A DNA stretch of 64,000 nucleotides, from assembly GCF_030418305.1 (NCBI RefSeq), contig NZ_JAUHPX010000001.1, positions 248,001-312,000 on the forward strand. The letters run 5' to 3'. The stretch is from Demequina lignilytica. GTDB lineage: Bacteria > Actinomycetota > Actinomycetes > Actinomycetales > Demequinaceae. The position numbers and the translations under genes are program-made. Position 1 is the stretch's first letter. The number at the start of each line of letters is the position of its first letter. Below the pieces are notes generated by a model, which searched no databases, had not been told where the DNA came from, and worked only from the letters and a program-made list of their open reading frames with translations. Of the stretch, positions 1 to 64,000 are shown piece by piece.

Positions 1-300
1 TACACGGCATCGGTCGCGCAGACGCTGGATGGGGCGACGCTGCTGAGCCGCCGGGTGCTCACCCGCGTCACCGTGGACGTCCCGCACGCCGAGGCCGGCC
101 GGATCCTGTCCTTCGCCCACGGCTGGGCCCCCGCACACGGAGGCGCGGTGGGCGAGCCGGAGTACGGCGCGGCGGCGCGCATCGTCCTGATGGTGCCGCC
201 CCGGCATCTCGACGCCTTCGACGCCGACCTCGCCGCGCTCACGGCCGGCGCGGCCCTCGCCGTCCGCGGCGACAGCATCGTCGCCGACGTCCCCGCCTGA
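1..300 (+). CDS. IMPACT/YigZ family protein, C-terminal part (5' end outside window)
   Basis: The reading frame is open from base 1 and ends with TGA at 298-300, so the gene begins to the left of the window. The first visible residues (YTASVAQTL, then a basic stretch and LTRVTVDVP) match the junction between the UPF0029/IMPACT domain and the C-terminal DUF1949 domain of YigZ-type proteins. The remaining 80 or so residues have the size of DUF1949, a ferredoxin-like fold. The biochemical role of YigZ proteins is not settled; the eukaryotic relative IMPACT regulates translation. An internal GTG at 55 could open a shorter frame, but the conserved residues before it argue that this is only the tail of a longer gene. 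Confidence 0.72.
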   Translation, partial: YTASVAQTLDGATLLSRRVLTRVTVDVPHAEAGRILSFAHGWAPAHGGAVGEPEYGAAARIVLMVPPRHLDAFDADLAALTAGAALAVRGDSIVADVPA

Positions 301-304
301 CCGC

Positions 305-1300
305 TCAGACGACCCGGTCGCCGAGCGCGGCGTGCGCCATCGACTCGAGCCGCGACAGGGCGCGCAGGTACTTCTTGCGGTAGCCGCCGCGCAGCATCTC
401 CGGCGGGAAGATCGCCGTGAGCGGCTCCCCCGACGCCGCGATCGCCACGTCGCGGTCGTAGAGGCGGTCGACCAGGGCGACCACCCGCAGCGCCTGGTTC
501 TGGTCGTCGAGCGGAGCGACGCCGTCGACCGCCAGGGCGGTCACGCCGTCGACGTACGCGCCGTACCGGCTCGGGTGGACCTGAGCGATGTCGGCGACCA
601 GAGCGGGCCATCCGACGCGCGCGCCGCCCGCGGTGCCGGCGAGCGAGCCGAGAAGCTCCTCCGACGCGGGCGGCGGGAACTCCAGGTCCCCCCGGTGGCG
701 GTAGTCCGGACCGTCGATCCGGATCACCTCGAACACCCGGGACACGGCCTGGATCTCCCGCTGGAAGTCCTCCGCCGCGAACCGGCCCTCCCCCAGGGCG
801 TCGGGCAGCGTGTTCGACGTCGCCGCGATGCACGTGCCCGCGTCGGTGAGCTCCCGCATGAGCCTCGCCATGATGAGCGTGTCACCGGGGTCGTCGAGCT
901 CGAACTCGTCGATCGCGACCACCGCGAAGCGCGACAGGGCGTCGCGCGCGGCCGCGAAGCCGAGCGCCCCGACCAGGTTCGTGTACTCCACGAAGGTGCC
1001 GAACGCCGCGCGTCCCCGGAGCGCGTGCGCGACAGCGGCGAGCAGGTGGGTCTTGCCCACGCCGAAGCCGCCGTCCAGGTAGATCCCGGTGCCGGGTCCC
1101 CTGCGCCCGAGGCGCACGCGCCTGAGATGCGGCGCGGCGAACCGCGCGACCGCGGCGAGCGCCTGTGCTTGACTGGGATGCGCAGGGTCCGGAAGGTACG
1201 TGTCGAGCGTCGCCCCGTCGAAGTGCGGGGGCGGCACCAGGGCGGCCACCAGGTCGGACGGGTCGACGAGCGGCCTCCGGCCCAGCACTGTGACGGTCAC
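305..1300 (-). CDS. zapE: Cell division protein ZapE (AFG1-like P-loop ATPase)
   Basis: The 331-residue product is a single-domain P-loop ATPase of the ZapE/AFG1 family. The Walker A motif GGFGVGKT lies near residues 77-84 and the Walker B motif VVAIDE near 127-132. In proteobacteria ZapE acts at the division site on the FtsZ ring; in actinobacteria its role is less well defined. The GTG start at 1300 is chosen because a TAGGCT -10 box ends 7 bases upstream, implying a leaderless mRNA, and because the frame further upstream would run into the divergent reductase gene. The gene is transcribed away from that reductase. Its length is close to the family norm. Confidence 0.9.
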   Translation of the reverse strand: MTVTVLGRRPLVDPSDLVAALVPPPHFDGATLDTYLPDPAHPSQAQALAAVARFAAPHLRRVRLGRRGPGTGIYLDGGFGVGKTHLLAAVAHALRGRAAFGTFVEYTNLVGALGFAAARDALSRFAVVAIDEFELDDPGDTLIMARLMRELTDAGTCIAATSNTLPDALGEGRFAAEDFQREIQAVSRVFEVIRIDGPDYRHRGDLEFPPPASEELLGSLAGTAGGARVGWPALVADIAQVHPSRYGAYVDGVTALAVDGVAPLDDQNQALRVVALVDRLYDRDVAIAASGEPLTAIFPPEMLRGGYRKKYLRALSRLESMAHAALGDRVV

Positions 1301-1322
1301 GGCGCCCAGCCTACGGGGCGCC
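1301..1322 (-). promoter_or_regulatory. zapE leaderless promoter inside an inverted repeat
   Basis: TAGGCT (1308-1313, minus strand) sits 7 bases before the GTG of zapE. It is flanked by a perfect 7-base inverted repeat, GGCGCCC (1301-1307) and GGGCGCC (1316-1322). The repeat could be an operator, but short G/C palindromes are common in DNA of this composition. Confidence 0.5.
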
Positions 1323-1349
1323 GGAGCGGGCGAGGTCCAAGGAGGGGCC

Positions 1350-2075
1350 ATGGCGGAGGGGGCGCTCACGCTGTCCGGCGGCACGCCGGAGCGCATCGAT
1401 CCGGACGACGCGGAGGCGCGGCTGAGCGCGCTCGCTGCGCAGCGGCCGAGCACCGTCCGCCTCGCGATGGTGGTGAGCGCGGACGGCCGTGCCACCGGGC
1501 CCGACGGCGGCGCGCGCAGCCTCGCGACACCGGCCGGCTCCCGGGTCGCCGCCGTCCTCCGGGCCGCGTGCGACGTGGTGCTCGTGGGAGGCCAGGCGGC
1601 GCGCAGGGAGCGCTACGCGGACATCGCGCTCCCGGAGGCTCTCGCCGCGGGTCGCGCCCGCCAGGGGCTGCGCGCGCTCCCGGCGGTCGCCGTCGTCACG
1701 CATGGCGGGATCCTGCCGCCGGGCCTCACCCCGGAGCACACCTGGGTCCTCACGCACGCAGGCTCCCCCGCGGTCACCCGGCTCGGCCCGGACTGGGCCG
1801 GCCGGATCATCGTGACGGGCCCCGACGACGTGTCGCCGCGCACCGCCATGAGCGAGCTCGCCGCGCGCGGGATGACGCGCGTCCTGTGCGAGGGCGGGCC
1901 GACCCTCGCCGGCCGCCTCCTTCAGCGAGGCGTGGTCGACGAGGCCTGGATGACCGCATCGTCCGTCCCCGGCGGAGCCCAGGGCAGGCCCGCGCCCACG
2001 CCGCCGCAGGGCTTCACGCCCGCCCTCGAGCTCGTGGGCGACGGCGCGACCGTCACCCGCTGGCTGAGGCGCTGA
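1350..2075 (+). CDS. RibD C-terminal / dihydrofolate-reductase-like family protein (pyrimidine reductase fold)
   Basis: The 241-residue product matches the RibD C-terminal domain, the DHFR-like fold that reduces the ribosylamino-pyrimidine in riboflavin synthesis. The N-terminal VRLAMVVSADGRAT segment, the VLVGGQAARRERY segment and the late VLCEGGPTLAGRL motif are the typical NADPH and substrate binding elements. No deaminase domain is fused, so it is a stand-alone reductase. Actinobacteria carry several such stand-alone paralogues and their substrates are often unknown, so a role in riboflavin synthesis is possible but unproven. The ATG at 1350 follows a strong AAGGAGG ribosome binding site. 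The stop codon directly abuts the stop of gnd on the other strand. Confidence 0.82.
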   Translation: MAEGALTLSGGTPERIDPDDAEARLSALAAQRPSTVRLAMVVSADGRATGPDGGARSLATPAGSRVAAVLRAACDVVLVGGQAARRERYADIALPEALAAGRARQGLRALPAVAVVTHGGILPPGLTPEHTWVLTHAGSPAVTRLGPDWAGRIIVTGPDDVSPRTAMSELAARGMTRVLCEGGPTLAGRLLQRGVVDEAWMTASSVPGGAQGRPAPTPPQGFTPALELVGDGATVTRWLRR

Positions 2076-3512
2076 CTACGCCTCCACCTCGGACCGGTCG
2101 CCCGACCACAGCGTGTGGAAGGTGCCGTCGACGTCGACGCGCTTGTAGGTGTGCGCGCCGAAGAAGTCGCGCTGCCCCTGGATGAGGGCCGCGGGGAGGC
2201 GCTCGGCGCGCAGCGAGTCGTAGTACGCGAGGGAGGACGCGAAGGCCGGCGCGGGGACGCCGGTGAGCGCGGACTGGGCCACCACGCGGCGCCAGGCGCC
2301 CACGCCCTCCGCGATCTCGTCGGCGAAGTAGGGGTCGACCAGCAGCGTCGGGAGATCGGCGTCGCGCTCGAAGGCCTGCGTGATGCGGTCGAGGAAGCGC
2401 GCGCGGATGATGCAGCCCGCGCGCCAGATCTTGGCCATGTCGCCCAGGGTGATGTCCCAGCCGAACTCCTCGGAGGCGGCCCGGATCTGGTCGAAGCCCT
2501 GCGCGTACGCGACCACCTTCGAGGCGTACAGCGCGAGCCGCACGTCCTCGATGAAGCCCTCGCGGTTGTTGATGTGGAAGTCGCCGGTCGACGCGGTGAG
2601 CACGCCGCGGGCGGCCTCGCGCTGCTTGACCTGCGACGAGATCGCACGAGCGAACGTCGCCTCCGCGATGCCCGTCACGGGGACTCCCAGGTCCAGCGCC
2701 GACTTCACGGTCCAGCGGCCGGTGCCCTTCTGGCCCGCCTCGTCCTTGATGACATCGACCAGCGCCTTGCCGGTGCGCGCGTCGGTCTGGCGGAGCACCT
2801 CGGCGGTGATCTCGATGAGGAAGCTCTCGAGGTCGCCCTGGTTCCACTCGGCGAAGATCTCCGCGATCTCCGCCGGGTTCAGGTCGAGGCCCGTGCGGAG
2901 CAGGTCGTACGCCTCGCCGATCAGCTGCATGTCGGCGTACTCGATGCCGTTGTGCACCATCTTGACGAAGTGGCCGGCGCCGTCGGGACCGATGTGGACG
3001 CAGCAGGGCGTGCCATCCTCCGCCTTCGCGGCGATCTTCTCGAGGATCGGGCCGAGGGTCACGTAGGACTCCGCGGGGCCGCCGGGCATGATCGACGGGC
3101 CGAGGAGCGCTCCCTCCTCGCCGCCGGAGACGCCGGAGCCCACGAAGTGCAGGCCCTTGGCCGCGAGGTCCTTCTCACGGCGCATGGTGTCCGTGTAGAG
3201 CGCGTTGCCGGCGTCGACGATGATGTCGCCCGGCTCGAGCAGGGTCGTGAGCTGGTCGATGACGGCGTCGGTGGGGCCGCCCGCCTGGACCATGACGACG
3301 ACCGTGCGCGGCACCTGAAGCGACGCGACGAAGTCCTCGAGGCTCTCCGAGCCGATGAAGTCGCCCTCGTCGCCGTGCTCCGCGATCAGCGACCGCATCT
3401 TCTCCGCCGAGCGGTTGTGCACCGCCACCGTGAAGCCGTTGCGGGCGAAGTTGCGCGCGAGGTTGCGGCCCATCACCGCAAGTCCGGTCACGCCGATCTG
3501 AGCAAGCGCCAT
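2076..3512 (-). CDS. gndA: 6-phosphogluconate dehydrogenase (NADP-dependent, decarboxylating)
   Basis: The 478-residue protein oxidises and decarboxylates 6-phosphogluconate to ribulose 5-phosphate in the pentose phosphate pathway. The Rossmann motif GLAVMGRN is at residues 10-17, and NRSAEK at the end of the second strand is typical of NADP binding. The substrate loop SGVSGGEEGA and the catalytic lysine segment HFVKMVHNGIEY are intact. The length matches the long, E. coli-like form of the enzyme rather than the short Gnd. ATG at 3512 has AAGGA a few bases upstream. The 3' end meets the RibD-like gene with no spacer, so the two transcripts converge. Confidence 0.96.
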   Translation of the reverse strand: MALAQIGVTGLAVMGRNLARNFARNGFTVAVHNRSAEKMRSLIAEHGDEGDFIGSESLEDFVASLQVPRTVVVMVQAGGPTDAVIDQLTTLLEPGDIIVDAGNALYTDTMRREKDLAAKGLHFVGSGVSGGEEGALLGPSIMPGGPAESYVTLGPILEKIAAKAEDGTPCCVHIGPDGAGHFVKMVHNGIEYADMQLIGEAYDLLRTGLDLNPAEIAEIFAEWNQGDLESFLIEITAEVLRQTDARTGKALVDVIKDEAGQKGTGRWTVKSALDLGVPVTGIAEATFARAISSQVKQREAARGVLTASTGDFHINNREGFIEDVRLALYASKVVAYAQGFDQIRAASEEFGWDITLGDMAKIWRAGCIIRARFLDRITQAFERDADLPTLLVDPYFADEIAEGVGAWRRVVAQSALTGVPAPAFASSLAYYDSLRAERLPAALIQGQRDFFGAHTYKRVDVDGTFHTLWSGDRSEVEA

Positions 3513-3552
3513 CGTTCATCCTTGGTCGGGGGTTTCAGGAGAGACGCTGTCC

Positions 3553-3558
3553 AGCCTA
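3553..3558 (-). promoter_or_regulatory. gndA -10 box
   Basis: TAGGCT on the minus strand lies about 40 bases before the gndA start. It leaves a short 5' leader that contains the AAGGA ribosome binding site. Confidence 0.5.
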
Positions 3559-3606
3559 GACGGTCGTGCGGCGCGTGGCGTACGCGCTGGCACGCGGGCT
3601 CGGGAA

Positions 3607-3612
3607 TAGGCT
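3607..3612 (+). promoter_or_regulatory. Leaderless promoter of the DUF3000 gene
   Basis: TAGGCT is followed by 6 bases and then the ATG at 3619. No ribosome binding site is present, which fits a leaderless mRNA. Confidence 0.6.
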
Positions 3613-3618
3613 CCCCGT

Positions 3619-4179
3619 ATGGCAGAGGACCTCGACGCCGCCCCCGCGGACTTCCGCGCGGCGCTGCTGTCCCTGCGCGGGGCGCCCACGCACCGCGACG
3701 TGCGGCTCGCCGAGGTGCCCGCGCCCGGCCGCATCGCACCCTACGCGGCTGCGGTGTCGGGCGAGCTGGACGTCCACGGCCTCGAGGCATCGGGGCGCTT
3801 CGTCGTCCTGCACGACCCCGACGGCCAGCCTGCCTGGGAGGGGACGATGCGCATCATCGCTCTCGTCAAGGCGGTCGTCGAGCCCGAGGTGGGTCGCGAC
3901 GAGCTGTGGGGCGAGGTCGCCTGGTCGTGGCTCAGCGACGCGCTCGCGGGGGTCCCGCACCGCGCCAGGGGCGGTACCGTGACCAAGGTGACCTCGACCT
4001 CGTTCGGCGAGCTGGCCGAGCGTCCCGACGAGGTCACCGTCGAGCTGCGGGCGTCGTGGACGCCCACCACCACCGATCTCGCGCCGCACATCGCGGCGTG
4101 GACCGATCTGATGGCAGCCTGCGCAGGCATCCCGCCGACGCCCGAGGGCGTGCGCCCGCTGCCGGGAAGGACCGCGTGA
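3619..4179 (+). CDS. DUF3000 family protein
   Basis: The 186-residue protein matches the actinobacterial DUF3000 family, which is nearly always encoded just upstream of RNase D (compare Rv2680/Rv2681 in M. tuberculosis). It is soluble, with no signal peptide or membrane segment. Features visible here are an N-terminal helix with FRAALLSLRGA, the SGELDVHGLEASGRFVVLHDP strand region and the conserved WLSDAL and SWTPTT segments. Its function is unknown; the tight coupling with RNase D suggests a role in RNA processing, which is inference from context. The ATG directly follows a -10 box. Its TGA overlaps the GTG of the RNase D gene (GTGA), so translation is probably coupled. Confidence 0.88.
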   Translation: MAEDLDAAPADFRAALLSLRGAPTHRDVRLAEVPAPGRIAPYAAAVSGELDVHGLEASGRFVVLHDPDGQPAWEGTMRIIALVKAVVEPEVGRDELWGEVAWSWLSDALAGVPHRARGGTVTKVTSTSFGELAERPDEVTVELRASWTPTTTDLAPHIAAWTDLMAACAGIPPTPEGVRPLPGRTA

Positions 4180-5435
4180 CCGAGTCCGCCGCATCGTCCG
4201 TCGACCAGGCGACCGACCCCATCCCGCTCACCGAGCCGGAGGGGGGCGTCCCCGACATCGTCGACACGCCCGAGGCGTTCGCCGAGGTGTGCGCCGCGTT
4301 CGCGAGCGGTGCCGGCGCCGTCGCCGCCGACGCCGAGCGCGCCTCCGGTTTCCGCTACGGCCAGGCCACGTACCTGGCGCAGTTCAAACGCGCCGGCGCG
4401 GGCATCGCGCTCATCGACACCGCCGCGATCACCGATCTGTCCCCGCTGGGCGAGGCGATCGGCTCCGCGACGTGGGTCTTCCACGCCGCCAGCCAGGACC
4501 TGCCCGGCATGCGCGAGCTCGGCCTGGAGCCGGCACGCGTGTTCGACACGGAGCTCGCGGCCCGCCTGCTCGGATGGCCGCGGGTGGGCCTCGCCGCCGT
4601 GGTCGAACGCGAGCTGGGGTTCGCGCTCGCGAAGGAGCACTCGGCACAGGACTGGTCGACGCGTCCACTCCCCCACGACTGGCTCGTGTACGCCGCGCTC
4701 GACGTCGAGGTGCTGCTCGACCTGCACACCAGGCTCGCCACCCACCTCGCGGCGGCGGACAAGCTCGTGTGGGCGCAGCAGGAGTTCGAGGCGGTCCGGC
4801 TGGCTCCCCCGCCCGCGCCGCGCGAGGACCCGTGGCGGCGCACCTCCGGCAGCCACCAGGTCAGGGATGCGCGGTCCCTCGCGATCGTCAGGTCGCTGTG
4901 GGAGGCCCGCGACGCCGAGGCGCGCCGACGGGACACCTCCCCGGGCCGGGTCCTGCGCGACCAGGCCATCGTGGCCGCCGCACAGGCGAAGCCGGGCTCG
5001 CTGGACGACCTGCTCAAGGTGAGGGAGTTCCAGTCCAAGGGCACGCGGCGCCGTGCGGCGCAGTGGTACACGGCCGTCGAGGCGGCCATGGCGCTGCCCG
5101 AGGATCAGCTCCCCGCGCGACGCGCGCCTCAGGGAGACGGCCCGCCGCAGCAGCGCGTGTGGAAGGACAAGCGGCCCGAGGCGTTCGCGCGGCTCGGTGC
5201 CTCGCGCGCGAGGATCGCCGCGCTGGTCGACCGGCTCGACATCCCGGCCGAGAACCTCCTGCAGCCCGACGCGCTCCGGCGAGCCTGCTGGGAGTACCGC
5301 GGCGGCGGCGAGCCGTGGATCAGGGAGTTCCTCGCGGGCCGCGGCGCGCGCCCGTGGCAGATCGATCTCACCGCGCCCGAGCTCGCGGAGGCGTTCGAGA
5401 ACCCGACCGCAGGTACGGACGCCGCCGGGGACTGA
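4176..5435 (+). CDS. rnd: Ribonuclease D-like 3'-5' exoribonuclease with HRDC domain
   Basis: The 419-residue protein carries an N-terminal DEDD exonuclease domain followed by HRDC. The DEDD motifs read VAADAERASG (motif I, D-x-E), WVFHAASQDLPGM (motif II) and YAALDVEVLLDLH (motif III). The family trims the 3' ends of stable RNAs such as tRNA. The HRDC-like part is around residues 225-300, with a further C-terminal helical region. The GTG start overlaps the stop of the DUF3000 gene and has GGGAAGG upstream. Much longer open frames continue upstream in this phase but have no conserved content. The gene converges on dxs. Confidence 0.9.
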   Translation: MTESAASSVDQATDPIPLTEPEGGVPDIVDTPEAFAEVCAAFASGAGAVAADAERASGFRYGQATYLAQFKRAGAGIALIDTAAITDLSPLGEAIGSATWVFHAASQDLPGMRELGLEPARVFDTELAARLLGWPRVGLAAVVERELGFALAKEHSAQDWSTRPLPHDWLVYAALDVEVLLDLHTRLATHLAAADKLVWAQQEFEAVRLAPPPAPREDPWRRTSGSHQVRDARSLAIVRSLWEARDAEARRRDTSPGRVLRDQAIVAAAQAKPGSLDDLLKVREFQSKGTRRRAAQWYTAVEAAMALPEDQLPARRAPQGDGPPQQRVWKDKRPEAFARLGASRARIAALVDRLDIPAENLLQPDALRRACWEYRGGGEPWIREFLAGRGARPWQIDLTAPELAEAFENPTAGTDAAGD

Positions 5436-5442
5436 GCGCGGC

Positions 5443-5464
5443 CCGGCTCCACCCCGGCTCCACC
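5443..5464. repeat. Tandem 11-base duplication
   Basis: The 11-mer CCGGCTCCACC occurs twice in direct succession (5443-5453 and 5454-5464) just after the rnd stop codon. Confidence 0.7.
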
Positions 5465-5472
5465 CCCGAGAT

Positions 5473-5518
5473 GGACGCTCGGTGCACGGAACCGCTCGGT
5501 TTCGTGCACAGATCGTCC
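5473..5518. terminator. Long imperfect hairpin between convergent rnd and dxs
   Basis: Arms GTGCACGGAACCG (5482-5494) and CGGTTTCGTGCAC (5497-5509) pair with one G-T wobble around a 2-base loop. After a 4/4 internal loop the outer arms GGACG and CGTCC (5473-5477, 5514-5518) also pair. It is placed to stop both transcripts but has no T tract. It could instead be a short palindromic repeat element. Confidence 0.5.
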
Positions 5519-5539
5519 ACGCGGGACGATGCGGGGGGG

Positions 5540-7402
5540 TCAGTCGCGGGTGATGAGCCCCAGCGCGTGCGCGGCGAGGTCCGACGCGTCGAGGCCCAGG
5601 TCATCGACGATCTGCGCGCGGGTGGCGTGCTGGAGGAACTCGCGCGGCACGCCGTGGTGGCTCCACTGCGCCGGCGTCCCGGCGAGACGCGCGTAGGCCG
5701 CCCATTCCTCGCCGAGGCCCGCGTCCGTGAGGCCGTCCTCGACCGTCACGACCAGCTCCGCCCCGCCGATCGCCTCCAGCAGGCCCCCGGGCACCGGGTG
5801 CGCCCAGGTGGCGGTGATAGCGATCGCCGAGATGCCCTCCGCGGCGATCTTCCCGACGGTCTCGACCGCGGTCGCGGCCATGGATCCCAGCCCGACGACC
5901 ACGACCCGGGGATCCTCGCCGTGCTCCGCGAGCACGTCGATGTCCCCGACGCTGCGCAGGGCCGGGAGAGGCTCGGGAACGGCGCCCTTCGGGTACCGCA
6001 CCACGGTCGGCGCGTCGTCGACGTCGAGCGCGTCCCTGAAGGCCTGGCGCAGGGTCGGCTCATCGCGCGGGGCTGCCAGTCGCAGCCCCGGCACGTGCCG
6101 GAGCAGCGCCATGTCCCACATGCCGTTGTGGCTGGGACCGTCGTCACCGGTGATGCCGGCGCGATCGAGCATGAACGTCACGCCCGCCTTGTGCAGCGCG
6201 ACGTCCATAAGCACCTGGTCGAACGCCCGGTTGAGGAAGGTCGCGTAGACCGCCACCACGGGGTGCAGGCCGGCGTATGCGAGGCCCGCGGCCGAGGTGA
6301 CGGCGTGCTGCTCGGCGATGCCGACGTCGATCACGCGATCCGGGTGCGCGTCGGCGAACGGCTGGAGCCCCACGGGGGCGAGCATGGCCGCGGTCAGCGC
6401 CACGACGTCGGGCCGGTCCTCCCCCGCCGCCAGCATCTCGTCCGCGAACACCGAGGTCCACCCGAAGCGAGACGCCTCGATCGGCAGCCCGGTCTCCGGG
6501 TGGATCCTGCCCACCGCGTGGAAGCGGTCCGCATCGTCCTGCTCCGCCGGACTGTACCCGCGGCCCTTCTCCGTGAGCACGTGGACCAGCACCGGCCCGC
6601 CGAGCTCCCGCGCCTGCTCGAGCGCACGCTCGACGTGACGCTGGTCGTGGCCGTCGATCGGTCCGATGTACTTGATCCCGAGATCCGCGAACATGCCCTG
6701 GTCGGTGAGCAGGCCCTTGAGCGCCCGCTTCCCGTGCATGACGGAGAGGTAGGCGAAGTTCCTGAAACGGCCGCGGTTCGCGAACGTGCGCTTGCCCCAG
6801 CCGAGGAACTGCTCGTACCGACGATCGGTGCGGATCCCGTCGAGCTTGCGCGCCAGCCCGCCGATGGTCGGCGCGTACGAGCGCCCGTTGTCGTTGACGA
6901 TCACCACCACCCGGTCGTGGGAGGCGCCCAGCGAGTTGAGGGCCTCCCACGCCATGCCGCCAGTCAGCGCGCCGTCGCCGATGACGGCGACCGTGGTGCG
7001 GCCGTCCTCACCTCGGAGCGTGTGCCCGCGGGCGATCCCGGCGGCCCAGGACAGCGCCGTCGAGGCGTGGGAGTTCTCGACGATGTCGTGGACGCTCTCG
7101 TCCCGTGCCGGGTAGCCCGCCAGCCCGCCGCGCCTGCGGAGGTTCGAGAAGTCGCGCCGACCCGTGAGCAGCTTGTGCACGTATGACTGATGCCCGGTGT
7201 CGAACACGATCGAGTCATGGGGCGAGTCGAACACGCGGTGGATGCCGATGGTGAGCTCGACCACGCCCAGGTTGGGGCCCAGGTGGCCGCCGGTGCGGGA
7301 CACGTTGTCGACCAGGAAGTCGCGGATCTCCGCGGCGAGCTCGTCGAGCTCCGCGTCTGTCAGATCCTTGAGGTCGCGCGGCGACCCGATGCGCTCCAGC
7401 AC
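5540..7402 (-). CDS. dxs: 1-deoxy-D-xylulose-5-phosphate synthase
   Basis: The 620-residue enzyme condenses pyruvate and glyceraldehyde 3-phosphate in the first step of the MEP isoprenoid pathway, using thiamine diphosphate. The cofactor motif GDGALTGG...NDN is clear, as are the N-terminal GGHLGPNLGVVELT segment, the HNGMWD segment and the C-terminal transketolase domain (VGIAEQHAVT). The GTG at 7402 is preferred because TAAGGAG lies at normal spacing, although the frame stays open upstream. It feeds the same pathway as the prenyl diphosphate synthase at 43.7 kb. The aconitase gene lies upstream, separated by a hairpin. Confidence 0.96.
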   Translation of the reverse strand: MLERIGSPRDLKDLTDAELDELAAEIRDFLVDNVSRTGGHLGPNLGVVELTIGIHRVFDSPHDSIVFDTGHQSYVHKLLTGRRDFSNLRRRGGLAGYPARDESVHDIVENSHASTALSWAAGIARGHTLRGEDGRTTVAVIGDGALTGGMAWEALNSLGASHDRVVVIVNDNGRSYAPTIGGLARKLDGIRTDRRYEQFLGWGKRTFANRGRFRNFAYLSVMHGKRALKGLLTDQGMFADLGIKYIGPIDGHDQRHVERALEQARELGGPVLVHVLTEKGRGYSPAEQDDADRFHAVGRIHPETGLPIEASRFGWTSVFADEMLAAGEDRPDVVALTAAMLAPVGLQPFADAHPDRVIDVGIAEQHAVTSAAGLAYAGLHPVVAVYATFLNRAFDQVLMDVALHKAGVTFMLDRAGITGDDGPSHNGMWDMALLRHVPGLRLAAPRDEPTLRQAFRDALDVDDAPTVVRYPKGAVPEPLPALRSVGDIDVLAEHGEDPRVVVVGLGSMAATAVETVGKIAAEGISAIAITATWAHPVPGGLLEAIGGAELVVTVEDGLTDAGLGEEWAAYARLAGTPAQWSHHGVPREFLQHATRAQIVDDLGLDASDLAAHALGLITRD

Positions 7403-7450
7403 GCATGACTCCTTACTGTCGGAACTCTCACTGTACGGCCTGGACGGATG

Positions 7451-7483
7451 CGGCCCCGCCCGGCTCAACGCCGGACGGGGCCG
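7451..7483 (-). terminator. Hairpin after acn
   Basis: 14-base arms (7451-7464 and 7470-7483) pair with one mismatch around the loop TCAAC. It lies just downstream of acn and upstream of dxs on the same strand. There is no T tract, as is common for actinobacterial terminators. Confidence 0.65.
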
Positions 7484-7500
7484 TCACGCTTCCCGGGGCG

Positions 7501-10182
<2,682 letters not shown>

Positions 10183-10230
10183 GCGATCTCCTCCGCGGTC
10201 TCGGGGACTCCCGTCTTCGGGCCTCCGGCC

Positions 10231-10236
10231 ATCCTA
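10231..10236 (-). promoter_or_regulatory. acn -10 box
   Basis: TAGGAT on the minus strand would give a leader of about 40 bases that contains the GGAGGAG ribosome binding site. Confidence 0.5.
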
Positions 10237-10332
10237 TCCGCACCCGCGGCGCCGGAACCGTCGCGGTCGGCGGAACATCAGCGGTATTTCTGATCTGCGG
10301 ATGGCGCGGCCTGCGAGGGACGATGCTCGGGG

Positions 10333-11532
10333 TCAGGACCGTTCGAACGTCGCCACGGTCTCCACGTGGTGCGTCATGGGGAAGAGGTCGAACGCCTGCG
10401 CCTCCACCAGCCGGAACCCGTGCCCGGCGAGCAGCGCGACGTCGCGCGCGAGCGCGACGGGGTCGCAGGCCACGTACACGAGCCTCCGCGCCGCCGTGGC
10501 GTCCACCGCGGCGAGGGTGCGGGCCCCCGCCCCGGAGCGCGGTGGATCCAGGACCACCGCGTCGGCGGTGGGACGCTGGGTCTCGAGGAAGCGCCGGGTG
10601 TCCGCGTGGACGATCCCGGCCGACGGCAACGCGTGCGCGTTCCGACGGGCGTCGCGGGAGGCGCCTGCGTCGGCCTCGACGGACGTCACGCTGCGTCCCT
10701 GCGAGGCGAGCGGGACGGTGAACAGCCCCGCCCCCGCGTACAGATCGAGGACCACGTCGGCCTCGCCGACGCGGCTCAGCACCTGCTCGACCAGCACGTG
10801 CGGCGCCTCGACGTGCACCTGCCAGAAGCCGGCGGCATCGACCTGGTAGTCCCACCGGCCCTGGGGAGTCTCGACGGACTCCCGCACGCGCCGGGGCGCG
10901 TTCGGCCGGGTGTCGGCGCGTCCGCCGCGCCACGGACGACCGTCGACCAGCAGCCTCGCCTCGCCCCCGCCGGGCGCGACCGCGGCGACGCGCGATCCCG
11001 CGGGGAACCTGCCGTCCAGGAGGGCGCGCTCGACCGCCTCGACGGCGATGGGCAGCGCGCCGAGCGGGCGCATGCCGTCCCCCCGGTGCAGATGCATGGA
11101 CGCGCGCCCATCCGGCCCGGCCGTCGCCGTCGCGCGGGTGCGCCACCGCAGGCCGCCGCGAGCGTCGTCGCCGGGCGCCGGGGCGACCTCGCCCGGGAAC
11201 TCGACGCGGGCGAAGCGCTCGAACGACTCGCGGAGCACGTCGAGCTTCCAGCGCCGCTGCGCGGGCAGCGCCACGTGAGCGAGCTCCCCTCCCCCGATGC
11301 CGCCCGGGCCCGCCTCGGGCCAGACCGACGGCACCCGGTCGGGCGACGCCTCGAGCACCTCGACGGCGTCCGCGCGCCACATCCGCGCATCGTCCCCGCC
11401 CTCGGTGACCCGGGCCATCACCACCTCGCCGGGGAGGGCGTGGCGCACGAATACGACTCGGCCCTCATGGCGGGCGACGCAGTGGCCGCCGTGTGCGACC
11501 TTGCCGACGTCCAGCCGGACGAGCTCAGCCAT
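10333..11532 (-). CDS. TRAM-domain class I SAM-dependent RNA methyltransferase (TrmA/RlmCD-like)
   Basis: The 399-residue protein has an N-terminal TRAM domain (residues 1-60, MAELVRLDVGKVAHGGHCVAR) and a C-terminal Rossmann methyltransferase domain. The SAM-binding motif DLYAGAGLFT, the VLDPPRSGAG motif and the nucleophile motif VYVACDPVALARD mark it as a uridine C5-methyltransferase of tRNA or 23S rRNA; the exact site cannot be read from sequence. I see no N-terminal cysteine cluster for a [4Fe-4S] centre. The ATG at 11532 overlaps the 3' end of the APC permease gene by 8 bases, so the two are probably translationally coupled. The pair corresponds to Rv2689c-Rv2690c. Confidence 0.87.
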   Translation of the reverse strand: MAELVRLDVGKVAHGGHCVARHEGRVVFVRHALPGEVVMARVTEGGDDARMWRADAVEVLEASPDRVPSVWPEAGPGGIGGGELAHVALPAQRRWKLDVLRESFERFARVEFPGEVAPAPGDDARGGLRWRTRATATAGPDGRASMHLHRGDGMRPLGALPIAVEAVERALLDGRFPAGSRVAAVAPGGGEARLLVDGRPWRGGRADTRPNAPRRVRESVETPQGRWDYQVDAAGFWQVHVEAPHVLVEQVLSRVGEADVVLDLYAGAGLFTVPLASQGRSVTSVEADAGASRDARRNAHALPSAGIVHADTRRFLETQRPTADAVVLDPPRSGAGARTLAAVDATAARRLVYVACDPVALARDVALLAGHGFRLVEAQAFDLFPMTHHVETVATFERS

Positions 11533-13441
11533 CCTGGCCCGCCTCCCGGAGCTCGACACGGGGCAGCTCACGCGTGAGCGCCTCGGACTCGAGGGTGCCG
11601 AGCGCGGACTCGAGGTGCCACGGCACGGCCGCGACCACCACGCGCGGGATGGTCAGCAGCCGCTCCCGCAGCCGCATCGAGGCGCGGTTGTGGAGGAACC
11701 GTTCCCACCAGCGGCCCACGATGTACTCCGGCACGTACACGACCACCATGTCGCGCGGCGAGACGCGGTGGATCGAGCGGACATGATCGAGGACGGGCGT
11801 GACCAGGTCGCGGTAGGGCGAGTCGAGGATCACCAGCGGGACCCCGAGGTCGAGCTCGCCCCAGCGCCGCTGGAGCTCGACGGTCGCGTTGCGGTCGATC
11901 TGGACGCCCACCGCCTCGAGGCTCGAGTGGCGGGCGGCCTTGGCGTAGGCGATGGCTCGCAGCGCGGGCCGGTGGAGCTGCGCGACCAGGACGATGCCGT
12001 GGGTCGCGCTCGGGCGCGCCGAAGCCGGGTCGTCGGTCTCGATCGCGAGCTGCTCACGGACGTGGGCGTAGTGCTGCCGGATCCCGCGCATCAGGAACAC
12101 CAGCAGGAGCACCAGGAGCAGAGCGAGCCAGGCGCCCGCCGAGAAGTTGAAGACCGCGACCACGATCCACACGCCGGCGCCCACCGTCGCGGCGGCGGCG
12201 TGCAGCACCCGCGTCCCCTGCATGCGCAGCCGGCCGCGTCCCCGCAGCTCGAGCGCGATCCGCCGCCGCTGGAACCGCACCATGGCCACCTGGCTCAGCA
12301 CGATCGCGGCGAAGGCGCCGATCAGGTACATGTGCACCAGCTGCTCGAGGCGGGCGCCCGTCCCGATCACCAGCAGCGCGGACGCGCTCGACACCCAGAT
12401 GACTCCACCGCGGAACACGAGCCGGTCGCTCTGCTGCGACAGCTGCCGAGGCAGGTACGCGTCGCGCGCCAGCAGCGACGTGAGGCCGGAGAAGCGGCGG
12501 AACACCGCGGACGCAGCCGCGTACAGGATCGCGATGGTGGGTACGGCGACCGCCCACAGCGCGGCCGGATGGTCGAACATGCGCTCCGCGGCCTGCAGGA
12601 GCACGGGCCCCTGCTGCCAGCCGGACACCCGGTACTTCCACACGAGGAGCGAGGCGGCGAGGAAGGCGGCCGCGCCTGCGAGCACCGCGAGGATCAGCGT
12701 GCGCCCCGCGCGCTTCGCCCGCGGCTCCGCGTGATACGGCGCGGAGGAGGCGAGGTGCTCGATCCCCGTGAGCATGACCGCGCCCGAGGCGATCGCCCCG
12801 GCGAACGAGAACGCGGCGGACCAGGTCGCGTCCGCCTTCACGGTGGCGGTGCCGGCGAGGTCGCCCTGGAGCGCCCCCACGAGAGCGAGCGCGCCGATCA
12901 CGAGCAGGAACCCGAACCAGACCGCGAGCATGACCCGGGCACGCTCGCGGATGCCGCGGAGGTTCGCGAGCGTCATGATCACGATCGCGGCGAGCGCGAT
13001 GCCCGTGTGGTAGCCCTCGAGGACGGGCAGCACGAACTCGGCGAACTGGGCGATCGCCGCGACGGACACGGCGACGGTGAAGATGTAGTCGACCAGCAGG
13101 GCCGCGCCGGTGACCATCCCCGCCGTGGGCCCGAGCTGGTCCTGGACGGTGCCGTAGTCGCCGCGCTCGTCGGGATGCTTGCGCACGTTCGACCGGTAGG
13201 CGAACCCGAGCAGGATCATGATCGCGCACACGCCCGCGGCCATCCACGGGAGCGCCGTCCCCTGGCCGCCCTTGCGCAGCGCGTCGAGCACCGCGTCCGG
13301 CGCGTACGCCACGGTCGACAGCAGGCTCGCGCCGAAGACCGGCAGGGCGAGGCGCGTCCTCAGCGCCATCCGCTGCTCCCGGCCGGTCGCGATGGGACGG
13401 CCGAAGACCAGCATCTTCAGGCTCTCGAGAAACCTCCGCAC
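11525..13441 (-). CDS. APC-superfamily permease, probable potassium importer (KimA-like)
   Basis: The 638-residue protein has about 12 hydrophobic segments in residues 30-460 and a soluble C-terminal domain of about 180 residues. The N-terminal transmembrane part shows the APC signature (LSTVAYAPDAVLDAL). The architecture, transporter core plus cytoplasmic tail, resembles the KimA potassium importers. The gene is divergent from two adjacent TrkA/RCK genes, and no TrkH is present, which supports potassium as substrate; this is inference. GTG at 13441 is chosen because TAGGAT ends 8 bases before it. An amino-acid permease remains possible. It corresponds to Rv2690c. Confidence 0.8.
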   Translation of the reverse strand: MRRFLESLKMLVFGRPIATGREQRMALRTRLALPVFGASLLSTVAYAPDAVLDALRKGGQGTALPWMAAGVCAIMILLGFAYRSNVRKHPDERGDYGTVQDQLGPTAGMVTGAALLVDYIFTVAVSVAAIAQFAEFVLPVLEGYHTGIALAAIVIMTLANLRGIRERARVMLAVWFGFLLVIGALALVGALQGDLAGTATVKADATWSAAFSFAGAIASGAVMLTGIEHLASSAPYHAEPRAKRAGRTLILAVLAGAAAFLAASLLVWKYRVSGWQQGPVLLQAAERMFDHPAALWAVAVPTIAILYAAASAVFRRFSGLTSLLARDAYLPRQLSQQSDRLVFRGGVIWVSSASALLVIGTGARLEQLVHMYLIGAFAAIVLSQVAMVRFQRRRIALELRGRGRLRMQGTRVLHAAAATVGAGVWIVVAVFNFSAGAWLALLLVLLLVFLMRGIRQHYAHVREQLAIETDDPASARPSATHGIVLVAQLHRPALRAIAYAKAARHSSLEAVGVQIDRNATVELQRRWGELDLGVPLVILDSPYRDLVTPVLDHVRSIHRVSPRDMVVVYVPEYIVGRWWERFLHNRASMRLRERLLTIPRVVVAAVPWHLESALGTLESEALTRELPRVELREAGQDG

Positions 13442-13449
13442 GTCGCACC

Positions 13450-13474
13450 ATCCTAGGCTCAACGGGTATACGGT
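13450..13474. promoter_or_regulatory. Divergent promoters for the permease and the TrkA operon
   Basis: TAGGAT on the minus strand (13450-13455) precedes the permease GTG by 8 bases. On the plus strand TACGGT (13469-13474) lies 8 bases before the first trkA GTG. TAGGCT at 13454-13459 overlaps the minus-strand box and could also serve the plus strand. Neither gene has a ribosome binding site. Confidence 0.5.
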
Positions 13475-13482
13475 GGGTTGCC

Positions 13483-14148
13483 GTGCACATCGTGATCATG
13501 GGCTGCGGCCGCACGGGCGCCACGCTCGCGACGGAGTTCGAGGCTCGTGGCCACACCGTCGCGGTCATCGACCAGTCCGGCGACGCCTTCCGGCGGCTGC
13601 CGTCGACGTTCAAGGGTCAGCGGATCACGGGCATCGGCTTCGACCGCGACACGCTGGTCTCCGCGGGCGTCGAGGACGCCTACGGGTTCGCGGCCGTCTC
13701 GGACGGCGACAACTCCAACATCCTCGCCGCGCGCGTGGTGAGGGAGACGTACGGCGTCGACAACGTGGTCGCCCGCATCGCAGACTCGGGCCGCGCGGAG
13801 GTGTACCGCAGGCTCGGCATCCCGACGGTCGCTCCGGTGCCGTGGACCGCCGAGCAGATCGTGTCCCGCCTGCTGCCCGGCGGCACCGAGGACCTGTACG
13901 CGGACCCGTCCGCCGGCGTGTCGCTGCGCCGCCTGCAGCTGCACGAGGGCTGGGTGGGACGCCCGTACGCCGAGGTGCAGGACCGTGCGCACGCGCGCCT
14001 GGCCTACCTGCTGCGGTTCGGCGAGGCGATGCTGCCGGGCGCGGGGACGGTGGTGCAGGAGGGCGACGAGGCGTACTTCGTGCTCGCGCCGCGCGACGGG
14101 ATCGACCCGGTCCGGGTCACCGGCCAGGCACCGGAGGTGAAGCGATGA
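13483..14148 (+). CDS. TrkA/RCK potassium-uptake regulatory protein (first of pair)
   Basis: The 221-residue soluble protein has an RCK-N Rossmann domain with GCGRTGATLA at residues 7-16 followed by a RCK-C-like domain in the last 80 residues. It binds nucleotides (NAD or adenine nucleotides in the family) and gates a potassium transporter. It corresponds to CeoB/CeoC of M. tuberculosis (Rv2691/Rv2692). GTG at 13483 lies close behind -10-like boxes with no ribosome binding site, so the mRNA is probably leaderless. Its TGA overlaps the ATG of the second trkA (ATGA), and the partner transporter is most likely the divergent permease. Confidence 0.9.
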   Translation: MHIVIMGCGRTGATLATEFEARGHTVAVIDQSGDAFRRLPSTFKGQRITGIGFDRDTLVSAGVEDAYGFAAVSDGDNSNILAARVVRETYGVDNVVARIADSGRAEVYRRLGIPTVAPVPWTAEQIVSRLLPGGTEDLYADPSAGVSLRRLQLHEGWVGRPYAEVQDRAHARLAYLLRFGEAMLPGAGTVVQEGDEAYFVLAPRDGIDPVRVTGQAPEVKR

Positions 14149-14831
14149 AGGTGCTGATCGCCGGCGCGGGGTCGGTGGGCCGCTCGATCGCCCGCGACCT
14201 TCTCGAGCACGGTCACGAGGTGCTCCTGGTCGACAGCAGCCCCGCGGCGATGCGCGTCGCCCAGGTCGCCGAGGCCGAGTGGATGCTCGCCGACGTGTGC
14301 GAGATGTCCGCGCTCCGCGACGCCGGCGTCGAGCAGATGGACGTGGTCGTCGCGGCGACCGGGGACGACAAGGCGAACCTCGTGGTGTCCTTCCTCGCGA
14401 AGACCGAGTTCGGCGTCCCGCGGACGGTCGCCCGGGTGAACAACCCTCGCAACGAGTGGATGTACGACGCCCAATGGGGCGTCGACGTCGCGGTCTCGAC
14501 GCCGCGCATCATGACGGCGATGGTCGAGGAGGCCGTCGCTGTCGGCGACCTCGTGCGCGTGTTCACCTTCCGGCAGTCCGGAGCCTCGATGGTCGAGGTG
14601 ACGCTCCCGGTCGGGTCGCCCGTGGTCGGGGTGCCGCTGCGCGACATCCAGTGGCCCGTCGACATCGTGCTCTCGTGCATCGTGCGGGGCGACCGCACCA
14701 TCGCGCCCGAGCCGGACGACACGCTCGAGGCTCACGACGAGCTGATGTTCATCGTGTCGTCGGAGGCGGATCCTGAGTCGCTGGAGCAGGTCCTGCGTCG
14801 CGGGCCAGCAGCCACACGCCCCACAGCGTGA
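14145..14831 (+). CDS. TrkA/RCK potassium-uptake regulatory protein (second of pair)
   Basis: The 228-residue paralogue of the preceding gene has the nucleotide motif GAGSVGRSIA at residues 7-16, the acidic end of the second strand (LLVDSS), and a RCK-C domain near 140-220 (VEVTLPVGSPVVGVPL). Two RCK proteins from adjacent genes usually form a mixed ring on one transporter. ATG at 14145 overlaps the previous stop, and GGAGG lies upstream. The last 83 bases overlap the 3' end of the DUF3159 gene on the other strand, an unusually long convergent overlap. Confidence 0.9.
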   Translation: MKVLIAGAGSVGRSIARDLLEHGHEVLLVDSSPAAMRVAQVAEAEWMLADVCEMSALRDAGVEQMDVVVAATGDDKANLVVSFLAKTEFGVPRTVARVNNPRNEWMYDAQWGVDVAVSTPRIMTAMVEEAVAVGDLVRVFTFRQSGASMVEVTLPVGSPVVGVPLRDIQWPVDIVLSCIVRGDRTIAPEPDDTLEAHDELMFIVSSEADPESLEQVLRRGPAATRPTA

Positions 14832-15411
14832 GGGCGAACAGCGGGACGCCCATCGCGAGCTTCACGGTGCCCAGCACCGCGGTCTGATCGGCCAGCAGCA
14901 GGGGCACCTGCACCGCGAGACGCAGGGCGAACATCGCGGCGAGCACCGCCGAGGCGAGCTGGAAGCGACGTCGCTCCGCGGGGTTGGCACGCCAGCGCGT
15001 CCCCTCGCCGCGCAGCAGGCCCATGACGATGCCGACGACCGGCCAGCCGACGGCCATGCTCAGCAGGATGCCGGCGAGGTAGGCGGCGTTCAGCCACAGC
15101 CCCGGCACGAAGTACCCGGACGCGTCGCCCGAGCGCCAGGCCCAGATCGCGCCGATGGCGACGCCGATGGCGCCCGACAGGGCCTGGGTCGGAGGGGTCC
15201 GCTGGATCACCCGCGCGACGACGAGCACGGCCATCACGGCCACCGCCGCGATCACGGGCACCCGGAATCCCCCCACGATCACGTAGGCGGCCACGAAGGC
15301 GATGCCGGGGGCGGACGACTCGATGAAGCCGCGCCATCCGCCGATGGCCTCATGCATGGAGAAGCTGTCGCCTCCGAGGAGGCGGCCCGCCGCGGAGTCG
15401 TCGGCCTTCAC
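14749..15411 (-). CDS. DUF3159 family membrane protein
   Basis: The 220-residue protein has five or six hydrophobic segments and the DUF3159 opening GDSFSMHEAIGGWRGFIES after a short basic N terminus. The family is actinobacterial and lies beside trkA genes (Rv2693c). Its function is unknown; the constant neighbourhood of potassium regulators hints at a link to ion homeostasis, which is only inference. GTG at 15411 overlaps the stop of the OB-fold gene (GTGA), so it belongs to the DUF4193-dut-OB-DUF3159 operon. Its 3' end overlaps trkA by 83 bases in antisense. Confidence 0.88.
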   Translation of the reverse strand: MKADDSAAGRLLGGDSFSMHEAIGGWRGFIESSAPGIAFVAAYVIVGGFRVPVIAAVAVMAVLVVARVIQRTPPTQALSGAIGVAIGAIWAWRSGDASGYFVPGLWLNAAYLAGILLSMAVGWPVVGIVMGLLRGEGTRWRANPAERRRFQLASAVLAAMFALRLAVQVPLLLADQTAVLGTVKLAMGVPLFALTLWGVWLLARDAGPAPATQDPPPTTR

Positions 15412-15692
15412 GCGGACGCGGCCAGCTCGTAGCGGGGGTTGTACAGGCGTGGGAGCGACTCGGTCGCGCACACGCAGCCCTCGACCTCGAGCGTGATGCC
15501 CGGGGTGATGCCCGGGACCTCGCGGCGCCCCATGAAGACCGCCTCGAGGCGCCCGGTGCGGTCCTCGAGCCGGACCGTGAAGGCCGGCGGGGCGTCGGAG
15601 GGCTCGACCTGCACCGCCACCACGCGGCCGACCACGCGCGCGACGGCGCGGGGCTCGACGGTCCCGATGTCCTGGACGTCGCGCTGGGTCAC
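15408..15692 (-). CDS. OB-fold nucleic-acid-binding domain protein
   Basis: This 94-residue protein consists of a single OB fold. Strand patterns VVGRVVAVQVEP, FTVRLEDRTGRLEAVFMGR and ITLEVEGCVC resemble the RecG/tRNA-synthetase-type OB fold. Homologues sit between dut and DUF3159 in actinobacteria (Rv2694c position). The ligand is unknown, with nucleic acid as the likely choice. GTG at 15692 overlaps the dut stop by 4 bases and the 3' end overlaps DUF3159 by 4 bases, so all three are translationally coupled. The DUF3710 gene that usually sits between dut and this gene (Rv2696c) is absent. Confidence 0.82.
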   Translation of the reverse strand: MTQRDVQDIGTVEPRAVARVVGRVVAVQVEPSDAPPAFTVRLEDRTGRLEAVFMGRREVPGITPGITLEVEGCVCATESLPRLYNPRYELAASA

Positions 15693-16132
15693 GAGGCCCC
15701 CGTGGAGCCGAAGCCGCCCTCGCCCCGGTGCGACCCGGGCAGGTCGGCGACGGGGACGAAGTCGGCCGCCTCGACACGCTGGATGACCAGCTGGGCGATC
15801 CGGTCGCCCTTGGCGAGCGTGACGCTCGCGGCCGGATCGGTGTTCAGCAGCGTCACGGCGATCTCTCCGCGGTATCCCGCGTCGACCGTGCCTGGAGCGT
15901 TGACCACCGTCACGCCGTGCCGCGCCGCGAGGCCCGAGCGCGGGTGCACGAACGCCGCGTAGCCCTGCGGCAGGGCGATCCGCAGGCCGGTCGGAACGGT
16001 GCGCCGCTCCCCCGGGGCCAGCGTGACGTCCTCGCGTGTCGTGATGTCCGCGCCGGCGTCTCCCGGATGGGAGTACCGCGGCAGCGGGACCTCGGGGTCC
16101 GTGACGGCGACCAGCACCTCGACGTCAGCCAT
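15689..16132 (-). CDS. dut: Deoxyuridine 5'-triphosphate nucleotidohydrolase (dUTPase)
   Basis: The 147-residue protein hydrolyses dUTP to dUMP, which keeps uracil out of DNA and supplies thymidylate synthesis. All five trimeric-dUTPase motifs are visible: DAGADI near residue 25, HPRSGLAARHGV near 63, GTVDAGYRGEI near 80, GDRIAQLVIQ near 109, and the flexible C-terminal GEGGFGSTG arm. The ATG is 3 bases after the DUF4193 stop. The 3' end overlaps the OB-fold gene. Confidence 0.96.
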   Translation of the reverse strand: MADVEVLVAVTDPEVPLPRYSHPGDAGADITTREDVTLAPGERRTVPTGLRIALPQGYAAFVHPRSGLAARHGVTVVNAPGTVDAGYRGEIAVTLLNTDPAASVTLAKGDRIAQLVIQRVEAADFVPVADLPGSHRGEGGFGSTGAS

Positions 16133-16135
16133 GGA

Positions 16136-16435
16136 TCAGGCCGCGCACTCCGAGCAGATCGGCTGGTCGCCCTTGAAGGTGGCGAGCTGGCTGCGGTGAT
16201 GCACCAGGAAGCACGACATGCAGGTGAACTCGTCCTGCTGAGGGGGCAGCACCCGGACTGAGAGCTCCTCGCCCGAGAGGTCGGCGCCCGGCAGCTCGAA
16301 GCCTTCGGCCGCCTCGGCCTCGTCCTCGTCGACCACGCCGGACGTCTTGTCGGCGCGCCGAGCCTTCAGCTCCTCGATCGAGTCCGCCGAGATCTCGTCG
16401 TCGGTCTTGCGCGGGGCGTCGTAATCCGTTGCCAT
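16136..16435 (-). CDS. DUF4193 family protein (zinc-ribbon-like)
   Basis: The 99-residue protein is acidic in its first 60 residues and ends with a zinc-ribbon-like pair, CMSC and CSEC, separated by about 18 residues including HHRSQL. This is the actinobacterial DUF4193 family (Rv2699c), whose function is unknown. Metal binding is inferred from the cysteines. ATG at 16435 has GGAAGGAAG upstream; the frame stays open for 26 more codons but without conserved residues. It is the first gene of the dut operon. Confidence 0.88.
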   Translation of the reverse strand: MATDYDAPRKTDDEISADSIEELKARRADKTSGVVDEDEAEAAEGFELPGADLSGEELSVRVLPPQQDEFTCMSCFLVHHRSQLATFKGDQPICSECAA

Positions 16436-16480
16436 GCGGGCTGCTTCCTTCCAGGGTGCCTGTGGCTGTCCAATGCCGGG

Positions 16481-16522
16481 TGGGGCACTTTTGTTCCCCA
16501 TAGGCGGGAGCATTGTGCCCCA
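16481..16522 (-). promoter_or_regulatory. Inverted repeat upstream of DUF4193
   Basis: TGGGGCAC (16481-16488) and GTGCCCCA (16515-16522) form a perfect 8-base inverted repeat with 26 bases between, about 45 bases before the DUF4193 start. It could be an operator. No clear -10 box was assigned. Confidence 0.3.
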
Positions 16523-16592
16523 TCGCGCGGCAGAATGCGACTCGTGCGCGCTGAACGCGCTCTCCCGGCCGGACCGACCCCCGCCGCGGACG

Positions 16593-17399
16593 TCAGATGG
16601 TGCGCGCGCCGGCCGCGATCAGCGCGTCGTGCAGCGCGTCCCAGGCGCCTGGCGCGGCCGCCACCAGGAGGCTGTCGTCGGGGGCGGCGCCGTCGAGTCC
16701 CGCCACGCGCAGGCCCGCCTCCGCGGCGATCAGCGCGCCGGCCGCGAAGTCCCACGGGTGCAGCCCGTGCTCGTAGTACGCGTCGACCAGACCCGCGGCG
16801 ACGTGGCACAGGTCGATCGAGGCCGAGCCGAGCCGCCTGATGTCGCGGATCTGCGGCAGCAGCTGCGCGACCAGCCGCCCCTGCGCCGCGCGCTTGTCGG
16901 CCGTGTACTGGAAGCCGGTCGCGACCAGCGACGCGCCCAGCGCCGGGGTCCCCTCACGGCGGAGCCTGCGACCGTCGCGCCACGCGCCCTCGCCCCGGGC
17001 GGCGGACCACACGCTGCCGCCCGCGTCCGCCACCGCGCCCGCCTCGAGCGTCCACGCGCGAGGCTCGGGGGGACCGCTGACAGCGGCGACCGAGACCGAC
17101 CAGTGCGGGATCCCGTAGAGGTAGTTGACGGTGCCGTCGATCGGGTCGACCACCCAGGTGATGCCGGAGCGGCTCGCCACGTCGTCGCCCTCCTCCCCCA
17201 GCACGCCGTCATCGGGGCGGAGCTCGGCGAGGCGCTGACGCAGCAGCCGCTCGGCGGCGATGTCCATCTGCGTGACGATGTCGACGTCGGACGACTTGGT
17301 GTGCTGGACCTCGGCCTCGCGGCGTCCGGCGGCGACCAGCCGCTGCGCCTCCAGCGCGAGGGTGCGGGCGACGTCCATCAGCTCGAGCGGCGTGGTCAT
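16593..17399 (-). CDS. Inositol monophosphatase family protein (SuhB/HisN-like)
   Basis: The 268-residue protein has the metal-dependent phosphatase signature of the family: GEEGDD near residue 76, WVVDPIDGTVNYLYG near 90 and HPWDFAAGALI near 205. Members dephosphorylate inositol phosphate, histidinol phosphate or fructose bisphosphate, and substrate cannot be decided from sequence alone. Its position next to DUF4193 and near sigA matches SuhB (Rv2701c), which favours inositol phosphate. The ATG at 17399 is preceded by TACGAT and 6 bases, indicating a leaderless mRNA. The gene is divergent from sepH. Confidence 0.9.
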   Translation of the reverse strand: MTTPLELMDVARTLALEAQRLVAAGRREAEVQHTKSSDVDIVTQMDIAAERLLRQRLAELRPDDGVLGEEGDDVASRSGITWVVDPIDGTVNYLYGIPHWSVSVAAVSGPPEPRAWTLEAGAVADAGGSVWSAARGEGAWRDGRRLRREGTPALGASLVATGFQYTADKRAAQGRLVAQLLPQIRDIRRLGSASIDLCHVAAGLVDAYYEHGLHPWDFAAGALIAAEAGLRVAGLDGAAPDDSLLVAAAPGAWDALHDALIAAGARTI

Positions 17400-17405
17400 G
17401 CCTTC

Positions 17406-17411
17406 ATCGTA
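17406..17411 (-). promoter_or_regulatory. Leaderless promoter of the inositol monophosphatase gene
   Basis: TACGAT on the minus strand is separated by 6 bases from the ATG at 17399, and no ribosome binding site is present. Confidence 0.6.
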
Positions 17412-17500
17412 GGCAGGGCCTCGGCGGGCCTCGGACCCGGTTGCGCGCGCTCGGGGTGTCGCACCCAGCGGGGCGGGCGGGCGCGTGGCACCCTGTGGGC

Positions 17501-18544
17501 ATGACCAGCCTCTCACTCGTCGGCCCGTCGGAGGACGGCCTCCACCTGGTGGTGGAGACCGAGTCGGGCGACCGATTCGAGCTGCCGCTGACCGACGAGC
17601 TGCGCCACGCCGTCCGCTACACGCGTCCGGCGGCATCCTCCCGGCCGCCGGCCGAGCAGGTGGACGAGGCTCCGACGCTGAGCCCGAGGGAGATCCAGCA
17701 GCGCATCCGCGGCGGCCTCACCGCCGCCGAGCTGTGCGAGCTCACCGGCATCGCGATGGCCTCCGTCGAGAAGTACGAGGGACCCGTGGTGGCGGAGCGG
17801 CGCTACATCGCGGATCTCGCGCAGGAGACGCGGATCGGCCGCGATCCGTCCGCTCCCCAGCTCGGCGAGCTGGTGACCGACCGCCTCGCCGCCCGTGGCG
17901 TCGACCCGGAGTCCGTGGTCTGGGATGCCTGGCGGGAGGTCGACGAGCCGTGGCGGGTCGCCGCCGACTACCGCGTGTCCGGACGATCGGTGCGAGCCCA
18001 GTGGGTGTTCGACCACGCCGCGAGGACGGTCACGGCGGAGGACGAGGAGGCGCGCTGGCTCTCGGAGACCGAGCTGCTCGACGTGCCGATCCCGCGCCGC
18101 CACCTCTCGGCGGTCCGCGAGGCCGCGGAGACCGCGGCGCCTCTGCAGGAGAGCCGCCCGCCCGCGCCCACGACCGACGCCGTCCCGGTGGTCGAGCTCG
18201 CGCCGGCGACGCCGCCCGCCTCGCCCGTCGACAACCCCACCGAGCTGCTGCTCGACGACCTCGATCTCCGCCGCGGCACCCGTGAGACGGTGGACGACCC
18301 CGAGACCGACGAGGACGACGAGGTGTTCGAGGGCTTCGGCCCCGCGCGAGCGCGTCAGGCGGAGACCGGCTTCCGCCACCCCGCCGGGAAGGCACGCGAG
18401 CAGACCGCCGAGACCGCCGCACCCGCACCTGCGCCCGCCAAGCCCGCGGAGCCGTCCGAGCGCCGCACGGCCGCGAAGCGTGGACGCGCCTCCGTGCCCA
18501 GCTGGGACGAGATCGTGTTCGGCGCGAAGAACGACCAGGGCTGA
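17501..18544 (+). CDS. sepH: Septation protein SepH (DUF3071)
   Basis: The 347-residue protein begins with the typical SepH N terminus (LSLVGPSEDGLHLVVET) and the DUF3071 domain over residues 1-170, including a helix-turn-helix-like segment (ELCELTGIAMASVEKYEGPV). In Streptomyces and mycobacteria SepH binds FtsZ and stimulates Z-ring assembly. The C-terminal half is low in complexity, rich in Pro, Ala, Thr and Glu, and presumably disordered, ending in a short conserved WDEIVFGAK peptide. ATG at 17501 matches the family start. A weak CACCCT box lies 6 bases upstream and no ribosome binding site is seen. Confidence 0.93.
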   Translation: MTSLSLVGPSEDGLHLVVETESGDRFELPLTDELRHAVRYTRPAASSRPPAEQVDEAPTLSPREIQQRIRGGLTAAELCELTGIAMASVEKYEGPVVAERRYIADLAQETRIGRDPSAPQLGELVTDRLAARGVDPESVVWDAWREVDEPWRVAADYRVSGRSVRAQWVFDHAARTVTAEDEEARWLSETELLDVPIPRRHLSAVREAAETAAPLQESRPPAPTTDAVPVVELAPATPPASPVDNPTELLLDDLDLRRGTRETVDDPETDEDDEVFEGFGPARARQAETGFRHPAGKAREQTAETAAPAPAPAKPAEPSERRTAAKRGRASVPSWDEIVFGAKNDQG

Positions 18545-18565
18545 CCAGCAGACGCAGCCCCGGCC

Positions 18566-19729
18566 TCAGCCGTGGGCGACCAGCAGGGGGACCCGCAGCT
18601 CGTCCTCGGTGAGCGAGCCGTGGACACCGATGAGTCCGAGCGCCTGCGCGCTCTGGGTGCGCGAGTCCACCACGGTGGCACGTCCCGCCATGGCGACCAC
18701 CACGTCGCCGATCCTGGGCTCGACATGGGGCGCCACCGCGCCGAAGAGCCCCGCCCCGACCGCCTGGTCCCGCGTCATCGGCACGCCATGGCCGTCCAGC
18801 ACGTCGGACCATCGGGCCGCCACCGCATCGGCCGCGCCCGCGTCCTCGAGGTGCAGGTGGAGGGCGCGCGGCTCCCCCGCCACCAGGCGGATGCCGCGGG
18901 CGAGCGCGGGCTCGTTCCCGAGGTCCCACCGCGGGGCTCCCGTGACGTCCACCATGCCGTGATCCGCCGTCACGACCAGCGCGGCGCGCCTCGGCAGCCG
19001 CGCGCGCAGGCGCCGCAGCTCCTGGTCCGCCTCCTCGAGGGCCGCGACCCAGGGATCCGACTGCCAGCCGTGCTGGTGACCGGCGGCGTCGATCTCGCCC
19101 CAGTAGAGGTAGGTCAGGCCCGGGCGCCGGGCGCGCGCGATCGCCTCGTCCACGCGTTGCGCGAGCGGATCGGCGCCCACGAACTCGCCTCCCGACAACG
19201 CGGCGCGCGTGAGGCCGGAGCCCGCGAACCTGCGCTTGCCGAGCGTGGTCACCGTGATGTCCGCCTCCGCCGCGAGCCGCAGCAGGGACGGCTCGCGCTG
19301 CCACGTCTCCGGGTCACCCGCGCCGTCCCACGAGACCAGGTTCGCGGCGGCCCCGGTGGCGGGGTTATGAGCCGTGTAGCCGGTCATGCCGGTGGCGCCG
19401 GCGGCGCGTCCGGTCCCGAACATCGCGAGCGACGTCGCCGTGGTGGTGGGGAACCCGGCGGAGATGACGCCCGACTCCGTGGTCCTCAGGAAGGGGGCGT
19501 GTCCGCGGCGCGCGTCGAGCTGATGATGGCCCAGTCCGTCGAGCAGCACGACCACGACGTGGTCTGCGTGCGGGACGCCCAGGCGCGCCCGGTCGGCCTC
19601 GGCGTCGCGTCCGGGGACGATGCCGGGCGCACCGAGCGCCGCCAGCGCGGCGGGGAGCACGGCGCCGAGCTCCCGTCCACCCAGGTCGGGGAGCGACAGG
19701 CCCACCGCGGCGAGCCTGTCGAGCGTCAC
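18566..19729 (-). CDS. Alkaline phosphatase / nucleotide pyrophosphatase family protein
   Basis: The 387-residue protein belongs to the type I phosphodiesterase/nucleotide pyrophosphatase group of the alkaline phosphatase superfamily. The metal-binding motif VVVLLDGLG is near residue 60, the nucleophile motif GFPTTTATSL near 93 and the second metal site TADHGMVD near 240. No signal peptide is visible, so it is probably cytoplasmic. The substrate is unknown. The gene regularly sits with DUF5998 and sepH in actinobacteria. GTG at 19729 overlaps the DUF5998 stop (GTGA). Confidence 0.88.
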   Translation of the reverse strand: MTLDRLAAVGLSLPDLGGRELGAVLPAALAALGAPGIVPGRDAEADRARLGVPHADHVVVVLLDGLGHHQLDARRGHAPFLRTTESGVISAGFPTTTATSLAMFGTGRAAGATGMTGYTAHNPATGAAANLVSWDGAGDPETWQREPSLLRLAAEADITVTTLGKRRFAGSGLTRAALSGGEFVGADPLAQRVDEAIARARRPGLTYLYWGEIDAAGHQHGWQSDPWVAALEEADQELRRLRARLPRRAALVVTADHGMVDVTGAPRWDLGNEPALARGIRLVAGEPRALHLHLEDAGAADAVAARWSDVLDGHGVPMTRDQAVGAGLFGAVAPHVEPRIGDVVVAMAGRATVVDSRTQSAQALGLIGVHGSLTEDELRVPLLVAHG

Positions 19730-20295
19730 AAGCGCGCCCCGATCGCCCCCTGCAGCACCGAGGAGAAGTCCTGGAGCGCGCGCACCGTGTCCTCGCCGTC
19801 GGCGATCACGCTGACGCGCACGAGGATGTCGTCCGACGTCAGGGTCCCGGTGTAGCCGTGGTCGGCCTCGCAGCTCTGGTCGCCGCAGGTGGCGGGCTCG
19901 AGGTCGAGCCGGGAGTGGACGGAGCCGCCGACCGCGAGCACGAGCTCGTTCGGGAGGTCGCCCTCGGTGAACGCCTCGGGGTCGTGGATCACGTGGGTCA
20001 TCGCCGTGTTCCGGATCGCGGTCAGCGCGGTGGTCTCGACCGTGGCGGAGGCCTCGCGTCCGCTCTCCTGGCCCCCGAGACCGGCACCGTCGTCCATGTG
20101 GAGACGCAGCAGCCGGGTCTCGGTGATGACCAGCGCGGTCATGTGACGCCGGACCTCGCGGTCGTCGAACGTGGTCTCGGCGTGCACGAAGTGCCCGCGC
20201 ACGTTCTCGGCGCCGATCGCGGAGCGCAGCACGGTGGTGGCGAGGGCCGGGTAGTAGCCGGCCGTCCGGACGGCCTGGTCGAGCGTGTGAGCCAT
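19726..20295 (-). CDS. DUF5998 family protein
   Basis: The 189-residue soluble protein matches the actinobacterial DUF5998 family, seen here from its opening [19 protein letters not shown] and the central [10 protein letters not shown] segment. A pair of cysteines (CGDQSC) lies near residue 138. The function is unknown. ATG at 20295 follows GACAAT by 7 bases, so the mRNA may be leaderless. Its stop overlaps the GTG of the phosphatase gene, giving a two-gene operon, and it is divergent from parC. Confidence 0.85.
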
Positions 20296-20302
20296 GGCGG
20301 CT

Positions 20303-20308
20303 ATTGTC
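20303..20308 (-). promoter_or_regulatory. Leaderless promoter of the DUF5998 gene
   Basis: GACAAT on the minus strand is followed by 7 bases and the ATG at 20295. The same 9-mer GAGACAATA recurs on the plus strand at 20396-20404, facing parC. Confidence 0.45.
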
Positions 20309-20397
20309 TCACCTTCGTGGGCTGTCGCCCGGCTGTCCCCCGCGGGGCGGTCGGACCGGGCCCCGCGTGGCGAGCGGCGGGTGTCCGACCGCCGCGA

Positions 20398-20403
20398 GAC
20401 AAT
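20398..20403 (+). promoter_or_regulatory. Possible parC -10 box
   Basis: GACAAT on the plus strand would give a leader of about 50 bases to the parC ATG. It mirrors the box used by the divergent DUF5998 gene. Confidence 0.3.
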
Positions 20404-20458
20404 ACGGGCTGAGCATCGCCGCGGCACACCGCGGCGCCGGAGAGAGAAGAGGCGTCAG

Positions 20459-22894
20459 ATGACCCACGCGGCCGACGCGCAGATCGTCGACATCGACGTG
20501 AGCGCGGAGATGGAGGCCTCGTTCCTCGAGTACGCCTACTCGGTCATCTACTCCCGGGCGCTGCCCGACGCCCGCGACGGCCTCAAGCCCGTGCAGCGCC
20601 GCATCGTCTACATGATGCAGGACATGGGCCTGCGACCCGAGCGCGGCTACGTGAAGTCGGCGCGCGTCGTCGGCGAGGTGATGGGAAAGCTGCATCCGCA
20701 CGGCGACTCAGCGATCTACGACGCGTTGGTGCGCATGGCGCAGTCCTTCTCCCTGCGGCTCCCGCTGGTCGACGGCCACGGCAACTTCGGCTCGCTCGAC
20801 GACGGCCCGGCGGCGTCCCGATACACGGAGTGCCGGCTCGCACCCGCCGCGCTCGCGATGACGGCGGACCTGGGCGAGGACGTCGTCGACTTCGTCCCCA
20901 ACTACGACAACAAGCTCACGCAGCCGGCCGTGCTGCCGGCGGCGATCCCGAACCTGCTGGTCAACGGCGCCGCCGGCATCGCCGTCGGCATGGCGACCAA
21001 CATGGCGCCGCACAACCTGATCGAGGTGGTGGCCGCGGCCCGCCACCTGCTCGACAACCCGCGCGCCGAGCTCGACGAGCTCATGCGGTTCGTGCCCGGG
21101 CCCGACCTGCCGACCGGCGGCAAGATCGTGGGCCTCGAGGGGGTGCGCGAGGCGTACGAGTCGGGGCGTGGTCGCTTCATCACCCGCGCCACCACGCGGA
21201 TCGAGAAGGTCACGGCGCGCCGTCAGGGCATCGTCGTGACCGAGCTCCCCTACCTGGTGGGCCCCGAGAAGGTCATCGAGAAGATCAAGGACGGCGTCTC
21301 GTCCAAGAAGCTCGAGGGCATCTCCGCCGTCACGGACCTCACGGATCGCCATCACGGGCTGCGGCTGGTCATCGAGGTCAAGAACGGCTTCAACCCCGAG
21401 GCCGTCCTCGAGAAGCTCTACCGGTACACGCCGCTCGAGGAGTCGTTCTCGATCAACAACGTGGCGCTCGTCGACGGCGAGCCCCGGACCCTCGGGCTCA
21501 AGGAGCTCCTGTCGGTGTGGGTCGGGCATCGCGTCGAGGTGGTGCGACGTCGCTCGCGCCACCGCCTCGCCGCCCGTCGCGACCGGCTCCACCTGGTCGA
21601 CGGCCTGCTCATCGCGATCCTCGACATCGACGAGGTCATCCAGATCATCCGGGCGGCGGACGATGCGGCGGTCGCCAAGGAGCGGCTGCGCACCGCCTTC
21701 GACCTGTCGGAGATCCAGGCCGAGTACATCCTCGAGCTGCGCCTGCGCCGCCTCACCAAGTTCTCGCGCCTCGAGCTCGAGAACGAGAAGTCGCAGCTGC
21801 TCGCCGAGATCGCCGAGCTCGAGGAGATCCTCGGGTCCGAGTCCGTGCTCCGGTCCGTGGTGGGCCGCGAGATGGACGCCGCGGCCGCCGAGCACGGCAC
21901 CCCGCGTCGCACCATCCTGCTCGCCGACGGCGGCGCCCTCGCACCCGCGGCGGCGACCGGCGCGAGCCGCGCCAAGGCGCCCGCGATGGCGATGGAGATC
22001 GAGGACTCGCCGTGCTACGCCCTGCTGTCGACCACCGGGCTGATCGCCCGTACGTCGGCCGACGAGCCCCCCGCGCGCGACGGCCGGCGCTCCCCGCACG
22101 ACGCGCTGCGGTCGACCGTGCACGCCACGGCACGCGCGGATGTCGGCGTCGTCACGACGACGGGTCGCATCGTCCGGCTGTCGCTGCTCGACGTCCCCGC
22201 GCTCGCCCCGACCAGCGAGCCGCCGTCGCTCGGGGGCGGCACCCCGATCGGCGAGCTCGTCGTGCTGGAGCGCGGCGAGGACGCGCTCGCCCTGGTCCCT
22301 CTCGACGGGACCGCCCCGCTCGCGCTCGGCACGGCCCGCGGCATCGTCAAGCGTGTCAAGGCGGACGACGTCCCGACGAAGGACGCCTGGGAGGCGATCG
22401 CGCTCGCCGACGGTGACGTCGTGATCGGGGCCGGCGCCGCGGCCGACGGCGACGAGCTGCTCTTCATCGCGTCGGACGCGAGCCTGCTGCACTTCGACGC
22501 GGCGAACGTCAGGCCGCAAGGCCGCGCGGGCGGCGGCATGGCGGGCATCAAGCTGGCCGCCGGCGCCTCGGCCGTGTTCTTCGGCACGATCGCCGCGGGC
22601 ACCGAGGCCGCCGTGGTGACGATCGCGGGACCGTCCGACGCGCTCCCCGGCACGGCGGCGGGCTCCGCCAAGTGGACGCCGCTGGCGGAGTTCCCCGGGA
22701 AGGGGCGGGCCACCGGCGGGGTCCGGTCGCACCGCTTCCTCAAGGGTGAGGACGCGCTGCTGCTCGCGTGGGCGGGCGCGGCCCCGCCGCGCGCGTGCTC
22801 CGGCGCGGGCCAGCCTCTCGACCTGCCCGGCGAGCCCGGCCGACGCGACGGGTCGGGCGTCGGCATGCCGGCGCCCGTGGGCGGCGTCGGCTGA
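20459..22894 (+). CDS. parC: DNA topoisomerase IV subunit A
   Basis: The 811-residue protein is a type IIA topoisomerase A subunit. The catalytic tyrosine lies in SRYTEC (Tyr122). The quinolone-determining region [10 protein letters not shown] (residues 80-88) carries the Ser and Asp found in sensitive enzymes. A coiled-coil region spans about 400-500 and the C-terminal beta-pinwheel follows. It pairs with the B subunit encoded at 25647-27743 and decatenates or relaxes DNA. I call it ParC rather than GyrA because it is near parE and away from a gyrB-gyrA pair, and because no GyrA-box was recognised. ATG at 20459 follows AGAAGAGG. Confidence 0.9.
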
Positions 22895-22916
22895 CCGCGT
22901 CGGCGATCGCTGGACC

Positions 22917-23744
22917 CTAGACGGTCGGCTCCACGACCACCGCGTCGCGCTCGCGCGGCTGGCGCAGCCGGACGGTGTCGCCCACGAGGAGGACGTCGCC
23001 GCGGAAGAAGCGCAGCAGCCACAGCACGGCGTCGACGTTGGCATCGTGCTGGAGCCGCGCCGGCGCGCCCGGCTCGGCGCGCGTGGAGCGGCGCCCGATC
23101 ACGTCGAGCACGGAGTGGACCGCCAGGGTGTACTGGCCCCGCAGCACCGTCTCGAGGGGGCGCGCGACCTTGCGGTACCGCACCTTCACCCCGTAGCCGC
23201 CCGCCTCGACGTCCGCCTTGTGGCCGACCTCCGCGGTGCGACGCACGTACAGGCCCTTGGTGGGCAGGATGCGCGCCACGTCGACACCGCGCCGCATCGC
23301 GATCTCGAGGGCGAACGCGAGCCCGTACCCCGAGGCCTCGCCCGTGTTGGAGAACACGGCCACGTCGCCGGGCACCTCGCGGGGACGCATGATGAGGACC
23401 GCGACGGTGGGATGACCGCGCTCCCCCGCGTCGATGGCACCGTTGACCGCCTGGTGCAGGAAGCGGCGACGCTGGATCGGCTCGGCCACCGCGAGCAGCA
23501 CGCATCCGGCCTCCGCCGCGGCGACGATCGCCTCCCGGACCCCACCGCCCTTGAGGAGCCCGCCGTCGAGGACCTCGATGTCGGGGCGGAGTGCGCGGAA
23601 CCTGTCCGTGGCGTCGAACAGCGCGTCCGTCGAGAACAGCACCAGCGACGCGGCGGCCATCGCGAGCCTGTCGACCGCGCGGTCGCTCAGGCGATGGCCG
23701 TCGAGCACGGCGATGCGCCGGGTCCTCTCGATCACCCTGTCCAT
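22917..23744 (-). CDS. Unrecognised 275-residue protein, possible Usp-like fold
   Basis: I do not recognise this protein with confidence. It is soluble, basic in its middle, and shows alternating strand and helix patterns. One segment (VAVFSNTGEASGYGLAFALEIA) recalls the second strand-helix of universal stress proteins, but the ATP-binding glycines of that family are not evident. The N terminus has VIERTRRIAVLDGHRLSD. ATG at 23744 has GAGGGG upstream. It lies between parC, convergent to it, and the ThrE-type exporter on the same strand, so it may be co-transcribed with the exporter. Its coding character is supported by strong third-position G/C bias. Confidence 0.6.
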   Translation of the reverse strand: MDRVIERTRRIAVLDGHRLSDRAVDRLAMAAASLVLFSTDALFDATDRFRALRPDIEVLDGGLLKGGGVREAIVAAAEAGCVLLAVAEPIQRRRFLHQAVNGAIDAGERGHPTVAVLIMRPREVPGDVAVFSNTGEASGYGLAFALEIAMRRGVDVARILPTKGLYVRRTAEVGHKADVEAGGYGVKVRYRKVARPLETVLRGQYTLAVHSVLDVIGRRSTRAEPGAPARLQHDANVDAVLWLLRFFRGDVLLVGDTVRLRQPRERDAVVVEPTV

Positions 23745-23820
23745 CTCAGCCCCTCACCGGGGCGTGACCCCCGCATCGTGCTCCCCCAGGTCCTCGCGCG
23801 CCGTCGGCGCGCCCTCATCG

Positions 23821-25107
23821 TCAGTGACCCTCGAACGACCAATGACGGTCCGTCAGCAGCTTGCCGATCACCAGGCCCACCATGATCGACAGGACCACCA
23901 GCAGCACCTCCAGGATGGCGCCGATCGTGTCGGAGTAGCGACCCTCGTTGAGGCTCACCACCGACTGGAACGCCAGCACCCCGGGGATCATGACGAGCAC
24001 CGCCGGCACCTGCAGCGTGATGATCGGCGAACGGGCGAGATCCGCGGCGAGGGCCGCGAGCACGCCCACGATCACGCAGGCGATCACCGTCGCCATCTGG
24101 ATCATCATGCCGTCCTCGATCATCGCCTTGCGGATGGTGTTCGCGACCATGCCGATCGCCGCGGCGAACAAGGCCATGCGCCATGGCGAGTTGAACATCA
24201 GCGCGAAGCCCAGCACGCCGATCAGGCTGGCGAGTGCGGTGACGACCACGTGCGTGGCCGCGGTCATCTCCATGGGCTCGCGCACGGAGGTGTCGAGCCC
24301 GCCCAGCAGGGTGAGCGCCCACACGCTGAGCGCCGCGCCGAGCGTCATCATCGATCCGAAGACGATGCGGGAGATCCCCGCGGAGAAGTCGAGCTTGGCG
24401 AGGTCGAGCGCCCCCGTGATCAGCGGGAACCCGGGGAGCAGGAACAGGACGCACGCGATGTAGCCCGAGGCGTGCACGTCGGTCGCGGCGCCGAAGAGCG
24501 CGTAGACGGCGACCGAGCCCAGGTACGCGCCGCACGCGATCGCCGCCGCGAGCATGGTGGTGCCGAAGGGGTTGAAGCCGCGGTGGTGGAAGGCGCGACG
24601 CACGAACTGGCCGAGCGACGCGGCGATGAGCACCGCGATCACCTCGAGGGGGCGGGCGTTGTTGAGCACGGCGAAGCCGGCGCACGCGCCGCCCGCGTAG
24701 ATCGCGTTCATGACCGGGTGGTGCCGGGCGGGCGCCTTCTCGATCCGGTCGAGCGCCGCGGAGACCTCCGCGACCGAGGTGCGCTCGGGGACGTCGCGCC
24801 GGAACCGGTCGAGCATCGCGATGCGGTCCGCGTTGACCCCGAGGCTGCGGATCTCGGTGACCTCGGTGCGGAAGATGGGTCCGCGGTGCGTGGTCGCCGT
24901 GATCTCGGTGAGCGTGACGTGCGCCGCGTGGTGGTCCACGCCCAGCGCGTGCGCCACCGCCTGCATCGCCTGCTTGACGCGGTAGCTGGCAGTGCCCGCG
25001 GCGAGCATCATGCGCCCGACCCGCAGGATCGCGCCCGACTGCCGGATCAGGCCGACGGGCTCGAGGGCGTCCTCGTGGTCGCCCGCCTGGATGTAGGCCT
25101 CCGCCAT
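23821..25107 (-). CDS. Threonine/serine exporter family protein (ThrE-like)
   Basis: The 428-residue membrane protein has a soluble N-terminal half-domain (residues 1-140, ThrE/DUF1212 part with TEITATTHRG) followed by about ten hydrophobic segments, in two blocks corresponding to the DUF1212 and DUF3815 halves. The family exports threonine and serine in Corynebacterium. The conserved GTTMLAAAIACGAY and LLPGFPLITGALDL segments are visible. ATG at 25107 has only a weak GGCGGGA upstream. It follows parE and a small membrane protein on the same strand with a 99-base gap. Confidence 0.88.
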   Translation of the reverse strand: MAEAYIQAGDHEDALEPVGLIRQSGAILRVGRMMLAAGTASYRVKQAMQAVAHALGVDHHAAHVTLTEITATTHRGPIFRTEVTEIRSLGVNADRIAMLDRFRRDVPERTSVAEVSAALDRIEKAPARHHPVMNAIYAGGACAGFAVLNNARPLEVIAVLIAASLGQFVRRAFHHRGFNPFGTTMLAAAIACGAYLGSVAVYALFGAATDVHASGYIACVLFLLPGFPLITGALDLAKLDFSAGISRIVFGSMMTLGAALSVWALTLLGGLDTSVREPMEMTAATHVVVTALASLIGVLGFALMFNSPWRMALFAAAIGMVANTIRKAMIEDGMMIQMATVIACVIVGVLAALAADLARSPIITLQVPAVLVMIPGVLAFQSVVSLNEGRYSDTIGAILEVLLVVLSIMVGLVIGKLLTDRHWSFEGH

Positions 25108-25206
25108 GCGTCCCGCCTCGTGTCGTGTGCCTGCCGACGCGCGCGGCGCCGCCCTGATGGCCCGGGGACTCCCATCATGCCAACAACGGGCGCCCCCAGG
25201 GTCCGA

Positions 25207-25650
25207 CTATCGCGGCGAGCCGACGCGCTTGTGCCAGTCGCGGATGCGTCGCAGCCGCTCGTGGTGGAGGGCCGCGTCACCGCGGTCGAGCCCCAGGACC
25301 AGCGCACCGCCGATCACGACCGTGATCACGGCCGCGACGGTCGTGGTGCCCGCGAGGATCAACGACACCAGCACCGCGGCGGTGAGGGTGACCCCGATGA
25401 CGGCGAGCCCGTGCCTTCGTCCGGAGCGCTCGCGGATCCAGAGCTCGTCGATGAAGTCGGGCTCGCGTCCGGACACGTCGAGCTCGTGCTCGAGCCACTC
25501 GCAGCGCCGCGGAAGCCCGCCCCAGCGCACGTCACGGAAGACCGTGCGGGACGGCGCGTCGTTGACGCGCTTGCTGCGGTGGTAGCCGAACGGGTGCACG
25601 GAGCACGTGCGGGACTCGTGCGTCCCCTCGGGCCAGACCCCGCCGCTCAT
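25207..25650 (-). CDS. Small membrane protein downstream of parE
   Basis: The 147-residue product is not assigned to a family. It has a hydrophilic first half with several Cys, His and Trp residues, then two closely spaced hydrophobic helices near residues 82-121 (GLAVIGVTLTAAVLVSLIL and AAVITVVIGGALVLGL), and a basic C terminus. Topology suggests both ends in the cytoplasm. Its ATG overlaps the parE stop (ATGA), so it is translated with parE. This coupling is the only functional hint. Confidence 0.7.
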   Translation of the reverse strand: MSGGVWPEGTHESRTCSVHPFGYHRSKRVNDAPSRTVFRDVRWGGLPRRCEWLEHELDVSGREPDFIDELWIRERSGRRHGLAVIGVTLTAAVLVSLILAGTTTVAAVITVVIGGALVLGLDRGDAALHHERLRRIRDWHKRVGSPR

Positions 25651-27743
25651 GCGTCGATCCTCGAGTGGTCGAGGCTCGCGGCACCCGCGATGATGAAGTC
25701 GCGGCGTGGCCCCACGTCGTTGCCCATGAGCAGCTCGAACACGCGCTCCGCGGCCGCCGCGTCGGCGCTCGTGACGCGGCGGAGCGTGCGACGCTCCGGG
25801 TCCATGGTGGTCTCGGCCAGCTGATCGGCGTCCATCTCTCCCAGTCCCTTGTAGCGCTGGATGTCCTCCTTGTAGCGGCGACCGGCGCGCTTGAGGTCGC
25901 GGAGGGTCTCCTGGAGCTCCTTCTCCGAGTACGTGTAGATGTACTCCTTCTCCCGTCGCGCGGAGCCCGAGACCTCGACCCGGTGCAGCGGCGGCACCGC
26001 GGCGAACACCCGGCCGGCGTCGACGAGCGGCCTCATGTAGCGGAAGAAGAGCGTCAGGAGCAGCGTGCGGATGTGCGCGCCGTCGACGTCGGCGTCGGTC
26101 ATGAGGATGATCTTGCCGTAGCGGGCCTGCTCGAGGTCGAACGTGCGTCCGGACCCCGCCCCGACCACCTGGATGATCGAGGCGCACTCGGCGTTGTGCA
26201 GCATGTCCGTGACCGAGGCCTTCTGCACGTTGAGGATCTTGCCGCGGATCGGCAGCAGGGCCTGAAAGTCGGAGCGACGCGCGAGCTTGGCGGTGCCCAG
26301 CGCGGAGTCGCCCTCGACGATGAAGAGCTCGGACTGCTCGACGTCGTTGCTCCGGCAGTCCGCGAGCTTCGACGGCAGGGATGACGTCTCGAGCGCGTTC
26401 TTGCGCCGCGAGATCTCCTTCTGCTTGCGCGCGGCGACGCGCGCCCGCATCTCCGCGACCACCTTCTCGAGCACGGTGTTGGCCTGGAGCTTCGCGTCCC
26501 GCTTGGTCGACGTGAGGATCGCGGTCAGCTCCTGCTCGATCACCTTGGCGACGATCCCGCGCACGGGGCCCGTGCCGAGCACCTCCTTGGTCTGGCCCTC
26601 GAACTGCGGCTCCGGGATCCTGACCGTCACCACGGCGGTCAGTCCGGCCATGATGTCGTCCTTCTCGATGCGCTCCGCGCCGTCCTTGCCGGTCAGCTTG
26701 AGCCGCCGCGCGTTCGCCTGGATCTGGGCGCGCAGCACCTTCACGATCCCCTGCTCGAAGCCGGCGAGGTGGGTGCCGCCCTTGGGCGTCGCGATGATGT
26801 TCACGAACGACCGCGTGTCCGTCTCGTACCCGGTGCCCCAGCGGAGCGCGACGTCGACCTGGCACTCGCGCTCGACCTCTTCGGACACCAGGTGCCCGTT
26901 GGGCTTCAGGACCGGGACGGTCTCGCTGTACGTCCCGGAGCCGGTGAGCTCAAGGGTGTCGGTGATCGCCGTGTCCGTCGCGATGAACTCGACGAAGTCC
27001 TTCGCGCCGCCCTCGTATCGGAACGACTCCTCGTGCGGGGTGAGCGGGTCGCGCTCGTCGCGGATCACGAGCTCGAGCCCCGGGACCAGGAACGCGGTCT
27101 GGCGGGCGCGCACCAGCAGGTCGTCGTAGCTGAAGGACGCGCCCTTGTTGAAGATCTGCCGATCCGCCCAGTAGCGGATGCGCGTGCCCGTGCGCGCCTT
27201 GGCGACCTTGCCGACCACGGCGAGCTCGGAGCCCGTGACGAAGGGCTCGAAGGTGCTCTCGGGCGCGGGGCCGGCGGCCGGATCCTTGAAGTAGCCGGGC
27301 TCTCCCCGTCGGAAGGCCATGTGATGGGTCTTGCCGCCACGGTCGACCCACACGTCGAGCCGCTCGCTGAGCGCGTTGACGACCGACGCGCCGACGCCGT
27401 GGAGGCCGCCGGACGCCGCGTAGGACCCGCCGCCGAACTTGCCTCCCGCGTGGAGCTTGGTCATGACGACCTCGACACCGGTGAGCCCCGTCTTGGGCTC
27501 GACGTCCACGGGGATCCCGCGGCCGGAGTCCCGGACCTCGACGGAGTCGTCGCCGTGCAGCACGATCTCGATGCGGTCGCCGAAGCCGCCGAGCGCCTCG
27601 TCGACCGAGTTGTCGATGATCTCCCACAGGCAGTGCATGAGGCCACGGGAGTCCGTGGTGCCGATGTACATGCCCGGGCGCTTGCGCACCGCCTCGAGCC
27701 CCTCGAGGACGGACAGATGCCGCGCTGAATAGTCGTTCGCCAC
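25647..27743 (-). CDS. parE: DNA topoisomerase IV subunit B
   Basis: The 698-residue ATPase subunit shows the GHKL elements EIIDNSVDEAL (near residue 42) and GRGIPVD, the ATP-lid region GGLHGVGASVVNALS, and the TOPRIM motifs EGDSALG and DADVDGAH. With ParC it forms the A2B2 enzyme. The GTG start at 27743 comes 6 bases after TAAACT, so the mRNA is probably leaderless. It heads a unit with the small membrane protein that overlaps its stop. parC and parE face each other across three other genes instead of forming one operon. Confidence 0.92.
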   Translation of the reverse strand: MANDYSARHLSVLEGLEAVRKRPGMYIGTTDSRGLMHCLWEIIDNSVDEALGGFGDRIEIVLHGDDSVEVRDSGRGIPVDVEPKTGLTGVEVVMTKLHAGGKFGGGSYAASGGLHGVGASVVNALSERLDVWVDRGGKTHHMAFRRGEPGYFKDPAAGPAPESTFEPFVTGSELAVVGKVAKARTGTRIRYWADRQIFNKGASFSYDDLLVRARQTAFLVPGLELVIRDERDPLTPHEESFRYEGGAKDFVEFIATDTAITDTLELTGSGTYSETVPVLKPNGHLVSEEVERECQVDVALRWGTGYETDTRSFVNIIATPKGGTHLAGFEQGIVKVLRAQIQANARRLKLTGKDGAERIEKDDIMAGLTAVVTVRIPEPQFEGQTKEVLGTGPVRGIVAKVIEQELTAILTSTKRDAKLQANTVLEKVVAEMRARVAARKQKEISRRKNALETSSLPSKLADCRSNDVEQSELFIVEGDSALGTAKLARRSDFQALLPIRGKILNVQKASVTDMLHNAECASIIQVVGAGSGRTFDLEQARYGKIILMTDADVDGAHIRTLLLTLFFRYMRPLVDAGRVFAAVPPLHRVEVSGSARREKEYIYTYSEKELQETLRDLKRAGRRYKEDIQRYKGLGEMDADQLAETTMDPERRTLRRVTSADAAAAERVFELLMGNDVGPRRDFIIAGAASLDHSRIDA

Positions 27744-27749
27744 GCCGAA

Positions 27750-27755
27750 AGTTTA
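27750..27755 (-). promoter_or_regulatory. Leaderless promoter of parE
   Basis: TAAACT on the minus strand is followed by 6 bases and the GTG at 27743. Confidence 0.65.
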
Positions 27756-27864
27756 GTCGCGGGCGCCGACATCCGGGCCCAGCCTCGCCGACGCGGGTCG
27801 CCGGGCGGCGCCACCCCGCACGCGCCGTCGATCTCTCGACAGGCCACCTGCCGGCGCTCCGGCC

Positions 27865-27893
27865 TTGCACATCCTCGCGACCGGGTGTAGGAA
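27865..27893 (+). promoter_or_regulatory. Promoter of the repeat-protein gene
   Basis: TTGCAC (27865-27870) and TAGGAA (27888-27893) are separated by 17 bases, a near-consensus housekeeping arrangement. The start would give a leader of about 65 bases with AAGAGGAG before the ATG at 27964. Confidence 0.6.
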
Positions 27894-27963
27894 TAGTCCT
27901 GAAACAGTAAAGGTCCCGTAAAGCGCGAGGTGTCCACACCCTCGCAGACCAAGAGGAGCCAAC

Positions 27964-28317
27964 ATGACCGCCATCGCCACGGCAAGCACCGGACTCTCCG
28001 CCCCCGTGAACGACACGCGCGAGCTGCACCGCCTCGCGACCTCGCCGCTGCGGGCGGAGCGGCTCCTCGCCGCCGCCCATCCGGCGGCCGAGGCGGCGAC
28101 GCTGGTCTCGCTGGCCCTCGACATCGCGGACTCCGTCCGTGGCGCCGTCGCCGCGAATCCCGCGGCCCCGGGCACCGTCCTGATCGACCTCGCGTACGAC
28201 ACGCACGCCGACGTGCGGCTCGCGGTCGCCGCGAACCCGTCGGCTCCCGCACAGGCGCTGGAGGCGCTCGCCGACGACCCGGTGCCCTTCGTGCGCCTCG
28301 CCGCCGCCGCCAGCTGA
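27964..28317 (+). CDS. Small HEAT/LRV-like repeat protein
   Basis: The 117-residue protein carries short alpha-helical repeats of about 23-25 residues. Two are clear: VRGAVAANPAAP and VRLAVAANPSAP, each followed by a helix with LIDLAYD or LEALADD, then FVRLAAAAS at the end. This is the pattern of leucine-rich-repeat-variant or HEAT-like domains, which act in protein contacts. No catalytic residue or membrane segment is seen. It has its own promoter and ribosome binding site, and a strong hairpin follows it, so it is probably a single-gene unit. The partner is unknown. Confidence 0.75.
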   Translation: MTAIATASTGLSAPVNDTRELHRLATSPLRAERLLAAAHPAAEAATLVSLALDIADSVRGAVAANPAAPGTVLIDLAYDTHADVRLAVAANPSAPAQALEALADDPVPFVRLAAAAS

Positions 28318-28332
28318 TCTCCCTCCTCCACC

Positions 28333-28380
28333 GGGCCCCGGGCCGCCGCACCTCCCCCTCGATGCGGCGGCCGGGGGCCC
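28333..28380 (+). terminator. Hairpin after the repeat-protein gene
   Basis: 18-base arms (28333-28350 and 28363-28380) pair with one mismatch around a 12-base loop. It lies 16 bases after the stop codon. Confidence 0.7.
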
Positions 28381-28440
28381 GTCCCGTCCACCGGGAAGAA
28401 GCACCGGTGCGGTCACGTTCATCCCGATGAGGAGGCCCCG

Positions 28441-29280
28441 ATGACGCAGTCCACCACCGCCGAGCTCGACATCGAACGGAGCGCGCCCGCGCTCGCCCCG
28501 CGACTGGTGGTCGCCGCGGGCGCCCTGGTCGCCATCGTGGGAGCGGCGTGGGGCGCAGGCGCCTTCGGCGGCACTCCCATCGAGGAGGCCGCGGACGGCG
28601 CCCTCGCGGCGGACGCCACCCTGCTCGCGCCCGCGACCCCCGCGTTCGGGATCTGGACCCCGATCTACCTGGGCCTGGCGGTGTTCGCCGTCGTCCAGGC
28701 GCTCCCCGCGACCGCCGCCCTCCCCCGGGTGCGCGCGGTCGCGTGGCACCTGCTCGCGGCGATGCTCCTGAACGCCGCGTGGATCGCGGTCGCCCAAGCC
28801 GGTCTCCTGTGGGCGTCCGTCGGCGTGCTCATCGCGATCGTCGCGACGCTGTCGTGGGCGGCGGTGCGCCTCACCCGCCCTGCGCCGCGCGGGTGGATCG
28901 ACGCCGTGGCCGTCGACGTGCCCACGGGCCTCTACCTCGGGTGGGCGTCCGTGGCGACGGTCGCGAACCTGACCACCGCCGGCGCCGTCCAGCTCGGCGC
29001 GGCGCCCGAGGACGGCACCTACCTCGCGACCGCCGTGGTCGCCGCGGTCGCCCTGCTCGTGATCGCGATGGTGCGCGACCTCGCGACCGCACCGGTCCTC
29101 GCCTGGGCGGTCGCCGGCGCGGCGGCCTGGGGCCTGGCGTGGATCGGCGACGGCCGTCTCCGGGGCGAGCCCGCCGACGCCATCGTCGGGTGGGCCGCGC
29201 TCGGCGCCGCGGGCATCGTCCTGCTGGCCGTGGCCATCGCCACAGCCGTCGCGGCGTTCCGGGCGCGCCGCCGAGCCTGA
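28441..29280 (+). CDS. TspO/MBR-related tryptophan-rich membrane protein
   Basis: The 279-residue protein has about eight hydrophobic segments and the family motif FGIWTPIYLGLAVFAV near residues 70-85. The central part resembles TspO/tryptophan-rich sensory proteins, but the length and number of segments exceed the five-helix TspO of about 160 residues. It belongs to the longer, poorly studied branch of the family. The ligand is unknown; TspO proteins bind porphyrins and other hydrophobic molecules. ATG at 28441 has GAGGAGG upstream. Its stop lies 4 bases from that of the convergent acetyltransferase gene. Confidence 0.72.
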   Translation: MTQSTTAELDIERSAPALAPRLVVAAGALVAIVGAAWGAGAFGGTPIEEAADGALAADATLLAPATPAFGIWTPIYLGLAVFAVVQALPATAALPRVRAVAWHLLAAMLLNAAWIAVAQAGLLWASVGVLIAIVATLSWAAVRLTRPAPRGWIDAVAVDVPTGLYLGWASVATVANLTTAGAVQLGAAPEDGTYLATAVVAAVALLVIAMVRDLATAPVLAWAVAGAAAWGLAWIGDGRLRGEPADAIVGWAALGAAGIVLLAVAIATAVAAFRARRRA

Positions 29281-29284
29281 CGCG

Positions 29285-29755
29285 TCAGAGTCGGGGACGG
29301 AGCCGCTGCGCCGTCATCGCGACGTTGTCGTGCTTGATGAAGAAGCCGAGATCCTGGTAGAGGTGCAGTCCCGCGGGGCTCGCGTGGAGCTCCACCACCT
29401 CGATGCCCATCGCATCGGTCAGGTCCAGCAGCGCCTCCATCACCGCACGCGCGTAGCCGCGGCGCTGATGCTGAGGCGCGGTGGAGACCCACTGGATGTA
29501 GCCCATCCGTTCCGCCTGGGCGCCGGGGCGCGCGAGGCGCGGCGCGACGTTCACGAGGCCGCAGGCCGCGAGGCCGCCCTCCTCCGCATCGATCACCACG
29601 CCGAACAGGTCCGTGCCCAGGCGCGCCCTCACGGTCCGTGCCGACTCCGCCGCCCACGAGGGCGTGGGCCGCGCGCCGACGGCCTTGTACATGAGTGCGC
29701 CGAGGTGGACGATCTCGGCGGAGTCGTCCGGGCGCGCCTGACGGACCTGGGCCAC
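29285..29755 (-). CDS. GNAT family N-acetyltransferase
   Basis: The 156-residue protein has a complete GNAT fold. The acetyl-CoA pyrophosphate loop is QHQRRGYARAVMEAL (Q/R-x-x-G-x-A type) near residues 97-111, preceded by the MGYIQWVSTAP strand and followed by LHASPAGLHLYQDLGF. The acceptor substrate is not predictable. GTG at 29755 is 1 base after the stop of the small membrane protein gene, so the two form an operon. Confidence 0.85.
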   Translation of the reverse strand: MAQVRQARPDDSAEIVHLGALMYKAVGARPTPSWAAESARTVRARLGTDLFGVVIDAEEGGLAACGLVNVAPRLARPGAQAERMGYIQWVSTAPQHQRRGYARAVMEALLDLTDAMGIEVVELHASPAGLHLYQDLGFFIKHDNVAMTAQRLRPRL

Positions 29756-29756
29756 C

Positions 29757-30098
29757 TCAGCGCCAGGCGACGGCGACGACGATGTTGAGCAGCGTCAGCG
29801 CGCCGACGATCCAGTAGGCCGCGCCCGGCTCCGCGCGCTTGCGGGTCGCCTCCGCCACTCCCGCGACGGCCAGCGCGATGACCAGCTTGAACGCGATCTT
29901 GACGTGGTCGGGCTCGTGGTCGGACGCGTAGGCGACGCCGACGAGGGCGAGGCCCGTCACGATCTGCGCGCGGGCGCCCCACACCATCGCGGTGGTGATG
30001 CGCTTGGAGCGCGCGCGGAGCTGATCGAGGAAGGGACCGAGGATCGCCGCGAGGCCGACGAAGTGAACGATCAGCAGGACGATGCGCAGGACGGTCAC
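29757..30098 (-). CDS. Small membrane protein, unrecognised
   Basis: The 113-residue protein has four hydrophobic helices (about residues 2-24, 38-58, 69-85 and 94-112) joined by short charged loops. I cannot place it in a family of known function. ATG at 30098 lies upstream of, and almost touching, the acetyltransferase gene. The pair is divergent from the EamA-type transporter. Confidence 0.72.
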   Translation of the reverse strand: MTVLRIVLLIVHFVGLAAILGPFLDQLRARSKRITTAMVWGARAQIVTGLALVGVAYASDHEPDHVKIAFKLVIALAVAGVAEATRKRAEPGAAYWIVGALTLLNIVVAVAWR

Positions 30099-30164
30099 GG
30101 GGGCTCCTCACGATGGCGGGCTGGCAGGGCACGATGCTAGCGCGGACGGGGCGCCCGCGACCCC

Positions 30165-30170
30165 TAGGCT
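30165..30170 (+). promoter_or_regulatory. Leaderless promoter of the EamA transporter gene
   Basis: TAGGCT is followed by 6 bases and the GTG at 30177; there is no ribosome binding site. Confidence 0.65.
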
Positions 30171-30176
30171 TGCGCC

Positions 30177-31136
30177 GTGCCCGCACGACTGCGCTCCCCC
30201 GGCCTCGGTGCCGCCTACGCGCTCACCGCGGCCGCGCTGTTCGGCATCAACGGCTCCATCTCCAAGGTCGTGATGGCGGCCGGGATCACTCCGCCCCAGC
30301 TGACCTTCATGCGGGTGCTCGCCACCACCGTGATCGCGGGCGGCGTGCTGCTGGTCACCGATCGCGCCCAGTTCCGCGTCACGCGCGGCGAGCTGGCCCG
30401 GCTCGCGCTGCTCGGCGTGGCGGGCCTCGCCATGATCCAGTGGATGTACTCGGTCGCGATCGCGCGGCTCCCGGTCGGGGTCGCGCTGCTCTTCGAGTAC
30501 ACCGCCGTCGTGATGGTCGCGGTGGTCGCGTTCGCCGTGTTCAAGGAGCGGGTGCACCGCCGCCTGTGGCTCGCGATCGCCGGCGTGCTCGCCGGTCTCG
30601 CGGTGGTGGCGCAGGTGTGGGACTCCCACCTCGACGCGCTCGGCGTCGCCGCCGGGCTCGGGGCCGCGGTCTGCTACGCCTTCTACTTCCTCGCCGGCGA
30701 GCGCGGCGTGACGCGCCGGCCTCCCATGGCGATCGCGTTCTGGGCGTCGCTGTTCGCCACGGCCTTCTGGGCCCTGCTCTCGGGGTGGTGGCGCGTCGAG
30801 CCCGCGCTGCTCAACGGTTCCGTCTCTCTCGACGGCGCCCTCTCCGCGGTGGTCGTGCCGATGTGGGTGCCGCTGCTGTGGATCGCCGTGCTGGGCGGGT
30901 TCGCGCCCTTCACGCTGATCCTCACGTCGCTGCGCCACATCAGCGCGACCGCGTCGGGGATCATCGCCAGCTCCGAGGTGCTGTTCGCCTTCCTGGTGGC
31001 CTGGCTGTGGCTGGGCGAGACCCTCGCCCCGGTACCGCTCGCGGGCGCCGCCGTGGTGCTGATCGCGATCGTGGTGGCGCAGACCGCCCGCACCGAGCGG
31101 ACGCCCACCCCGGAGGTGCCGCCCGAGGTCCCCTAG
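30177..31136 (+). CDS. EamA/DMT family transporter
   Basis: The 319-residue membrane protein has ten hydrophobic helices arranged as two EamA repeats of five (residues about 10-145 and 155-300). The repeat signature near each fourth to fifth helix is visible, for example LLFEYTAVVMVAVVAFAVFKE and SSEVLFAFLVAWLWLGE. Such drug/metabolite transporters export amino acids or other small metabolites; the substrate is unknown. Its GTG is preceded by a -10 box at leaderless spacing. Confidence 0.88.
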   Translation: MPARLRSPGLGAAYALTAAALFGINGSISKVVMAAGITPPQLTFMRVLATTVIAGGVLLVTDRAQFRVTRGELARLALLGVAGLAMIQWMYSVAIARLPVGVALLFEYTAVVMVAVVAFAVFKERVHRRLWLAIAGVLAGLAVVAQVWDSHLDALGVAAGLGAAVCYAFYFLAGERGVTRRPPMAIAFWASLFATAFWALLSGWWRVEPALLNGSVSLDGALSAVVVPMWVPLLWIAVLGGFAPFTLILTSLRHISATASGIIASSEVLFAFLVAWLWLGETLAPVPLAGAAVVLIAIVVAQTARTERTPTPEVPPEVP

Positions 31137-31154
31137 GACCGGCTCGCCCCTCAA

Positions 31155-31193
31155 GATAGGGCACCTGCCCGATGTGCGACGGGTGCCTTAGGG
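31155..31193 (+). promoter_or_regulatory. 39-base upstream element, copy A
   Basis: This element shares 31 of 39 bases, without gaps, with copy B at 34565-34603. Both begin GATAGGGCA and end GCCTTAGGG, giving two TAGGG direct repeats about three helical turns apart. It lies 59 bases before the first small-protein ATG. It may be a promoter plus the binding site of a LAL regulator. Confidence 0.6.
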
Positions 31194-31252
31194 CGGAGCG
31201 TAGGTGGCGTCGATGAAGCGGCGCACGACCGCTTCCGACAGGGGGAGCCATC

Positions 31253-31453
31253 ATGAACGACCTGACCGCCAACGGCCTGTACATCACCACCCGCGCCGCG
31301 TCGCTCGACTCCGCCGCGGAGGCGCGGCGTCGCCAGCTCGAGCGCCTCGAGGACGCGCCTCGACCCAGCCGCCGTCGTCCCCTCCGTGAGTGGTTCTCCC
31401 ACCCCGTCCGTGCCGTGCTGCCACACCACGGCGGGCGTGCGGCCGCCGCGTAG
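31253..31453 (+). CDS. Small basic protein A, paired with a LAL regulator
   Basis: This 66-residue protein aligns without gaps to the first 53 residues of the 86-residue protein at 34664-34924, with 25 identities. Shared positions include L4, A6-N7, L9-Y10, R14-A15-A16, A21-A22-E23, R25-R26, L29-E30, R40-R41-R42, W47-F48, P51 and R53. The pattern suggests an N-terminal helix, an arginine-rich link and a WF motif. No signal peptide or membrane segment is present. The ATG follows GGGGGAG, and the context GGGGAGyCATCATG is shared by both paralogues. A LAL regulator follows after 160 bases. Function unknown. Confidence 0.75.
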   Translation: MNDLTANGLYITTRAASLDSAAEARRRQLERLEDAPRPSRRRPLREWFSHPVRAVLPHHGGRAAAA

Positions 31454-31613
31454 CGGCCTTCCCGTCGGCGCGGTTCGGTGCGACGATGGACCGGTGGCGC
31501 GCACCGCGCCCGGTCGTCCGCCGCGCCGACGGGAGGCACCGGTCGCGAGCCCTTCCCGGAGGCCGACGCCTCGACGGGGAGGACGCGGGCCGCGCATGGG
31601 GAGGGGAGGACCC

Positions 31614-34508
31614 GTGAGCACCGTTCCGACAGCGCCGCGGATGGTGGGCCGAGACCGCGAGCTCGGCGCGCTCCTCGACGCCGTCGCGTCGGGTCGCGCC
31701 GGAGAGCCGTCCACGGTGCTCGTCCGCGGCGAGGCCGGCATAGGCAAGACACGGCTGGTCACCGACCTGGTGGACCGTTCCCGGGAGATGCCGGGCACCG
31801 TGGTCGCCTCGGGCAGCTGCGTCGACCTGGGACCCATCGGTGCGCCGTTCACCTCGGTGCGGCGTCTCCTCCACGAGCTGGTCGAGGCGCTCGGGCTCGA
31901 GCCGGTGGCCGCGGCGGCAGGGAGCCCGCGCGTGCGGGCGACGCTCGCCCGGCTGATCCCGGAGCTCGACGAGGGCGAGGAGCCGCCGCCCGCCAGCGGG
32001 GCCGACTACGTGGCCGAGGCGATCGAGCGCGTGCTCGAGAACCTGTCGGTCGACCAGCACCTGCTCCTGGTCCTCGAGGATCTGCACTGGGCGGACGACG
32101 CGACCCGGGCCCTCCTGCGGACGCTGGCCGGCACCCTCCGGGCGAGCAGGCTCACGCTGGTGCTCACCTACCGGCCGGAGGACGTCGGCCGGGGGCATCC
32201 GCTGCGCGAGGTGCTCGCGGACCTCGAGCGGCGCCGGGGCGTGAGCCTGATCGATCTGCACCGGCTCACCCGCGAGCAGGTCGCGTCGCAGCTTCGCGAG
32301 CTGCAGGGGACAGAGCCGGGCGCCGCGGTGGTGGCGTCGGTGCTCCGACGGTCCGAGGGCGTGCCGTTCTTCGTCGAGGAGCTCGCCGGCGGCGACGGCG
32401 ACGATGCCGCGGGAACCCTCCGCGACATCGTCCTCGCCCGGTACGACCGCCTGCCCGGTGCCGCACGGGCCGTCGCCCGGCTCATGAGCGTCGCGGGCGA
32501 GCGGATCGATGACGCGCTCCTGCGCGAGGCGTGGGACGGCGAGGAGGCGCAGCGGCTCGAGGGACTGCGGCAATGCCTCGACGCCGGTGCCCTGACAGCC
32601 GACGAGGCGGGCTTCGCCTTCCACCATGCGCTGCTGCGCGAGGCGGTCTATCAGGACCTGCTGCCGAGCGAGCGCACCGAGGCGCACCGCCGGCTCGCAC
32701 GGATCGAGCAGGACCGGGTCGACGCGGGCGACACCGCGCGTGCCGCCGCGGCCTCCCACCACTGGCTGGCCGCGCAGGACGTCGACCGCGCCTTCGCCGC
32801 GATCGTCACCGCGCTCGACGAGGCACGCTCTGCCTACGCGGTGGTGTCAGCGGCCCGGCTCGGCGAGCAGCTCCTCGACCTGTGGGACCGGGTCGACTCC
32901 CCTGCGGCGCGGCTGGGCATGAGCGCGCTGGAGCTGCGCTGCCAGGTGGCCGAGGACCTGTACGACGCGGGCGAGAGCGTCTCCGCGATGCGCGCTGTCG
33001 ACGAGGCGCTCGCCGTCGCGCCCGCGACGGGAGCCGCGATCGAGCGCGCGCGACTCCACGCGACCGCGATGGCGCTCACGGCGGAGCATGTCGGGCGCTC
33101 CGGCGTGCCGGCTCACCTCGAGGAGATCGAGCGCCTGCTCGGCGACCGGACCGACGCCGCCGCGCTGCCGTTGCGCGTCGGGGCCCTGGCGGCTCGAGCG
33201 GTTCGGTCGGACTCCCCTCGGGGCGCGGTGCTCGCGGACGACTGCGTCGCCCTCGCCCGCACCGCCGGCAGCCCCGAGACGCTGTCGATGGCCCTGTGCA
33301 AGCGCGCGGTGGTCAATCGCAAGCGGAGCAGGTACGAGGATGCGATCGCCGACCTCCGCGCCGCGCTCACGATGGACGCGGGAGCGGTGCTGTGGGGACG
33401 GTGCGCGACCGCCAACCTGGTGGACGTCCTCAACCAGATGGGGCGGTACGACGAGGCGGTGGCAGCCGGTCTGGCGACGCTCGATGAGGCGATCGAGGCC
33501 GGGCTCGAGCGACGCATCGGCGCCCCGATCCTCGCCAACGTGGCCGAGGCGCTGGTGAACGCGGGACGGACGGACGAGGCGATGCCGCACCTGCGCCGCG
33601 CGCGCGCCCTGCTCGCGGGGGACTCGCCACGCTGGGGGGACTTCCTGGTCGAGATCGAGGCGACCGCGCTGCTCTGGGACGGGCGCATCGACGAGGCCTC
33701 GGAGGTGATCGAGGGGCCGGGCGTCCCGCCCGCGGTCGAGGACGATGCCGAGGCGGCCTTCAACCGGGCGGCGATCCTGGTCGAGGCGGAGACCGCGCGT
33801 GCGATGGAGAGCCCGCCCGTCGCCGCCCGCGCGCACGCCACGAGCGCGCTCGGTCGCGCGTCCGCGCTGTCCACGGAGGAGGCGCGCGCCGAGCCCGACG
33901 CCGCGGCACGGCTCCTGGTCGCGGCGAGCCGCGCGATCGCCGTGGCGCGCTCCGCGCGGCTGGATCCCGACGACAGCCTCGTCGCGAGCGTCCACGAGGT
34001 CGCGGCGGCGCTCCCCCGCCATCCGGCGATGGCGGCCTGGGCCCGGACCGCCGACGCGCTCGTGGCCGAGGCACCGGCCGAGACCTGGGGCGACATCGCC
34101 CGAGCGGCCGACGGCAACGCGCCGGTCCGGCTCGTCCTCGAGGCGCGGCTGTGGGAGGCGCTCGCGCTGCGACGCGAGGGCCGCCGCGCGGATGCTCGGG
34201 AGGCGTTCGACGCGCTGGCGCGTCATCCCGATGCCGGGCGCGCTCCTCTGGTCCTGCGATGGGCGGAACGGGAGACCGCCGGCACGGCGCTGCAGACCGC
34301 GGGCCCCTCGCTGACCGCGCGCGAGGGCGAGGTCCTCGCCCTGCTGGCGGCCGGCCTGACGAATCCCGAGATCGGCGACCGGCTCGTGATCTCGCGCAAG
34401 ACCGTCAGCGTCCACGTCTCCGCGATCCTCGCGAAGCTCGGCGCGGCCAACCGTACCGAGGCCGCCGCGTACTACGCCGGCTTGGACCGGACGCCCGCCT
34501 CGGCCTGA
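31614..34508 (+). CDS. LAL-type transcriptional regulator 1 (ATPase domain plus LuxR helix-turn-helix)
   Basis: The 964-residue protein is a large ATP-binding LuxR (LAL/MalT-like) regulator. The AAA domain has Walker A GEAGIGKT at residues 39-46 and Walker B LLLVLEDLHWADD near 150-161. A TPR-like helical region fills about 400-880. The LuxR DNA-binding domain is at the end (LTAREGEVLALLAAGLTN and ISRKTVSVHVSAILAKLG). Such proteins activate transcription after binding an inducer and ATP. GTG at 31614 is preferred because GGGGAGGA precedes it; an in-frame ATG at 31596 would place that site inside the gene. The gene follows small protein A and is paralogous to the next two regulators. Confidence 0.9.
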   Translation: MSTVPTAPRMVGRDRELGALLDAVASGRAGEPSTVLVRGEAGIGKTRLVTDLVDRSREMPGTVVASGSCVDLGPIGAPFTSVRRLLHELVEALGLEPVAAAAGSPRVRATLARLIPELDEGEEPPPASGADYVAEAIERVLENLSVDQHLLLVLEDLHWADDATRALLRTLAGTLRASRLTLVLTYRPEDVGRGHPLREVLADLERRRGVSLIDLHRLTREQVASQLRELQGTEPGAAVVASVLRRSEGVPFFVEELAGGDGDDAAGTLRDIVLARYDRLPGAARAVARLMSVAGERIDDALLREAWDGEEAQRLEGLRQCLDAGALTADEAGFAFHHALLREAVYQDLLPSERTEAHRRLARIEQDRVDAGDTARAAAASHHWLAAQDVDRAFAAIVTALDEARSAYAVVSAARLGEQLLDLWDRVDSPAARLGMSALELRCQVAEDLYDAGESVSAMRAVDEALAVAPATGAAIERARLHATAMALTAEHVGRSGVPAHLEEIERLLGDRTDAAALPLRVGALAARAVRSDSPRGAVLADDCVALARTAGSPETLSMALCKRAVVNRKRSRYEDAIADLRAALTMDAGAVLWGRCATANLVDVLNQMGRYDEAVAAGLATLDEAIEAGLERRIGAPILANVAEALVNAGRTDEAMPHLRRARALLAGDSPRWGDFLVEIEATALLWDGRIDEASEVIEGPGVPPAVEDDAEAAFNRAAILVEAETARAMESPPVAARAHATSALGRASALSTEEARAEPDAAARLLVAASRAIAVARSARLDPDDSLVASVHEVAAALPRHPAMAAWARTADALVAEAPAETWGDIARAADGNAPVRLVLEARLWEALALRREGRRADAREAFDALARHPDAGRAPLVLRWAERETAGTALQTAGPSLTAREGEVLALLAAGLTNPEIGDRLVISRKTVSVHVSAILAKLGAANRTEAAAYYAGLDRTPASA

Positions 34509-34533
34509 ATGCGGGCCGACGCACGCGCTCGCC

Positions 34534-34554
34534 CCGGACGCGGCTGAGGTGCCC
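34534..34554 (+). repeat. Copy of the LAL regulator 3 gene end
   Basis: These 21 bases match 40967-40987, the last codons, stop and terminator start of LAL regulator 3, at 20 of 21 positions. They lie 26 bases after the stop of regulator 1, outside any gene. Confidence 0.55.
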
Positions 34555-34564
34555 CGTCGCCGAA

Positions 34565-34603
34565 GATAGGGCATCCACCCCATGCCCGACGTGCGCCTTA
34601 GGG
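34565..34603 (+). promoter_or_regulatory. 39-base upstream element, copy B
   Basis: This is the partner of copy A at 31155-31193 (31 of 39 bases identical, no gaps). It lies 60 bases before the second small-protein ATG, against 59 in copy A, so both sequence and spacing are conserved. Confidence 0.6.
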
Positions 34604-34663
34604 AGCACCGTGAGCGGTGTCACCGCAGCGGCACCCGGCCGGTCGGGACAACGGGGAGTCATC

Positions 34664-34924
34664 ATGCACCAGCTCATCGCCAACGACCTCTACCTCGAGC
34701 GCCGCGCCGCCGGCGTCGCTGCCGCCGCGGAGCTCCGGCGGTCGCGGCTCGAGGGCCTCGACGGCGACGGGCCCGCACGTCGCCGTCGGTTCCTCAGCGA
34801 CTGGTTCGGGCGGCCCGCACGGCCCGCCGCGGCCCCCGGCCGCTGGGGCTCCCTCGGTCGCGTGGGGTCGCGCCTCGCGCCACGTGCGGCCTGGAGCGTT
34901 TCGGACGGGGATGTCACGATATGA
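34664..34924 (+). CDS. Small basic protein B, translationally coupled to LAL regulator 2
   Basis: The 86-residue protein is the paralogue of protein A (25 of 53 N-terminal residues identical, ungapped) with a longer, unrelated C-terminal tail rich in Arg, Pro, Ala and Gly. It is soluble and strongly basic. ATG at 34664 follows GGGGAG in the same context as protein A. Its TGA overlaps the ATG of LAL regulator 2 (ATGA at 34921-34924), which indicates translational coupling. A role as partner, inhibitor or signal for the regulator is inference from this linkage and from the duplicated arrangement. Confidence 0.75.
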   Translation: MHQLIANDLYLERRAAGVAAAAELRRSRLEGLDGDGPARRRRFLSDWFGRPARPAAAPGRWGSLGRVGSRLAPRAAWSVSDGDVTI

Positions 34925-37863
34925 CCATGAACGCGATCGCGCCCGCCGGCCGGATGGTGGGGCGCCGTCAGCAGGCGGACACCATCCGCGCCGCCGTGCG
35001 CGACGGCGCCGAGGGCCGGCCGCGCGTGCTCGTGGTGCGCGGCGAGGCGGGCATCGGCAAGTCCCGGCTGATCACGGAGATGCTCGCCGAGGCGGCCGCG
35101 GACGAGGCCGGCGTGCCGCGCGCGATCGCCGTGGGCCACTGCGTCGACATGGGGCCGATCGCGGCACCGTTCACGCCGTTCCGGCACGCGTTGCGCGCGC
35201 TGATGGACGCGGTGGGAGTCGACGCGTTCCGGGCCGCCGCCGGCGGCACCGCCACGCTCGTGCCGATCGGCTCGCTGCTGCCCGAGCTCGCGCCGGACGA
35301 GCCCGAGCGCTCGCGGGCCACCGCCGAGGTCGCGGAGGCGATCGAGGTGCTGGTCGAGAACCTCACCGCAGACGTCCACGCGATCGTGGTGCTGGAGGAC
35401 CTCCACTGGGCGGACCCCGCGTCCCTCGCGCTCGTGGCCACCTTGGCGGCGACGCTGCGCGCGACGCACCTCACGCTGGTCCTGACGTACCGCTCGGACG
35501 ACGTGGGCCGAGGCCACCCGCTGCGCGCGGTCCTCGCCGAGCTCGAACGCAACCGGGCGGTCGCGACCGTCGACGTCGCACCGTTGTCCGCCGAGGAGAT
35601 CGAGGACCAGGCGCACCAGATCATGGGGCGGCCTCCCACCGCTCGCGAGCTCGCCGAGCTGGTGGCGCGCACGGATGGGGTGCCGTTCTTCGTCGAGGAG
35701 CTGCTGGACCTCCCTCCGGGGCCGCTGCCCGACTCGCTGCGCGACGTGGTGCTCGCGCGCTACGACCGCCTGGCGACGGGAGCGCGCTCGGTGGCGAAGC
35801 TGGCGGCCGTGGCGGGGATGCGGGTCGACGACGAGACCCTCGGACTCGTCTGGCAGGGCGACCCGGAAGGGCTGGTCGACGGTCTGCAGGCGTGCGTCGC
35901 CGCCCATCTGCTCGTGGTCGACGGCGCCGGCTACACGTTCCGTCACGCACTCGTGCACGAGGCCGTCTACCAGGGGCTGCTGCCCTCGGAGCGGGCTCGT
36001 CACCACGCCGCGATCGCGGAGGCCCTCGAGGCACGCGCCGCGCGCGGCGAGCGCGAGCTCGCGGCCGGCATCGCCGCGCACTGGTTCGGCGCGCGGGACG
36101 CAGCACGGGCCTTCGACGCGACGGTGGCCGCCCTCGCCGAGGCACGCGACACCCATGCGTTCGAGACGTGCGCCCAGCTGGGCGAGCGGGTGCTCGAACT
36201 GTGGCGCGCCGTGGAGGATCCGGCGGGCCGGGCCGGCCGCAGCCGTGCGGCGCTCGCCGCGGACATCGCGCGCGACTACTTCGCCGCCGGCCGCAAGCGC
36301 GACGCACTGACGGTCGTCGACGACGCGCTGGACGCCTGCACCGAGGCGACGGCGTTCGAGCGCGCCGCGCTGCACCAGGTCGCCACGCGGGTGTCGTGCG
36401 AGGCGGACGGCTGCGGGTGCGGGGTCGACCACCTCGCGCAGCTGGAGAAGATCGTCAAGGACTCGGCCGACCCGGAGCTCGCTCCGCTGCGCGCGAACGC
36501 GCTCGCGATGCGCGCGGTCCACCGCGAGCGCGCCGAGGACGGCCTCGGCCTGTCCGACGAGGCGCTCGCGATCGCGGAGGCGGTGGGCGACCGTCACACG
36601 CTGGGGCCGGTCCTGCGCCTGCGGGGCATCGTCCTCCAGACGCTCGGCAGGAACGACGAGGTGATGGCGACCCTCGCGCGCGCGACCGAGGTCGACGGCC
36701 CCGACTCCGAGACGGGACTCATCGCGAGGAACAACCGCGTGGACCAGCTGATGGTCATGGGCCGGTACGCCGAGGCCGTCGACGCGGGGCTGCGCGCCAT
36801 CGAGCAGGCGATCGCCGCCGGCCGCGAGCGCTCCTGCGGCGGCTACATCCACGCGAACGTCGCGGAGGCGCTCGCGGCCCGCGGACGCGTCGACGAGGCC
36901 TTCACGCACGCGCACCGCGCGAGCGTGCTGTGGCGGGGCGAGTCGGGGCGCTGGCTGTCGATCGCACAGCGCGCCGAGGCCGGGGCGCTCCTGTGGGACG
37001 GCGACACCGAGCGCTTCCTCGCGATCGCCGCCGAGCTGCGGCCGGTGGTGCAGGCGATCGAGGACGACGTCGAGGAGACCGCGAACTGGGCGCGGCTGGG
37101 CATCGACGCCGCCGTGTCCCACGCGCTCACCACCGGCGGCGTCGAGCGGCGGCGCGCCGTGACGCAGGCGCTCGAGACCGCGCGAGTGCTCGCGAACCCG
37201 GATCTGCCCGAGCACGCCGTCGTGGTGCGGGACCTCCTGGTGTCCGGTGGCCGCGTCCTGGCGCTCGCCGCGGAATGGGGCATCGAGGCCGACCCTGCTC
37301 TCGAGGCGGGCCTGCGCGCCACGGTCGACAGGTTCCCCGCGGACCGCTGGACGCGGCCGATGCACGCGACGATGCGCGCGTACCTCGCCGATCTCGCGGG
37401 TGACGGCGACCGGCTCTCGCGGTGGACCGCGGTGCGGGACGCGACGGCGGTGGAGGGCGGGCGGGTCGCGCTCGCGCTCACCGCGCGCTACGAGCACGCA
37501 CGAGCCTTGCTGGACGCGGGCGCACGCGCGGAGGCGATCGCCTCGCTCACCGCGCTCGTCGACGACGCCGAGGAGCAGCACACCCGGCTCGTCGCCGGAT
37601 GGGCGCGCTCCACGCTGGCGCGGCTCGGCGCGGGCGGACACGGATCCGACGACGATGCCGGCGTCGGGCTCACCCCGCGCGAGCGGGAGGTCCTCGAGCT
37701 CATCGCCGAGGGCCTCACCAACGTGCAGATCGGCCAGCGCCTGTTCATCTCGCCCAAGACGGCGAGCGTGCACGTCTCGTCGATCCTCGCCAAGCTCGGT
37801 GCGGCGAATCGCGCGGAGGCGGCGGCCTGGTTCGCCGCGGAGGGGACCCGGTCACGAGCGTGA
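34921..37863 (+). CDS. LAL-type transcriptional regulator 2
   Basis: The 980-residue paralogue of regulator 1 has Walker A GEAGIGKS at residues 41-48, Walker B AIVVLEDLHWADP near 155-167, a long TPR-like middle region and a C-terminal LuxR helix-turn-helix (LTPREREVLELIAEGLTN, ISPKTASVHVSSILAKLG). A Cys-rich patch CEADGCGCG sits near residue 496, absent from the two paralogues. The ATG at 34921 overlaps the stop of small protein B; a second ATG two codons later is less well placed. The distance from start to the RMVGR motif is the same within two residues in all three regulators, which supports this start. Confidence 0.9.
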   Translation: MTMNAIAPAGRMVGRRQQADTIRAAVRDGAEGRPRVLVVRGEAGIGKSRLITEMLAEAAADEAGVPRAIAVGHCVDMGPIAAPFTPFRHALRALMDAVGVDAFRAAAGGTATLVPIGSLLPELAPDEPERSRATAEVAEAIEVLVENLTADVHAIVVLEDLHWADPASLALVATLAATLRATHLTLVLTYRSDDVGRGHPLRAVLAELERNRAVATVDVAPLSAEEIEDQAHQIMGRPPTARELAELVARTDGVPFFVEELLDLPPGPLPDSLRDVVLARYDRLATGARSVAKLAAVAGMRVDDETLGLVWQGDPEGLVDGLQACVAAHLLVVDGAGYTFRHALVHEAVYQGLLPSERARHHAAIAEALEARAARGERELAAGIAAHWFGARDAARAFDATVAALAEARDTHAFETCAQLGERVLELWRAVEDPAGRAGRSRAALAADIARDYFAAGRKRDALTVVDDALDACTEATAFERAALHQVATRVSCEADGCGCGVDHLAQLEKIVKDSADPELAPLRANALAMRAVHRERAEDGLGLSDEALAIAEAVGDRHTLGPVLRLRGIVLQTLGRNDEVMATLARATEVDGPDSETGLIARNNRVDQLMVMGRYAEAVDAGLRAIEQAIAAGRERSCGGYIHANVAEALAARGRVDEAFTHAHRASVLWRGESGRWLSIAQRAEAGALLWDGDTERFLAIAAELRPVVQAIEDDVEETANWARLGIDAAVSHALTTGGVERRRAVTQALETARVLANPDLPEHAVVVRDLLVSGGRVLALAAEWGIEADPALEAGLRATVDRFPADRWTRPMHATMRAYLADLAGDGDRLSRWTAVRDATAVEGGRVALALTARYEHARALLDAGARAEAIASLTALVDDAEEQHTRLVAGWARSTLARLGAGGHGSDDDAGVGLTPREREVLELIAEGLTNVQIGQRLFISPKTASVHVSSILAKLGAANRAEAAAWFAAEGTRSRA

Positions 37864-37915
37864 GCGCCCGGCCTCCCCTCGCGCGCAGGGGTCGATCACC
37901 GTTGAGGCGCCCGCT

Positions 37916-37984
37916 CCGCGCGCGAGGGCGAGGTGCTCGCCCTGCTGGCGGCCGGCCTGGACCGGACGCCCGCCTCGGCCTGAA
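37916..37984 (+). pseudogene. Relic of the LAL regulator 1 C terminus with the helix-turn-helix core deleted
   Basis: This stretch equals 34315-34358 joined to 34485-34509 of regulator 1 with 68 of 69 bases identical. The missing 126 bases (42 codons) lie between two GCCGGCyTG repeats, so a repeat-mediated in-frame deletion explains it. It would read AREGEVLALLAAGLDRTPASA and stop, without the DNA-recognition helix. It sits between regulators 2 and 3, detached from any gene body. Confidence 0.75.
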
Positions 37985-37999
37985 CCTCGGCCGGCAAGC

Positions 38000-38055
38000 C
38001 ATCTAGCAGGACTGATCGCCAGCGACCCCTCGACTGCAACGCTCGAGTGCGGCAC
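38000..38055 (+). pseudogene. Possible relic of a small-protein gene before LAL regulator 3
   Basis: ATCGCCAGCGACC (38015-38027) matches codons 5-9 of small protein B (34676-34688) at 12 of 13 bases. CATC and GCA precede it as around the start codon of that gene, and CTCGAG follows at a similar offset. The reading GLIASD resembles QLIAND. The start codon and most of the gene are gone. The order tail relic, small-protein relic, regulator repeats that of the intact modules. Confidence 0.4.
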
Positions 38056-38064
38056 CATGGGGAG

Positions 38065-40980
38065 ATGGCCGTCGCCCCGTTGGCCGCCAGAATGGTGGGC
38101 CGCGACACCGAGCTGGCCGCGCTCCTGGACCTGTGCGCCGCCGGGCGCGCAGGCGAGCCTCGAACCGCTCTCATCCGTGGCGAGGCCGGGATCGGCAAGA
38201 CGCGGCTCCTGCGGGAGTGCCTCGAGCGCGCGGCTCGCGGCTACGAAGTCGAGCCGGTCGTCGCGACGAGCCATTGCATCGACCTCGGGCCCGTCGGCGC
38301 TCCACTCACGCCCATCCGCAGGCTGCTGCGGGACTGCTGCGCGCGGGTCGGGGCTGACGCGATCGAGGCGGCATCGGGGACGCCTGCGATCATCGCGGCC
38401 CTCGCGACGCTGGTGCCGGAGCTCGCCAGCGGGCCGTCGGCGCCGCTGACAGGAGGCGCCGACTACATCCCCGAGGCGATCGAGACCCTGGTCGAGGGCC
38501 TGTCACGTGACCGACACCTGATCCTCGCCGTCGAGGACATCCATTGGGCGGATGCGGCCACCCTGGCGGTGCTGCGCGTGCTGGCGACCACCCCGCGTGC
38601 GACGCATCTGACGCTGCTGCTGACCTACCGTACCGACGACGTCGACCGCGGCCCGGACATGGCCGCATGGCTTGCCGAGATGCAGCGCGCCAGGACGGTC
38701 ACCACGATCGATATCAGCCGTCTCCGTGCCGAGCAGGTGGCGGCGCACGCCGGCCAGATCCTCGACCGGGAGCCGACCTCGACCGAGGTCGCCACCCTCA
38801 TGGAGCGCAGCGAGGGCGTCCCGTTCTTCGTCGAGGAGCTGCTCGGCCTTCCGGAGCACGCGCTGCCCTCGTCGTTGCGCGAGGTGGTGCTCGCCCGTGT
38901 GGGGCGGCTCGAGGACCCCGGTCGCGCGGTGGTCCGCGTGGCGGCGGTCGCCGGCGCACGGCTCGAGCACGACGATCTCGCCTCAGCGTGGCCGGGCGAG
39001 GTGCCGGAGCTGACCGCGGGGCTTCACGCGGCGATCGCCGCCGGCATCCTCGGCGCCGAGGGCGACGGCTACGTCTTCCGCCACGCGCTGATCCGGGAGG
39101 CGGTGTACGAGCAGCTCCTGCCCCACGAGCGCAAGGACCTGCATCGCGCGTATGCGTCGGACCTCCAGAGGCGTCTGGACGGCGGCGATGCGGGCGCCGC
39201 AGCGCCCGCGGCCGCGCACTGGCGTGCCGCCGACGATCCCGACGCGGCGTTCGCGGCGACCGTCGCCGCGGTCGCCCATGCGCGGGCGACGCTCGCCGTC
39301 GACATCGCCGCACGGCTGGGCGAGCAGCTGGTCGGTCTGTGGGGCCGGGTGCCGCGTGCCGCGGAGGTCGCGGGGGCGGATCTCGCGCACGTCCGGCGGG
39401 CGATCGCACAGGACTACCTCGATGCGCACGAGGTGCGCGCGTGCCTGCGCGTGATCGACGACGCGCTCGCGGCGGCGCCCGTCTCCGATGCCGAGACGCG
39501 GGTGCCCCTGATCCTCATGGAGATCCGGGTCGCCCGGGAGACGGAGCGCCGTCTCGACAGGGCCGCACGGCTCGACGAGCTCGACTCCCTCATCAGCGGT
39601 CGCAACGACGCCGAGGCCGAGCTCTGGCGCGCCCAGTCGGTGACCTGGCGCGCGTCATGCTCGCGCGGAGCCGAGAGCGACGCGCTCCACGACCGAGCCG
39701 TCGCCCTCGCCTCGGCGACCGGCGACGCGCGCGTGCTCGCCTTCGCGAAGCTCATGCGCGCGAAGAACTGCTGGTCGACGGGTCACCTCGAGAGGGCTCA
39801 CGCGGACCTGGCCGAGGTGCTGGAGCTGTGCCCAGAGCCCGATGACACCCGGCTGCTGGCCGTCAACAACATCGTCTGCAACCACCTGCAGGCGGGACGG
39901 TTCGGTGCAGCCGTCGATCTCGGACTCGCGACCGTGGCTCTGGTGACGGAGGCCGGTCGCGAGCGGGCCGGGGCGCACATCCTCTCGAACACGGCCGAGG
40001 GGATCATCGCCTCGGGCCGTCTCGAGGAGGGCATCGCGGCGGCGCGCCGCTCCGTCAGCCTCTCCCGCGGCGACTCCGTGCAGATCGTCCTCAACGCGAA
40101 GCAGATCGAGGGGCTCGGCCTGGCGTGGGACGGGCGCCTCGAGGAGTACGACCGCCTGATCGCGCTCGAGACGTCGGTCGCGCAGGACACGCAGCTGGAC
40201 CTGCAGTGGATCGGGGTGTGGCACCAGCTCCGCGTCGACGCGGCCGTGGTCCGGGCGATGGCGTCTGCGCCCGCGGCCCGCGCCGCCCTCCTCAGCCAAG
40301 CGATGTCGCTGGTCGATCCGCTCGGCACCGCCGAGGCCGAGCACGCGCCGGGCGATCTGGACGTGCTGGTGGTCTCCGCGGCGGCGCTGATGGGCGCTGC
40401 CGCGCGCGTGGGCGTCGAGGTGCCCGCGGACCGTGTGGCGACCATCCGGAGCATCGCCACGCAGCTGGGCCGCCATCCGTGGTTCCGGTCGTCGTTGGTC
40501 CTCACGGAAGCCCACCTCGGCGACGCGACGCGATCCCCGGATCGCGTCGAGAGGTGGCGGCTCGCGGTCGCCGAATGCGCGCGAGGCCGGGTGCCGCGCC
40601 GCCACGTGCACCACTCGCGCTACCTGCTGGCGGACGCATTGCTCGACCACGGCTCACGGGACGAGGCGGTGGACCTGCTGAGCGCCGTCGCGGCGGAGGC
40701 GCCCCCCGACGGCGTCGGGGCCGTCGGGGCGTGGGCGACGGAGCTGCTGACGCGCCTGGGCCGATCCGGGCCGGACCTCCAGGTCGACGGACCGCTCACG
40801 GAACGTGAGACCCAGGTGCTCGACCTGGTCGCGGAGGGCCTCTCCAACGGGGAGATCGGCGAGCGGCTGTTCATCTCGCGGAAGACCGTCAGCGTCCACG
40901 TCTCGTCGATCCTCGCCAAGCTCGGCGTCGCCAACCGCACCGAGGCCGCCGCCTATCACCACGCCTCCGGACGCGGCTGA
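38065..40980 (+). CDS. LAL-type transcriptional regulator 3
   Basis: The 971-residue third paralogue has Walker A GEAGIGKT at residues 39-46, Walker B LILAVEDIHWADA near 151-163, a TPR-like central region and a terminal LuxR domain (LTERETQVLDLVAEGLSN, ISRKTVSVHVSSILAKLG). ATG at 38065 places RMVGR nine residues in, as in regulator 1; a GTG at 38047 is an alternative start. It lacks an intact small protein and upstream element, showing relics of both a regulator tail and perhaps a small protein instead. A perfect hairpin spanning its stop codon ends the array, facing sigA. Confidence 0.9.
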   Translation: MAVAPLAARMVGRDTELAALLDLCAAGRAGEPRTALIRGEAGIGKTRLLRECLERAARGYEVEPVVATSHCIDLGPVGAPLTPIRRLLRDCCARVGADAIEAASGTPAIIAALATLVPELASGPSAPLTGGADYIPEAIETLVEGLSRDRHLILAVEDIHWADAATLAVLRVLATTPRATHLTLLLTYRTDDVDRGPDMAAWLAEMQRARTVTTIDISRLRAEQVAAHAGQILDREPTSTEVATLMERSEGVPFFVEELLGLPEHALPSSLREVVLARVGRLEDPGRAVVRVAAVAGARLEHDDLASAWPGEVPELTAGLHAAIAAGILGAEGDGYVFRHALIREAVYEQLLPHERKDLHRAYASDLQRRLDGGDAGAAAPAAAHWRAADDPDAAFAATVAAVAHARATLAVDIAARLGEQLVGLWGRVPRAAEVAGADLAHVRRAIAQDYLDAHEVRACLRVIDDALAAAPVSDAETRVPLILMEIRVARETERRLDRAARLDELDSLISGRNDAEAELWRAQSVTWRASCSRGAESDALHDRAVALASATGDARVLAFAKLMRAKNCWSTGHLERAHADLAEVLELCPEPDDTRLLAVNNIVCNHLQAGRFGAAVDLGLATVALVTEAGRERAGAHILSNTAEGIIASGRLEEGIAAARRSVSLSRGDSVQIVLNAKQIEGLGLAWDGRLEEYDRLIALETSVAQDTQLDLQWIGVWHQLRVDAAVVRAMASAPAARAALLSQAMSLVDPLGTAEAEHAPGDLDVLVVSAAALMGAAARVGVEVPADRVATIRSIATQLGRHPWFRSSLVLTEAHLGDATRSPDRVERWRLAVAECARGRVPRRHVHHSRYLLADALLDHGSRDEAVDLLSAVAAEAPPDGVGAVGAWATELLTRLGRSGPDLQVDGPLTERETQVLDLVAEGLSNGEIGERLFISRKTVSVHVSSILAKLGVANRTEAAAYHHASGRG

Positions 40981-41013
40981 GGCGCCCTCCCCGGAGCGGG
41001 CGAGGGCGCCTCA
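40978..41013. terminator. Bidirectional hairpin between LAL regulator 3 and sigA
   Basis: Perfect 12-base arms TGAGGCGCCCTC (40978-40989) and GAGGGCGCCTCA (41002-41013) flank a 12-base loop. The left arm includes the stop codon of regulator 3. The sigA stop lies 19 bases beyond. Confidence 0.7.
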
Positions 41014-41031
41014 GCGCGTCGTGAGCGGGTG

Positions 41032-42501
<1,470 letters not shown>

Positions 42502-42570
42502 GACTACCCTCTCGACCTGTCACGGAGTGGATGGTGAGGCTGCGCTGTTCGCCTCGCGCAAATCCATTAG

Positions 42571-42576
42571 ATTGTA
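42571..42576 (-). promoter_or_regulatory. sigA -10 box
   Basis: TACAAT on the minus strand is a near-consensus -10 box. It would give a leader of about 60 bases ending in GAGAGGG and the GTG start. No good -35 was found. Confidence 0.6.
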
Positions 42577-42626
42577 ACGCCCGATCGACCCGCGGTGTTC
42601 CTCGACACGTCGGCGGATCGCTCCCG

Positions 42627-43625
42627 TCAGCGCTCCCCCGAGGTCTCCACGAGGGCGCGGACCAGGCCCGCGAGGCGGTAGCCGGGCTGGAGCTCGAGCG
42701 CGACCTCCGACCAGGCGACGGCGCCGTCGCGATCGGACGTCCACCATGCCAGGACCGCGAGCATCGCGGCGGCCGGAGCGGCGCGCTCGCCCGCGAGGTG
42801 GTCCAGGATCCCCGCGAGGAGCTCGCGTGCACGCGCCGACCGGACGGGGTCCGGGGCGCTGCGCGGGGTCAGGCCGGCGCCGAGCACCGCCGCGACCGCC
42901 TCACCGTCACGGCCGTCGCGCGCCTCCGCCACCGCCGCGTCCGCGCCGGGCACCAGGGCGATCAGCGCGGCGTCGCGCACCCGCACGTCCGCGAGACCTG
43001 CGGCGATCCGGCCCAGCAGAGCCGCGTTCCAGCCGTCGGACCCGAGCGCGACGAGCCAGGTCTCGACCGAGCGGACGCGCCACCCCGCGGGTCCGAGCGC
43101 CGACGCGCGCGCCTCCCACCGCCGCGCGGCGCGGACGCTCTTGCGCCGCTCCTCCGCGGGCGCCGACCGCAGGTCCCGGGCCCACGCCCGCCTCCACCGC
43201 CCGTCGAGGCCGGGGTCCGGTCGGGCGGCGGGCACGGCGCGTCCACCCGGAGGACAGCAGCGGGGATCGGTGCAGTCGGGGCAGAAGTAGCGACCCGCCG
43301 TGACCCGCCAGCTGCCGACCTCTCCGACGGTGTCCGCAAGCGCGTCGGCGACCCGGTCCAGCGCGTCGCAGCGGCGGTCGGCCGGCTCGTCGGTGAACCC
43401 GAGGACCAGCGCGCGAGCCGCGCCGTCACGCGCCGCCTGCGCGGCGACCTGCAGGGCGAGGTCGGGGCCGTCGTCGGCGAGCAGGTCGCGACGATCGACC
43501 CTGAGCGCCGCGAGCACGGCGCCGGCATCGCCGAGCAGCACCGTCACGACGCTGTCGGCGGGCTCGAATCCGAGCATGCGAGGGACGAGCGCGACCAGCT
43601 CGCCGGGTCCGGTGATCACTGTCAT
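42627..43625 (-). CDS. DUF4192 family protein
   Basis: The 332-residue soluble protein opens with the DUF4192 signature (GPGELVALVPRMLGFEPADSV) and contains the family cysteine cluster YFCPDCTDPRCCPPGG near residue 117. The family is actinobacterial and usually lies near sigA; its function is unknown. The four cysteines may bind metal. ATG at 43625 is the first codon compatible with the family N terminus. It is divergent from the prenyl synthase gene, with 108 bases between. Confidence 0.85.
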   Translation of the reverse strand: MTVITGPGELVALVPRMLGFEPADSVVTVLLGDAGAVLAALRVDRRDLLADDGPDLALQVAAQAARDGAARALVLGFTDEPADRRCDALDRVADALADTVGEVGSWRVTAGRYFCPDCTDPRCCPPGGRAVPAARPDPGLDGRWRRAWARDLRSAPAEERRKSVRAARRWEARASALGPAGWRVRSVETWLVALGSDGWNAALLGRIAAGLADVRVRDAALIALVPGADAAVAEARDGRDGEAVAAVLGAGLTPRSAPDPVRSARARELLAGILDHLAGERAAPAAAMLAVLAWWTSDRDGAVAWSEVALELQPGYRLAGLVRALVETSGER

Positions 43626-43720
43626 GCCGCCAGGCTCGTGCCCGTGGCGGGAGGACTCGCCGCGAGGCGGGGGCGCAGAGGAGTCAGGCGTCGTCGTCCC
43701 GACCTGGGGACATCCGCCCG

Positions 43721-43726
43721 TACGCT
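43721..43726 (+). promoter_or_regulatory. Leaderless promoter of the prenyl synthase gene
   Basis: TACGCT is followed by 7 bases and the ATG at 43734. The Rv2175c-like gene at 45137 uses the same TACGCT box at the same distance. Confidence 0.65.
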
Positions 43727-43733
43727 GATCGCC

Positions 43734-44774
43734 ATGGACGATCCCCGCGCAGCGATCGACGTACGTGTCCACCGCATCCTCGGCTGGCTCCGCGACGTCG
43801 CCGGCCCGACCGGAGTCGCCGCGGACGAGATCCATGCGCGCCTGGTCCAGGCCTCGGAGGGCGGCAAGGCGTTCCGGGGCCGCCTCGTGATCGCGGCGGC
43901 GGAGGCGTGCGGCGGCGCGTCCGAGGCCGACGTGGTCGGCGTCGCCGCGGCGCTCGAGCTCTTCCAGACCGCCGCGCTCATCCACGACGACGTCCTCGAC
44001 GGCTCCGACATGAGGCGGGGCCGCCCCGCCACGCACCGTGCCTTCGAGGCCTCGCATCGGGCGCGCGGCGGCCTCGGCGAGCCCGCGGCGTACGGCACGG
44101 CGGGTGCGATCCTCGCGGGCGACATCGCGCTGGTCGCGGCGCTCCATGCGGCGGCCGAGGTCTCCTACGCCGCCGACCCGCGGATCGAGCCGTTGTTCGC
44201 GGAGATGGCCGTGCTGGTCACGGCAGGCCAGCACCTCGACATGCACGAGGCGACGGTGCCGCTCGACGCCGAGCGGCTACCCGAGGCCGTGCAGACGGTG
44301 ATGCGGTCGAAGACCGCCTCCTACACGGCGGAGATGCCGCTCGCGCTCGGCGCCGCGCTGGCCGGGGCGGACGATGCGGTGGTCGCGGCGGTGCGAGACG
44401 CCGGCGTCCCCCTGGGCATCGCGTTCCAGCTCCGTGACGACGTCCTCGGTGTGCTGGGCGCCAGCGACGTGACGGGCAAGCCGGTCGGCGACGACCTCCG
44501 TGAGGGCAAGCGCACGCTCCTCATCGCGCATGTGCTGGCGCACGGGACGGCAGCCCAGCGCGCCGACGTTCTCGCGGTCCTGGGTGACCCCCAGGCGGGC
44601 GCGCCCGACATCGACGCCGCGATCGCGGCCCTTCGCGCATCCGGCGCCGTGCACGCGGTCGAGCAGGCGATCGCAGCCGCCGCGGGGCACGCCCGCGCCG
44701 CGCTACACGCCGCCCTGCCGGATCCGACGCCGGTGCTCGCGCTGGTCGATGCCGCGATCGACCGCGCGTCCTGA
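43734..44774 (+). CDS. Polyprenyl (geranylgeranyl/farnesyl-type) diphosphate synthase
   Basis: The 346-residue enzyme joins isopentenyl diphosphate to allylic diphosphates. The first aspartate-rich motif is HDDVLDGSDMRRG near residue 83, and the second is QLRDDVLGVLG near 232. The lysine pair DLREGKRTLL completes the site. Chain length cannot be fixed from sequence; position corresponds to IdsA2 (Rv2173), a geranylgeranyl-type enzyme. It uses precursors that start with the dxs product. The mRNA appears leaderless. Confidence 0.9.
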   Translation: MDDPRAAIDVRVHRILGWLRDVAGPTGVAADEIHARLVQASEGGKAFRGRLVIAAAEACGGASEADVVGVAAALELFQTAALIHDDVLDGSDMRRGRPATHRAFEASHRARGGLGEPAAYGTAGAILAGDIALVAALHAAAEVSYAADPRIEPLFAEMAVLVTAGQHLDMHEATVPLDAERLPEAVQTVMRSKTASYTAEMPLALGAALAGADDAVVAAVRDAGVPLGIAFQLRDDVLGVLGASDVTGKPVGDDLREGKRTLLIAHVLAHGTAAQRADVLAVLGDPQAGAPDIDAAIAALRASGAVHAVEQAIAAAAGHARAALHAALPDPTPVLALVDAAIDRAS

Positions 44775-44786
44775 CCTCGGCCGCTC

Positions 44787-45137
44787 CTAGAGGAGCGACT
44801 GGGCGATGCGCCGCACGTGGGCGCGTCGTCCCTCGCGCAGCGCCGCCAACGGGGTCATGCCGAGCTCGGCCTCCTCGTGCAGCAGCCAGTCGGCGCTCTC
44901 CGCATCGTCGAATCCCGCGTCCCGCAGGAGGGTGAGCGTGCCGCGCAGGGTCGCCAGGACCTCGGGACCATCCTCTCCGTCCACGATCACCCCCGCCGGG
45001 AGCTGCATCACCTGACGTTCGCCGCGACGGACCGCCAGGACGTGGCCCTCGCGGATCAGCTCGCGCACCTGCGACGGCGTGATGCCGAGCACCTCGGCGA
45101 AGTCGGGGACGGTGAGCCAGTCGGTGTCATCGGTCAT
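44787..45137 (-). CDS. Rv2175c-like DNA-binding protein
   Basis: The 116-residue protein matches Rv2175c of M. tuberculosis, a winged helix DNA-binding protein phosphorylated by PknL. The MerR-like segment FAEVLGITPSQVRELIREGHVLAVRRG occupies residues 11-37, and the C-terminal half has LLRDAGFDDAESADWLL. Rv2175c is phosphorylated on an N-terminal threonine; here Thr2 and Thr5 are candidates. ATG at 45137 lies 7 bases after TACGCT. A PknL-like kinase gene lies 1.3 kb away, with a LysM gene between. Confidence 0.85.
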   Translation of the reverse strand: MTDDTDWLTVPDFAEVLGITPSQVRELIREGHVLAVRRGERQVMQLPAGVIVDGEDGPEVLATLRGTLTLLRDAGFDDAESADWLLHEEAELGMTPLAALREGRRAHVRRIAQSLL

Positions 45138-45144
45138 GGCGTCC

Positions 45145-45150
45145 AGCGTA
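45145..45150 (-). promoter_or_regulatory. Leaderless promoter of the Rv2175c-like gene
   Basis: TACGCT on the minus strand is followed by 7 bases and the ATG at 45137. Confidence 0.65.
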
Positions 45151-45197
45151 CCGACGTGGGCTCTGACGGGTTGCGGGATGGGCCGACCTGGCATAAC

Positions 45198-45238
45198 GTC
45201 ACTTCTGCACCATCTGTCACATCAGTCACATCCGTCAC
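45198..45238 (+). promoter_or_regulatory. Phased GTCAC box array upstream of the LysM hydrolase
   Basis: GTCAC occurs at 45198, 45216, 45225 and 45234, spaced 18, 9 and 9 bases, with a degenerate GCACC at the missing phase (45207). The last three units read CATCnGTCA in direct succession. GTCAC-type direct repeats are the sites of the response regulator MtrA, which controls cell-wall hydrolases in actinobacteria, so this is a probable MtrA-like site. Confidence 0.55.
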
Positions 45239-45254
45239 AGATCTGGAGGTGCGT

Positions 45255-46403
45255 ATGCGTGCAACGCAGCGCCGACCCTCCGGCCGGGCCGCCACGTCCG
45301 CGGCCGTCGGAGCGCTCGTGATCGCCCTGCTCGCCGCCGCCCCCGCCGCCGCGGACGAACGTCACCGCGTCGAGCCGGGCGACACCGTCTGGTCCCTCGC
45401 GCAGCGCTACGGGTCGTCGGTGTCCGCGATCGTGCGCGCGAACGGTCTCGACGGGCGCGCGACGATCGTGGTCGGCCGATCCCTGACGATCCCGACCGGC
45501 ACCGGAGCCGCCTCGAGCCAGGCCCAGTCCTCCGCGACCCGCGTCGCGACGCACGTGGTGGTGGCCGGGGACACCGTGTGGAGCCTCGCGCACCGGCACG
45601 GCATCGGCGTCGACGCCATCATCGCGGCGAACGACCTCGGCTCGCGCGCCCTCATCCGCGTCGGGCAGACGCTCGTGCTGCCCGGGGTCGCGGCATCCTC
45701 CACGGCGCCCGAGGCGACCGCGTCCCCCGGGCCGTCCTCGGCATCGTCCACCGCGCGCACCGTGACGGTCGCCCCCGGGGACACGCTGTCCGCGATCGCC
45801 GCGCGGAACTCGACGACCGTCGCGGCGCTCGCCCGTGCCAACGGCCTCACGAACGTCAACCTGATCCGCATCGGGCAGCGCCTCACCCTGCCGGACACCA
45901 CAGGCACGCCCACCGGGCTGGTCGGCGACACCTTCCTGGGCCGCACGTACCCGACGGAGGTGGTCGCCTCCGCCAACCGGCACAAGGCCGCGCTGCTCGC
46001 CCGCGACGTCCCCTCGCGCGCGGCCATGCAGCGCCTGGTCGTGGCCACCGCGAACGCGTACGGCGTCGACCCCGCACTCGCCCAGGCCGTCGCCTACCAG
46101 GAGTCGGGCTTCAACATGCGCGCCGTCTCCCCCGCCGACGCGGTGGGCGTCATGCAGGTGATCCCCGCATCGGGCGAGTGGGCGTCCACCATGGCCGGCC
46201 GCCGGCTCGACCTGCTCGACCCGGAGGACAACGTCCTGGCCGGCGTCCTCATCCTGCGCTCCCACACCAGGAGCTTCGCGGACCGGGCGAAGGTGATCGG
46301 CGCCTACTACCAGGGCGCTGCCGCTGTGCGGAAGCACGGGCTGTACCCCGGCACGGTCGACTACGTCCGATCCGTCACCGCCCTGATGACCCGGTTCGGG
46401 TGA
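45255..46403 (+). CDS. Secreted lytic transglycosylase with three LysM domains
   Basis: The 382-residue protein has a signal peptide (about residues 1-33, with AVGALVIALLAAAPAAA), then three LysM peptidoglycan-binding domains near 36-80, 97-142 and 168-212 (each starting with a PGDT or AGDT motif). A C-terminal SLT transglycosylase domain spans about 250-382. The catalytic glutamate is in AYQESGFNMRAVSP, followed by GVMQVIP. It cleaves glycan strands outside the membrane during growth or division. ATG at 45255 follows TGGAGG. The neighbouring kinase with PASTA domains also senses peptidoglycan, and the GTCAC array suggests MtrA-like control. Confidence 0.92.
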   Translation: MRATQRRPSGRAATSAAVGALVIALLAAAPAAADERHRVEPGDTVWSLAQRYGSSVSAIVRANGLDGRATIVVGRSLTIPTGTGAASSQAQSSATRVATHVVVAGDTVWSLAHRHGIGVDAIIAANDLGSRALIRVGQTLVLPGVAASSTAPEATASPGPSSASSTARTVTVAPGDTLSAIAARNSTTVAALARANGLTNVNLIRIGQRLTLPDTTGTPTGLVGDTFLGRTYPTEVVASANRHKAALLARDVPSRAAMQRLVVATANAYGVDPALAQAVAYQESGFNMRAVSPADAVGVMQVIPASGEWASTMAGRRLDLLDPEDNVLAGVLILRSHTRSFADRAKVIGAYYQGAAAVRKHGLYPGTVDYVRSVTALMTRFG

Positions 46404-46448
46404 CCGCCGCGCCGCCGCGGCACCTGCCGGGAGCGGCGCCGGGACGCC

Positions 46449-46454
46449 TAGAAT
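46449..46454 (+). promoter_or_regulatory. Leaderless promoter of the PASTA kinase gene
   Basis: TAGAAT is followed by 7 bases and the GTG at 46462. The box overlaps an in-frame ATG at 46453, which therefore cannot be the start of a transcript made from this promoter. Confidence 0.65.
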
Positions 46455-46461
46455 GGCGCAC

Positions 46462-48423
46462 GTGTCCGACACCCTGACCGATCCGCTCCTCGGCCGCGTC
46501 ATCGACGGCCGGTACGAGGTGCGCGAGCGCGTCGCGGCGGGCGGGATGGCGACGGTGTACCTGGCGTTCGATCGCCACCTCGAGCGCGAGATCGCCCTCA
46601 AGGTCATGCACCCGCATCTGGAGGTCGACCCGCGCTCCCGGGAGTTCGTCGCGCGCTTCCGACGCGAGGCCAAGGCGGCGGCACGGCTCACCCACCCGGG
46701 CGTGGTCCGCGTCTACGACCAGGGCACCGACCAGGAGCTGTCCTACCTGACCATGGAGTTCGTCGAGGGCGAGAACCTGCGGGAGCGGATGGCGCACGAG
46801 GGTCCGCTCGCGCTCGGCGACGCCCTCACCACGGCCGAGCACGTGCTCGACGCCCTCGCGGCCGCTCACCGCCAGGGGCTGGTGCACCAGGACGTGAAGC
46901 CCGAGAACGTCCTCATCGACACCGACGGTCGGCCCCGCGTGGCCGACTTCGGCCTCGCACGCGCGGTCACCGAGGTGACCTCGAGCACCACGGGGACCAT
47001 CCTCGGCACCGTCGCGTACCTGGGCCCCGAGCTCATCTCGAACGGGATCTCGGATGCGCGTACCGACGTCTACGCCGTCGGCGTGCTGCTCTACGAGATG
47101 ATCACCGGACGCCAGCCGTACACCGGCGACACCGCCATCGACGTCGCCACCCAGCACGTCCACCACGACATGCCGGCGCCGTCGGAGTCCGTGCCGTGGC
47201 TGCCGCCGGAGATCGACGACCTGGTCGCGAGCCTCACCTCCCGCGACCCCGCGCACCGTCCCGCGGACGCGGCCGAGGCGCTCGAGCGCCTGCGCGCGAC
47301 CCGCGAGCTGCTCGACGACCCCACCCTGGATCGCCGCGCCGACCCGCCGTCGGGCCAGATCCCCGCGGTGGGCGACGACGACGCGACCACGGTGCTCGAG
47401 GCCGCCCCCGTGGGCGCGACCGTCGCGCTCCCGATCGGCCTGGGCCACCCGTTCCCCGCGGTGGGCGCCGAGGTGGTGCCCGACCTGCCCGACGACGACC
47501 CTGAGGCGGAGGAGCCGCGCCGCGCCGACCGGCGCGCGGGCTGGTGGATCGCCGCGATCCTGGTGGCCGTGCTCGTCATCGGCGGCGGTTCGCTGTGGTG
47601 GTACAACTCGATCGGTCCGGGCGCCTACACGACCGTGCCGCCGGTCGCGAACGAGACCGAGGACAACGCCCGCACGTTCCTCGAGAGCGCCGGGCTCGAG
47701 GCCGAGGTCGAGTACGTCTACGACGACGACGTGCTCGACGGCTTCGTGATCGGCACGGACCCGAGCGCGCAGCAGCGCGTCCTCGGTGGCAGCACGGTCA
47801 CGGTGTTCGTCTCGCAGGGCCCGGAGATGTTCACCGTGCCGTCCGTGGTCGGCTCGTCAGAGGACGACGCCCGAGCGGCGCTCGCGGAGATCGGCTTCAC
47901 GATCGGCGAGGTCACGTCGACGTCGTCCGACACGGTGCCGTCCGGCGAGGTCATGTCGGTCTCGCCGGCCGAGGGCGAGACGGTCCGCCACGACGAGCCG
48001 GTCGACATGGTCGTCTCGTCCGGGCCCGCACCGATCACCGTCCCGGACGTGAGCGGCATGAAGCAGGACGACGCTGTCGCTCTCCTCGAGGACGACTACG
48101 CGCTGCGCGTCACCGTCGAGACCGGACGCACCGAGGACGTGAAGACCGGCGAGGTCTACGCCCAGAGCCTGGACGCCGGCTCCGAGGCGCGTCGCACGGA
48201 CGCGATCACCATCACGGTGTCCGAGGGCAAGCCTCTGATCGAGGTGGGAGACTACGTCGGGCTCGCGGTGGACGAGGCCGAGGCGGCCGCGAAGGACGAC
48301 GGGCTCAAGGTCAGCCTCTACCCCGTGTGGCCGTGGAGCTCGAAGACCTCCGTCGTGGACCAGTCGATCTTCCCCGGCACCGCGGTCGAGAAGAACTCGA
48401 CCATCACCCTCCGCTACAACTGA
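46462..48423 (+). CDS. Membrane serine/threonine kinase with four PASTA domains (PknL-like position)
   Basis: The 653-residue protein has a kinase domain in residues 10-275 (VAAGGMATVY loop, ALKVM lysine, DFGLARA), a juxtamembrane linker, one membrane helix near 363-385 and four extracellular PASTA repeats. The catalytic loop reads VHQDVKPEN, with Gln where most relatives have Arg, so it is a non-RD kinase. PASTA domains bind peptidoglycan fragments or lipid II. Its position matches PknL (Rv2176) next to Rv2175c, although M. tuberculosis PknL lacks PASTA domains. GTG 46462 is set by the overlapping -10 box. A hairpin follows. Confidence 0.92.
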   Translation: MSDTLTDPLLGRVIDGRYEVRERVAAGGMATVYLAFDRHLEREIALKVMHPHLEVDPRSREFVARFRREAKAAARLTHPGVVRVYDQGTDQELSYLTMEFVEGENLRERMAHEGPLALGDALTTAEHVLDALAAAHRQGLVHQDVKPENVLIDTDGRPRVADFGLARAVTEVTSSTTGTILGTVAYLGPELISNGISDARTDVYAVGVLLYEMITGRQPYTGDTAIDVATQHVHHDMPAPSESVPWLPPEIDDLVASLTSRDPAHRPADAAEALERLRATRELLDDPTLDRRADPPSGQIPAVGDDDATTVLEAAPVGATVALPIGLGHPFPAVGAEVVPDLPDDDPEAEEPRRADRRAGWWIAAILVAVLVIGGGSLWWYNSIGPGAYTTVPPVANETEDNARTFLESAGLEAEVEYVYDDDVLDGFVIGTDPSAQQRVLGGSTVTVFVSQGPEMFTVPSVVGSSEDDARAALAEIGFTIGEVTSTSSDTVPSGEVMSVSPAEGETVRHDEPVDMVVSSGPAPITVPDVSGMKQDDAVALLEDDYALRVTVETGRTEDVKTGEVYAQSLDAGSEARRTDAITITVSEGKPLIEVGDYVGLAVDEAEAAAKDDGLKVSLYPVWPWSSKTSVVDQSIFPGTAVEKNSTITLRYN

Positions 48424-48444
48424 CCCCCGCATCGTCCACGATGC

Positions 48445-48480
48445 GCAGAAGGCCCGTCCCCCGAGGGACGGGCCTTCTGC
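48445..48480. terminator. Bidirectional hairpin between the kinase gene and aroG
   Basis: Perfect 16-base arms (48445-48460 and 48465-48480) close on the loop CCGA. It lies 21 bases from each convergent stop codon. Confidence 0.85.
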
Positions 48481-48501
48481 CCTGCCGGGACGATGCCCGG
48501 C

Positions 48502-49887
48502 TCAGCCGAGCTCGACGCTCTCGTCCTGCGGCAGGGTCGCGTGGTGGCGCGTGAGCAGCTCGGAGACCAGGAAGGCCATCTCGAGCGACTGCTGATGGTT
48601 GAGACGGGGGTCGACCTTGGTCTCGTAGCGCCGCGCGAGGCCCTCGTCGTCGATCTTCTCGGTGCCCCCCATGACCTCGGTGACGTCGTCGCCGGTGAGC
48701 TCCACGTGGAGGCCTCCCGGCACGGTCCCGAGCGCGGTGTGGACCTCGAAGAAGCCCGTGACCTCGTCGAGGATCGTGTCGAAGTCACGGGTCTTGTAGC
48801 CGGACTCCGAGGTGAAGGTGTTGCCGTGCATCGGGTCGGTCAGCCACGTCACCGCGACGCCGGCGTCCCGCACGCCCTCGACGATCCCCGGAAGCGCGTC
48901 CCTCACCTTGTCCGCGCCCATGCGGGCGACGAAGGTCAGGCGCCCCGCGATGTTCGCGGGGTTCAGGCGCTCGGCGAGCGCGACCGCATCGTCGGCCGTG
49001 GCGGTCGGACCCAGCTTGACCGCCAGCGGGTTGTGCACCTTCGAGAGGAACTCGACGTGCGCGCCGTCGAGCTGGCGCGTGCGCTCGCCGATCCACAGCA
49101 GGTGCGCGGAGCAGTCGTAGGCGAGCCCCGACCGCGAGTCGATGCGGGTGAGCGCCCGCTCGTAGTCGAGCAGCAACGCCTCGTGGCTCGAGAACAGGTC
49201 GACGGTCTTGAGCGCGTCGAAGTCGCCGCCCGCGGCCGCCATGAAGCGCACGGCCCGGTCGATCTCCGCCGCCGTCCGCTCGTACTGCGCGTACGCCGGG
49301 TTGGCCGCGAACCCCTTGTTCCACTGGTGCACGCGCCGCAGGTCGGCGAAGCCGCCCTGCGTGAACGCGCGGATCAGGTTCAGGGTCGACGCGGACACGT
49401 GGTACGCGTCCAGCAGGCGGTTCGGGTCGGGGATCCGCTCCTCGGCCGTGAAGCCGGACGAGTTCACGATGTCCCCGCGGTACGCGGGCAGCGTCACGCC
49501 GTCACGGGTCTCCGTGTCCGAGGAGCGCGGCTTCGCGTACTGGCCCGCCATGCGGCCGATCTTCACCACGGGCGTCGAGGCGCCATAGGTGAGGATCACG
49601 GCCATCTGCAGGATGGTCTTGATCTTGTTGCGGATACGGTCGGCCGTCGCCTCGGCGAAGATCTCGGCGCAGTCCCCTCCCTGGAGGACGAACGCCTCGC
49701 CGCGGGACGCGGCGGCCAGCTGCTCACGCAGCCGGTCCGCCTCGCCCGCGAACACCAGAGGGGGGACCTGCTTGAGACGGTCGGTGGCGTGCAGCAGCGC
49801 CGTGGCGTCGGGCCACGTCGGCTGCTGCCTCGCCTCGCAAGCGAGGTACGAGTCGATGCCAGCCGCCGTCAGGGCAGCCTCGGTCAT
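48502..49887 (-). CDS. aroG: Class II 3-deoxy-7-phosphoheptulonate synthase (DAHP synthase)
   Basis: The 461-residue enzyme condenses phosphoenolpyruvate and erythrose 4-phosphate in the first step of the shikimate pathway. Class II (plant/mycobacterial) features are KIGRMAGQYAKPRS, the GGDCAE motif with its metal-binding cysteine near residue 72, and DPMHGNT. The mycobacterial homologue (Rv2178c) is feedback controlled by aromatic amino acids and works with chorismate mutase. ATG at 49887 is 4 bases after the pfp stop, so the two are probably one operon. Erythrose 4-phosphate comes from the pentose phosphate route that includes gndA. Confidence 0.96.
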   Translation of the reverse strand: MTEAALTAAGIDSYLACEARQQPTWPDATALLHATDRLKQVPPLVFAGEADRLREQLAAASRGEAFVLQGGDCAEIFAEATADRIRNKIKTILQMAVILTYGASTPVVKIGRMAGQYAKPRSSDTETRDGVTLPAYRGDIVNSSGFTAEERIPDPNRLLDAYHVSASTLNLIRAFTQGGFADLRRVHQWNKGFAANPAYAQYERTAAEIDRAVRFMAAAGGDFDALKTVDLFSSHEALLLDYERALTRIDSRSGLAYDCSAHLLWIGERTRQLDGAHVEFLSKVHNPLAVKLGPTATADDAVALAERLNPANIAGRLTFVARMGADKVRDALPGIVEGVRDAGVAVTWLTDPMHGNTFTSESGYKTRDFDTILDEVTGFFEVHTALGTVPGGLHVELTGDDVTEVMGGTEKIDDEGLARRYETKVDPRLNHQQSLEMAFLVSELLTRHHATLPQDESVELG

Positions 49888-49891
49888 ATGT

Positions 49892-51091
49892 CTACGCCTG
49901 TCCGATCGCCTCGAGGGTCTCGACGTACCACGGGGTGGAGGTGTCGAAGGGCTTGTGGCCGGCGATGCGCGGGAACGCGATGGCCTTGAGCCGGTCGCCG
50001 TCCTCCTCGTCGTGGCCGATCACGCCGGGCTCGCCGCGCAGCGCGCACTCGACGGCGTAGTCCGTCATCGACTTGATCAGGCGCAGGTCCTGCGGGTTCG
50101 CCGCGGCCGCACGCGAGTAGTAGCCGGACTTCTGCACCATGACCTTCTCCGCGCCGAGGCGCTCGGCGAACTGCTTCGCGAACCACTGGCCGGGGTTGAT
50201 CGTGTCGAGCTTGACGTGGCCGAACGGGTCGCGCTCGACGACCCCGCCCGACTCTTCGATCTCCTTGATGATCTCGGGGACGCCGGCACCCTCGGAGAGG
50301 AAGATGTTGACGTTGCCGACCTCGTCCATGACGGTGCGGAGGCGGTCGGCCTCGGCGTCGAGGTCGATCGGCGACTCGGGCACGTAGACGGCGTGGATGT
50401 CCCAGCGCTCCTTGGTGAGCCCGATGCCGGGCAGGAAGGTGCGCGTGGCGAGGTCGTCACGGTAGGACTTCGCGGCGGCGGCCGTCAGCCAGCCGCAGGC
50501 GCGGCCCATGACCTCGTGGATGATGAGCATGCGCGGGCCCGAGCGGTGCTCGCCGATGATGTTGCGGCCGAACTGCGCGGCCTCCTCGGCGGCGGTCCAG
50601 GCACCGAGCGACTGGCGGATCGGGACCACGTCGTTGTCGATGGTCTTCGGCAGGCCCACGACCGTCAGGCCGTAGTCGTGCTCGGCCAGGTAGGCGGCGA
50701 GGTCCGCGGCGGTGGTGTTCGTGTCGTCGCCACCGATGGTGTGGAGCACGTCGACGCCGTCGGCCTTGAGCTGCTCAGCTGCCACCTCGAGGGGGTTCTG
50801 ACCCTCCTCGACCAGACCGCGCTTGACGCAGTCGGCGGCGTTGGTGAGCTTGACGCGCGAGTTGCCGATCGGCGAGCCGCCGAACTCGTGGAGCAGTCCC
50901 GCGTGCTTGCGGACCTCGTCGTCGATCACGGTCTTCTTGCCGAGCAGCAGGCCCCAGTAGCCGTGCTCATAGGCGATGATCTCGACCTCGGGGGCGATCT
51001 CGGTGTAGCGCTCGATCAGGCCTCCGACGGCGGAGGACAGGCAGGGGGCGAAGCCTCCCGCGGTGAGCAGGGCGACACGGCGAACCGACAT
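49892..51091 (-). CDS. pfp: 6-phosphofructokinase, pyrophosphate-dependent type
   Basis: The 399-residue protein has the phosphofructokinase fold with the PKTIDND catalytic motif near residue 147. The phosphoryl-donor motif reads GGDDTNT instead of GGDGS. The second Asp in this place blocks ATP and is the mark of PPi-dependent enzymes. The reaction would be reversible, linking glycolysis and gluconeogenesis. ATG at 51091 follows AAAGG, and a TAGAAT box is about 40 bases upstream. It precedes aroG in the same operon. Confidence 0.9.
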   Translation of the reverse strand: MSVRRVALLTAGGFAPCLSSAVGGLIERYTEIAPEVEIIAYEHGYWGLLLGKKTVIDDEVRKHAGLLHEFGGSPIGNSRVKLTNAADCVKRGLVEEGQNPLEVAAEQLKADGVDVLHTIGGDDTNTTAADLAAYLAEHDYGLTVVGLPKTIDNDVVPIRQSLGAWTAAEEAAQFGRNIIGEHRSGPRMLIIHEVMGRACGWLTAAAAKSYRDDLATRTFLPGIGLTKERWDIHAVYVPESPIDLDAEADRLRTVMDEVGNVNIFLSEGAGVPEIIKEIEESGGVVERDPFGHVKLDTINPGQWFAKQFAERLGAEKVMVQKSGYYSRAAAANPQDLRLIKSMTDYAVECALRGEPGVIGHDEEDGDRLKAIAFPRIAGHKPFDTSTPWYVETLEAIGQA

Positions 51092-51130
51092 GACGGACCT
51101 TTCGTCGTTGAGCTTGCGGATTTCGTGGTC

Positions 51131-51136
51131 ATTCTA
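51131..51136 (-). promoter_or_regulatory. pfp-aroG -10 box
   Basis: TAGAAT on the minus strand gives a leader of about 33 bases with AAAGG before the pfp start. Confidence 0.6.
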
Positions 51137-51173
51137 GGCGTGCGGGCAGGGGCCCCGCGCCGGGACGGGAGAC

Positions 51174-51902
51174 CTAGCGGTCGGCGTCTCCCTCGGCCGG
51201 CTCCTCGCGGGCGGCCTTGGCCATCTCGCGCTTGACGAGCGCGGCGTCGCGATCGACGTACGTCTGGCCCGACAGCGCGGCGATCGCGTGCATGATCTCG
51301 TCGGTGGCCTCGCGCAGCACGGTGCGGTCGTCCTGCCGACCCGCGTGCTTCTCGAGGGAGATCGGCTCGCCGATCCGCACCCCGATCGGGTGGCGGGACG
51401 GCAGCCGCTGCCCGATCGGCTGGGCGATGTGGGTGTCGATCATCGCCACCGGGAGCACCGGGGCGCCCGACTCGATCGCAAGGCGCGCGACGCCGGTCTT
51501 GCCGCGGTACAGGTTCGCGTCGGGGCTCCGGGTGCCCTCGGGGTAGATCCCGAGCAGATCCCCGCCCTGCAGGACCTGGAGCCCCGTGCGCAGCGCCGCC
51601 TCCGACGCGCGGCCGCCACCGCGATGTACCGGGATGGTGCCCACTCCCTCCATGAAGGTGCGGGTCGCCCAGCCCTTCACGCCCTTGCCGGTGAAGTACT
51701 CGGCCTTGCCGAGGAACACCACCTTGCGCTTGATCACCAGCGGCAGGAACACGGAGTCGGAGAACGACAGGTGGTTCGACGCCAGGATGGCGCCGCCCTC
51801 CGCCGGGATGTTCTCGGCGCCCTCGACCCAGGGCCGGTAGTAGCCCTTGGCGGCCGGCCCGATCAGGACGTTCTTGAACAACCAGTAGTTCGTGTCGCTC
51901 AT
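51174..51902 (-). CDS. 1-acyl-sn-glycerol-3-phosphate acyltransferase (PlsC-like)
   Basis: The 242-residue protein has the acyltransferase motifs NHLSFSD (H-x4-D type) near residue 44, the glycerophosphate-binding region with GVGTIPVHRGG, and YPEGTRSPD near 120. It makes phosphatidic acid in membrane lipid synthesis. Position matches Rv2182c. ATG at 51902 has TAGGAG upstream and is 7 bases after the glucokinase stop, so both genes form an operon. The C terminus is charged and lysine/glutamate-rich. Confidence 0.9.
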   Translation of the reverse strand: MSDTNYWLFKNVLIGPAAKGYYRPWVEGAENIPAEGGAILASNHLSFSDSVFLPLVIKRKVVFLGKAEYFTGKGVKGWATRTFMEGVGTIPVHRGGGRASEAALRTGLQVLQGGDLLGIYPEGTRSPDANLYRGKTGVARLAIESGAPVLPVAMIDTHIAQPIGQRLPSRHPIGVRIGEPISLEKHAGRQDDRTVLREATDEIMHAIAALSGQTYVDRDAALVKREMAKAAREEPAEGDADR

Positions 51903-51909
51903 GCTGCTC

Positions 51910-52869
51910 CTAGGCCTGCGCGGCGAGGCGCGCCAGGTCGGCGGCGCCGACGATCCCGGCATCGTTGCCCATCTGCGCCGCGACGATCGGGACGATGGGT
52001 CGGTGGCCGCGGGCGGGGAGGTTCTCCTCGTAGGCCTCGCGCGCGGGGCCCAGCAGGAGATCGCCTGCCGCGATCACCCCTCCGCCGATGACGAACAGCT
52101 CCGGGTCGAGGGCCGCAGCGAGCGAGGCCGATCCCTCTCCGATCCACCGGCCGAGCTCGGCAAGCAGCTCGATGCCGAGCTCGTCGCCCGCGATCGCCGC
52201 CTCGGTGACCATCGGTCCGGTGACGGCGGCGGCGTCTCCCCCGGCGAGCTCGAGCAGGGCGGCGGCGCGCACCTCGCGCTCGACCGCCGCGCGGCGCGCC
52301 TCGCGCGTGAGCGCGGAGCCGGACGCGTACTGCTCCCAGCATCCTCGGAGCCCGCAGCCGCAGGGGTGCCCGCCGGGCACCACGCGCAGGTGCCCCAGCT
52401 CGGCCGCGAAGCCGAACGCGCCACGCACCAGCGTGCCGTCCACGACCAGCGCGGCGCCCAGCCCCGTGCCGATGGTCAGCAGCGCCATGTTCCTGGCCTC
52501 GCGGGCGGCGCCGAAGGCGAACTCGGCCCATCCGGCGGCGTTCGCATCGTTCTCCACGACGACCGCGATGTCATCGCGTCCGATGAGCGAGGAGACTCGC
52601 TCAGCGAGCGGGTAGTCGCGCCACGCGATGTTCGGCGCGAACAGCACGTGCTCCTGGTCCGAGGAGACGAAGCCGGCGGCCGCGAGGCCGACGGCGTGGA
52701 ACTCGTGGTCCGCGGCCAGCTCGCCGACCGCCTCGGCGATCGCCTGGTCGATGCTCGCGGGATCCTGCGGCTTGGTCTTGCGCTTGGTCTTCGCCACGAT
52801 GCGCCCGTGCTCGTCGACGACACCGACCGCGATCTTGGTGCCGCCGATGTCTACGCCGATTGCATGCAT
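51910..52869 (-). CDS. glk: ROK family glucokinase
   Basis: The 319-residue sugar kinase begins with the phosphate-binding motif VDIGGTKIAVGVVD. The catalytic aspartate is in ENDANAAG near residue 107, followed by GTGLGAALV. The zinc site CGCGLRGCWEQYASG near 170 is the ROK signature. It phosphorylates glucose using ATP. ATG at 52869 has GGAAGG upstream. It is divergent from the acyl-CoA synthetase gene, with a palindromic shared -10 region, and is followed by plsC. Confidence 0.92.
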   Translation of the reverse strand: MHAIGVDIGGTKIAVGVVDEHGRIVAKTKRKTKPQDPASIDQAIAEAVGELAADHEFHAVGLAAAGFVSSDQEHVLFAPNIAWRDYPLAERVSSLIGRDDIAVVVENDANAAGWAEFAFGAAREARNMALLTIGTGLGAALVVDGTLVRGAFGFAAELGHLRVVPGGHPCGCGLRGCWEQYASGSALTREARRAAVEREVRAAALLELAGGDAAAVTGPMVTEAAIAGDELGIELLAELGRWIGEGSASLAAALDPELFVIGGGVIAAGDLLLGPAREAYEENLPARGHRPIVPIVAAQMGNDAGIVGAADLARLAAQA

Positions 52870-52907
52870 GTTCTATGGCCTTCCGATGCTTCGCTGGGAC
52901 TCCGTCA

Positions 52908-52917
52908 AGGCTAGCCT
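52908..52917. promoter_or_regulatory. Symmetric bidirectional -10 element for glk and the acyl-CoA synthetase gene
   Basis: The 10-base palindrome AGGCTAGCCT contains TAGCCT on both strands (52912-52917 plus, 52913-52908 minus). Transcripts would start on each side with leaders of roughly 30 bases, both carrying ribosome binding sites. Overlapping symmetric -10 boxes are a known form of divergent promoter. Confidence 0.5.
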
Positions 52918-52956
52918 GTGAGAGGTCCCGCCCACTGCCACCGGAGTCACACGTTC

Positions 52957-54741
52957 ATGAACCAGCCCGCGCGCGCTGATTACGCCCCGAACATCGTCGC
53001 CCTCATCACCGACCGCTGGCGCGAGCGCGCCGATCAGGTGGTCATGCGTCACGCCGACGCGGACGACCGCTGGATCGACGTCACGGGCGGCGAGGCGCTC
53101 GCCACGGTCGCCGCGATCGCCAAGGGTCTGATCGCGCGGGGGGTCGAGCCGGGCGCCAGCGTCGGCATCATGTCTCGCACCCGGATCGAGTGGAGCCTGC
53201 TCGACGTCGCGATCTGGACCGTCGGCGCCCTGCCGGTGCCGATCTACGACACCTCGTCGGCCTCTCAGATCGACTGGATCACCTCCGATGCCGAGATCGC
53301 CCTCCTGTTCGTCGAGACCGCCGAGCACGCCGCGCTCGCGCGCCAGGTCGCGGAGGACGCGGAGAGCCCGCTCAGCGACGTCATGGTGATCGACGACGGC
53401 TGCCTCGATGACCTGCGCGCCGCGGGCGCCGGGATCCCCGACTCGCTGGTCGCCGAGCGGTCCGCCCTCGCGACCCTCGACTCCCCCGCGACGATCATCT
53501 ACACCTCGGGCACCACGGGACGCCCGAAGGGCGTCACGCTCACGCACTTCAACTTCGTCCGCCACACCTATGGCATCCAGGACGAGCTCGACGACGTGCT
53601 GCTCTTCGACGGCGCCAGCACGGTGCTGTTCCTCACGCTCGCGCACTCGCTCGCGCGGCTCGTCGAGGTCGCGCTCCTCGCCTCCGGCACCGTGATCGGC
53701 TACTGCCCCGACGCGCGCAAGCTCGTCCCGTACTTCGCGTCGTTCCAGCCCACGCTGATCCTCGCGGTGCCGCGCGTGTTCGAGAAGGTCTACAACTCCG
53801 CCGAGCAGAAGGCGGCCGAGGGCGGCAAGGTGAAGATCTTCCGCTGGGCCGCCAAGCAGTCGATCGACTACTCGCGGGCGCTGTCGACGCCCGGCGGGCC
53901 GTCGTTCCCGCTCAAGGCGCGCCACGCGGTGGCCGACCGGCTGGTGCTGTCCAAGATCCGCGCCGTGCTCGGCGGGCGCGCCATCCACGCCATCTCCGGG
54001 TCGGCGCCGCTCGGCGAGCGGCTCGGCCACTTCTACAACGGGCTCGGCCTGCAGGTGCTCGAGGGCTACGGCCTGACCGAGGTCACCGCCGCGTCGCACG
54101 TGAACCGCACGAGGCTCTCGAAGATCGGCTCGGTGGGCTCGCCCCTGCCCGGGTTCGAGGTCCGCATCGCCGACGACGGCGAGATCCTCATGCGTGGCGA
54201 CATGCTGTTCGCCGGCTACCACCGCAACCCCGAGGCGACCGCGGCCGCCATGCAGGACGGCTGGTTCCACACCGGGGACATCGGGCACCAGGACGACGAG
54301 GGCTACCTCTACATCACGGGGCGCAAGAAGGAGATCATCGTCACCGCGGGCGGGAAGAACGTCGCGCCCGCGGTGCTCGAGGACCGGCTCCGGAGCTACG
54401 CGCTGGTCAGCCAGTGCGTCGTGGTCGGCGACGCGAAGCCCTACATCGGGGCGCTCGTCACCCTCGATGCCGAGGCGCTCCCCGCGTGGCTCAAGGGCCA
54501 CGGGCTGCCGGAGATGACCGTCGCGGAGGCGGCGCAGGATCCAACGGTGCGCGAGCACCTGGAGAAGGCCGTGGAGCGCGCCAACGGCGCGGTGTCCCGG
54601 GCGGAGTCGATCCGCCGGTGGGAGATCCTCCTCGACGACTTCACGGTCGACAACGGCTACCTCACGCCGTCGCTCAAGATGAAGCGCTCCCTGGTGCTCC
54701 GGGACTTCGCCGACCAGATCGAGGCGCTGTACCGAGGCTGA
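52957..54741 (+). CDS. Long-chain fatty acid-CoA ligase (AMP-binding, FadD15-like)
   Basis: The 594-residue enzyme activates fatty acids to acyl-CoA through acyl-AMP. The P-loop motif IIYTSGTTGRPKGVTLTH is near residue 180, EGYGLTE near 369, HTGDIG near 443 and the hinge/C-domain motif GRKKEIIVTAGGKN near 457. A long insertion between 240 and 340 (FEKVYNSAEQKAAEGGK) is typical of long-chain enzymes. Position matches fadD15 (Rv2187). ATG at 52957 has GGAG about 10 bases upstream; a GTG at 52918 overlaps the promoter and is rejected. Confidence 0.93.
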   Translation: MNQPARADYAPNIVALITDRWRERADQVVMRHADADDRWIDVTGGEALATVAAIAKGLIARGVEPGASVGIMSRTRIEWSLLDVAIWTVGALPVPIYDTSSASQIDWITSDAEIALLFVETAEHAALARQVAEDAESPLSDVMVIDDGCLDDLRAAGAGIPDSLVAERSALATLDSPATIIYTSGTTGRPKGVTLTHFNFVRHTYGIQDELDDVLLFDGASTVLFLTLAHSLARLVEVALLASGTVIGYCPDARKLVPYFASFQPTLILAVPRVFEKVYNSAEQKAAEGGKVKIFRWAAKQSIDYSRALSTPGGPSFPLKARHAVADRLVLSKIRAVLGGRAIHAISGSAPLGERLGHFYNGLGLQVLEGYGLTEVTAASHVNRTRLSKIGSVGSPLPGFEVRIADDGEILMRGDMLFAGYHRNPEATAAAMQDGWFHTGDIGHQDDEGYLYITGRKKEIIVTAGGKNVAPAVLEDRLRSYALVSQCVVVGDAKPYIGALVTLDAEALPAWLKGHGLPEMTVAEAAQDPTVREHLEKAVERANGAVSRAESIRRWEILLDDFTVDNGYLTPSLKMKRSLVLRDFADQIEALYRG

Positions 54742-54766
54742 CGCGTCGCGCGCGCTGCCCTCACCC

Positions 54767-54805
54767 GAGGCTGGTCAGCCCGCCCGTGGCGGCCTGACCA
54801 GCCTC
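54767..54805. terminator. Hairpin overlapping the end of the small Cys protein gene
   Basis: Perfect 11-base arms (54767-54777 and 54795-54805) enclose a 17-base loop. The hairpin covers the stop codon of the minus-strand gene and lies 25 bases after the acyl-CoA synthetase stop, so it could end both transcripts. Confidence 0.5.
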
Positions 54806-54975
54806 AGCGGCGGGACGAGCCCGCCCTCGGCCAGCGCCGCCACCGCGCTCGCCTCGTCGTCGTCGAACTCGACCCTGGCCCGGTCGGACGGTCGCACCTC
54901 GATCGTGAGGAACGACACCACGCAGTCCCCGCAGGACTTCCCGCGCATCTCGCACGAATCGCAATCGATCATCAT
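54775..54975 (-). CDS. Small cysteine-rich protein
   Basis: The 66-residue protein has four cysteines in its first 20 residues, in the order C5, C8, C15 and C18 (CDSC and CGDC pairs), followed by an acidic and then a Pro/Arg-rich tail. The spacing suits a small zinc or iron-sulphur site. Similar short proteins occur at this place between fadD15 and the exonuclease gene in actinobacteria, but I know of no assigned function. Two ATGs (54975 and 54972) are possible starts. Strand bias and conservation of the Cys pairs support it as a real gene. Confidence 0.65.
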   Translation of the reverse strand: MMIDCDSCEMRGKSCGDCVVSFLTIEVRPSDRARVEFDDDEASAVAALAEGGLVPPLRLVRPPRAG

Positions 54976-55059
54976 GCGGCCAGTGTGCGCGACGGGTCTG
55001 ACATCGCTCCGTCATGCCTGGCAGAGCGGTGATGGCACCGTCGTGTCGGACCGCTGACG

Positions 55060-55065
55060 TACCGT
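55060..55065 (+). promoter_or_regulatory. Leaderless promoter of the exonuclease gene
   Basis: TACCGT is followed by 7 bases and the ATG at 55073, with no ribosome binding site. Confidence 0.55.
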
Positions 55066-55072
55066 CGGCGCC

Positions 55073-56800
55073 ATGACCACCCCTCCGTCGACCCTCGAGC
55101 AGCTGCTGCACCGGCAGCCGACGCTCGCGGACGTCGGCGAGCCGCTGTCGCAGACCACCTTCGTGGTGGTCGACCTCGAGACCACGGGCACGTCCCCGCA
55201 GACATCGCGGATCACCGAGATCGGCGCGGTGAAGACGCGGGGCGGAGAGCTGGTCGGCGAGTTCCAGACCCTGGTCGATCCCGGCCTGCCCATCCCGCCG
55301 ATGATCGTGGCGCTGACGGGCATCACCGACGCGATGGTGGTGGCCGCGCCGCGCATCGAGCACGTGCTCCCGTCCTTCCTGGAGTTCCTCGGCGACGGGG
55401 TGCTGGTCGCGCACAACGCGCCGTTCGACGTCGGCTTCCTCAAGGCGGCGTGCCGCGCCCACGGCTACGCGTGGCCGGGCAGCCAGGTGGTCGACACCGT
55501 CACCCTGGCGCGCCGTGCCACCACCAAGGAGGAGGCCCCCAACAAGAAGCTGTCGACGCTCGCGCGCGTGTTCGGCACCGCGGTGGAGCCCAACCACCGC
55601 GCGCTCGAGGACGCCCGGGCGACGTCGGAGATCCTCCACCGCATGCTCGAGCGCGTGGCCGCGTTCGGCATCACCCATCGTGAGGACCTGGTCGCGCTGC
55701 GCAACCCCATGCCGGAGAAGCTGCGCCGCAAGGCGACAATGGCCGAGACGGTGCCGGCCAAGCCCGGCGTGTACACGTTCCGGGGGCCGCGCGGCGAGCG
55801 CCTCTACGTCGGCACGTCGAAGAACCTGCGGGCACGGGTCAAGTCGTACTTCACCACGGGAGAGCAGCGGCGCCAGATCCGCGAGATGCTCGAGCTCGCG
55901 GTCACCGTCGACACCATCGTGTGCGCGACGGAGCTCGAGGCCAACGTGAGGGAGGTGCGCCTCATCGCGGAGCACCGCCCGCGCTACAACCGGCGTTCCG
56001 CCCGGCCCGAGCGCACCGCATGGGTCCGGCTCACCGACGAGCGCTACCCGCGGCTGAGCGTCTCCCGGTCGATCGAGCCTCCCCCCGGCGCGCTCGGGCC
56101 GATGCGATCGGCCTCCGACGCGCGCGTCGCGGTGGAGGCGCTGCAGAGCGCGCTCGGTGTGCGGACCTGCACCACGCGGCTCCCCATCACGCCCCGCGGC
56201 GGGGCGCGAGCGTGCCTGCTCAAGGACCTCGGGGCCTGCGCCGCCCCCTGCGTGCGCGGGCCGTCCTCGGGCTACGACGTGACGGCCGCCGCCGCCAAGG
56301 ACGCCCTCGAACGCGATCCCGCCCCGGTCGTGTCGGCGCTCGAGCAGCTCATCGTGGAGCGTGCCGACGCGCTCGAGTACGAGCGCGCGGCAGAGCTGCG
56401 CGACGGGATCAGCGCCGTCGTGGACGGCGCGATGCGTGCCGAGCGGCTCGCGGCGATCGCCCGCTGCGGCATCGTCGCCGCGCGCCCGCACGGCGACGGC
56501 TGGGACGTCGCCGCCTTCCGCCGGGGCGCGTTCGCGGCGAGCGCGTACGCGGCCTCGCGCGCCGACGTCTGGCCCGCAGTCGAGCGCCTCCGGGGCCTCA
56601 CGGGCGACCTGGGGCTGGACGAGCCCGTGCTGGTCGAGGAGCGCGAGATCGTCGCCCGCTGGTTGGAGTCCTCGGGCACACGGCTGCTCGTGGTCGAGGG
56701 CGAGTGGGCGAGCCCGTGGACAGGCGCGGGCCGCCACGCGCGGTGGGTCGACGCGCGTCGGGCCGACCGCGCGGCGCGCGGCGACCTGCGCACCACCTGA
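55073..56800 (+). CDS. DEDDh exonuclease fused to a GIY-YIG (UvrC/Cho-like) nuclease
   Basis: The 575-residue protein joins two nucleases. Residues 25-200 are a DnaQ-like 3'-5' exonuclease with VVDLETTG, HNAPFDVGFL and HRALEDARAT, completing the DEDDh set. Residues 220-310 are a GIY-YIG domain (GVYTFRGPRGERLYVGTSKN, in the UvrC/Cho form). Further on lies a UVR-like helix (YERAAELRDGI) near 435. The architecture matches Rv2191 and polymerase III epsilon/UvrC-like fusions, implying DNA repair by incision and trimming. The C-terminal UvrC RNase H domain is absent. It converges on trpD. Confidence 0.92.
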   Translation: MTTPPSTLEQLLHRQPTLADVGEPLSQTTFVVVDLETTGTSPQTSRITEIGAVKTRGGELVGEFQTLVDPGLPIPPMIVALTGITDAMVVAAPRIEHVLPSFLEFLGDGVLVAHNAPFDVGFLKAACRAHGYAWPGSQVVDTVTLARRATTKEEAPNKKLSTLARVFGTAVEPNHRALEDARATSEILHRMLERVAAFGITHREDLVALRNPMPEKLRRKATMAETVPAKPGVYTFRGPRGERLYVGTSKNLRARVKSYFTTGEQRRQIREMLELAVTVDTIVCATELEANVREVRLIAEHRPRYNRRSARPERTAWVRLTDERYPRLSVSRSIEPPPGALGPMRSASDARVAVEALQSALGVRTCTTRLPITPRGGARACLLKDLGACAAPCVRGPSSGYDVTAAAAKDALERDPAPVVSALEQLIVERADALEYERAAELRDGISAVVDGAMRAERLAAIARCGIVAARPHGDGWDVAAFRRGAFAASAYAASRADVWPAVERLRGLTGDLGLDEPVLVEEREIVARWLESSGTRLLVVEGEWASPWTGAGRHARWVDARRADRAARGDLRTT

Positions 56801-56843
56801 GCCTCGCTCACCCGCCCGACGGCACGCGTGCGCCCGAGGGGGA

Positions 56844-57884
56844 TCAGGACTGCGTGGCCGCGACCCAGCGATCGAGCGCCTCGCGCGCGGCTCCCGAGTC
56901 GATCGAGCGCTCGGCGTGGCCGAGCCCCGCCGAGAAGCGCTCGACCAGGGTGCCCGAGGCCGTGCCCGGGAGCGTCGCATCCGCCACCAGGCCGGCGGCC
57001 GCGTTAAGCGCCACCGTGTCGCGGACCGGGCCCGTCTCGCCCTCGAGCACGCGTCGGACCACCGCGGCGTTCTGCTCGGCGTCGCCGCCCCGCAGCTCGT
57101 CCAGGGTGATCGGCGCAAGACCGAGGTCGCCCACCGGATCGAGGCGCTGCTCCGAGATCTCGCCGCCACGGACCTCCCAGAGGGTGGCCGGTCCCGTCGG
57201 CGCGAGCTCGTCGAGCCCGTCGTCGCCGTGGAACACGAGCGCCTCGCGGCCCTGCGACGCGACCACGCCCGCGAGCACCGGGGACACCCGCATGCTCGAG
57301 GATCCGATCGCGGTCGCCTGAGGCTGCGCGGGGTTGGTCAGGGGGCCGAGGATGTTGAAGGTGGTCGGGATGCCGAGCTCCTTGCGGATCGGCATGGCGA
57401 ACCGCATGGACGGGTGGAACACCTGCGCGAAGCAGAAGGTGATGCCCACCTCCGTCGCGAGCTCCTTGACGCGCTCGACGGGAAGGTCGAGCCGCACACC
57501 CAGCGCCCCGAGCACGTCAGCGCTGCCCGACTTCGACGTCGCGGCGCGGTTGCCGTGCTTGACCACCGTCGGTCCAGCGCCGGCGATCACGATCGACGCC
57601 ATGGTCGAGATGTTGACGGTGTGGGCGCCGTCGCCCCCGGTGCCGACGATGTCCACGGTCCGGCCGGGCACCTCGAAGCGCAGCGCGTGGTCCAGCATCG
57701 CCTGCGCGAGGCCCGCGACCTCGGTGGCCGTCTCCCGCTTGACGCGCAGCGCCGCGAGGAACGCGCCCATGGCCACGGGCGAGGCGGAGTCGGTCAGCAC
57801 GGACTCCATCACCGCGGCGGTCTCCTCCGCGGTCAGGTCCTCGTGCTCGACCAGGCGCGCGAGCAGGTCCTGCAACGTCGCCAC
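56844..57884 (-). CDS. trpD: Anthranilate phosphoribosyltransferase
   Basis: The 346-residue enzyme transfers phosphoribosyl from PRPP to anthranilate in tryptophan synthesis. The glycine-rich PRPP motif [14 protein letters not shown] is near residue 80, KHGNRAATS near 107, and the metal-binding acidic pair DGLDE near 225. It stands alone, without other trp genes, as in M. tuberculosis (Rv2192c). GTG at 57884 has GAGGGG upstream. The receiver-like gene lies 9 bases upstream on the same strand, so they may be co-transcribed. It draws chorismate made through aroG. Confidence 0.95.
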
Positions 57885-57893
57885 GAGAGCCCC

Positions 57894-58322
57894 TCAGGCG
57901 TCCGCGTCGGCGGGGGCGAAGAAGCCGTCGACGGCGTCGCGCACCGCGAACGGGTCGAGCGGGTGCGACACGGCGGCGTCCGCCTCCGACCAGGTGGCCA
58001 GCCAGGCGTCGCCGGGACGGCCGACGAGCAGGAGGATCGGCGGGCACTCGTACAGCTCGTGCTTCATCTGCCGTGCGATGCCCATGCCCCCGACCTTCGC
58101 GGCCTCCCCATCGAGCACGACCAGGTCGAAGCGCTCGTTGTCGAGGCGGTCGATCACCGCGGCGTGCGTGGCGGTCTCCACCCACTCGATCTCGCGCCCG
58201 TGCGTGGACGGACCGACGGCGAAGCGCACCTTCTCCCGCACGTTGCGGTCGTCGCTGTACAGCAGGATGCGCGCCTTGCGGGTCGCCGGGGCGCCGGACT
58301 CGTGCTTGACCACGTCGCTCAT
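57894..58322 (-). CDS. Response-regulator receiver-like protein
   Basis: The 142-residue protein is a single CheY-like domain. The acidic pair is in ILLYSDDRN near residue 21, and the expected phospho-acceptor aspartate is in LVVLDGEA near 69. No output domain follows and no histidine kinase is nearby. Homologues occupy this place between trpD and ctaE in many actinobacteria. Whether it is phosphorylated is unclear. ATG at 58322 is chosen because CAGAAT lies 7 bases upstream, overlapping an earlier ATG at 58331. Confidence 0.8.
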
Positions 58323-58329
58323 GTCGCCC

Positions 58330-58335
58330 ATTCTG
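58330..58335 (-). promoter_or_regulatory. Leaderless promoter of the receiver-like gene
   Basis: CAGAAT on the minus strand is followed by 7 bases and the ATG at 58322. The box overlaps an upstream in-frame ATG, as in the kinase gene. Confidence 0.5.
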
Positions 58336-58466
58336 GCATGGCCGCGGGACCGCGCCACCCGTCTCGCAGGGGCGCGTCCGCCCCGGTTCGCGCGGCTTGA
58401 GCGGATTGCCGGGAACCGGCCCCGCGCCATGCGCGTTGAATGGTGTGAACTGCGTGCTCCGTGCGC

Positions 58467-58472
58467 TTTAAT
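58467..58472 (+). promoter_or_regulatory. Leaderless promoter of ctaE-qcrCAB
   Basis: TTTAAT is followed by 7 bases and the ATG of ctaE at 58480, with no ribosome binding site. Confidence 0.6.
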
Positions 58473-58479
58473 GGGACCT

Positions 58480-59109
58480 ATGTCCCACGCCACGACTGCG
58501 CCGTCGCCCATCCACGCGACGCGTCCGAACCAGGTCGCCGTCGGCACCATCGTGTGGCTGAGCTCCGAGCTGATGTTCTTCGCGGGCCTGTTCGCGATGT
58601 ACTTCACGCTCCGGGCTCAGGTCCCCGAGGTCTGGGCCGACAAGACCGAGCTGCTCAACATCCCCTTCGCCGCGGTGAACACGACCGTCCTCGTGCTCTC
58701 GTCGTTCACCGCGCAGGCGGGAGTCTTCGCGGCCGAGCGCTATCAGCGCCGCCGCACGGGCTCCCTGCTCAAGCTCAAGGGCTGGGGCATGCACGAGTGG
58801 TTCGTGCTGACCTACATCATGGGCGCGATCTTCATCGGCGGCCAGGTGTACGAGTACGCGATGCTGATCTCGGAGGGCCTCACCATCTCGTCGAGCCCCT
58901 ACGGCTCGGTGTTCTACCTCACCACAGGCTTCCACGGCCTGCACGTCATCGGCGGTCTGATCGCGATGCTGTTCGTGCTGGGCCGGTCGTTCGCCGCCAA
59001 GAAGTTCGGCACGCACGAGGCCACCACGACCATCGTGGTCTCGTACTACTGGCACTTCGTCGACGTCGTGTGGATCGCGCTCTTCGCCGTGATCTACCTG
59101 ATCCGTTAG
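58480..59109 (+). CDS. ctaE: Cytochrome c oxidase (aa3) subunit III
   Basis: The 209-residue membrane protein has five hydrophobic helices and the subunit III motifs [15 protein letters not shown] near residue 28, [11 protein letters not shown] near 150 and [11 protein letters not shown] near 188. It is part of the aa3 oxidase that forms a supercomplex with the bc1 complex in actinobacteria. The other oxidase subunits are not in the window. It begins the ctaE-qcrC-qcrA-qcrB operon; qcrC follows after 11 bases. Confidence 0.95.
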
Positions 59110-59120
59110 GGGCTCAAGAG

Positions 59121-59909
59121 ATGCATTCGCTCGCCAGGCGGCGGTACCACCGCGCGGCCCCCGTCATCCTCGTCGCCCTGCTGCTCGCGCTCGTCACCGG
59201 CGTGGCCTGGGCCATCTCCCAGGCGACCTCCGCGGACGCCGCCGTCACCACCACGGCCGACGACGTGACCGAGGGTCAGAAGCTGTTCGCCGCGAACTGC
59301 GCGTCCTGCCACGGGCTCGACGCCACCGGCACCGAGGGCGTGGCGCCCTCGCTGGTCGGCGTCGGCGCCGCCGCGGTCGACTTCCAGGTCGGCACCGGAC
59401 GCATGCCGATGCAGGCGTCCGGCCCGCAGGCCATCGCCAAGCGCACGCAGTTCTCGCAGGACGAGATCAACCAGCTCGCGGCCTTCGTCGCCTCGCTGGG
59501 CGCCGGCCCCGCGATCCCGACCGCCGAGCAGGTCGACCCCGCGCTCGGAGACGCCGCGAACGGCATGCAGCTGTTCCGCACCAACTGTGCGATGTGCCAC
59601 GGCTCCGTCGGAGGCGGCGGCGCGCTGACGCAGGGCAAGTACGCGCCGAACCTGTGGGAGACCACCCCCACCCACGTCTACGAGGCGATGCTCACCGGCC
59701 CGCAGTCGATGCCGGTGTTCAACGACGCCAACATCACCTCCGAGGGCAAGCGCGACATCATCGCCTACCTCGAGGCGCAGGACGCCGGCTCCCCCGGCGG
59801 CTTCCGCCTGGGCACCATCGGCCCCGTCGCCGAGGGCCTGTGGGGGTGGCTGATCGCCCTCGGACTCATCATCGCCAGCACCGTGTGGATCGGAGCCCGT
59901 TCTTCATGA
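59121..59909 (+). CDS. qcrC: Cytochrome bc1 complex dihaem cytochrome c subunit
   Basis: The 262-residue protein has an N-terminal membrane anchor or signal (about residues 13-35), two haem c sites CASCHG (near 59) and CAMCHG (near 158), and a C-terminal membrane helix (LWGWLIALGLIIASTVW). The dihaem subunit hands electrons from the bc1 complex directly to the aa3 oxidase, replacing a soluble cytochrome c in actinobacteria. ATG at 59121 follows the ctaE stop closely. Its own stop overlaps qcrA (ATGA). Confidence 0.95.
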   Translation: MHSLARRRYHRAAPVILVALLLALVTGVAWAISQATSADAAVTTTADDVTEGQKLFAANCASCHGLDATGTEGVAPSLVGVGAAAVDFQVGTGRMPMQASGPQAIAKRTQFSQDEINQLAAFVASLGAGPAIPTAEQVDPALGDAANGMQLFRTNCAMCHGSVGGGGALTQGKYAPNLWETTPTHVYEAMLTGPQSMPVFNDANITSEGKRDIIAYLEAQDAGSPGGFRLGTIGPVAEGLWGWLIALGLIIASTVWIGARSS

Positions 59910-60973
59910 GCACCGTAGACAAGCCCGCTGAGGATCACGGCGCGCCCGAGGCCTTCGAGGACCCGGGTCTGCCGTACCACCGTCCGCGCCGCGCGGACGT
60001 CGACGAGAAGGCAGAGAAGCGCGCCGAGCGCCAGGTGGCCGCGCTCTTCGGGATCTCGATCGTCGGCACGGTCGTCGCCATCGGCGCGTACTTCGCCATC
60101 GACATGTCGGAGGAGATCGACTCGATCCGCTTCGCGAACATGGCGATCGGCATCGGCATCTTCCTCGCCATGATCGGCATCGGCCTCGGTGCCATCCACT
60201 GGGCCAAGACCCTCATGCGCGACCACGAGATGGTCGAGGAGCGCCACGAGCTGCGGTCCTCCGACGAGTCCCGCGAGGGCGCGATCCAGAACCTCAAGGA
60301 CGGTGCCGCGGACTCCGGGATCAGCGGCATCAAGCGCCGCGGCCTCCTGGTCGGCACCGGCGTCGCGGCGCTTCTCGCCGCTCCCCTGGCGATCCTGGTG
60401 CCGCAGCTGGGCAACATGGGCGCGGACTGGAACACCAAGAAGTTCGCGCACACCATGTGGCGCAAGGGCATGCGGCTCACCCGCGACCCCGACGGCACCC
60501 CGATCAAGGCCGCGGACGTCACCATCGGCTCCGCCTTCCACGTGATCCCCGAGGGTCTCAACGACCTCGAGCACGGGCTCATCGAGGAGAAGGCCAAGGC
60601 CGTCGTGCTCCTGCTCCGCCTCGACCCGCGCGACCTCAAGGTCCAGGAGGGCCGCGAGGACTGGTCGTTCGACGGGATCGTCGCGTACTCCAAGATCTGC
60701 ACGCACGTCGGCTGCCCCGTGGCGCTGTACGAGCAGCAGACCCACCACCTGCTGTGCCCCTGCCATCAGTCGACCTTCGACGTGGCCGACGGCGCCAAGG
60801 TGGTCTTCGGGCCCGCGAAGCGGCCGCTTCCGCAGCTTCCGATCGCGGTCGACGACGAGGGCTACATCATCGCTCAGAGCGACTTCCACGAGCCGATCGG
60901 GCCGTCGTACTGGACGCGCCTCAAGAACACGTCCGACGGCCTGTCCGACTCGACCGAGGAGAGCAGCCACTGA
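59906..60973 (+). CDS. qcrA: Cytochrome bc1 complex Rieske iron-sulphur subunit
   Basis: The 355-residue protein has three membrane helices in the N-terminal half (near residues 42-60, 75-95 and 145-163), as in the actinobacterial type, and a C-terminal Rieske domain. The [2Fe-2S] ligands are in CTHVGCP and CPCHQSTFD near 267-290. It passes electrons from quinol to the dihaem subunit. ATG at 59906 overlaps the qcrC stop and its own stop overlaps the qcrB ATG by one base. Confidence 0.95.
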   Translation: MSTVDKPAEDHGAPEAFEDPGLPYHRPRRADVDEKAEKRAERQVAALFGISIVGTVVAIGAYFAIDMSEEIDSIRFANMAIGIGIFLAMIGIGLGAIHWAKTLMRDHEMVEERHELRSSDESREGAIQNLKDGAADSGISGIKRRGLLVGTGVAALLAAPLAILVPQLGNMGADWNTKKFAHTMWRKGMRLTRDPDGTPIKAADVTIGSAFHVIPEGLNDLEHGLIEEKAKAVVLLLRLDPRDLKVQEGREDWSFDGIVAYSKICTHVGCPVALYEQQTHHLLCPCHQSTFDVADGAKVVFGPAKRPLPQLPIAVDDEGYIIAQSDFHEPIGPSYWTRLKNTSDGLSDSTEESSH

Positions 60974-62595
60974 TGGGCACCCGACTCAACCGCGCCGCCG
61001 CGGGCACCGCGAACTACGTCGACGAGCGCACCTCGATCGGCGGCTTCGTCAAGTTCTTCGCGCGCAAGCTCTTCCCCGACCACTGGTCGTTCATGCTGGG
61101 CGAGATCGCGCTGTACTCGTTCATCATCCTGCTGCTGTCCGGCGTGTTCCTGACCGCCTTCTTCGTCCCCTCGATGACGATCGTCACCTACGACGGCCCG
61201 CTCGAGACGATGCAGGGCGTGGAGATGTCGGAGGCGTTCGCCTCGACGCTGCACATGTCGTTCGAGGTCCCCGGCGGCCTCCTCATGCGCCAGATCCATC
61301 ACTGGGCCGCGCTGCTGTTCACCGCCGCGATCGTCACCCACATGGCGCGCGTGTTCTTCACCGGCGCGTTCCGCAAGCCGCGCGAGCTCAACTGGCTCGT
61401 GGGCTTCACCCTGATGATCCTGTCGCTCGCGGCCGGCTTCTCGGGCTACTCGCTCCCCGACGACGTGCTCTCCGGCAACGGCCTGCGCATCATCGAAGGC
61501 GTGACGCGCTCGATCCCGATCCTGGGCGAGTACATCTCCTTCTGGATCTTCGGTGGCGAGTTCCCCGGCGAGATCCTGATCCCCCGCCTCTTCACCATGC
61601 ACATCCTGCTGGTGCCGGGCCTGATCCTCGCGCTGATCGCACTGCACCTGTTCCTGGTGTTCCTGCACAAGCACACGCAGTACCCGGGCGGTGGCCGCAC
61701 CCACAAGAACGTCGTGGGCCTGCCCCTGTTCCCCGTGTACACCGCGAAGGCCGGAGGCTTCTTCTTCGTGGTCTTCGGCGTGGTGGCGCTCGTGGCGGCG
61801 CTGTTCACCATCAACCCGGTGTGGAACTACGGCCCCTACGACCCGTCCCCGGTCTCCGCAGGCACGCAGCCCGACTGGTACATCCTGTTCATCGACGGCG
61901 CGCTCCGCCTGATGCCGGGCTGGCTGTTCGACGTCATCCCCATGGAGTGGGAGTTCTGGGGCTACACGCTCAGCTGGAACCTGCTGATCCCCGCCGTCAT
62001 CCTGCCCGGCCTGTTCTTCGGCTTCCTCGCGCTGTACCCGTGGATCGAGGCCTGGGCCACGGGCGACCGCGGCGAGAAGCACGTGCTCGACCGGCCGCGC
62101 AACGCGCCGGTGCGCACGGGCCTCGGCGTGGCGCTGATCACGTTCTACGTGATCCTCGTGATGGAGGGGTCGAACGACATCATCGCGAACCTCTTCCACC
62201 TGTCGCTCAACGACCTGACCTACTTCTTCCGGATCGGCATCTTCGTGATCCCGGTGCTCGCCTTCTGGATCACCCGGCGCATCGCGTTCGGGCTCCAGCG
62301 CAAGGACCGCGAGCTGGTGCTCCACGGAAACGAGACCGGTCGGATCGTCCGCCACGAGCACGGCGAGTACATCGAGGTCCACGAGCCGCTCGACGAGCAG
62401 GAGCGCTGGCTCCGCGTGGGCTACGAGGACATCGCGCCGCTGGAGATCGAGCCCGAGTTCAACGACCGGGGCGTGCGCCGCAAGGGCTACCGCTGGGATC
62501 GCTTCAAGCAGCGGCTGTCGCGCTTCTACTTCGAGCAGCGCATCTCCCCCGTCACGCCGGAGGAGCTCGAGGAGGCGCAGCACGCGCACCACTGA
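60973..62595 (+). CDS. qcrB: Cytochrome bc1 complex cytochrome b subunit
   Basis: The 540-residue membrane protein carries the cytochrome b core with about nine helices. Haem-ligand histidines are in RQIHHWAALLF (near residue 107) and HILLVPGLILALIALHLFLVFLH segments (near 209-228). The quinol-site sequence PxWY appears as PDWYILF near 298. The hydrophilic C-terminal extension of about 100 residues is typical of actinobacteria. QcrB is the target of telacebec-type inhibitors in mycobacteria. It closes the operon and a strong hairpin follows. Confidence 0.96.
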   Translation: MGTRLNRAAAGTANYVDERTSIGGFVKFFARKLFPDHWSFMLGEIALYSFIILLLSGVFLTAFFVPSMTIVTYDGPLETMQGVEMSEAFASTLHMSFEVPGGLLMRQIHHWAALLFTAAIVTHMARVFFTGAFRKPRELNWLVGFTLMILSLAAGFSGYSLPDDVLSGNGLRIIEGVTRSIPILGEYISFWIFGGEFPGEILIPRLFTMHILLVPGLILALIALHLFLVFLHKHTQYPGGGRTHKNVVGLPLFPVYTAKAGGFFFVVFGVVALVAALFTINPVWNYGPYDPSPVSAGTQPDWYILFIDGALRLMPGWLFDVIPMEWEFWGYTLSWNLLIPAVILPGLFFGFLALYPWIEAWATGDRGEKHVLDRPRNAPVRTGLGVALITFYVILVMEGSNDIIANLFHLSLNDLTYFFRIGIFVIPVLAFWITRRIAFGLQRKDRELVLHGNETGRIVRHEHGEYIEVHEPLDEQERWLRVGYEDIAPLEIEPEFNDRGVRRKGYRWDRFKQRLSRFYFEQRISPVTPEELEEAQHAHH

Positions 62596-62609
62596 CACGC
62601 ATCGTCACC

Positions 62610-62646
62610 CGCAGGGGCGTCCCGGAGCATCCGGGACGCCCCTGCG
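62610..62646 (+). terminator. Hairpin after qcrB
   Basis: Perfect 17-base arms (62610-62626 and 62630-62646) with the 3-base loop GCA, beginning 15 bases after the qcrB stop. The rest of the 246-base gap to sodA holds the sodA promoter region and nothing else that I recognise. Confidence 0.85.
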
Positions 62647-62773
62647 GCGTTCCCGGCACCGTTGCCCGCCGATGCCGCGTTCCGAGCGAATCCCCAGCAT
62701 CGTCCCGGAATGCCCGCGCCGACACGGGAGTTGTCACAGGAGAACCATCCTCGCCCCGTCGCCCTGCCATGAG

Positions 62774-62779
62774 TAGGCT
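62774..62779 (+). promoter_or_regulatory. sodA -10 box
   Basis: TAGGCT would start a leader of about 55 bases that ends in TTGGAGGAG. The palindromic GGGACGTTCCC just after the box could take part in regulation. Confidence 0.4.
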
Positions 62780-62841
62780 CGGGACGTTCCCGGAAAACCG
62801 GCCGTGACGCGTGTGCGCCGCGGCCCGACCTTGGAGGAGAT

Positions 62842-63462
62842 ATGGCCGACTACACGCTGCCGGACCTCTCGTACGACTACGGCGCCCTCGACCCGCACAT
62901 CGCGGGTCAGATCATGGAGCTGCACCACAGCAAGCACCACGCCGCGTACGTCGCCGGCGCGAACACCGCTCTGGAGAAGATGGCGGAGGCGCGCGACACC
63001 GACAACTTCGGCGCGATCGCCGGCCTCGAGAAGGCGCTCGCCTTCAACCTCGGCGGTCACACCAACCACTCGATCTTCTGGACCAACATGTCCCCGGAGG
63101 GTGGCGACAAGCCCACCGGCGAGCTGTCCGCGGCGCTCGACGAGCACTTCGGCTCGTTCGAGAAGTTCCAGGCGCACTTCACGAACAACGCGATGACCAT
63201 CATGGGGTCGGGCTGGTCGATCCTCGCCTGGGACACCATCGGCAAGAAGCTCGTGATCGTGCAGCTCTACGACCAGCAGGGCAACGTGCCGGTCGGTCTG
63301 ATCCCCCTGCTCATGCTCGACATGTGGGAGCACGCCTTCTACCTCCAGTACAAGAACGTCAAGGCGGACTACGTCAAGGCGTGGTGGAACGTCGTGGACT
63401 GGGCCAACGTCCAGCAGCGCTTCATCACCGCGACCGCGACTCAGGGCCTCATCGTCATGTGA
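62842..63462 (+). CDS. sodA: Superoxide dismutase (Mn/Fe type)
   Basis: The 206-residue enzyme removes superoxide. The metal ligands are the first His in ELHHSKHH (near residue 27), the His in [10 protein letters not shown], and Asp and His in [12 protein letters not shown] near 165. The Gly-Gly before the second ligand and the QLYDQQGN segment suit the actinobacterial Mn or Fe/Mn enzymes, but metal choice cannot be fixed from sequence. ATG at 62842 follows GGAGGAG. No export signal is seen. A hairpin follows directly. Confidence 0.96.
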
Positions 63463-63478
63463 CGGACGTCCTCGTACC

Positions 63479-63518
63479 CGACAGGGGCCGCCTTCCATCC
63501 GGGAGGCGGCCCCTGTCG
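63479..63518 (+). terminator. Hairpin after sodA
   Basis: Perfect 15-base arms (63479-63493 and 63504-63518), extendable by three pairs including one G-T, with the inner loop ATCC. It lies 17 bases after the sodA stop. Confidence 0.85.
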
Positions 63519-63554
63519 CGTCTCCTGGGTCCCCATCTCCCCCGGCCTGCCCGC

Positions 63555-63560
63555 TAGGTT
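63555..63560 (+). promoter_or_regulatory. Leaderless promoter of the last gene
   Basis: TAGGTT is followed by 6 bases and the ATG at 63567. Confidence 0.55.
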
Positions 63561-63566
63561 GGGAGC

Positions 63567-64000
63567 ATGCCGGGAGAGGCCCTGAGAGCCCGCGGGCGCG
63601 CCACGAGCGCCGCGGATCGACGCTCCGCGCTCTGGCTGCTCGTGGGGAGCCTCGCGGTGCTCCAGTTCGCGTACCCCGCGACCCTCGACGGACGGCTGTG
63701 GACCCTCCTCTACCTGTCCGTCTACATCGGGCTCGTCGTCGTCGCCGTGCGCATCGGCGCCGCCGACCCGCGACGCTTCTGGCCCCTCGTGGCGGCCGCC
63801 GCCGCCCTGGTCGCCGGCGCGACCTGGTTCGCGGTGCAGCAGGACGACCTCGCCGCGACGCGCGCGATGCTCGCGGGTTCGTTCCTGCTCCAGCTCGCGC
63901 TCATGGTGGCGCTCCTCGACGCGCTGGTCCATCCTCCCGCGCACGCGACGGTCACCGACCTCATCCTGGTGGCCGTGGCGATCTATCTGCTGTTCGGCGG
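63567..64000 (+). CDS. Membrane protein, possible two-pore potassium channel (3' end outside window)
   Basis: The frame is open from ATG 63567 to the window edge, giving 144 residues. After a basic N terminus there are hydrophobic helices near residues 21-36, 43-62, 73-90, 97-117 and a start of another at 130 (LILVAVAIYLLFG). The regular short helices and the final VTDLILVAVAIYLLFG segment recall the helix before the pore in bacterial ion channels, but the pore signature itself would lie beyond the edge. Identity is therefore open. The gene is real by codon bias and by its -10 box. Confidence 0.55.
   Translation, partial: MPGEALRARGRATSAADRRSALWLLVGSLAVLQFAYPATLDGRLWTLLYLSVYIGLVVVAVRIGAADPRRFWPLVAAAAALVAGATWFAVQQDDLAATRAMLAGSFLLQLALMVALLDALVHPPAHATVTDLILVAVAIYLLFG

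Follow-up and report, generated by a model that had tools for sequence, protein, structure and literature searches.

A recurrent element, small basic protein and LAL regulator in actinobacteria point to an undescribed control module

Why should two of three neighbouring genes for large LAL regulators in Demequina lignilytica each follow the same short stretch of DNA and a small gene of the same kind? The question arises from a window of 64,000 nucleotides, the whole stretch of DNA analysed here, in which a first-pass annotation had recognized three LAL regulators of 964-980 residues in tandem. That reading is borne out by LAL1 (31614-34508, 964 aa), LAL2 (34921-37863, 980 aa) and LAL3 (38047-40980, 977 aa), all on the plus strand, each of which has an N-terminal AAA_16 domain (E 2e-27 to 5e-24) and a C-terminal GerE domain, a LuxR-type HTH, above the Pfam cut-off. 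An N-terminal ATPase domain, a length of about 900-1000 aa and a C-terminal GerE domain place all three with the LAL, or MalT-type STAND, proteins. AAA_16 and GerE are also found in three LALs of related modules, from Microbispora, Microbacterium and a Microbacteriaceae MAG, and mid-protein TPR matches, all below the Pfam cut-off in LAL1, LAL2 and LAL3, rise above it in one of these three relatives, the Microbispora LAL. Because identity is 42% in each pairwise comparison, the window LALs are old paralogues; LAL2 shares 74% identity with a LAL of another genome, G029. Within the window LAL3 is without element or small gene, and its closest relatives, in genomes G006 and G060, do have both. Before it (37916-37984, plus strand) lies what is left of a LAL1 3' end that has lost an inner part, made up of 44 nt at 98% identity and the LAL1 terminal stretch, and a sigma-70 factor gene (41032-42501, minus strand) is convergent to the array.

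That the first two LAL genes are each preceded by a shared 39-base element and then by a small basic gene had likewise been claimed, and the coordinates agree. The common sequence starts at 31155 and 34565, with 31 of 39 bases identical between modules 1 and 2. Element 1 (31155..31202, plus strand), which lines up with 64 other elements, consists of the dyad ATAGGGCA-CC-TGCCCGAT at 31156-31173, CCTTAG at 31186-31191 and a -10-like GAGCGT at 31196-31201; Element 2 (34565..34612, plus strand) has GATAGGGCATCCACCCCATG, CCTTAG and a -10-like CACCGT at 34606-34611. With at most one mismatch allowed, GATAGGGCANNNNCCCGATG matched the genome twice, at the two window elements, and its reversed control gave 0; a looser pattern found the same two matches alone, with 2 and 2 in the reversed control. 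The small genes, also on the plus strand, are S1 (31253-31453, 66 aa, basic), which ends 160 nt ahead of LAL1, and S2 (34664-34924, 86 aa), whose stop overlaps the LAL2 start in an ATGA at 34921-34924, as annotated. Their proposed paralogy holds as well, with 25 identities over the first 53 residues, ungapped, a score reached in none of 100,000 S2 shuffles.

Homologues of S1 with E below 1e-24 occur in 7 of 44 Demequina genomes, its own counted, and its GC by codon position is 78.8/60.6/86.4. A genus profile search reached E 0.01 in 9 of the 44, a count cut to 7 by taking the matches in G002 and G004 (E 0.008-0.009) as chance, as was a third match in the S1 genome itself (E 0.005). The best relative of S2 lies in G029 (E 5e-16), where a LAL2-type gene comes after it. 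Against Pfam and NCBIfam, S1, S2 and ten of their relatives gave weak matches, all below cut-off. PADLOC returned no match for S1 or S2, and a defence role was set aside, the PADLOC matches being limited to the HTH of CARF-type models. Across 396 genomes of the order, the Demequina-type small-protein profile matched six, all Demequina. That pattern suggested a family confined to the genus, but the element reveals partners that have diverged beyond the reach of the profile.

How far the arrangement extends is best seen from the element. When 394 class genomes from 138 genera were searched with a DNA-only profile, 103 of them, spread over 44 genera, gave a match, and 109 of its 113 class matches were examined. 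A LAL gene, in most cases judged on its N-terminal part (GerE was checked in the window LALs and the three relatives), lies downstream on the same strand at 79 of these, in 77 genomes and 33 genera, one of which is apparently Streptomyces; an MFS gene lies downstream at nine, and neither at 21, many of which carry element and small gene. No other recurrent downstream gene was seen among the 109. A candidate small ORF stands ahead of the LAL in 76 of the 79 LAL-linked cases, three of them (L339, L391 and L417) extending into the LAL alignment, where the ORF or its start is perhaps wrong, and the first LAL alignment begins within 700 nt of the element in 78 of the 79 and at 1138 nt in the remaining locus, L414. 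The three-part architecture, with its fixed geometry, is seen in 33 of the genera sampled within the class.

A small-protein search restricted to one family, that to which a Microbispora genome belongs, gave a similar picture, with the element at all 90 matches examined and a LAL after the small gene at 81. The small proteins could have proved to lie mostly away from LAL genes, and they do not; the co-occurrence counts in class and family strongly support the first-pass view of element, small protein and LAL as a unit. The modules are flanked by a sigma factor in Demequina, by deoC and GDT1 in Microbispora, and by other genes in Microbacterium and Nocardioides, so that adjacency is not the by-product of a single conserved neighbourhood. 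Among 15 Demequina LALs, ten have an element directly upstream (one degenerate) and five have none of their own, their loci holding element and small gene nearby; in four Demequina genomes with a LAL and no good profile match, the small ORFs have diverged and the element is changed in three and degenerate in one. D. maris and D. rhizosphaerae possess element and small gene with no LAL behind. No fusion of small protein and LAL was confirmed, a candidate (L141) having been rejected because its ORF stops ahead of the LAL. The unit is not described in the available portions of the open-access papers among the matches listed.

What, then, is the element? When 65 elements are laid on the dyad, model position 43 is A in all 65 and position 47 is T in at least 90%, and CCTNAG shifts by 1-2 nt among lineages while A43 stays invariant; from this conservation we infer that positions 42-47 are the -10, and infer the +1 as well. 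The outer bases of the dyad are GGGC..GCCC in 49 of the 65, GGGA..TCCC in three and mixed (GGGC..TCCC or ..ACCC) in 13, GGGA never having any other partner, and they covary above chance (Fisher p 0.003, uncorrected for relatedness). The distance from dyad to -10-like hexamer is fixed across the 65, as in class II LuxR-type operator-promoters. A consensus fold of the 65 elements, taken over 54 nt, contains no base pairs, and Rfam gave nothing at gathering score in the window, and an RNA leader or riboswitch was therefore rejected for the element; given the fixed distance and the pairless fold, the element looks like DNA rather than RNA. A scan of 31000-41100, limited to sigma-70 consensus promoters and T-tailed stems, found no promoter or terminator.

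A comparable dyad, CTVGGGAWWTCCCBAG, lies in the -35 region of promoters of PAS-LuxR activators of the PimM type (PMC9774167). Its GGGA-WW-TCCC core resembles the dyad described here, although its GGG and CCC stand 4 nt apart rather than 6, and those activators have a PAS sensor, with no small-protein partner mentioned in the sections available, where the present regulators have a STAND ATPase (PMC9774167). Position and co-occurrence make it likely that the adjacent LAL reads the element. A different regulator or a special sigma factor, with the LAL a passenger in the operon, is an improbable reader; in its favour, a LuxR-type dyad does not account for CCTNAG, which lies between dyad and -10, there are five Demequina LALs without their own element, and 16 of the 21 matches with neither LAL nor MFS are in genomes without a LAL-linked match (one may have escaped the search), the other five being in genomes that have one, but a LAL stands behind the element in 33 genera and varied contexts, no recurrent alternative appears besides the MFS group, and the dyad is of a type that GerE-type domains bind (PMC9774167). 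In a comparison of GerE recognition helices with element variants, the variants were few and too alike to discriminate.

The small genes could matter as proteins or only as translated sequence, and here selection is informative. Purifying selection on their frames, whose absence would have told against the unit, is present. Among 658 same-length pairs the true frame gives a pN/pS of 0.73, whereas the shifted frames give 1.00 and 1.25. The value is 0.79 when 3894 aligned pairs are used, 0.57 among 11 Microbacterium sequences and 0.76 among eight from Demequina, where 27 of the 28 pairs fall below 1. Such values indicate a constraint that is real yet loose. The products are mostly 36-105 aa long and basic, with conservation strongest at the N-terminus and the remainder poorly conserved and fast diverging. 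Between groups of different lineages, hhalign gave E 0.0006, 0.004 and 0.08 in single comparisons with low probabilities, weak support for homology among them. It is highly unlikely, and the least probable of the readings considered, that the small ORF serves as an attenuating leader, acting on the LAL gene through being translated, its product being irrelevant. The ORF does precede the LAL, module 2 has the ATGA overlap and the C-terminal parts vary, but the frame is under selection, the protein is conserved within the Microbispora family, 160 nt separate S1 from LAL1, copies exist with no downstream LAL, and the fold, which covered the element only, showed no consensus structure.

RRNPP receptors have a TPR domain. 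In RRNPP pairs a small gene adjoins the receptor gene (PMC10075063), and the small protein might by analogy be a precursor, giving rise to a peptide signal that the LAL perceives through its TPR-like sensor part. Adjacency to a regulator with TPR matches and fast divergence beyond the N-terminal part speak for such a precursor, but conservation peaks at the N-terminus and not in a C-terminal peptide, and no hydrophobic export segment was detected in 93 candidates (19-residue hydropathy at most 1.15, none above 1.6). The regulator, at about 960 aa and with its own ATPase domain, also differs from RRNPP receptors. In none of the 93, then, was an exported propeptide of RRNPP type recognizable, other export routes being possible, and this reading is very unlikely.

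The best known relative suggests another role. E. coli MalT, the type member of the LAL group (PMC3282765), is a large STAND ATPase that combines a sensor region and a LuxR-like DNA-binding domain, and partners such as MalY keep it inactive (PMC10427625). The window LALs share with MalT the large STAND ATPase and LuxR-type DNA-binding domain; MalY, however, is separate from MalT and not a small protein of the same operon. It is also larger than the small proteins here, and we know of no operator shared with a fixed small gene for MalT, nor of a small gene partner for IniR of mycobacteria. IniR, named a signal transduction ATPase with an envelope stress response under its control, is likened to LALs by description (PMC5760070). 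Streptomyces SCO0877 and SCO7173, treated as global regulators, belong by description to the same class as the window LALs, and the portions of the source available mention neither a small gene ahead of them nor an element in common (PMC3282765).

We favour, at a little under even chances, a self-activating operon in which the small protein feeds back on a MalT-like STAND regulator. The LAL would sense a signal, oligomerise and bind the dyad, ATARGGC-N4-GCCCGAT and variants, through its GerE domain; with the dyad centred near -43 and the promoter having a weak -10 alone (NANNNT), bound LAL would turn on the small gene and then the LAL gene behind it. The small protein, produced in step with LAL activity, would bind and tune the LAL, much as MalY does MalT. 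It probably acts as feedback on the LAL, or else as an effector; binding and tuning by a feedback partner is the least certain step, with a chance approaching but not reaching one half. Several observations sit uneasily with a self-activating operon: elements with a small gene and no LAL, MFS genes behind the element, LALs lacking their own element, the L414 spacing, the 13 mixed dyads among 65, and poor small-protein conservation past the N-terminal part. If the operon were the whole regulon, a pure feedback partner would be left without any further target for its tuning.

Because element and small gene occur without a LAL, and the element before MFS genes, the small protein may be output rather than partner. 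On this possible though less favoured reading, the LAL exists to switch on itself and a small basic effector, whose target might perhaps be RNA polymerase, the ribosome, nucleic acid or the envelope, to give examples. The small gene stands first behind the promoter in the modules; all nine LAL-less copies in the Microbispora-genome family share genomes with a LAL-linked copy; element copies are few, single in 17 and two or three in seven of 24 genomes picked for carrying it; 91 of 93 candidate small ORFs are positively charged, with a median net charge of +7; and the MFS genes, a different kind, use the element at nine of 109 matches. Loose constraint would, however, be unusual for the binder of a conserved core machine, and frequent LAL adjacency would then need a separate reason, such as operon economy. 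Returning to the self-activating operon, one may ask in particular whether a LAL keeps a private promoter for the small basic protein as its one conserved target, the protein being a dedicated LAL ligand or adaptor, a version that we consider rather doubtful.

LAL regulators are described as a poorly studied family (PMC3282765). Across the 33 genera, operator and promoter geometry can now be predicted for one large LAL group, which also comes with a companion, a small basic protein of a kind for which none of 12 tested rose above cut-off in Pfam or NCBIfam. Most LALs, as far as we are aware, have had no signal, DNA site or partner assigned to them. Since the module genera appear to include Streptomyces, where genetics is routine, the LAL binding site, the LAL targets and the role of the small protein are directly testable. 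A dedicated ligand or adaptor, if true, would mean a protein-sized signal read by a MalT-like ATPase, and would stand as the first case of a small-protein partner shared across a large LAL group, with an operator readable from sequence alone. Taken together, the occurrence of element, small protein and LAL as a unit in many actinobacteria points to an undescribed control module.

Three large LuxR-type STAND regulators, LAL1 (31614-34508), LAL2 (34921-37863) and LAL3 (38047-40980), lie consecutively in the window, each with AAA_16 and GerE domains and with 42% identity in each pair. LAL1 is preceded by the small basic gene S1 (31253-31453) and LAL2 by S2 (34664-34924), and before each small gene stands a promoter-like DNA element, starting at 31155 and 34565, that combines a dyad, a CCTNAG motif and a -10-like hexamer. 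S1 and S2 are identical at 25 of 53 N-terminal residues without gaps, a match reached in 0 of 100,000 shuffles, and GATAGGGCANNNNCCCGATG, allowing at most one mismatch, occurs at two sites in the 2.9 Mb Demequina genome that contains the window, as against none for the reversed control. The domains, the paralogy and the element search thus bear out the first-pass annotation, which had described tandem LALs of which the first two each carry an element and a paralogous small gene. An EamA transporter gene and a convergent sigma-70 factor gene flank the modules. LAL3 possesses neither element nor small gene, and upstream of it lies a LAL1 3'-end remnant (37916-37984), consisting of 44 nt at 98% identity and the last coding stretch, with about 126 nt absent between them. 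This remnant records a duplication and a deletion at the locus, and part of a module therefore seems to have been lost before LAL3.

The three parts of the module, the element, the small gene and the LAL, recur together as a unit. A sequence-only profile of 65 elements, mostly from LAL loci (16 of 81 non-redundant elements were excluded), was searched against 394 genomes of the class at E <= 0.001 per genome, a threshold that, with rough E-values, implies about 0.4 false matches over the sample. It returned 113 matches in 103 of the 394 genomes and 44 of 138 genera, of which 109 were examined, the omitted ones being two in the window's own genome and those in genomes G1413 and G1235. A same-strand LAL follows 79 of the 109 (78 by tblastn, 1 by profile) in 77 genomes and 33 genera, so that the order previously read from the window as a functional unit recurs in many genera of the class sample; at 78 of the 79 the LAL alignment nearest the element starts no more than 700 nt from it, and at locus L414 the distance is 1138 nt. 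MFS genes follow nine matches, and neither gene follows 21, among which L376 meets a contig end, L341 has a LAL directly upstream, and five lie in genomes that also hold a LAL-linked match. Candidate small ORFs with a ribosome-binding site were present at 93 of the 100 non-MFS matches, including 76 of the 79 LAL-linked ones, with a median length of 60 aa and a positive net charge in 91 of 93; their pooled GC by codon position, 75/58/91, is flattered by choosing the ORF with the best GC pattern among alternatives. A double module occurs at loci L355 and L357 (genome G052, C5:213123 and 213468), where a single LAL is preceded by two elements that are separated by 345 nt and each followed by a separate candidate small ORF. 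Lysine- and arginine-rich ORFs of 36 aa, possibly a minimal form of the small protein, lie behind good elements without a LAL at L340, L383 and L398.

An exact dyad pattern searched across an 84,980-species collection yielded 75 stretches, 50 of them with a LAL downstream. Among the remaining 25, four Streptomyces stretches have MFS genes behind the element (L098, L111, L123, L145), eight have a small gene behind which no LAL was seen (L113, L118, L128, L131, L132, L139, L140, L154; the L140 sequence ends about 500 nt past the element), four end too early for judgement (L122, L133, L152, L161), and nine, six of them from other phyla, showed no module (L103, L105, L106, L109, L117, L126, L146, L156, L157). 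At L112 (by Pfam) and at L144, L134 and L099 (by eye), the module is flanked by a divergent deoC and a convergent GDT1 gene.

Searches that start from the small protein agree. Of 200 genomes in the family to which Microbispora hainanensis (G411) belongs, 93 had matches to a profile from 19 proteins of Nonomuraea, Microbispora and kin, 104 matches in all with the seeds counted. All 90 fetched loci (omitting G422, one of two in G621, and the 12 weakest) carry the element 72-148 nt upstream of the small gene, with 13-16 of 16 fixed positions. The expectation that small-protein homologues sit beside LAL genes held at 81 of the 90, which have a LAL downstream, and failed at nine, which lie in nine genomes that each have another, LAL-linked copy. 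A Microbacterium-type profile matched in 7 of 199 genomes of a Microbacterium family, with a LAL beside six of the seven and the element at five. Second small genes with an element and no LAL seen behind them (L128, L131, L140, L154, L236, L251, L260, L262, L266, L273, L281) are mostly of the MNAELEY type; a DUF4230 gene lies upstream at L140, and inspection by eye showed a similar gene in the other Nonomuraea loci and a convergent thiolase-like gene at L131.

Within Demequina, good small-protein homologues (profile E < 1e-24) occur in 7 of 44 genomes, every one with the element 95-102 nt upstream of its start, and LAL3 as query found 15 LALs in 11 of the 44. In the four LAL-bearing genomes that gave no good profile match, a diverged small ORF still precedes the LAL, the dyad being changed yet symmetric in three and the element degenerate in one. 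The element is directly upstream of 10 of the 15 LALs; the other five, LAL3 of the window and LAL1-type genes of G006, G023, G031 and G060, all have both an element and a small gene close by in their loci. In D. maris and D. rhizosphaerae no LAL follows the small gene, and one lies upstream in the same locus.

Purifying selection on the small-gene frame, named beforehand as a test, was seen: over 658 same-length pairs pN/pS was 0.73 in the true frame, and shifting the frame raised it to 1.00 and 1.25. Over 3894 aligned pairs the ratio was 0.79, with 3224 pairs below 1. Among 11 Microbacterium sequences it came to 0.57, all 55 pairs lying below 1, and among 8 Demequina sequences to 0.76, with 27 of the 28 pairs below 1; because these ratios are uncorrected and divergence is high, they underestimate the constraint. 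The N-terminal part is most conserved within lineages, only weak profile similarity remains between them, and none of the 12 proteins tested against Pfam and NCBIfam scored above a cut-off.

Cut at the dyad, the 65 elements align over 54 nt, with the dyad at positions 2-19 (centre 10.5) and the hexamer NANNNT at 42-47, A43 being present in all 65 and T47 in at least 90%. The dyad-to-hexamer distance is fixed, and the intervening CCTNAG shifts by 1-2 bases between lineages. Judged from this alignment, the layout behaves as a putative activator site plus -10, and the dyad centre would fall near -43 of the predicted +1; class II activators bind near -43. No RNA pairs were predicted for the element. 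Of the 65 dyads, 49 have GGGC..GCCC as their outer bases, 3 have GGGA..TCCC and 13 are of mixed type, and GGGA always stands opposite TCCC (Fisher p 0.003, uncorrected for relatedness). PAS-LuxR proteins recognise a GGGA-WW-TCCC dyad within the -35 region (PMC9774167), although the spacing given there differs from that of the module dyad.

We infer that the LAL reads the dyad and, so bound, would activate its own operon; with less certainty, the small protein may in turn act on the LAL. Such feedback has one main rival, in which the small protein is itself the effector. Bearing on both are the LAL-less copies of element and small gene, and MFS genes whose start directly follows an element with no small gene between, as in the four Streptomyces loci and in L334, L351, L352, L362, L365, L393, L402, L406 and L409 (MFS_1 by Pfam for L145 and L098, the others by tblastn or eye). 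A single genus, g111, accounts for all nine class-sample MFS matches and contains nine LAL-linked ones besides; it is taken to be Streptomyces because one of its MFS proteins shares 94% identity with the Streptomyces atratus protein. The LAL-less copies and the MFS genes are consistent with a regulator that acts at further sites, and they favour neither the feedback nor the effector reading. LAL regulators and their prototype MalT are already known. MalT is held back by partner proteins such as MalY, according to an excerpt of PMC10427625. Since literature searches turned up no description of the unit, its element or its small proteins among the matches listed, the small protein is called a new companion of a known kind of regulator, the LAL.
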